Below are positions 1 to 25,666 of a stretch of DNA of 25,666 nucleotides, piece by piece. The notes beneath the pieces are model-generated. The model saw only the letters and a program-made list of their open reading frames with translations, ran no database searches and was not told the origin of the DNA. This DNA comes from a virus, in the IMG/VR virus record IMGVR_UViG_3300045010_000227, positions 1-25,666 of that record. One strand, given 5' to 3'. Position 1 is the stretch's first letter, and each line of letters starts with the position of its first letter. The position numbers and the translations under genes were made by a program.

Positions 1-51
1 CCTTAGTTTTCAAGGGTTTTTCCTTTGTTACCAAATTGTTATAAAATAATT

Positions 52-74
52 CGTCCAAAACGGACGTTTGGACG
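52..74. repeat. inverted repeat, 8-bp arms
   Basis: CGTCCAAA (52-59) is the exact reverse complement of TTTGGACG (67-74), with a 7-base centre. It could be a protein-binding site. There is no T-run next to it, so it is not a terminator. Confidence 0.5.
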
Positions 75-114
75 GATTAATAGTTATAGAAGCTGTTACA
101 ATTTTCCTGTATAG

Positions 115-143
115 AGCTTTTCAGCCTTTGAGGCTGAAAAGCT
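115..143. repeat. hairpin 1 of the control region
   Basis: AGCTTTTCAGCCT (115-127) pairs perfectly with AGGCTGAAAAGCT (131-143), leaving a 3-base loop. No T-tract follows on either strand, so it is not a classical terminator. Confidence 0.8.
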
Positions 144-159
144 AAGTAACTGTACGGAA

Positions 160-171
160 TACTGTACAGTA
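160..171. promoter_or_regulatory. operator-like palindrome, copy 1
   Basis: TACTGTACAGTA is a perfect 12-base palindrome that overlaps the candidate -10 hexamer AATACT. Identical or near-identical copies lie at 226-237 and 275-284. A dimeric repressor or activator site is the simplest reading; the binding protein is not identified. Confidence 0.5.
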
Positions 172-173
172 CC

Positions 174-216
174 GTTACTTAGCTTTTCAGCCTCTGAGGC
201 TGAAAAGCTAAGTAAC
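174..216. repeat. hairpin 2, 20-bp perfect stem
   Basis: GTTACTTAGCTTTTCAGCCT (174-193) pairs perfectly with 197-216 around the loop CTG. The left arm can instead pair with 132-150 of the preceding repeat unit, so two mutually exclusive folds are possible. There is no T-tract. Confidence 0.85.
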
Positions 217-225
217 TGTACTAAA

Positions 226-237
226 TACTGTACAGTA
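226..237. promoter_or_regulatory. operator-like palindrome, copy 2
   Basis: This is an identical copy of TACTGTACAGTA, 66 bases after the first, and it lies in the second tandem repeat unit. Confidence 0.5.
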
Positions 238-246
238 CCGTTACAT

Positions 247-271
247 GAAAACCGCCTCAAAGGCGGTTTTC
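247..271 (+). terminator. possible intrinsic terminator upstream of terL
   Basis: GAAAACCGCCT (247-257) pairs with AGGCGGTTTTC (261-271) around the loop CAA. The GC-rich core followed by TTTT resembles a Rho-independent terminator and could work in both directions. The T-run is short and paired with the A-run, so function is uncertain. Confidence 0.5.
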
Positions 272-272
272 C

Positions 273-285
273 TATACTGTACAGG
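273..285. promoter_or_regulatory. operator-like palindrome, copy 3, overlapping a candidate -10
   Basis: TACTGTACAG (275-284) shares the CTGTACAG core with the other two sites and overlaps the hexamer TATACT (273-278), which fits an actinobacterial TANNNT -10 box. No clear -35 is visible. It is the copy closest to the terminase start, about 50 bases upstream. Confidence 0.4.
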
Positions 286-331
286 AGCAAAAAATTTTTT
301 TTAGCCATAAAGCGTTTTTTACGGTTTTGAC

Positions 332-2209
332 ATGAAGTTTAAATCTGGGGCAGAACATCCGAAGACTAAGGCCTTAGCGGAGGCTAAGAAGCAAGTACTG
401 GAGCTGATAGCCTCTGGGGCTGATCCTAAGGCTGCTATGGGTGTTGTGGGCAAAAGGCCAGAGAACATAAGAAACTGGACCTTCAGTGACAAGGATTTTG
501 CCGAAAAGCTTAAGAAGGCCAAACTCAAAGGTGAGCAGGCCTATGGCAAGAAAGCTGGCAAATCCAAGGACAAGATTGATTTTGCCGAGTTTTCTGAGAC
601 TTTTCTTGGCAATAAGGTGTTTGACCACCAGCAGGATTGGATCAACCTTTTAGAGGGCAAGGAGCCAAGCTGGCTTCATCCCTCAATGGCCTACGACCTG
701 GCTGAGAAGAGCAGGATCTTGATCAACGTGCCACCCGAGCACGGCAAGTCCACAACCATAACTGTCAACTACAGCACTTATCGCATCGCTATGGATGCCA
801 ATGTCAGGATCATTGTGGTCTCTAAGACCCTCATAAAGGCCAGGGAGTTCGTCTATGCGATCAAGCAAAGACTAAACCATCCCAGGTGGAGCAAGCTACA
901 AGCCCTCTACGCACCCCCAGGGGGATGGAAACAAGACGCTGACACCTGGCGGGTAGACACGGTTTACCTGGGCAACGAAGCCAGGGACTCTTCTGAGAAA
1001 GATCCGACCCTACAAGCCCTGGGTATGGGTGGGCAGATCTACGGTGCTAGGGCTGATCTTATCATCCTAGATGACGTTGTAACCACAGCCAATGCCCATG
1101 AGTGGGAGAAGCAGATCGATTGGCTTCAAAAGGAAGTCATTACCCGTCTTGGTAAGAACGGAAAGCTGCTCGTCGTTGGGACACGGATCGGTGCCAATGA
1201 CCTTTACAGAGAATTGCGTAACCCCAAACACTGGTCTGGCGGGCGTAGCCCGTTTACCTATCTTGGTATGCCAGCAGTGCTTGAGTATGCTCCCGACCCT
1301 AAAGACTGGGTTACGCTTTGGTCGAGAGCTGATATACCCTGGGATGGCGACGAAGACACCCCGGATGCCGATGGGCTTTACCCAAAATGGGATGGGCCGG
1401 CTCTGTTTCGCCGTCGCTCAGAGGTCACCCCTACCACGTGGGCTATGGTGTACCAACAACAAGACATCAAAGAAGATTCAATCTTTTCGCCCATATGTGT
1501 TCAGGGTTCCGTTAACAGTCAGCGGCGGGTTGGTCTACTCCGTGACGATTATGAGGGCAACTTCTACACGATCATGGGGCTAGACCCCGCCATGACTGGA
1601 CACACGGCTGCGGTCATGTATTCGGTGGATAGAAGAAACAAGAAACGTTACGTACTAGATGTAATTGACATGGCAGATCCCACACCAGGCAAGATCAACG
1701 ATCTGATAAGGGCTTGGGTGGAGAAGTATCGTTTCCAGGAGCTTAGAATTGAGATCAACGCTTTCCAGAAGGCATTTGCTCTTGATGAGAATCTTAGGAG
1801 CTATCTTGCGGGCCAGGGCATCCAATTCAGGGAACACTTCACCGGTAAGAACAAATGGGACACATCCTTTGGTGTTGCTGGCATGGCTGCACTCTTCGGT
1901 ACTGAAAGAGAGGGCAAACACCAAAAGGACAACCTGATAGAGCTACCTAGCTCTGACAGGAGCGAGGGTGTGAAAGCCCTGATAAATCAATTAATAACCT
2001 GGCATCCAGAGTCAAGAAAGAACCGCACTGACTGTGTGATGGCCCTGTGGTTTTGTGAACTGCGTGCTAAAGAACTGCTTAGCATGATGAATTTTTCTAC
2101 TACCCATACATACAACAGGTACGCAACAAGACGCACTGTGAACCTGCAGGGGATCGTAAACCTAGATGATCTGGCTTACGAACTCCAAACCGAAAGGATT
2201 TTAATCTAG
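332..2209 (+). CDS. terL: terminase large subunit (TerL) with N-terminal HTH
   Basis: This is the DNA-packaging motor ATPase and nuclease, which pumps phage DNA into the procapsid through the portal. Visible motifs are a Walker A, PPEHGKST (134-141); a Walker B, LIILDD, with the DD at 247-248; and an RNase H-like nuclease with Asp418 (in GLDPAMTG), Glu474 (in RIEIN) and Asp567 (in RTDCVMAL). At 625 residues it is longer than many TerL proteins. The extra N-terminal region (about residues 17-70) reads like the helix-turn-helix of small terminase subunits, with a GADPKAAMGVVGKRPENIRNW core. No separate small terminase gene is seen. The ATG start has no clear Shine-Dalgarno sequence. The stop overlaps the GTG of the portal gene by one base. 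Confidence 0.95.
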   Translation: MKFKSGAEHPKTKALAEAKKQVLELIASGADPKAAMGVVGKRPENIRNWTFSDKDFAEKLKKAKLKGEQAYGKKAGKSKDKIDFAEFSETFLGNKVFDHQQDWINLLEGKEPSWLHPSMAYDLAEKSRILINVPPEHGKSTTITVNYSTYRIAMDANVRIIVVSKTLIKAREFVYAIKQRLNHPRWSKLQALYAPPGGWKQDADTWRVDTVYLGNEARDSSEKDPTLQALGMGGQIYGARADLIILDDVVTTANAHEWEKQIDWLQKEVITRLGKNGKLLVVGTRIGANDLYRELRNPKHWSGGRSPFTYLGMPAVLEYAPDPKDWVTLWSRADIPWDGDEDTPDADGLYPKWDGPALFRRRSEVTPTTWAMVYQQQDIKEDSIFSPICVQGSVNSQRRVGLLRDDYEGNFYTIMGLDPAMTGHTAAVMYSVDRRNKKRYVLDVIDMADPTPGKINDLIRAWVEKYRFQELRIEINAFQKAFALDENLRSYLAGQGIQFREHFTGKNKWDTSFGVAGMAALFGTEREGKHQKDNLIELPSSDRSEGVKALINQLITWHPESRKNRTDCVMALWFCELRAKELLSMMNFSTTHTYNRYATRRTVNLQGIVNLDDLAYELQTERILI

Positions 2210-3963
2210 TGGCTTTGAACATTCGGCAGATCTCTGCTCGCGTGGAGTCTATGAAACGACGCTACGGCAACAGGGATGCCAGAATGGCGAACGTTCTAGC
2301 GGTTCGCCAGGGCAACATCGAACAAGTGTTTCCGGATTTCTTCCCAGAGACTTTGCCCTACCCGATGATTGCAAACTTTATCGATGTCGCAGCAAGAGAC
2401 TTGGCGGAGGTATTAGCCCCTCTGCCTTCCTTTAATTGCTCGACTGCTAACTACAACTCAGAGCGTGCCAAGTTGGCAGCCGAAAAGCGCACCCAGATTG
2501 CAAACTTCTACGTACAACACTCCAGACTTACCACCCAGATGTACACAGGTGCCGATTGGTTTCTGACTTTCGGGTTTTTGCCAATGGTGGTGGAGGTGGA
2601 CGAGGAAGCGCGTGTCCCGCGTATTCGCTTAGACAGCCCATTAGGGGCCTATCCCGAGTTTGACCGCTACAACCGCTTGGTCGCTTATGCTCGTAGATAC
2701 CTAAAGACCCTAGCGGAGCTGATTGCAGAGTATCCTGAGTACGAATCACAGTTGATTGGGCCACTTGGCAGAGATGCAGTGGATCTTTACTCCCAGCTTG
2801 AGATGATTCGTTATGAGGACAAAGACCAGATTGTTCTTTACGTACCACAACGTAACAATCTAATCATCTCTCAGCTAGAAAACCCAATTGGTGAACCGAT
2901 GGTGAGGGTAGCCAGACGCACCTCGATCGATGGTGACATGCGTGGTCAGTTCGATGATGTGGTCTGGGTGCAACTCGCACGGGCTAGATTCTCTTTACTT
3001 GCCCTAGAAGCAGCGGAAAAATCAGTGCAAGCACCGCTTGCGTTACCAAATGACGTACAAGAACTAGCCTTCGGGCCGGATGCGGTCATTCGTACCGCCA
3101 ATCCGCAAGCCATTCGTCGTGTTGGACTAGAACTTCCTGGTGCTGCATTCCAAGAACAAGCCATCTTGCAACAGGAGATGCGCCTTGGCGCACGTTACCC
3201 AGAGGGCAGATCTGGTCAGATTGATGCATCCATCATCACCGGTCAGGGTGTGCAGGCCTTGCTTGGTGCATTCGACAGCCAGGTTAAGGCTGGTCAACAA
3301 CTTTTGTCGCAGACGTTTGAAGATGTAATCAACCTTTGCTTTAAGGTAGATGAAAAGATCTTCCCAGGTTCTAAGACCGTTCGTGGTTTAGACGATGGCG
3401 CACCGTACATGCTTACCTACGATCCGGCTAAGGACATCAAGGGTGACTACACGGTGGAGGTTCGTTACGGATTGATGAGTGGGCTTGACCCAAGTCGTGC
3501 GTTGATCTTCTCGTTGCAGGCACTTGGTGCAGATCTTGTCTCGCGTGATTTCGTGATGCGCGAACTGCCTTGGTCTATGGATGTGTCGAAGGAGCAACAG
3601 CGAATCGACATACAGCGTATGCGAGACAACCTAAATCAAGCACTTGCCTCTGCTGCTGTGGCTATTCCACAGATGGTCACACAGGGTCAAGATCCCTCAA
3701 ACATTATCGAAAAGATTTCCAACATAATCTCAGAACGCCGCAAGGGTGTAGCTATTGAGGAAGCCGCCATGAAGGTGTTCGAAGAAGAGCGTCGCGCTCG
3801 TGAAGAGGCCGAGGCGGCAGCAGCACAACAACCAGAACTTCCAGGTGGGCCTACTCCACCACAGTCCCCGATGGGACCTCCGCCGGGCTCACCTGGAGCC
3901 GCTTCACAACAAGCAGCCCCCTCATTGGATATATCACAAGTACTAGCCCAAATAGCGAGGTAA
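2209..3963 (+). CDS. portal protein
   Basis: This is the putative portal, the dodecameric ring at one capsid vertex through which DNA enters and leaves. The assignment rests on its place directly after TerL, its length of 584 residues, and a sequence typical of portals: an alpha/beta wing with the GADWFLTFGFLPMVVEVDEE segment, and a long helical part containing ASIITGQGVQALLGAFDSQV. The C-terminal ~50 residues are rich in Pro, Gly and Gln and are probably disordered. The GTG start overlaps the terL stop by one base, which suggests translational coupling. A different portal-like structural role is unlikely. Confidence 0.85.
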   Translation: MALNIRQISARVESMKRRYGNRDARMANVLAVRQGNIEQVFPDFFPETLPYPMIANFIDVAARDLAEVLAPLPSFNCSTANYNSERAKLAAEKRTQIANFYVQHSRLTTQMYTGADWFLTFGFLPMVVEVDEEARVPRIRLDSPLGAYPEFDRYNRLVAYARRYLKTLAELIAEYPEYESQLIGPLGRDAVDLYSQLEMIRYEDKDQIVLYVPQRNNLIISQLENPIGEPMVRVARRTSIDGDMRGQFDDVVWVQLARARFSLLALEAAEKSVQAPLALPNDVQELAFGPDAVIRTANPQAIRRVGLELPGAAFQEQAILQQEMRLGARYPEGRSGQIDASIITGQGVQALLGAFDSQVKAGQQLLSQTFEDVINLCFKVDEKIFPGSKTVRGLDDGAPYMLTYDPAKDIKGDYTVEVRYGLMSGLDPSRALIFSLQALGADLVSRDFVMRELPWSMDVSKEQQRIDIQRMRDNLNQALASAAVAIPQMVTQGQDPSNIIEKISNIISERRKGVAIEEAAMKVFEEERRAREEAEAAAAQQPELPGGPTPPQSPMGPPPGSPGAASQQAAPSLDISQVLAQIAR

Positions 3964-3969
3964 CAAATC

Positions 3970-4212
3970 TTGAAAAAAGTTCAAGAGATAACACCCTCGC
4001 AGTATTTTAGAGAAGGCATCGAGTCCTACATACGTAACAAGATGTGCACTAGCTTCGCTGTAGTAATCGAGACTATAGATGAAGAGGGCAAGTACGATAT
4101 ACACACTATTTACGACGAGAAAATTCCCAACTGGAGAAATGCCAGTCTTTTGGCATTTGCAAGCGATAAGATCAACTACGAAGATTTTTATAAACACGAA
4201 GAGGATTACTAA
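3970..4212 (+). CDS. small acidic hypothetical protein
   Basis: This is an 80-residue protein of unknown function, with no recognisable domain, signal peptide or membrane segment. The TTG start lies 7 bases after the portal stop and has no convincing Shine-Dalgarno sequence. An in-frame ATG at residue 25 is an alternative. The ORF ends in a TAATG overlap with the next gene, as expected inside this operon. Its place between portal and virion genes suggests a minor structural or assembly role, but this is only positional. Confidence 0.6.
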   Translation: MKKVQEITPSQYFREGIESYIRNKMCTSFAVVIETIDEEGKYDIHTIYDEKIPNWRNASLLAFASDKINYEDFYKHEEDY

Positions 4213-4649
4213 TGGCTGAACAACAAGGCGGATATCGCAAACCGCGCAAACCCGCGCCAGTGTCCGGCCCTGGTTCGATGTCTCGCAGGACTGACGATGG
4301 TCGCAAGCAGGCTGTCCGTTACATGGCGGGTGGTCGTTATGGTGAGGGCAAACAACTTCTTGAGCAGCAACAGGGTGCTCCCATGGCTGGTAAACCTCGC
4401 ATAACTCCCGGTTTAACGTCTAGAACAATCAATGCAGAACAACCGATCACACCATTATTTGCCCCAACAAGAAACCCAGAAGAACCCTTGACTACGGGTA
4501 TTGATGCTGGGCCAGGCATGGGATCGGGGATTCTCCAGCAAAGACCATCTGCTCCAACTTTGTTTGATGTATTAAATCAACTAATGGAAAACGATGTCAC
4601 CGGAGACGCGGAGTTACTTTATAATTATCTTTCCAGTCAAGGTTACTAA
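4212..4649 (+). CDS. hypothetical virion-region protein, Gly/Pro/Gln-rich
   Basis: This 145-residue protein has a low-complexity, basic N-terminal half rich in Gly, Pro, Arg and Gln and a short predicted helix at the C terminus (LFDVLNQLMENDVTGDAELL). No catalytic motif is visible. It is coupled on both sides by one-base TAATG overlaps, upstream to the 80-residue gene and downstream to the giant gene. Position suggests a small structural or internal head protein. Function is unknown. Confidence 0.75.
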   Translation: MAEQQGGYRKPRKPAPVSGPGSMSRRTDDGRKQAVRYMAGGRYGEGKQLLEQQQGAPMAGKPRITPGLTSRTINAEQPITPLFAPTRNPEEPLTTGIDAGPGMGSGILQQRPSAPTLFDVLNQLMENDVTGDAELLYNYLSSQGY

Positions 4650-7600
4650 TGCCGGATCTTGATCCGACTTTAGCAAAATATTACTCTGGTCTGTATGTCA
4701 GTGGTTACAATAACGGGATAGATCAGCCTACCGCTGATAAACTTAATGTTCTTGGCAACCTAATGAAAATACACCAAGATCTTTTGCGTCTTCCAAATCA
4801 AGAAGCGTTCAAGGAGTATCAAAAGCTAGATCCAAGGGTTCAGAGTGAATTAAAAGAAAATTTTCCAGAATCCGCTGAGTTTTATCTAACCAAACCTAAG
4901 AATTGGTGGGTAACCGCTTTAGAAAAGGGCGGACCGCAAAACTTCTTTAGAAGTCCGTTTAATTACACTATTGGTGCCTTACAAACTTATACTAAGTTTT
5001 TAAATACTCCATATAACGCACTAAGGGCGCAACAAGAAAAACCAGCTGGAAGCACATTAAATGTTTGGCAAGCAGGCTGGGATGGCAATAATATCTTCGA
5101 GCAAGATGTCAAAACAAAACTAGACGAATTTTATGGTAAACCCCTAAGTGATCTTGTAACCGGAAGACTTCAGGGTAAAACGTTAGGTGAGATACTTTAC
5201 GAGCGTGGTGGTTTTGCTGCACCGGACGCCGATGATTTTGTAAAAGCTGTAAATATTTATTTTAATAGACCAGAGATCTACAAAGAAATACTTGAGGATT
5301 ATAGGCGGGCACAAGTATCACCCGGTAGGGATATAGCCAGGGGTTTGATCGGGCCTAATTCGATAGGTCCAAGTGGTGCAGTAGAAGACGCGATCTTTAC
5401 CGCAATGTCTGGTAGTATTGATGCCGTCTATCAGATTGCAGTTGATCCTCTTACGTACGCAACATTGGGCGTTGGAACAGCGGTAACCAAGGGTAGTCGT
5501 CTAGCTGAAATTATTAAAAAAAATGGGCCATTGGGCGTTGGTAGAGTATTTGATAAATCACCAGAGGTTGTCCGATACTGGGATGAATTCGGTAAAACAA
5601 TAAATGCCTTAAGTAACGCAAGACAGGCTGGAAACGTTAGAGAATCAGCTAGGTTGCGTGATGTCGTACGAACCAAATTTAAGGATTACGACGATGATCC
5701 AATTCTAAACCGTCTTGTAGAGGGTAAAGTTTTTGACGGAGCTTCAGCCAGAAACTTCTTTGAGAAAAACGAAAACTGGCATTTTATGATTCATGGAAGA
5801 ACCCAGTCGATAGGTTTCTTTCGTGAAAAAGTAGCACTATCAAGCAGACTTCGTAAATATGAAATGGGTTTTAAGGAAAAGGTAAATGGCTACTTTAATG
5901 GTAGGGGAGAAATCCCGGACACTAAAGTAAACGAATGGATAGAAGAACTATATAAAGTTGCTGACGAGGGGGCAAACAACCTAAGTAGGCAAAGAAAACT
6001 TCCCGTTCTTGAAGAAATAAATAAAAGTAATCTAACCATAAGGCGCCAACTTTCCCTACTTCTTAGGAATCATCCTGGTACCCAGGCAATAATCTGGGGT
6101 GAAAACTACGCCGAAACTTTGCCAGCCTTGCGTTCTCTAGTGGATATAACCATTGGTGGCGACAAGGCCCTAGCCGACAGATTTGCTGAAATATTTTCTG
6201 CGGTAGACACCGGTACACGTAAAAGAATGTTACAAGGTGTCTACACCTCATTGATGTACAAACTTGGTTTGCACAGAGCTGATGGGGGTATTGATCTAAT
6301 GCAAAAACTTCTTGAGAGATCTTTTAGTGATTCTCTGGCCGTAACTAAAACAGTCCCGGTTTCCCCACAGGCAGAAAGTGTCGCTCCCCAGTTGGCTAAA
6401 AACCAAAGGGCAGAAGATGGCCTTATAAAGCTAGACCCTCATGGTGCAATTCACGCAGCACAAGAAGCTGCTGCCGTTTCGTCGTTTCCTTTTGTGAAAG
6501 TTCTTACCCTAGCACCTAAGGGTTACGCATTTGACAAAGCAAAATCTCCCTGGAGGGCAATAGCCTGGGGACTTGGTGGTATAACAAACCAAATAGCAGC
6601 ACAAAGAATAATGAATACTTGGGCTGCACTTACGCTTCTTCCCACCCTTGGTATAAGAAGTGCTATAGATGAGGGATTTTTTGGTGTGCTATCACTTCCT
6701 CTTGATGTAATGAAGGAAGTTTTCTTACCTAATACCAAGGTTAAAAAGTTTGCAAGACTTTCTCAAATAATAAGTGGCAACAAGGCTGGCTTAGGTCCAA
6801 TAAAGTCGGGGATATTATCATTAGCAAAAAGGAATCCAACCGATTTTCTTTCCGACATACGTCCATACGCAGATCGTGAAGAATTGCTTAAGCGTGCGCA
6901 ACAGTTTGTAGGGGATCTTCCAGCCGAAGATTATAAATACTTTAGATGGGCAATGATTGGTTCAAGTCCCCTTATGGATGGTCTTGCTAATTCGACGGTA
7001 GCTAAAACGGTTCGCACAAGTACGGTAGATTCTGGAACGGACGTTGGTGTTCTTTTACCACCAGAATTACAAAAACTTCTAGACGATGAAGGCCTGGTCA
7101 AGGGTGGTTTCATAACCATTTCGGGTCCTGAGTTTTCCAGGATAGCTCCCAGGCCTCAAACCATAATGATGCGTGAGAACGCAAATTTTATCATTGCTAA
7201 CAGGGAAAACGTAAGAAAGATAAAAACCCAGAAAGCAACTTACGATCACAACCCTGCTGAAGTTTTCTTTGCAAACAACGCCCTAAAGACCTCTGACGAT
7301 TGGGTCAGAGCAATGGATACGTTGTTGAAGACGGTCGGTGTAAGCGTGGACGAGGGTGCCACTGCAACATTAAGACAACAACAGTTTTCACTCGGTATCA
7401 CCCCGAACGGCACTAGATACGTTGTAGATGATGAAGATGCGTTAAGACAGTTCCTTAAGAACTCCGGTGAAACGTCTTTTCAGAAGTCCGCAGTAGCTGA
7501 AGTAAGTGACATTGACATAGCCCAATACAGGGTCTTCCTGCTTTTACAGGATATGTACAACGCTTTTCATGGCGCTCCCACGAAATATAACAAGGCTTTG

Positions 7601-9727
7601 TACGAAAAAGTAGTTTCAATTCGTAACGAAAAAAAAGGAAGGGGCTTTGCAAGCTCTTTCCAAAAAATAAAATTTGAAGACTACGAAAAACTGGTAGACG
7701 GATACAGATATCCTAATATCCCAGAGATAAGAACATCAATTTATCCTGAATTGTATGACCCAGACCCTAAAAGCTGGTTTGCAAGGTTTGGGATCAAGCT
7801 CTGGGACGCCATGGATCGACAGGTTACTGACTTGTTTAGATCCGATGCAGTAATGGCTTTTTACTTGAAATACATGCGCATCTATGACAGCAGTATTACG
7901 GTTACTGCTGATAACTACATAAAACTTGCCGCCGAAAAGGGTGAGTTTCTAAGTAGAGAAGTAGCCGAAGACCTGGCTGGAATCTATTGGTCGAACATAG
8001 CTGCTAAAAACGCAGCTAACAGGGTGTTAAGTTACGTTGATAACCCGAACGTTAGAAGTAATCTTTCCTATTCGTTAAGAACAATTGGTAGATTTTATCG
8101 TGCAACCGAAGATTTTATGCGTCGTATCTATCGTTTGGGTACTAACTATCCAATAAAAGCCGCATTTACGATGCGCCTGATGACACTGGGTCTAGAAAAT
8201 GTAGGAGTAATTTACAGGGATTCCGAAAACAGACCGTATGTTTTGTTGCCGATGGACGATTTAATTTACAACGCGATAGATATGCCCGTACGAACCATTA
8301 TGGGTGATAAATACTCGAATAAAATCCCGCGTTTTGTTGACTTTCCATTGAAACTACAGTTTCTCAACCCATCATTTCAAGAAGATGCTGGAATGCCGAT
8401 GCTTAGTGGTCCCTTTGCTGCTGTGAGCGTAAAGGGTCTTCAGGGGCTGGCAGGAACAATATTTGGCCCAACGGGTGAAAAAATATTTGGTAGTTTCGAT
8501 GAGTATCTTTTGGGTGAGGTTGCAAACCAACCTGATTGGTGGAGGTTGATCGTCCCCAGCAAGGCAACTAGGGCATTCGAGGCAATAGTTCCTTACGCTC
8601 AGATGATCGGTGGGGACATAGATCCAGAAGAAATGCTATTCCTTGAAAACACCAACAACGTGTACGCAGCCCTAAGTTACATGTTTGCTAATCCAGAGAA
8701 AAATAAGACAGTACAAAAGATGATGAACGGTACTGCTACTGAAAAAGACTATGAGGACTTTCTAGACTCAGCCCGTATAGCTGCACACAATGTGAAATTT
8801 ATAAAGAACTTTTTTGGATTCTTTTTCGCACCACTTGGATCCCAAGAAAGTGTTGATTTACACAGCTATCAAATGAGAGATGGGATAGTTTCTCCAAGAC
8901 AAGAGTGGATTGATTTGTTTGTAAACGCAAACAAACTTCCAATTGATCAACGTCCGGAGAATCCAATTGAATATGCAACAGCTATGTTCATCGGAGAGGA
9001 TCCAAACAGACTTATCTATACCGTTTCTCGTAACGAAAAGACCGATGTCACCTTGGCAAAGGTAAAGGGCACAAAAAACTTTATACTTGACAACAAAGAC
9101 ACGATCGCAAATTATGGTAGTGTTGCCTTCATATTAGCACCACAAGCTGGTGAGTTCGACATCAAGTCATATCAATACCTAGAGGCAAGTGGCCTTATTA
9201 AAGATAGGGACTTTAAGGAATATCTTTACGATATATCCACAAAGCGTCTTCGACAGGCTATTTTTGACAGCGAAGATCAACTCAATGAGAATCTTGCTAG
9301 AACCGCTTATCCATATGATAGAAAACAAATGATTGACAAACATCAAGAGTTTGCCGATTTTGTGAAAGCCGCTCACCCAAGAGTGAAGGCTGCTTTCGAG
9401 CAGGATCTTGGGAATAGCGATGAACTATTGGATCTAAAGGCTCTAGAAGAGATGGTTGCTGACCCAAAGGTCAAGTTGACGGCAGCTCAAAGATCTAATA
9501 TGAACCTAGCTATAAGTTTGGTTAGAAACGGATTGATGTTTTTTTCTGACTTTGATACTGGTAATCAAGACGAAAATCGTGGTATCAAGGTCGGTTACAG
9601 AGACAGAATACTTGATGAACTTGAGACCCTGGGTGCATCTGATCCAAACATAAGGGCTGCAACAGACTCGATATTTAGATCGTTGTTAGAACTTGCCGTT
9701 CGGCAGGTTCCAAGCTACGAACCGTAG
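4649..9727 (+). CDS. giant virion protein, putative internal/ejection protein
   Basis: This 1692-residue protein is the largest gene in the window. No catalytic motif is recognised. It is mostly helical in appearance, with weakly hydrophobic patches near residues 260-285 and 635-690 (for example TWAALTLLPTLGIRSAIDEG) and an aromatic patch FFGFFFAPLGS in the C-terminal third. These patches could insert in a membrane or pack in a core. Its size and neighbours (portal before; membrane-anchored and lysozyme-domain proteins after) fit an internal virion or DNA-ejection protein of podovirus type. A tape measure is less likely because no tail-tube genes are seen. The ATG overlaps the preceding stop by one base. 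The codon and base composition is more AT-rich than that of the capsid gene. Confidence 0.75.
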   Translation: MPDLDPTLAKYYSGLYVSGYNNGIDQPTADKLNVLGNLMKIHQDLLRLPNQEAFKEYQKLDPRVQSELKENFPESAEFYLTKPKNWWVTALEKGGPQNFFRSPFNYTIGALQTYTKFLNTPYNALRAQQEKPAGSTLNVWQAGWDGNNIFEQDVKTKLDEFYGKPLSDLVTGRLQGKTLGEILYERGGFAAPDADDFVKAVNIYFNRPEIYKEILEDYRRAQVSPGRDIARGLIGPNSIGPSGAVEDAIFTAMSGSIDAVYQIAVDPLTYATLGVGTAVTKGSRLAEIIKKNGPLGVGRVFDKSPEVVRYWDEFGKTINALSNARQAGNVRESARLRDVVRTKFKDYDDDPILNRLVEGKVFDGASARNFFEKNENWHFMIHGRTQSIGFFREKVALSSRLRKYEMGFKEKVNGYFNGRGEIPDTKVNEWIEELYKVADEGANNLSRQRKLPVLEEINKSNLTIRRQLSLLLRNHPGTQAIIWGENYAETLPALRSLVDITIGGDKALADRFAEIFSAVDTGTRKRMLQGVYTSLMYKLGLHRADGGIDLMQKLLERSFSDSLAVTKTVPVSPQAESVAPQLAKNQRAEDGLIKLDPHGAIHAAQEAAAVSSFPFVKVLTLAPKGYAFDKAKSPWRAIAWGLGGITNQIAAQRIMNTWAALTLLPTLGIRSAIDEGFFGVLSLPLDVMKEVFLPNTKVKKFARLSQIISGNKAGLGPIKSGILSLAKRNPTDFLSDIRPYADREELLKRAQQFVGDLPAEDYKYFRWAMIGSSPLMDGLANSTVAKTVRTSTVDSGTDVGVLLPPELQKLLDDEGLVKGGFITISGPEFSRIAPRPQTIMMRENANFIIANRENVRKIKTQKATYDHNPAEVFFANNALKTSDDWVRAMDTLLKTVGVSVDEGATATLRQQQFSLGITPNGTRYVVDDEDALRQFLKNSGETSFQKSAVAEVSDIDIAQYRVFLLLQDMYNAFHGAPTKYNKALYEKVVSIRNEKKGRGFASSFQKIKFEDYEKLVDGYRYPNIPEIRTSIYPELYDPDPKSWFARFGIKLWDAMDRQVTDLFRSDAVMAFYLKYMRIYDSSITVTADNYIKLAAEKGEFLSREVAEDLAGIYWSNIAAKNAANRVLSYVDNPNVRSNLSYSLRTIGRFYRATEDFMRRIYRLGTNYPIKAAFTMRLMTLGLENVGVIYRDSENRPYVLLPMDDLIYNAIDMPVRTIMGDKYSNKIPRFVDFPLKLQFLNPSFQEDAGMPMLSGPFAAVSVKGLQGLAGTIFGPTGEKIFGSFDEYLLGEVANQPDWWRLIVPSKATRAFEAIVPYAQMIGGDIDPEEMLFLENTNNVYAALSYMFANPEKNKTVQKMMNGTATEKDYEDFLDSARIAAHNVKFIKNFFGFFFAPLGSQESVDLHSYQMRDGIVSPRQEWIDLFVNANKLPIDQRPENPIEYATAMFIGEDPNRLIYTVSRNEKTDVTLAKVKGTKNFILDNKDTIANYGSVAFILAPQAGEFDIKSYQYLEASGLIKDRDFKEYLYDISTKRLRQAIFDSEDQLNENLARTAYPYDRKQMIDKHQEFADFVKAAHPRVKAAFEQDLGNSDELLDLKALEEMVADPKVKLTAAQRSNMNLAISLVRNGLMFFSDFDTGNQDENRGIKVGYRDRILDELETLGASDPNIRAATDSIFRSLLELAVRQVPSYEP

Positions 9728-9736
9728 GAGATTTAG

Positions 9737-10819
9737 TTGGTTAAAAGGGTAATACCAGTAATACCAGTAGTTGCTGGTCTTGCTGCCGGTGCAGCAGCAG
9801 TGGGCGCAACCACTGCTTATATGAACAGGGGTGATGTCGGGGAGGTTGAGGTAGCTCCAGGTTGGCAAGATACCGTTAGTGGTGCTATGGGTGGCCAGCC
9901 AAACCAACAACAGCCTCTTGCAGATGTCGATGGTTTAGGTAGTTCTCCAGCGGGTAGACAACCGCAAGCCGTGACCCCAGGGGATCTTAAAAGTGGTGAT
10001 TGGCCAACTCTAAATTCTAATGATTGGTCGATTTTTGCACCAGGCCCCTCTACGACACCCATAGATGCAGCGTTTTTATATTATCAATATCGTAGCGGTA
10101 TAAAATCTGGACAAAGTGTTCTACTTCCAGGAACAATACCTGGTAATTATTTATTTTTAGATCCTTCACGTTGGTCTAGTTGGTTAAAAGATACATACAA
10201 CACGGAAGATAAAGTGCTTGGGTTAAAAGCCAAACTTTTTAACGCTGGATATTTGAAGAATCCCGATTCTCTTCGAAGACAGGGATTTGATATGGATGGT
10301 GTAGATGCCGCATATGCAGCGTTTCTTGATCTTTCAAGCAAAAACCTTTCGGTGGCTAGAGCTGGTAGTAGATCTCTTCTGAATATTGAAGATTACCTTA
10401 ACACCGCTGAAGGTAAACAACAAGCTGAAATTAGGTCTCGTTTATACTTACCCACCCCGGCTGAATCAGAAGCCAGCCTACTCAGTTACTATCAAGAATA
10501 TGTTGGTAGAGCACCAAGTAGGAGGGAAGTTGAAGCTTTTACTCAAGCAGTCATGGCAGAAGCAAGAAAACGTCCTGAGGTTACAACCATTACGCCTGGT
10601 AAATTCATGGAAAGTGGTGAGATGTCACCAACATCTGAAGTCACTACTGGTGGTTTTGACAAAAAAGATCTTCCACTTATGGCAAGGCGTGAAGCTATGG
10701 CGGATCCAGAGTCTGGGCCGTATCGCATGGCTAGTAAATACTTCGACGCCTTCTTGGATGTCATTGGTACTCCGCAAGGTATGGGGACTAAGACGGACAT
10801 ATCTCAGCTTCTTACCTAA
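9737..10819 (+). CDS. membrane-anchored putative virion protein
   Basis: This is a 360-residue protein of unknown function. The TTG start is supported by the Shine-Dalgarno sequence AGGAG at 9726-9730. Right after the start comes a hydrophobic, Ala/Gly-rich segment (VIPVIPVVAGLAAGAAAVGA, residues 5-24) that could be a membrane anchor or signal. A glycine/proline/glutamine-rich linker follows. The later part contains the motif YYQEYVGRAPSRREVEAF, which I associate with virion proteins of similar phages. The stop codon lies inside the stem of a strong intrinsic terminator. It lies between the giant protein and the lysozyme-domain protein, so it is probably a companion in DNA entry. Confidence 0.8.
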   Translation: MVKRVIPVIPVVAGLAAGAAAVGATTAYMNRGDVGEVEVAPGWQDTVSGAMGGQPNQQQPLADVDGLGSSPAGRQPQAVTPGDLKSGDWPTLNSNDWSIFAPGPSTTPIDAAFLYYQYRSGIKSGQSVLLPGTIPGNYLFLDPSRWSSWLKDTYNTEDKVLGLKAKLFNAGYLKNPDSLRRQGFDMDGVDAAYAAFLDLSSKNLSVARAGSRSLLNIEDYLNTAEGKQQAEIRSRLYLPTPAESEASLLSYYQEYVGRAPSRREVEAFTQAVMAEARKRPEVTTITPGKFMESGEMSPTSEVTTGGFDKKDLPLMARREAMADPESGPYRMASKYFDAFLDVIGTPQGMGTKTDISQLLT

Positions 10820-10850
10820 AAAGTGGTATCTACTAGCACCACTTTTTTTT
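10818..10850 (+). terminator. strong intrinsic terminator inside the virion operon
   Basis: AAAAAGTGGT (10818-10827) pairs perfectly with ACCACTTTTT (10838-10847) around a 10-base loop, and T continues to 10850, giving an 8-base T-run (10843-10850). The stem overlaps the stop codon of the preceding gene. It would reduce transcription into the lysozyme-domain gene unless read through. Confidence 0.85.
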
Positions 10851-10910
10851 ACTTTATTTCTATTCCCGCACCAACCAGAACAGCAAGCACAAGTTTGGGA
10901 GAACAAAGAA

Positions 10911-12563
10911 TTGGCACCTAGGAAGACGAAGGTTCAAGTAGAGGATACTTCTAACGAAAGAAGGATTGCTCAACTTCTTGCCGAACGTGGTTACACCCCC
11001 AAAGGCATTGCCGCAATACTTGGTAACCTTAAAATGGAATCAGGTTTCAAGCCGAACGCACTAGAACCCAGCACGACCGGGGATCGACCCCTATCTAAAA
11101 GAGGATTCGGTATTGCCCAATGGACTGACGCTGGTCGTCAACAAAACTTAATTAATTTTGCCGAACAAAGGGGTGTACCCCTTACCGATCTAGAAATGCA
11201 AGTTGATTTTTTAGACCAAGAAATTAAAAAAAACGGTCGTTTATACAGGATACTTACCGGTGGTGAGGGTTCTACTAGATATTCAGTCGATACCCTTACA
11301 AAGGATTTTGAAGAAAACATTCTAAGACCGGACAAAAGAGTATCTAGAACTCAAGATCGAATTGCTTATGCGAGAGACGCGGAATCTAGGATTTCTAACA
11401 TGACCGGACAATCGGCTGGTCCGATAGTTGGCGGCAAGGGTGCTGCTGGGATGGGTTCTGTGCCCACACTTAGCGGAGCACCAAGGGAAACATCAAAAGG
11501 TAAAATCAAAGTTGGTGAGACAGAAACCGAGGTCTCAACACTACCGGCTGAAGTAGCAGCAGACACGGGCCTTGTGATGGCCGATGGTGAAATTCTTGGT
11601 GATCAACGTGTTGACCTCAAGAGTATGACCCCAGAGCAACGTAAGAAATATCGTGCTAATAAACTTGCTCAATATGGATTTGTTGAAGCAACGTTAAATC
11701 TAGATTCTGGTCGTCAGTACTATGACAAGGATGGTAGGCCAGTACCGCCAAACAAGGTTGTAACCTTGCGTTCCGTGTTTCAACAAGCGGTTCAACAAGA
11801 TTGGACTGCGGACAGATTTCAGGCCGAGTTAAGAAAAACAAATTGGTATCAGAGCACGTTTGATCAAAAGCGTCTGCAACAGGTTCTTCAAACCGTAGAC
11901 AGTGCGACCTTTGAGAACAATATTAGATTGATTTCTGATTCAATTAAGGAAACCTATAGATCTTACGGTGCGGATGCACCGGACGAACAGACGATTCGAG
12001 ACCTGGCAATTAAGAGTCTTTATACCGAGCTTAGCACAAAAGACTTCTTAGCTGGAATTGCCAACTCCATTAACTTTGCTGGTGAATCACTTAAGGGTGC
12101 GACCCTACAGGCTGCTGATCTTATTAGAAAGAATGCCAGAGCATACGGAATAAACTTTAGGACAAACGATACGAACTTTCAGTCTTATGTTCGACAAAGA
12201 ATTTCTGGTGAATTAAATGAAACCGACATTAACAACCAATTCCGCGAGCAGGCCATAAAGAACTATCCAGCACTCGCAGACCGTTTACGTGCTGGTGCTA
12301 CCCTGCGAGACATAGCAGATCCGTATCTAAGAGTTATGTCGGAGATCCTAGACATAGGAGAAAATGACATCAGCTTTGACGATCCCCTGATGCAATCAGC
12401 CTTGAACGGAACCTCACCGGATGAAGACCCAACCACTATGTCTTTGTGGGAATTTAAGAAAGCTATTCGAAAAGATCCAAGATGGGCTAGAACCCCCGAC
12501 GCACAGGATAAAATCAACAACGCACTTTCAGCGGTCTTGGCTGATTTTGGTTTGGTAAGATAA
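10911..12563 (+). CDS. lysozyme-domain virion protein (phage tail lysozyme type)
   Basis: The N-terminal domain (about residues 16-140) looks like the phage tail lysozyme family (Phage_lysozyme2). It has the pattern AAILGNLKMESGFKPNA, with the likely catalytic Glu43, followed by FGIAQW (66-71) and MQVDFLDQEI. It would cut peptidoglycan locally during DNA entry. The remaining ~400 residues are of unknown function and end in a segment with SLWEFKKAIRKDPRW. The open frame extends upstream to 10386, but that part overlaps another gene and translates the terminator. The TTG at 10911 is preceded by GGGAG at 10897-10901, so I chose it; the product is 550 residues. The stop overlaps the next ATG by one base. 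Confidence 0.85.
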   Translation: MAPRKTKVQVEDTSNERRIAQLLAERGYTPKGIAAILGNLKMESGFKPNALEPSTTGDRPLSKRGFGIAQWTDAGRQQNLINFAEQRGVPLTDLEMQVDFLDQEIKKNGRLYRILTGGEGSTRYSVDTLTKDFEENILRPDKRVSRTQDRIAYARDAESRISNMTGQSAGPIVGGKGAAGMGSVPTLSGAPRETSKGKIKVGETETEVSTLPAEVAADTGLVMADGEILGDQRVDLKSMTPEQRKKYRANKLAQYGFVEATLNLDSGRQYYDKDGRPVPPNKVVTLRSVFQQAVQQDWTADRFQAELRKTNWYQSTFDQKRLQQVLQTVDSATFENNIRLISDSIKETYRSYGADAPDEQTIRDLAIKSLYTELSTKDFLAGIANSINFAGESLKGATLQAADLIRKNARAYGINFRTNDTNFQSYVRQRISGELNETDINNQFREQAIKNYPALADRLRAGATLRDIADPYLRVMSEILDIGENDISFDDPLMQSALNGTSPDEDPTTMSLWEFKKAIRKDPRWARTPDAQDKINNALSAVLADFGLVR

Positions 12564-13642
12564 TGGCTAAGAAAACCAAGAAAAAACAAAATCCAGAAGA
12601 AATTTTTGGTTCTTCTTATTACGACCAAGTTCGTGCAAACATTGCGGCCGCCGAAGCCCGATACGGTAATCCAAATGAGGGTCGCGGTCCGGACCCAGTA
12701 AATGAGCCGGCACCAACCCCCACCGCACAACCGCCTGGTGGCGGTGGCGGTGGCGGTGGCACTGACTCAGAGGTTTTAAGAAGACTCCAGGCATTAGAAG
12801 ATGCAGCTCGGCGCGATCGAGAAACTAGACAACGTAACGAGATTGAAGCAGCCAAGGGTCTTGCTCGTCAGTTTGGTCTTGATGAATCTATCTTTGACAC
12901 CATCACAAGTCTTGTGCAGGAGGGTTTTGAGGGTCTTGCGTTGACCCTTCAACTTAGAGCCACACCCCAATATAAGCAAAGATTCAGCGGTAACGAATTA
13001 CTTAGGCAAAGAAGCCCGAGTACTCCCCAGCTTTCTCCTGAAGAATACTTACTTATCGAGCGTCAGTACGGTAACATTCTTACGACTTATGGATCAGCAG
13101 ACATAGCGACAAGGGATAACTTTGCTGAACTGATTGGTAATCAAGTATCAGCTAATGAATTACAGCAACGTTTTGAACTTGCGATTAACAAGGTTCGTAA
13201 TGCTGATCCAGCGCTACGCCAACAGTTAGTACAGGCGTTTCCAACAATTCAAGAAACCGACATCGCTCGTGCTTTATTGCTTGGCAAAGAGGGTTCGGAA
13301 TACTTGGGACGTAAGGTTAGGACTGCCGAGATCGGAGCAGAGGCCGTTACGTTTGGCCTTGGAACCGAAAGGGCAGTCGGTATAGAACAACTTGGTGTTA
13401 CCAGAGAGATGGCACGCCAGGGATTTGGTGCTATATCAAGACAGCTTCCGACACTAGAGAAGTTGGGTTCTATCTTCCGTGAAGACACGGCTGAACTCCA
13501 GCAAGAACTAGAGCGAGAGCAATTCCAGAATGTCGAGTCGCGCCGTAGGCGTAGACTAGTTGAATCCGAACAGGCACTATTTGGTGCCGAAGCGGGACTC
13601 GGATCCTCGGCCCTGAGGTCACAGACCAGAGGCCAGATCTAG
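12563..13642 (+). CDS. putative virion protein with Gly-rich linker
   Basis: This 359-residue protein has three visible parts: a basic N terminus (KKTKKKQ), a Pro-rich then poly-Gly linker (eight Gly in a row near residue 60), and a long helical region with a charged coiled-coil segment (LQALEDAARRDRETRQR) and an Arg-rich C terminus. The pattern YKQRFSGNELLRQ followed by LSPEEYLLIERQYG is one I associate with virion proteins near the portal in aquatic phages. The function is unknown, but it is likely internal or connector-associated. The start overlaps the previous stop by one base. Its TAG stop overlaps the first base of the tRNA-like fold. Confidence 0.8.
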   Translation: MAKKTKKKQNPEEIFGSSYYDQVRANIAAAEARYGNPNEGRGPDPVNEPAPTPTAQPPGGGGGGGGTDSEVLRRLQALEDAARRDRETRQRNEIEAAKGLARQFGLDESIFDTITSLVQEGFEGLALTLQLRATPQYKQRFSGNELLRQRSPSTPQLSPEEYLLIERQYGNILTTYGSADIATRDNFAELIGNQVSANELQQRFELAINKVRNADPALRQQLVQAFPTIQETDIARALLLGKEGSEYLGRKVRTAEIGAEAVTFGLGTERAVGIEQLGVTREMARQGFGAISRQLPTLEKLGSIFREDTAELQQELEREQFQNVESRRRRRLVESEQALFGAEAGLGSSALRSQTRGQI

Positions 13643-13711
13643 GAGCAGACAAGGCAGCCTTCTGTGATGTCTGAGGTCACAGAAGGAACGGTTCAATTCC
13701 GTACTGCTTCG
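13642..13711 (+). ncRNA. tRNA-like structured RNA element
   Basis: The ends pair like an acceptor stem: GGAGCAG (13642-13648) with CTGCTTC (13704-13710), 7 bp with one G-T. The 3' part forms a T-arm look-alike, ACGG (13688-13691) / CCGT (13699-13702), with the 7-base loop TTCAATT preceded by G and followed by C, as in tRNA. The middle is a perfect 10-bp hairpin, CCTTCTGTGA (13658-13667) / TCACAGAAGG (13677-13686), with a 9-base loop. A normal D-arm and 7-base anticodon loop are missing, and no CCA follows. It is therefore tRNA-like rather than a standard tRNA. It could also be a folded leader of the scaffold/capsid mRNA. Confidence 0.6.
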
Positions 13712-13717
13712 CCCATA

Positions 13718-13788
13718 GATGGATCGACCGGCCCCATCGTGAGAGAAAGTACCGGTAGCAAGATCCGACGGCAACGCCCCTGTTGTTG
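13718..13788 (+). ncRNA. structured leader segment before the scaffold gene
   Basis: GGATC (13721-13725) pairs with GATCC (13762-13766). Inside it ACCGG (13727-13731) pairs with CCGGT (13752-13756), with an asymmetric internal loop. A separate hairpin forms from CGGCAAC (13769-13775) and GTTGTTG (13782-13788). GATGG (13718-13722) can alternatively pair with CCATC (13734-13738). Together with the tRNA-like element this fills nearly the whole gap before the scaffold gene. No promoter is obvious. Confidence 0.45.
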
Positions 13789-13827
13789 ATCGAGGCTTGC
13801 GCAAACAAACCGAGGGAGATAGTTGCG

Positions 13828-14304
13828 ATGAGCAACCAATACGAAGACGACTACGAAGAAGATGAGCAAGAAGAACTAGACGGTACGGATTTAGTCAAGA
13901 AGCTTCGAAAGGCGGAAAGACTAAAGGAGAAAAGAATCAAGGAACTCGAGGGTGAGCTTTCCGAGATTCGAAGTGCCAGACGTTCTGATGTCATCAACTC
14001 AGTCCTCTCCGAAAGAGGCGTGAACACCAAGATCGCCAAGTTCATTCCATCAGATGTGGAGTCAACGCCCGATGCGTTGAATTCATGGTTGGAAGAGAAT
14101 GCGGATGTCTTTGGTATTCAATTGGCTTCTCCGCAAGAACAGTCTGAAGATCAGCAACGTCAGCTGCGTACGCTGAGACAGATTGACGCGATTACGGCTA
14201 ACGCCTCAGTGCCGGTAGGTGTGAATGAAATGTTCAATCGTATCGACCAGGCACAAAGCGCTGAGGAAATCTTAAATATGATTTACAGCGCTGAACAATC
14301 GTAA
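13828..14304 (+). CDS. capsid scaffolding protein
   Basis: This is the putative assembly scaffold that guides procapsid formation and is later lost. The 158-residue product has a very acidic N terminus (residues 5-19 nearly all Asp, Glu and Gln), a charged coiled coil (about 21-55), and a C-terminal part with ERGVNTKIAKFIP and LNSWLEENADVFG, a pattern typical of phage scaffold or capsid-assembly proteins. It lies directly before the major capsid gene. The frame is open upstream to a TTG at 13783, but the ATG at 13828 has the Shine-Dalgarno sequence AGGGAG (13813-13818), and the upstream codons lie in a structured leader. The ATG is therefore preferred. Confidence 0.85.
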   Translation: MSNQYEDDYEEDEQEELDGTDLVKKLRKAERLKEKRIKELEGELSEIRSARRSDVINSVLSERGVNTKIAKFIPSDVESTPDALNSWLEENADVFGIQLASPQEQSEDQQRQLRTLRQIDAITANASVPVGVNEMFNRIDQAQSAEEILNMIYSAEQS

Positions 14305-14327
14305 CCATCTATTAGAAAAGGATAGGC

Positions 14328-15293
14328 ATGTCAACATTTATTTCAACTGCCTCGTCTTCGCTTGGTGGTACAGTCGGCTCTGCCGGTCTGGTCCAAAAAG
14401 CGTATGACCGACTCGTTGAATTTGCGTTGCGCAGCCAACCGCTCATCCGCTCAGTTGCGGACAAGCGTCCTGCGCGACAGGCGATGCCAGGCTCCTCGGT
14501 AGCACTTCAGATTTACTCTGACCTATCGGTTGCCTCAAGCACGCTGACTGAGACCACCGACCCAAGCGCAGTTGGTCTTAGCACGCCTACCCAGGTAACG
14601 GTTACTCTAGAAGAGTACGGTAACGCAGCGATTGTAACCCGTAAGTTGCAGTTGTTCAGCTTGGCTGATGTCGACCCTGCTATCGCAGACATTGTCGCAT
14701 TCAACATGGCTGACAGCATCGACACGGTCGCACAGGAAGTTCTCCGTGCGGGTTCAAACGTTCGCTTTGCACTTGGTACGGCCGCAAGCCGTCCAGCAGC
14801 CACCTCGGCTGTTACCTCCTCAGCAACCATTGGCTCAAGCGACATTCGCTTTGCTGTTGCTAAGTTGCGTGCAAACAAATCCGTGCCCCGAAAGGGTTCG
14901 TTGTACTGGGTCGGTATTCACCCAGAGGTCTCACACGATCTTCGTGCTGAGACCGGTGCAGGTGGCTGGCGCCTCCCGCACGAATATCAAGCCAACGCAG
15001 AGATCTGGGCTGGTGAAATCGGAAACTACGAAGGTGCTTACTTTATTGAGTCAGCACGTATGTACAACGCTACCGATGGCTCTAGCTCGACCCGTGTATT
15101 CCGCACAATCGTCTGTGGCAAGCAAGCTCTTGCCGAGGCTGTTGCTGAGGAACCGCACACCGTCATTGGTCCTGTGGTTGATAGATTGATGCGATTCCGT
15201 CCGATCGGTTGGTACGGTGTGTTGGGCTTTTCCCGCTACCGTGAGGCCGCTCTGTTCCGAATTGAGTCAACCTCTTCGATCAACCTTACCTAA
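14328..15293 (+). CDS. major capsid protein, N4-gp56 family
   Basis: This 321-residue protein forms the capsid shell. The sequence fits the N4-gp56 family of HK97-fold capsid proteins: TPTQVTVTLEEYGNAAIVTRKL and DVDPAIADIVAFNMADSID in the first half, then WVGIHPEVSHDLRAETGAGG, WAGEIGNYEGAYFIES and GWYGVLGFSRYREAALFRIE towards the end. The ATG has the Shine-Dalgarno sequence AAAAGG (14316-14321). It follows the scaffold gene and is followed by a large RNA hairpin structure. Its GC content is clearly higher than that of the giant gene upstream, which may reflect codon selection for high expression. Confidence 0.95.
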   Translation: MSTFISTASSSLGGTVGSAGLVQKAYDRLVEFALRSQPLIRSVADKRPARQAMPGSSVALQIYSDLSVASSTLTETTDPSAVGLSTPTQVTVTLEEYGNAAIVTRKLQLFSLADVDPAIADIVAFNMADSIDTVAQEVLRAGSNVRFALGTAASRPAATSAVTSSATIGSSDIRFAVAKLRANKSVPRKGSLYWVGIHPEVSHDLRAETGAGGWRLPHEYQANAEIWAGEIGNYEGAYFIESARMYNATDGSSSTRVFRTIVCGKQALAEAVAEEPHTVIGPVVDRLMRFRPIGWYGVLGFSRYREAALFRIESTSSINLT

Positions 15294-15310
15294 TTTAAAT
15301 AATTAGGATA

Positions 15311-15394
15311 TTGTTGTGAACGCTAGGCCCTGGTCTGCACCCATGCATGTAAAAGCATTGGTAGCGGATCAGGGCCTGGTCTTGACCACAATAA
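15311..15394 (+). ncRNA. large structured element after the capsid gene
   Basis: Three nested stems are visible. TTGTTGTG (15311-15318) pairs with CACAATAA (15387-15394), one G-T. AGGCCCTGGTC (15325-15335) pairs with GATCAGGGCCT (15367-15377), one G-T. An apical hairpin contains ATGC...GCAT. No T-run follows, so a classical terminator is unlikely. An mRNA-stabilising, processing or translational control element is plausible. Confidence 0.55.
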
Positions 15395-15407
15395 CCAAGG
15401 GGAAATA

Positions 15408-15659
15408 ATGCCAACTTTTACACCACCAACCGTAGACGAAGGTCCGGCTGGGCCGCCTCCGCTTTTCTACAGATACAAGATAACTCGTGCTGATGCCGTG
15501 TTAAAAACCGATGGTGTCTACACCCGGACTCGTGTTCCTACCGAGGACGAGATCGCTGCGGCGGACATCTACTACGCAGGTGGGCGTGGTGGTTATACGA
15601 TTACCGCTGGCGAAGCGGCAGACCTAACAACAGCTGGCTATGGTGCATATATTACCTGA
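15408..15659 (+). CDS. small hypothetical protein downstream of capsid
   Basis: This 83-residue, mildly acidic protein has no recognised domain. The N terminus is Pro-rich (PTFTPPTVDEGPAGPPP), and the middle contains a YKITRADAVLKTDGVYTRTRV segment that may form beta strands. The start is well supported by AAGGGGA (15398-15404), 3 bases before the ATG. It sits between the post-capsid RNA structure and the basic miniprotein cluster. A decoration or head-completion role is possible from its position but not shown by sequence. Confidence 0.8.
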   Translation: MPTFTPPTVDEGPAGPPPLFYRYKITRADAVLKTDGVYTRTRVPTEDEIAAADIYYAGGRGGYTITAGEAADLTTAGYGAYIT

Positions 15660-15909
15660 GGATTTCCCGACATACGGTGCATACTTACGCAGTAAAAACC
15701 TTAAGGTTGGGTATTGTAAATCCCACCTAGGGCAGGACTACACGCGCCAGAAGAAATGGGACAGAGAATTGGCTGAATACCGACAGGCTAGATCCGAGGG
15801 TATCCAACCAAAAAGCACGCGCACGAAAGACATTCGTGATGCGATGAAAGTAAGCGACAAAGTCGGTAAGGCTTTTGACGCAACCAAACCACTCGGAGGA
15901 GTAATTTAA
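15640..15909 (+). CDS. small basic hypothetical protein
   Basis: This 89-residue protein overlaps the end of the preceding gene by 20 bases. The N terminus LPEDFPTYGAYLRSKNLKVG is well formed and looks conserved-type, followed by a Lys/Arg-rich helical region. No domain is recognised. A GTG one codon downstream is an alternative start; neither start has a strong Shine-Dalgarno sequence. Its own end carries the Shine-Dalgarno GGAGGAG of the next gene, and its stop overlaps that gene's ATG by one base. Confidence 0.75.
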   Translation: MVHILPEDFPTYGAYLRSKNLKVGYCKSHLGQDYTRQKKWDRELAEYRQARSEGIQPKSTRTKDIRDAMKVSDKVGKAFDATKPLGGVI

Positions 15910-16043
15910 TGCCAATGGTAGCTGGGAAGAAGTTCCCATACACAGCAAAAGGCAAGATGGCCGCTAAGAAGGCATCTGCCAAGATGGACATGATGAAGAT
16001 GCAGAAGGCCAAGATGATGAAGAAGGGCAAGAAGGGCAAGTAA
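15909..16043 (+). CDS. 44-residue Lys/Met-rich miniprotein
   Basis: This is a tiny protein made largely of Lys, Met, Ala and Gly. It begins MPMVAGKKFPYTAKGK and ends with repeats of KKGK. It has an excellent Shine-Dalgarno sequence, GGAGGAG (15895-15901), 7 bases before the ATG, and a one-base overlap with the previous stop, which makes it very likely to be expressed. The strong positive charge suggests nucleic-acid or capsid-interior binding, which is inference only. Confidence 0.75.
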   Translation: MPMVAGKKFPYTAKGKMAAKKASAKMDMMKMQKAKMMKKGKKGK

Positions 16044-16208
16044 ATGGCAGGCAGCAAGAAACACCCAGGGTTCAAGAAAGTTGCTGCTGGCATTGCTAAG
16101 AAGCAGGGCATCAGCAAAGAACGCGCAAGTGCAATTCTTGCTGCCCGCACCCGCGCTGCATCACCAGCAGCCAAACGCAAGAATCTCAGATTGAAAAGAG
16201 TTAAGTAA
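16044..16208 (+). CDS. 54-residue basic miniprotein
   Basis: The start codon directly follows the previous stop (TAAATG). The sequence MAGSKKHPGFKKVAAGIAKK followed by GISKERASAILAARTRAAS and a Lys/Arg-rich tail is well formed, with a likely helix-turn-helix-like or helical hairpin character. The charge is strongly positive. The stop overlaps the next ATG by one base. Function is unknown; it is part of a run of similar miniproteins. Confidence 0.75.
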   Translation: MAGSKKHPGFKKVAAGIAKKQGISKERASAILAARTRAASPAAKRKNLRLKRVK

Positions 16209-16372
16209 TGAGTGAATACGAAAAGATTGTCAAGGAACTAAGCCAGGAAATGCCAGGCTCGGTTAATTACGGAATGGTGGAAGAAAGAACGGATTTCTCT
16301 ACGCCGGTTCCCCCGATGCCACGCCAGGCTGGCACCACGATCAGTGGTGTCATGAAGGGAAAAGCCAAATAA
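16208..16372 (+). CDS. 54-residue hypothetical protein
   Basis: This small protein has an acidic N-terminal helix (MSEYEKIVKELSQEM), a Pro-rich middle and a short basic tail ending KGKAK. It differs from its strongly basic neighbours by its mixed charge. It is coupled to the previous gene by a TAATG overlap and is followed after one base by the next ATG. No domain is recognised. Confidence 0.7.
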   Translation: MSEYEKIVKELSQEMPGSVNYGMVEERTDFSTPVPPMPRQAGTTISGVMKGKAK

Positions 16373-16373
16373 C

Positions 16374-16973
16374 ATGGTAGATACCTCAAGAATTAAAACT
16401 ACTTTAAAAAGAGTAGAAGCCCAGGGAAGAACAGCAGCAGAAGTTGCTAAGCGTTATGGGGTTTCATCTGCTTCTGTTAAGAAAAAGGGAAATTTTTTTA
16501 TTCTTCCTAAGACGGCAAGTCTTAGTAAAGGCATGGGAATTCGATCTACGACTGCTATTGATCGTGCAGCTTCAATCGACAAACAAAGGGCTGCTAGATA
16601 CGAAACCAAAAGAGTTTCTGTTATGAAAACCCCCGGCAACGGTGGTGATAAAAGGGTGTATGCCTTTTCTAAGCAAGCAAGTCAGGGTGGTTTGGGGCCA
16701 GCAAGTAAACGTGTTGTTACTAGCCCACCGTTTAGGAGTGGTGGTGGATCTAAATATGCAACGGCGACTCCAGCTTCAATTAAACCTAGACCTAAGCCCA
16801 AACAAACCGCTGGAGTTACGGTAAGAATTATCAAAAGCCCGGGTGTAGTTGTTAGAGAATCCGGCAAGCCAGTAACCACAGGTTATGGTAGGAAAAATAA
16901 ACCATCCAAATCTGGTTACGGTAGAACAAAGAGACGACAATACTTTGTCAGAACCGGAAGAGGCAAGAAATAA
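16374..16973 (+). CDS. basic hypothetical protein, 199 residues
   Basis: This very basic protein is rich in Lys, Arg, Ser and Gly. Near its N terminus is a segment AAEVAKRYGVSSASVKKKG that resembles a helix-turn-helix, followed by low-complexity basic sequence and a tail with GYGR repeats (TTGYGRKN, SGYGRTKRR) ending in RTGRGKK. The composition suggests DNA or RNA binding, or packing against packaged DNA. The gene is more AT-rich than its immediate neighbours. It begins one base after the previous stop, and the next TTG start abuts its stop. Confidence 0.75.
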   Translation: MVDTSRIKTTLKRVEAQGRTAAEVAKRYGVSSASVKKKGNFFILPKTASLSKGMGIRSTTAIDRAASIDKQRAARYETKRVSVMKTPGNGGDKRVYAFSKQASQGGLGPASKRVVTSPPFRSGGGSKYATATPASIKPRPKPKQTAGVTVRIIKSPGVVVRESGKPVTTGYGRKNKPSKSGYGRTKRRQYFVRTGRGKK

Positions 16974-17252
16974 TTGAAAGACCCACGACTAAAACGAGCA
17001 GGCGTTAGTGGGTACAACAAACCCAAGCGCACACCTAGCCACCCAACCAAATCACACGTAGTCGTGGCTAAGCAGGGCAGTCAGGTAAAGACAATTCGTT
17101 TTGGTCAGCAAGGGGTGTCAGGCTCGCCCAAGAAACAGGGCGAGTCGTCCTCCTACCGTAGGCGCCGTGAGTCCTTCAAGGCACGGCACAGCAAGAACAT
17201 CGCCAAGGGCAAGTTGTCTGCGGCCTATTGGGCAGACAGGGTCAAATGGTAA
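16974..17252 (+). CDS. 92-residue basic protein, KDPRLKRAGVSGYNKPKRTP type
   Basis: This strongly basic protein has a highly recognisable sequence: an N terminus with KDPRLKRAGVSGYNKPKRTP, a central VVVAKQGSQVKTIRFGQQGV, and a C terminus with FKARHSKNIAKGKLSAAYWA. I recall closely similar proteins in many aquatic and marine phages, where they are annotated only as hypothetical. It has no enzyme motif. The start is a TTG directly abutting the previous stop; the next gene starts inside its end with a 7-base overlap. A DNA-binding or capsid-associated role is inferred from charge and position. Confidence 0.85.
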   Translation: MKDPRLKRAGVSGYNKPKRTPSHPTKSHVVVAKQGSQVKTIRFGQQGVSGSPKKQGESSSYRRRRESFKARHSKNIAKGKLSAAYWADRVKW

Positions 17253-17368
17253 AGAAACTAACCGTAGCTCAGAAGTACACCCAGCTGAAACGTCAGACCG
17301 AAAGAGCTGGCATGAAGGTCATGGAGAAAGACGGCAAGATCGTCGTCACACGTAGAAAGAAAAAATAA
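17246..17368 (+). CDS. 40-residue basic miniprotein
   Basis: This 40-residue protein starts with MVKKLTVAQKYTQLKRQTER and ends in RRKKK. It overlaps the preceding gene by 7 bases, and its stop overlaps the next ATG by one base. That arrangement, together with clean helix-strand-like sequence (AGMKVMEKDGKIVVTR), supports real translation. Function is unknown; it belongs to the same basic cluster. Confidence 0.7.
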   Translation: MVKKLTVAQKYTQLKRQTERAGMKVMEKDGKIVVTRRKKK

Positions 17369-17559
17369 TGGTAGCGAAGAAGAAAGCAACCAAGTCCAGA
17401 GTAAACGAGGCTGGTAATTACACCAAGCCAGAGATGCGCAAGCAGATCTTCAACCGCATCAAAGCCGGATCGAAGGGCGGTAAGCCCGGACAATGGTCGG
17501 CTCGTAAAGCACAGATGCTAGCCCTTCAATACAAGAAAGCGGGCGGTGGGTATAGGTAA
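17368..17559 (+). CDS. 63-residue basic protein, GKPGQWSARKAQ type
   Basis: This basic protein contains NYTKPEMRKQIFNRIKAGSK followed by GGKPGQWSARKAQMLALQYK and ends GGGYR. I recall the same block in larger phage and virus proteins of unknown function, where it continues into the sequence found in the next gene here. DUF5872 is a possible label, but I am not certain of it. Both flanking junctions are one-base TAATG overlaps, so it is translationally coupled in the cluster. Confidence 0.8.
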   Translation: MVAKKKATKSRVNEAGNYTKPEMRKQIFNRIKAGSKGGKPGQWSARKAQMLALQYKKAGGGYR

Positions 17560-17795
17560 TGGCACTAGCCAAATCCCAACAATCGTTAAAGAATTGGACT
17601 GGTCAGAAATGGCGGACATCAGACGGATCACCCTCTAGGGGTAAAAAAAGATATCTACCGGATGCTGCATGGGCAGCACTAACGCCAGCCGAAAAAGCTG
17701 CTACCAATCGGGCAAAAGCCAAAGGCAATAAAAAGGGCAAACAATTCGTACCCCAACCCAAGAACATTAAGAAGAAAACGGCAAAATATCGGTGA
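17559..17795 (+). CDS. 78-residue basic protein, KRYLPDAAW type
   Basis: The sequence carries SLKNWTGQKWRTSDG, then KKRYLPDAAWAALTPAEKAA, then NKKGKQFVPQPKNIKKK. It looks like the second half of a protein whose first half is the preceding gene. It is strongly basic, with no catalytic motif. It starts in a TAATG overlap and ends in a GTGA overlap with the head-tail adaptor gene, so it belongs to the same transcript. Confidence 0.8.
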   Translation: MALAKSQQSLKNWTGQKWRTSDGSPSRGKKRYLPDAAWAALTPAEKAATNRAKAKGNKKGKQFVPQPKNIKKKTAKYR

Positions 17796-18685
17796 CCACC
17801 ACAAACGCATTAATAGAACAAGTACTCGGTAACCTATCAAGCTACACGCTAAGGCAGGACAGAACCACACACCTGACCGCTGCCTTGACGGCCAGTGCGA
17901 CCACTGCATCACTTGACAGTACTGAAAACATTGGCAAGGGTCTGATGGAGATTGACGACGAGTTAATCTACGTAGACTCGACCGATCGTGTGAGCAGCAC
18001 CATTACGATCGCACCGTACGGTCGCGGTTATCGGGGAAGTACCTCAGCTAGCCATGCTTCAGAGGCAAGGGTAACGGTCTCTCCGACATACCCAAGAATC
18101 CAAGTCTTAAACGCAATCAATCAGACGATACTTTCGGTGTTCCCACGTTTGTTCGCTACCGCCTCTACAACGTTTACCTACGTAGCATCCAGGACTGCGT
18201 ACAACCTACCTGCGGATTTCGAGGATGTGCTATCGCTTTCCTGGCAAACCTCTGGCCCGACCGCAGAATGGTTGCCGATAAGGCGATACCGAGTAGACCG
18301 CACTGCCGCAACTGGATCTTTTGCTGGCGGCAGATCGATTAACCTATATGACCTTGTAACCCCAGGACGAACGGTTCAAGTTGTGTACACGAAGAAACCA
18401 TCAGAGCTTTCTAGTGCCTCTAGCGTATTTACCACAACAACCGGACTGCCAAGCTCCTGTTTTGATGTGATCATGTACGGTGCTGCGTATCGTTTGATCT
18501 CCTTCATAGATCCTGCACGCATGTCATTTACCAGCCCAGAGGCTAACGAAAACGATCCGAACAGACCGATCGGTTCTGGCACGAACACCTCTCGATTCAT
18601 CTTGGCTTTGTTCCAACAAAGACTTGCAGAGGAAGAACAGAAACTTAAAGCGGAATACCCAATCCGCGTCTACTTTACGACTTAA
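17792..18685 (+). CDS. putative head-tail adaptor / tail protein
   Basis: This 297-residue protein sits between the head cluster and the fibre gene, where a connector or tail-tubular protein is expected. The N terminus (LIEQVLGNLSSYTLRQ) is helical. Residues about 29-95 form a beta module ending GRGYRGSTSASHASEARV that resembles a module in the next gene. A helical, connector-like part follows: IQVLNAINQTILSVFPRLF, then PADFEDVLSLSW, then SSCFDVIMYGAAYRLIS. The GTG start overlaps the previous stop by 4 bases. The assignment is mainly from architecture and position; family membership is not certain. Confidence 0.65.
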   Translation: MTTTNALIEQVLGNLSSYTLRQDRTTHLTAALTASATTASLDSTENIGKGLMEIDDELIYVDSTDRVSSTITIAPYGRGYRGSTSASHASEARVTVSPTYPRIQVLNAINQTILSVFPRLFATASTTFTYVASRTAYNLPADFEDVLSLSWQTSGPTAEWLPIRRYRVDRTAATGSFAGGRSINLYDLVTPGRTVQVVYTKKPSELSSASSVFTTTTGLPSSCFDVIMYGAAYRLISFIDPARMSFTSPEANENDPNRPIGSGTNTSRFILALFQQRLAEEEQKLKAEYPIRVYFTT

Positions 18686-18697
18686 GGAAAAGGACAG

Positions 18698-20014
18698 ATG
18701 GCTCGTAAATATACAAGCACCTCCCAAGAAACCACCCTTTCCGCAGATCTATCGATCGGTGGTACTAGCTGCACGGTTGTCTCTGGAACAAATCTTATGG
18801 GTGGTGTTACGCTATCTGGCGACACATTCACCGTAGTCATTGAGCCAGAGACTGCCAACGAAGAGATCGTCTACGTAACCGCCGTAGCGACCAACACTTT
18901 AACTATCACACGAGCACAGGACTCTACGACCGCTAAGGCACATTCGGCTGGTTCAAAGGTTCGTCACATGGCGATCGGTGAAGACTTTCGTTTAGCTGAG
19001 GATCACCGCAATGCCTCGGCCTCGGTTCACGGTCTTGGTTCAAGTGCGGATGTGGTCGGTACGACCAGCACTCAGACCCTAACTAACAAGACTCTAACTA
19101 GTCCTAGCATCAACTCACCGACGGTTGCCTCACCAACCATCACTGGCACGGTCAGCGGTTCTGCAACCTACAACAACATTACGGTTGCAAGTTCTACCTT
19201 GACCAGTCCTACTATCACTGGTGCATCAGCAACGACTGCAAGTGTCAGTTCGTTGTTTCTTACTGGCAATCTAAACGCCAATAGCTTGAAGGTTGTAAAC
19301 CTTGCTGCACCAACCGATGACAATGATGCAGCCAGGAAGATCTACGTAGACAACATTCTTGGTAGTGCTACTGCTGCTGCGACCAGCGCATCAGCAGCTG
19401 CCGCTTCTGCTACGGCAGCGGCTGCTTCTGCTACCGCAGCGGCTAACTCTGCTACTGCTGCATCAGCAAGTGCTGCTGCTGCTTCTGCGAGTGCTGCTGC
19501 TGCATCAACTAGTGCATCGAACGCATCTACTAGTGCAAGCCAGGCATCGGCCTCAGCCGCAGCCGCAAGTGCAAGTGCATCTGCCGCATCCGCATCTGCT
19601 GCTGCCGCAGCATCATCTGCCGCCGCAGCAAGTGCATCCGCTGCTGCAGCCGCTACTAGCTATGACGATTTTGATGACAGATATCTTGGTGCTAAATCAA
19701 GCGATCCTTCTTTAGACAATGACGGTAACGCCCTGATCACGGGTGCGTTGTACTTCAATACATCTGGTAATAACATGAGGGTTTACACCGGATCAACCTG
19801 GATAGTCGTAGCTGCCAATACGGCAGACTTCATCCAGAAGACAGAAGTAACTGCAAAGGGTGATCTCATTGCAGGGACTGGTAACGCAACAATCGACAAT
19901 CTTGCGGTAGGTACGAATGGTTATGTCCTTACCGCATCCTCTTCAACAACAACAGGATTAACCTGGTCTGAAATTGATGCAGGATTCAACGCATTTCTTT
20001 TGATGGGAGCATAA
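18698..20014 (+). CDS. tail fibre protein with Ala/Ser-rich repeats
   Basis: This 438-residue protein has an N-terminal beta module (about 11-90), followed by the region TSTQTLTNKTLTSPSINSPT with repeated TLTSP/SPTI units, as in many phage fibres. Next come a collar-like segment NLAAPTDDNDAARKIYVDN, a ~95-residue Ala/Ser tract (about 224-321) that probably forms a trimeric helical rod, and a C-terminal beta part with GALYFNTSGNNMRVYTGSTW. It probably links the tail to the receptor-binding tip. The ATG is preceded by a purine-rich AAGGAAAAGGA. There is no obvious chaperone gene. Confidence 0.85.
   Translation: MARKYTSTSQETTLSADLSIGGTSCTVVSGTNLMGGVTLSGDTFTVVIEPETANEEIVYVTAVATNTLTITRAQDSTTAKAHSAGSKVRHMAIGEDFRLAEDHRNASASVHGLGSSADVVGTTSTQTLTNKTLTSPSINSPTVASPTITGTVSGSATYNNITVASSTLTSPTITGASATTASVSSLFLTGNLNANSLKVVNLAAPTDDNDAARKIYVDNILGSATAAATSASAAAASATAAAASATAAANSATAASASAAAASASAAAASTSASNASTSASQASASAAAASASASAASASAAAAASSAAAASASAAAAATSYDDFDDRYLGAKSSDPSLDNDGNALITGALYFNTSGNNMRVYTGSTWIVVAANTADFIQKTEVTAKGDLIAGTGNATIDNLAVGTNGYVLTASSSTTTGLTWSEIDAGFNAFLLMGA
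19365..19660 (+). repeat. Ala/Ser-coding low-complexity repeat tract
   Basis: These roughly 300 bases consist of imperfect GCA/GCT/TCT/AGT-type codon repeats encoding nearly only Ala and Ser with a few Thr and Asn. It lies inside the fibre gene. Such a tract can expand or contract by recombination, changing fibre rod length. Confidence 0.85.
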
Positions 20015-20353
20015 ATGCCAACAACATACAAGGTGTTAAATCAGCAAGCGATGTCCGCTAACACCTACACGAACCTCTACACCGTACCAGCCGCTACTAG
20101 CGCGGTGATTTCTACCATTACGGTAGCCAATACCGCATCTACTACTGCGACCTATCGCCTTGCAGTCACCTCGTCTGCTACTGCGGCATCTGCCGTTGCA
20201 CTAGGTGACCACATCGCATATGACGTAAACATTGAAGCAAACGACACGACTGCTCTGACCATAGGTCTAACACTTGAGGCTGGTAAGAAGTTAGTCGGTA
20301 GGGCAAGTACCGCGTCTGTCGCCTTCGGTGTGTTCGGTTCAGAGGTGACCTGA
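20015..20353 (+). CDS. small beta-rich tail-associated protein
   Basis: This 112-residue Ala/Thr-rich protein has regular alternating hydrophobic stretches (TNLYTVPAATSAVISTITVA; then LTIGLTLEAGKKLVGRAS) that suggest a beta sandwich. It starts directly after the fibre stop and has GGGAG 5-10 bases upstream. Similar small proteins often accompany phage fibres as tips or capsid/fibre decorations. The role here is inferred from position. No enzyme motif is seen. Confidence 0.75.
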   Translation: MPTTYKVLNQQAMSANTYTNLYTVPAATSAVISTITVANTASTTATYRLAVTSSATAASAVALGDHIAYDVNIEANDTTALTIGLTLEAGKKLVGRASTASVAFGVFGSEVT

Positions 20354-20354
20354 T

Positions 20355-21236
20355 ATGACCATTAGAAGTTTAAAGCAACCGGAATTATTTAACACTTTTA
20401 GTGTTGGGATAAATCCAGGAACAATGACGTATCTAGTAATAGCAGGCGGCGGCGGCGGCGGTCATGGTGCTTGTTCAAGTTCCTGGGGCGGTGGGGCTGG
20501 TGGTTACCGTTCGAGTGTTCCCGGTGAATTATCTGGCGGTGGTGCTGCTGCAGAAAGTTCACTCGTAATACAAACAGGAAGTGCTTATGTAATTACAGTA
20601 GGCGGAGGCGGTTCTGGTGGTTCAGATTCACCTGGTAATGCTGCTGGAAAACAGGGTACTAATTCGTCTATTTCCTTGCCAGCCTCTGGGGCTCTTGTTA
20701 CATCAATAGGCGGTGGCGGTGGCAGGGGAAGGCAACATGCAGTAAGTCCACACGGCGAAGAAGAGGGTACAACGGGGGGGTCTGGTGGTGGCACTAGTGG
20801 CACAGCGTTAGCAGGCACGGCAAATCAGGGGTTTGCTGGTGGTACGGGTGGCGGGGTGCAAGGTGGCGGTGGGGGAGCGGCTGAGGCTGGCACTACTGAT
20901 GGCCCAGGTCACGGTGGCGATGGTGTTTCTTCAAGTATTACCCTTACAGCAACAACTAGGGCAGGTGGTGGGGCTGGGTCTTCGGGTACTGCTGGTGAAG
21001 GTGGCGGTGGCTCGGAGGGCACTCCTGGAACAGCAAACAAGGGGGGCGGTGGGGGCGGACGGCTTGCCACCGGCTGCGGTAGTTTCGCGGGTCAACCTGG
21101 TGGTAAAGGCGTAGTCATTATAAGAACCCCGGATAGCGTGAAAGAAGCGGCTACTACTGGTAGTCCTAGCGTCTCAAGTTCTGGCGGCTTTAGGATATAT
21201 ACCTTTAATGATTCTGGTACAATTACGTGGAGTTAG
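20355..21236 (+). CDS. glycine-rich adhesin-like tail protein
   Basis: This 293-residue protein has repeated poly-Gly runs between short hydrophobic strands (TYLVIAGGGGGG; AYVITVGGGGSGG; VTSIGGGGGRG), a C-terminal GKGVVIIRTPDS strand and FRIYTFNDSGTITW. The layout matches the glycine-rich domain found in phage receptor-binding tips, for example those built from packed polyglycine helices. It probably recognises the host surface, working with the fibre encoded upstream. The gene contains homopolymer G runs (7 at 20774-20780, 6 at 21041-21046) where slippage could switch frames. Confidence 0.85.
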   Translation: MTIRSLKQPELFNTFSVGINPGTMTYLVIAGGGGGGHGACSSSWGGGAGGYRSSVPGELSGGGAAAESSLVIQTGSAYVITVGGGGSGGSDSPGNAAGKQGTNSSISLPASGALVTSIGGGGGRGRQHAVSPHGEEEGTTGGSGGGTSGTALAGTANQGFAGGTGGGVQGGGGGAAEAGTTDGPGHGGDGVSSSITLTATTRAGGGAGSSGTAGEGGGGSEGTPGTANKGGGGGGRLATGCGSFAGQPGGKGVVIIRTPDSVKEAATTGSPSVSSSGGFRIYTFNDSGTITWS

Positions 21237-21246
21237 GAAAAATAAG

Positions 21247-21657
21247 ATGGCGTACTTTGCACAATTAGACGAAAACAATATAGTGACTCAAGTTATTTCT
21301 ATTAACAATACAGTTCTTGATGAACCAAGATTAACCTTTCCTGAAACAGAAATACTTGGTCAGTTATACATAAAAGATGTTTTAAAACTTGATAAAAATT
21401 GGAAACAAACTAGTTATAATAACTCTTTTAGAAAACAATATGCGGGTATAGGTTTTTTGTACGACGCTGAACACGATGTTTTTATTGTTCCAAAACCAGT
21501 TCCTTCTTGGTTTTTAGATGAAAACTCTGATTGGCAAGCACCAATTCCAAAACCAACAGAAGGTTTTTGGTCATGGAATGAAGACACTTTTTCTTGGGAA
21601 GAAATTGAATTAACAGACGAACAACTTGATTTATTATGGCAAGAAGGTAATGGATAA
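21247..21657 (+). CDS. Trp-rich small structural-type protein
   Basis: This 136-residue protein begins MAYFAQLDENNIVTQVISIN and is rich in Trp and aromatic residues near its end (WFLDENSDWQAPIPKPTEGF; WSWNEDTFSWEEI). I associate this composition with small structural proteins of cyanophage-like viruses. The frame is open from 21208, but the ATG at 21247 has AGGA (21234-21237) upstream and begins the well-formed sequence. Codon use is strongly AT-biased compared with neighbours, which suggests acquisition from a low-GC phage. Function is unknown; a tail or fibre accessory role is likely. Confidence 0.8.
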   Translation: MAYFAQLDENNIVTQVISINNTVLDEPRLTFPETEILGQLYIKDVLKLDKNWKQTSYNNSFRKQYAGIGFLYDAEHDVFIVPKPVPSWFLDENSDWQAPIPKPTEGFWSWNEDTFSWEEIELTDEQLDLLWQEGNG

Positions 21658-21853
21658 TTTTTTTTATGCTCAAAAAGAAGAAATTGAACGCAGGATTAAA
21701 ATTTGCAAAAAATGTGAATATCTTTTTAAACCTACTTATACCTGCAAAAAATGCGGTTGTTTTATGAAAATTAAAACAATGTTAAAAAACGCACAATGTC
21801 CATTAAATAAATGGAACGAGAAAAACCAGGAGTGGGTCGAACAGGCCGACTGA
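21650..21853 (+). CDS. small zinc-ribbon-like protein
   Basis: This 67-residue protein has six cysteines (19, 22, 32, 35, 37, 50) in the order CKKC, CKKCGC and a late CP, which suggests one zinc-binding site with extra Cys. The chosen ATG overlaps the end of the previous gene by 8 bases and has AAGAAGG (21641-21647) just upstream; a TTG at 21626 is a weaker alternative. Like its partner upstream it is very AT-rich, so the two probably moved together. Function is unknown. Confidence 0.8.
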   Translation: MDNFFYAQKEEIERRIKICKKCEYLFKPTYTCKKCGCFMKIKTMLKNAQCPLNKWNEKNQEWVEQAD

Positions 21854-21861
21854 CACCGGCC

Positions 21862-21901
21862 TATCGGGATAATCCGATTAACGTAGGTTATCGGAATAAT
21901 C
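21862..21901. repeat. short direct repeat TATCGG(G/A)ATAATC
   Basis: TATCGGGATAATC (21862-21874) and TATCGGAATAATC (21889-21901) differ at one base and are 27 bases apart. The first copy also lies within the imperfect inverted repeat ATCGG...CCGAT. The repeats lie in the short gap before the first glycosyltransferase gene and could be binding sites for its control. Confidence 0.5.
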
Positions 21902-21912
21902 TAATGGCATAT

Positions 21913-21918
21913 TAAGAT
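21913..21918 (+). promoter_or_regulatory. candidate leaderless -10 box
   Basis: TAAGAT fits the actinobacterial TANNNT -10 pattern and ends 7 bases before the ATG at 21926, the spacing expected when transcription starts at the start codon. The gene has no Shine-Dalgarno sequence. No clear -35 is seen. Confidence 0.3.
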
Positions 21919-21925
21919 TGGAACC

Positions 21926-22588
21926 ATGACCACAGCCCTGATTACTGCTATCTATGGTAGCTATGATGAGCCTAAACCACTATTGGGGGGTCATGGTTTT
22001 GATCGAGCTATTTGCGTAACCGACAACCCAGGTTTACGGGTTCAGGGGTGGGAGGTCATGCATCGACATCCTTACAATATGCCACCTAGACTTGCCGCTA
22101 AATACCCCAAAATAAGGCCTTGGGATTTTGTTGAGGCTGATCTATATGTGTGGCTAGACGGGGCATTTAAGATCGTTAGCGACCAGTTTTTAGCCTTCTG
22201 TGAGGCTGCTGTGGCTGACCATGACTTTGCTGTGTGGGAACATCCAGATCGCTGGCATAGGAACTGCCTCTATGACGAGGCAGCATTGTGCCAAGACTGG
22301 TCTAAATACCAAGACTACCCGATCCGTGCTCAGACGGCTGCCTACCGCAAAGAAGGTATGCCTGAAGGCTTTGGGTTGTGGGCATGTGGTACGATCGCCT
22401 GGCGCAATACCGACAAGGCCAAAGAGTTTGGCTCGCTGTGGTTAGAGGAAAACATCAAATGGTCTATCCAAGACCAGGTGTCTTTCCCCTACCTAGTCTG
22501 GAAACACAAGCCCAACTTCGGTGTGTTTGACGGACATGAATTCCAGAATCAATATCTTCTTTGGTATAACCACACAGACGGGACGTAA
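21926..22588 (+). CDS. glycosyltransferase, TOD1/MUCI70 (DUF616) type
   Basis: This is a putative sugar transferase of 220 residues. The sequence fits the DUF616/TOD1-MUCI70 glycosyltransferase family: an N terminus TALITAIYGSYDEPKPL, then NMPPRLAAKYPKIRPWDFVE, the core YVWLDGAFKI with Asp78, then HPDRWHRNCLYDEAA, YRKEGMPEGFGLWACGTIAW, and WSIQDQVSFPYLVW. The substrate is unknown. A glycan on the phage particle or on the host surface is plausible. It sits next to a second glycosyltransferase gene and the tail genes. It has no Shine-Dalgarno sequence; a leaderless promoter may drive it. Confidence 0.85.
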   Translation: MTTALITAIYGSYDEPKPLLGGHGFDRAICVTDNPGLRVQGWEVMHRHPYNMPPRLAAKYPKIRPWDFVEADLYVWLDGAFKIVSDQFLAFCEAAVADHDFAVWEHPDRWHRNCLYDEAALCQDWSKYQDYPIRAQTAAYRKEGMPEGFGLWACGTIAWRNTDKAKEFGSLWLEENIKWSIQDQVSFPYLVWKHKPNFGVFDGHEFQNQYLLWYNHTDGT

Positions 22589-22595
22589 TTAGTAT

Positions 22596-22673
22596 ATGAG
22601 TGGTCCCGATACTCCGCCAGAGGACACCCAAGACCAAGGCGTGGACTGGGTTCTAGATAGTATAATTATTTGA
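22596..22673 (+). CDS. possible 25-residue micro-ORF
   Basis: An ATG opens a 25-codon frame (MSGPDTPPEDTQDQGVDWVL and five more residues) whose TGA overlaps the TTG of the next gene as TTGA. This 4-base overlap is typical of coupled genes and could explain how the next gene, which lacks a Shine-Dalgarno sequence, is translated. The peptide is acidic and Pro-rich, with no recognised domain. It may be a chance frame. Confidence 0.4.
   Translation: MSGPDTPPEDTQDQGVDWVLDSIII
22658..22663 (+). promoter_or_regulatory. candidate leaderless -10 box
   Basis: TAGTAT (overlapped by TATAAT at 22661-22666) ends 6 bases before the TTG at 22670. It fits a TANNNT -10 for a leaderless transcript of the second glycosyltransferase. 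It competes with the view that the gene is coupled to the micro-ORF. Confidence 0.3.
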
Positions 22674-23740
22674 GTTCCTTTGCTTTTGCCAACACTGATT
22701 GGTCACACGGCATCAAACCACAGATGCCTGGTGGTTGCGGTTGGTATCGCTGCTATCTACCGATGACACAGATACAAAAGCTTGGTTGGTCTGTTGGTAT
22801 GGGTAGTCCTGCGTATCTAGACGGCAAGATAGGTATCTTAGTAGATGAGAACACCAAGGCCCTGTATGGCTGGAAGACAATTTGTTTCAAGCTGGTGATG
22901 CAAAGCGACATAGTGCCTCTAATACCTATAGCGAAAGCAAATGGGCAGAAGTTTTTGTACGACATAGACGATCACTTTGATGGCCTGTTGCCTGATAATC
23001 AAGCCTACGAGAACACCGACCCAATTTTAAATCCCGAGAACAACAGAGAAATCTACAAGCAAATATGGGGCATGAGCGATACGCTCGTGACATCTACCCC
23101 ATTCTTGTACGAATACTACAAGAAGCTACATCCAGACGTACGCATGATTCGCAACGGGGTGGACATCCAACGTTACTCGATGCGCGTACAGTCCAAGCGT
23201 TTAGTCATCGGTTGGGTAGGTGCTACACCTTGGCGATCCAATGATCTTGAGATCCTAAAACCCTGGTTAAACAAGTATCTGTTGAAGAACAACCTACGTT
23301 TCTGGCACTCTGGGGAGTCCGACACTGGTGGTAGTTTTGCTGAAAAAGCAGGAGTACACAGCAGTTTAGTCGAGACATTTCCGATGATGCCCATAACGGA
23401 ATACCCGATACTACTGAAGTTCTTTGACGTTGGATTAGTACCACTATCTAGGAATGATTTTAATGAAGCCAAAAGCTGTCTTAAGGGACTCGAATATGCC
23501 GCTAGCGGCATACCGTTCATTGCTACGCCAACGTCTGAATACAGATGGCTTGCGGAACAAGGTGTTGGCAGGCTTGCTGAAACGCCAGAAGAATGGACGC
23601 ATCACCTAGACAAGTTAAAAAACATTGATGTTCGCATGGAAGAAGCTGAACGTCAAAAAAAGATAGTAGAAGAAAAATTCACGATAAATCATCGTGGTGA
23701 AGAGTGGCGCAAGTTAGCGCTGGAAGTGGATGCAAGATGA
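22670..23740 (+). CDS. GT-B type glycosyltransferase
   Basis: This 356-residue protein has the two-domain look of GT-B (GT4-like) glycosyltransferases. The N-terminal domain contains GGCGWYRCYLPMTQIQKLGW and the acidic motif YDIDDHFDG (97-105). A linker RNGVDIQRYS leads to the C-terminal nucleotide-sugar domain VIGWVGATPWRSN, which has the family-typical acid region EAKSCLK (266-272) followed by GLEYAASGIPFIATPTSEYR. Such enzymes use nucleotide-activated sugars. The TTG start lacks a Shine-Dalgarno sequence, but there is no earlier good start. The TGA overlaps the holin ATG (ATGA). It probably works with the preceding transferase on one glycan. Confidence 0.85.
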   Translation: MSSFAFANTDWSHGIKPQMPGGCGWYRCYLPMTQIQKLGWSVGMGSPAYLDGKIGILVDENTKALYGWKTICFKLVMQSDIVPLIPIAKANGQKFLYDIDDHFDGLLPDNQAYENTDPILNPENNREIYKQIWGMSDTLVTSTPFLYEYYKKLHPDVRMIRNGVDIQRYSMRVQSKRLVIGWVGATPWRSNDLEILKPWLNKYLLKNNLRFWHSGESDTGGSFAEKAGVHSSLVETFPMMPITEYPILLKFFDVGLVPLSRNDFNEAKSCLKGLEYAASGIPFIATPTSEYRWLAEQGVGRLAETPEEWTHHLDKLKNIDVRMEEAERQKKIVEEKFTINHRGEEWRKLALEVDAR

Positions 23741-23949
23741 GTAAACCCTGGAAACAAGCAACCTTTTCATATGTTCGTGTGTTTGCTGCCGTAGTGCTAG
23801 GTATGTTCCTAGCTGACGGTGCAGACGTATTCGCAGTGGATGCAACCGACCTACGCACTTGGGTTGCTGCTGGTATTGCAGCCGTACTACCTGTTATTAT
23901 TCGTGCATTGAACCCATCCGATCATGCGTATGGGCGTGGCGCTTCATAA
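23737..23949 (+). CDS. holin-like membrane protein
   Basis: This 70-residue protein has two hydrophobic segments (about 13-27 and 41-56) and a short tail LNPSDHAYGRGAS, the layout of small phage holins, including those of actinophages. It would form membrane lesions that let the endolysin reach the cell wall. The ATG overlaps the previous stop as ATGA. The frame is open upstream to 23704, but that would overlap the glycosyltransferase by 37 bases and add an unlikely N terminus. It is followed by another membrane protein and the M15 endolysin. Confidence 0.8.
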   Translation: MSKPWKQATFSYVRVFAAVVLGMFLADGADVFAVDATDLRTWVAAGIAAVLPVIIRALNPSDHAYGRGAS

Positions 23950-23952
23950 TCA

Positions 23953-24246
23953 ATGGAGTGGTACGACTACTTAATTAGGGCAGGTGCCATTGCAGGAGCG
24001 ATTGCAGCTATTGGTTATGTTGTTGGCTGGTCTTTTCGTTATTTTATTGTTCGTCCAATTGAAAGGCTGATAGACGAACGCACGGAACTGATTCAACCTA
24101 CGGCTAATGCTGGCAACTCCCTGCCCGATGCATTGAGGATTCTTTACAGGCTTGAAGAAAAACAATCGATAATCAGATACGACATCGTAAAACTAAAAGA
24201 AGATCTAGTGGAACACCTAAGGGATCACAAATTTTATGAAGAATGA
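23953..24246 (+). CDS. second small membrane protein of the lysis cassette
   Basis: This 97-residue protein has one strong N-terminal membrane segment (about 8-33, with GAIAGAIAAIGYVVGWSF), then a charged helix and a C-terminal coiled-coil-like region (ALRILYRLEEKQSIIRYDIV). The layout resembles the DUF2746-like proteins next to lysis genes in actinophages and also antiholins or spanin-like proteins. It starts 3 bases after the holin stop and overlaps the endolysin start by 11 bases. The role in lysis is inferred from position. Confidence 0.75.
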   Translation: MEWYDYLIRAGAIAGAIAAIGYVVGWSFRYFIVRPIERLIDERTELIQPTANAGNSLPDALRILYRLEEKQSIIRYDIVKLKEDLVEHLRDHKFYEE

Positions 24247-24649
24247 AAAAACAGACTGGTTCAACTACAGATCAAGGGTCTCAAAATACTTCACCGTGGG
24301 TGAGGTAACCCAATGTGACTCTCGAAGAATCCCAAAGGACTGGCTGACCAAACGTCGTATCAAAAGGTTTGCAAAAGAACTAGATAAACTACGAGAGAAA
24401 TACGATTGCCCCATTTCTATCAACTCATGGTATAGACCAAGGGTTATTAACCGTCTGGTCGGTGGTGTCGAGGACTCACAACACATACATGGGTGGGCGG
24501 CTGATGTCAATTTTATAACAAATTTACATGACAAAATTAAAATCGAACAGGACTTAGTTAAGACCTGGAACGGTGGGATTGGCATAGGTGCAGCAAGAAA
24601 GGGGTTCACCCACATTGATTTGGGGCCTAGAAGAAGATGGAGTTACTGA
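24236..24649 (+). CDS. endolysin, M15-family peptidase
   Basis: This is a putative zinc peptidase that cuts peptide cross-links of the cell wall for lysis. The motif SQHIHGWAAD gives zinc ligands His83 and Asp90, and GFTHIDLG gives His126; the Arg67 of SWYRP is the usual family position. The 137-residue length fits a single-domain M15 (Peptidase_M15_3-like) enzyme. No cell-wall-binding domain is present, and there is no signal peptide, consistent with release by the upstream holin. The ATG overlaps the end of the membrane-protein gene by 11 bases. Confidence 0.9.
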   Translation: MKNEKTDWFNYRSRVSKYFTVGEVTQCDSRRIPKDWLTKRRIKRFAKELDKLREKYDCPISINSWYRPRVINRLVGGVEDSQHIHGWAADVNFITNLHDKIKIEQDLVKTWNGGIGIGAARKGFTHIDLGPRRRWSY

Positions 24650-24794
24650 TACCAGCTACACGATAGTTCGCTGTCAAATTTGTAAGAGTCCTGACGGCAA
24701 GGTCTATCGAGGCTGGTCGATCGTCTGTGATGACTGCAGACACGAACTATTAATTGCTGACGGAATAATAGAAGAGGATAGTAATTGGCTATAG
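24615..24794 (+). CDS. small zinc-ribbon-like protein
   Basis: This ~59-residue protein has two CxxC pairs (Cys20/Cys23 and Cys38/Cys41), suggesting one zinc site, followed by an acidic tail. The start is uncertain. I chose TTG 24615, which has AAGGGG (24599-24604) upstream; GTG 24588 is a longer alternative. Either way it overlaps the endolysin gene in another frame. Its stop overlaps the TTG of the next gene by 10 bases. Function is unknown. Confidence 0.65.
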   Translation: MIWGLEEDGVTDTSYTIVRCQICKSPDGKVYRGWSIVCDDCRHELLIADGIIEEDSNWL

Positions 24795-25666
24795 ATAGCA
24801 CCACAAGGACGTTCAGAAGTCGAGACATATCTGAATCGATTCCATTAAGCGTCGGTCAACCAACACTGCCGTCGGATGTGTACTACAACACTACCGTCAC
24901 CTACGACATTGCGATCGGTGGTCTGCCGTTCTTCTACTCCATCTCGGATCAGGATAAGTATCAACGTCAGACTGCTGATTACCAGAAGGAACAGTTTGAT
25001 AACTCAGCTGAGCCCGGTGAGCAGACCTTGTCTGGTTGGTGGATTCGCAGTCAGTCATCTTTCCACAATGGAGCTGGTATCCGTTTCTTCGATCCCTCCT
25101 CTGGCGAGACGATCAACTACAGGTTTAAAGAATCAGAGGGTGTCAACGTATTCACCAAGGGTGAAGTGAGCCTTCTGAAAGAAGTTTTTAACTCATCTAG
25201 CATCACCACCTCTTCGGCCACTCCGCACTTCATCGTCGGGGCTAACGATGGAACGAACGATTGCGTGTTGTTCTCTGATGGTGTGAATCTAAAGAAGATG
25301 ACGGTTAGTGGTGATACTCCGACTATAACCACATACTCGAACTCTTCGTCTGCAACCATCACGGCCTTGACTACAGATGGAAGTAATTACCTCTATGCGG
25401 ACAATAATCACATACGAAGAGGCTCTATCTCTGGTAGTGCCGTAGATGGCAATATCCTTAACTTACACAACCTGAGCGTAAAAGGCCCAGGAACCATAGC
25501 ATTCGTCAAACAACGTCTAGTTGTGGCGTGGGGTAACACTATACATGAGGCCAACTCGGCTCAATCGGTAGGCAATAACAATCTACCAACCGCAATATAT
25601 ACCCATCCAAACACAAATTGGCGTTGGACGGCGATTTCTGAAACCAACAATTCAATTCTTTGTTCT
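24785..25666 (+). CDS. tail protein, 3' end beyond the window
   Basis: An open frame of 294 codons runs to the window end without a stop. The TTG start is supported by AGAGGA (24773-24778), and it overlaps the zinc-ribbon gene by 10 bases. The sequence is beta-rich, with many Ser, Thr, Asn and Gly, and repeated strand-like blocks (FIVGANDGTNDCVLFSDGVN; ALTTDGSNYLYADNNHIRRG; FVKQRLVVAWGNTIHEANS) that read like blades of a beta-propeller. It is probably a tail tip or minor tail protein of which only the N-terminal part is seen. The true length is unknown. Confidence 0.75.
   Translation, partial: MAIDSTTRTFRSRDISESIPLSVGQPTLPSDVYYNTTVTYDIAIGGLPFFYSISDQDKYQRQTADYQKEQFDNSAEPGEQTLSGWWIRSQSSFHNGAGIRFFDPSSGETINYRFKESEGVNVFTKGEVSLLKEVFNSSSITTSSATPHFIVGANDGTNDCVLFSDGVNLKKMTVSGDTPTITTYSNSSSATITALTTDGSNYLYADNNHIRRGSISGSAVDGNILNLHNLSVKGPGTIAFVKQRLVVAWGNTIHEANSAQSVGNNNLPTAIYTHPNTNWRWTAISETNNSILCS

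Follow-up and report, generated by a model that had tools for sequence, protein, structure and literature searches.

The window analysed here is a 25,666 nucleotide stretch of viral DNA in which a tRNA-like structure (TLS) and a pseudoknotted leader RNA lie side by side between a virion-region gene and the genes of the scaffold and the major capsid protein (MCP). The features of this junction, all on the plus strand, are the following:

12563..13642, +, upstream virion-region gene (359 aa, phrog_8424, no assigned function); its TAG overlaps the TLS by one base
13642..13711, +, TLS
13642-13648 with 13704-13710, +, TLS acceptor of 7 bp, GGAGCAG with CTGCTTC
13649-13657, +, D-loop-like unpaired stretch of the TLS, ACAAGGCAG, containing GG
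13658-13668/13676-13686, +, closed arm of the TLS, with loop 13669-13675
13688-13702, +, T-arm of the TLS, ACGG-TTCAATT-CCGT (stem 13688-13691/13699-13702, loop 13692-13698)
13711, +, G, discriminator of the TLS
13712..13717, +, linker CCCATA, from the TLS discriminator to leader helix P1; the C after the discriminator is found in nearly all members of the class
13718..13800, +, conserved pseudoknotted leader RNA
13718-13722/13734-13738, +, leader helix P1
13727-13731/13752-13756, +, leader pseudoknot
13758-13762/13796-13800, +, leader helix P2
13766-13775/13782-13792, +, leader helix P3 (A13789 bulged), with loop GCCCCT at 13776-13781
13812..13818, +, Shine-Dalgarno sequence GAGGGAG of the scaffold gene
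13828..14304, +, scaffold gene (158 aa, phrog_7813); in phage Dennebes its syntenic counterpart carries the annotation scaffolding protein
14328..15293, +, MCP of N4-gp56 type (phrog_1357, TIGR04387)

No recognisable intrinsic terminator or promoter was found at the TLS/leader junction of the window. Two long ORFs farther upstream (9737-10819 and 10386-12563) overlap in different frames; the second, which holds a tail-lysozyme-like stretch, probably either has a later true start or is joined to the first by a frameshift. Direct repeats are present at 96-308, upstream of the terminase gene, where a minus-strand ORF shows NGTVQYxVQLLSFSASxAEKL twice.

All elements of the fold were found where the original prediction had placed them between the virion-region gene and the scaffold gene, including the acceptor, the T-arm with its TTCAATT loop, and the first base, G13642, which closes the preceding stop codon (13640-13642). 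The 70 nt element has the 7-bp acceptor and the T-arm with a TTCRANY loop characteristic of tRNAs; its T-stem has 4 of 5 pairs, the fifth position being A-A. In the minimum-energy fold the D-arm and the 5-bp anticodon stem are absent, and one long arm stands in their place. What had been described as a perfect 10-bp hairpin is indeed a closed arm without mismatch, but of 11 bp, ten of them Watson-Crick and one G-U. Similarly, the claim that there is no normal anticodon loop is debatable: the arm does replace the D- and anticodon arms, but its 7-nt loop, GUCUGAG, can be read as U33, CUG and A37. A short alternative D-stem (AAGG-CAG-CCTT) competes with the 11-bp arm. The fold energy was -30.1 kcal/mol as compared with -18.1 ± 3.2 kcal/mol for dinucleotide shuffles (z -3.8; 1 of 200 shuffles was equally good), thus the fold is better than that of shuffled sequence. 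The location of the TLS at 10 nt from the leader loop, which is the modal spacing of the class, also lifts it above chance. These results confirm that 13642-13711 is a genuine tRNA-like structure.

As anticipated, no named family corresponds to this element: Rfam searches at the curated cut-off and at permissive settings (down to E 10) gave no family for the window TLS and no match to tRNA (RF00005) or tmRNA (RF00023), and ARAGORN called neither a tRNA nor a tmRNA there. An exact-sequence search gave no match, none of the relatives identified through the upstream protein or the scaffold protein carried a TLS of the window type, and the searches revealed no close homologue that shares its arm. 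Because of the latter, covariation was assessed for the class and not for the window's own arm, and it is at the class level that the predicted stem covariation held up (see below).

A stronger and universally conserved neighbour directly 3' of the TLS, the pseudoknotted leader, had been overlooked in the original prediction, as had the tmRNA-like and canonical-tRNA members of the class. The leader is approximately 85 nt long and lies just upstream of the scaffold gene. Covariance model R1 located the window copy at 13713-13804 (71.5 bits, E 4e-14). In an alignment of 50 leader sequences, 95.7% of the cells in the four helices (P1, pseudoknot, P2 and P3) were paired, and 255 double changes were counted as opposed to 72 ± 7 in shuffles; in slid-partner controls pairing fell to 31-44%. 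The leader had no Rfam match at cut-off or permissive thresholds. Every readable phage among the MCP relatives had it in the space that separates the upstream gene from the scaffold gene. Wherever the locus was long enough, the leader was followed by an ORF of 150-200 aa and then by the MCP gene. The 44 MCPs tested downstream of a leader all belonged to phrog_1357. When the scaffold protein was used as query, which is independent of the RNA patterns, the leader was recovered in most matches. Among leaders found without T-arm selection, a TLS was present in about 10 of 115, and in the freshwater clade nearest by MCP, which has the leader, in 0 of 75. Since most of these leaders have no TLS, the TLS is dispensable for the leader. 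Possible roles of the leader are protection of the 5' end and/or control of scaffold translation.

A few loci showed additional features. In a more distant lineage (L340 and L341) a different candidate leader, CTGCTACACTTTTGTCGATGCCCAAATAGGGCAGGAACCCCCAGACGGGGAGACATAGCAG, in which inverted repeats are visible and which has another fold, separates the phrog_8424-like gene from the ORF that comes next. Four Streptomyces genome contigs (L210, L220, L224 and L227) have the leader without a tRNA. The leader of L220 is preceded by a strong terminator-like hairpin and by the inverted repeat CTAGCAGA/TCTGCTAGC, which is perhaps a separate promoter/operator for the capsid operon. In L144 a group I intron (RF00028, 69.6 bits, cut-off 50) was detected at 682-937 on the minus strand, downstream of the leader and in or next to the capsid gene region.

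Loci with an element 5' of the leader were collected with a pattern that combined a T-arm with the beginning of the leader, which yielded at least 120 loci. Among the 80 matches listed the distance between T-arm and leader was 43-46 nt in 75, the window's included; the remaining few look like chance matches. The slot contained 90 distinct elements, 42 canonical tRNAs with many different anticodons and 48 non-canonical ones, whose sequences share kinship and do not count as independent events. For both kinds the discriminator was 8-12 nt from the leader loop (mode 10), spacing having been selected only within 8-38 nt. The T-arm served as search criterion, and its conservation in the class is therefore no evidence, whereas acceptor pairing, G3.U70, A73 and gene context were unselected. 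An upstream ORF homologous to that of the window was present in 76 of 84 tRNA/TLS loci. Common to nearly all slot elements is an acceptor/T-arm half whose discriminator is a purine with a C after it; this half stands 5' of the leader at a defined distance. Thus, a diverse subset of related phages has a canonical tRNA or a non-decoding TLS just 5' of the leader, and comparison of these sequences shows a two-part module of phages with N4-type capsids, in which a tRNA or TLS and the pseudoknotted leader precede the scaffold and capsid genes. The same comparison shows that full tRNAs, tag-less tmRNA-like domains and half-tRNAs interchange in one slot. The window has the leader directly before the scaffold gene and the N4-type MCP gene, and its discriminator falls within the 8-12 nt range.

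Most non-canonical TLSs resemble that of the window in having no D-arm and one long closed arm. As a rule the slot elements are 67-98 nt long and have no mRNA-like domain or tag reading frame. Four of them (L096, L105, L142 and L159) are reduced to an acceptor, a GG-containing D-loop and a T-arm, and that of L142 shares its first base with the end of the upstream stop codon, as the window TLS does. The combination of G3.U70 and A73 is the alanine identity of tRNA-Ala and tmRNA. It was found in 31 of the 42 non-canonical TLSs with good acceptor and T-stem, as opposed to 1 of 42 canonical tRNAs (Fisher p 2e-12). Independence among the 31 is incomplete, and one of them, L105, may be mis-registered, as a smaller element fits there. 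The 31 fall into 16 sequence clusters; G1-C72, G2-C71 and G3.U70 were present in 16 of 16, whereas acceptor pairs 4-7 drifted with compensatory changes (15-16 of 16 paired versus 7-11 when shuffled). These pairs were counted by position in a script since the MAFFT alignment of the TLSs was unreliable at the 5' end. With the Rfam tmRNA model (cut-off 47 bits), L124 scored 67.5 and L136 50.6 bits, while a further four reached 30-42 bits, all with the mRNA-like domain missing. The likeness to the tRNA-like domain of bacterial tmRNA (RF00023) extends to the overall plan of acceptor, D-loop with GG but no D-stem, long arm replacing the anticodon arm, and T-arm. Judged by these sequence features, most non-canonical TLSs are tag-less tmRNA tRNA-like domains. 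The window TLS has A3-U70 and G73, and consequently belongs to the slot and the module but not to the tmRNA-like subgroup.

Because many class members carry the alanine identity, the data suggest that many also act, or acted, as tmRNA mimics. Taken further, the excised TLS could acquire CCA and work in trans, serving as a mini-tmRNA without tag or mimicking a tRNA; it would be charged by alanyl-tRNA synthetase and bound by SmpB/EF-Tu, and would interfere with or redirect ribosome rescue in infection. The alanine determinants, their constancy in all clusters while the adjacent pairs drift, the tmRNA model scores and the retained GG of the D-loop all agree with this explanation. However, the window TLS lacks both the determinants and a tmRNA match, canonical tRNAs of any identity occupy the same slot, a free RNA would need no fixed spacing to the leader, and the incomplete independence of the 31 elements weakens the count. 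As an account of the slot we hold it to be unlikely.

The slot is also occupied in cultured phages. The Streptomyces Beephvirinae, including Abafar, are known to carry arrays of tRNA genes (PMC11536984). In ten isolates (Manuel, Treat, FlowerPower, JXY1, Abafar, Kumquat, Dennebes, Stella, WRightOn and RosePharie) an array of 14-22 tRNAs ends in a tRNA-Val; immediately after it comes a diverged leader copy, an unannotated structured RNA in the gap between tRNA-Val and scaffold gene. Model R1 missed these copies, but all four helices (P1, pseudoknot, P2 and P3) can be drawn in them, with covariation of the pseudoknot across the ten phages (GCUGG/CCAGC, GUCAG/CUGAC and GCCAG/CUGGC). Since the terminal tRNA-Val abuts the leader, its maturation must cut the mRNA at that point. 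The arrays share with the window the slot between a tail-side gene and the scaffold gene and the leader spacing; they differ in consisting of canonical decoding tRNAs, whereas the window TLS is not called as a tRNA. In prophages of Herbidospora and Phytoactinopolyspora the slot is taken by tRNA-Lys and tRNA-Asn.

Such arrays in relatives raise the question whether the window TLS is a relic, now functionless, of a decaying phage tRNA gene. The legible CUG in its arm loop would fit such an origin, as would the nearest freshwater relatives, which lost the TLS or never had it. Decay is difficult to reconcile with an acceptor paired at 7 of 7 positions, an intact T-loop and an 11-bp arm without mismatch in a fold of z -3.8, or with a class acceptor maintained by compensatory changes; furthermore, no canonical tRNA in the data set clearly resembles the window TLS beyond shuffled sequence. 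We assign this explanation a low probability. For the same lack of similarity beyond shuffled sequence, descent from a particular tRNA such as tRNA-Gln(CUG) was rejected. A remnant of an attachment site is also unlikely, as the elements lie complete, with the 5' strand of the acceptor, within a morphogenesis operon.

The fixed spacing of 8-12 nt and the invariable position of the leader directly before the scaffold gene could also mean that TLS and leader form a single cis regulatory fold, in which the acceptor would be stacked on P1 and the P3 loop would mask the Shine-Dalgarno sequence, controlling scaffold translation, for example autogenously by the scaffold protein. The CCC of the P3 loop is complementary to the GGG of the Shine-Dalgarno sequence, a match that is possible but generic in the window, and in the Streptomyces phages loop CCCUA is complementary to UAGGAG. 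However, complementarity between loop and Shine-Dalgarno sequence was no better than with mismatched partners (3.47 vs 3.45; 84 of 200 shuffles equally good), and a covarying helix between the two was rejected for want of support from this shuffle control. Taking into account also that the leader is retained without any TLS, a joint fold seems quite improbable. An HDV-type ribozyme was likewise rejected for the leader, which has no HDV double pseudoknot and no Rfam ribozyme match, and whose strands run in the order P1, pseudoknot, P1', pseudoknot' and then a hairpin apart from these, which differs from the HDV order.

The acceptor/T-arm half of a tRNA is the part recognised by RNase P and RNase Z. 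Because this half is what the class shares, we favour processing: the TLS may be a mark at which the transcript is cut so that the scaffold-capsid mRNA starts at the leader, a cleavage that we infer and to which we give about an even chance. A role as processing mark, one of those originally proposed, provides the best fit to the conserved half, the fixed distance to the leader and the interchange with tRNAs. The TLS would then be a punctuation signal within a long structural transcript. Host RNase P would cleave 5' of it, and the cut after the discriminator would be made by RNase Z or a different 3' endonuclease. These cuts would release the TLS, and an abundant scaffold-capsid mRNA would begin at the compact leader, which could then shield the new 5' end and/or regulate scaffold translation. 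Several observations speak against processing. Most leaders found without T-arm selection lack a TLS, among them those of the freshwater relatives that are nearest by MCP; RNase P processing does not require the G3.U70/A73 conserved in most non-canonical TLSs, which suggests alanylation or a function related to tmRNA; and the window's own TLS is without close homologue. For the class as a whole we propose, with confidence falling somewhat short of even, a new kind of RNA module in phages. Its punctuation marks would be interchangeable, whether tRNAs, tag-less alanine-identity tmRNA domains or bare acceptor/T-arm halves, and would make the capsid mRNA begin at a new pseudoknotted leader; the tmRNA-like elements may also be alanylated and interfere with ribosome rescue.

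Leader structures and post-transcriptional control have precedents in other phages: the mRNA of T4 gene 32 has a leader pseudoknot near its processed 5' end, and P22 scaffold is autoregulated, its synthesis being under post-transcriptional control. Both are analogies only, as their sequence and fold are unrelated to the leader. HDV-like theta ribozymes, which adjoin phage tRNAs and have been linked to tRNA 3' processing (PMC10879173), are similar to the leader in being structured RNAs beside phage tRNAs but differ in the respects given above. Phage Melnitz encodes a two-piece tmRNA (PMC9004378) and thus, like the class, carries a phage-borne ssrA sequence; that tmRNA, however, is complete and located elsewhere in the genome, whereas the class has tag-less domains before the capsid genes. 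No description of the leader or the module was found in Rfam 15 or in the literature searched, which is weak evidence as subscription journals were mostly outside the search. Mimics of tRNA and structured leaders in phages are both familiar; what appears to be new is their combination, together with tag-less tmRNA domains at this place.

These findings reveal a widespread structured RNA, absent from Rfam, that fronts the scaffold-capsid genes of many phages, cultured Streptomyces phages included, and tRNA-shaped elements, some of them tag-less tmRNA domains, that are maintained in a non-decoding setting. The punctuation of phage mRNA by tRNAs, and the possible use of alanyl-TLS or SmpB by phages, thereby become directly testable in laboratory strains.
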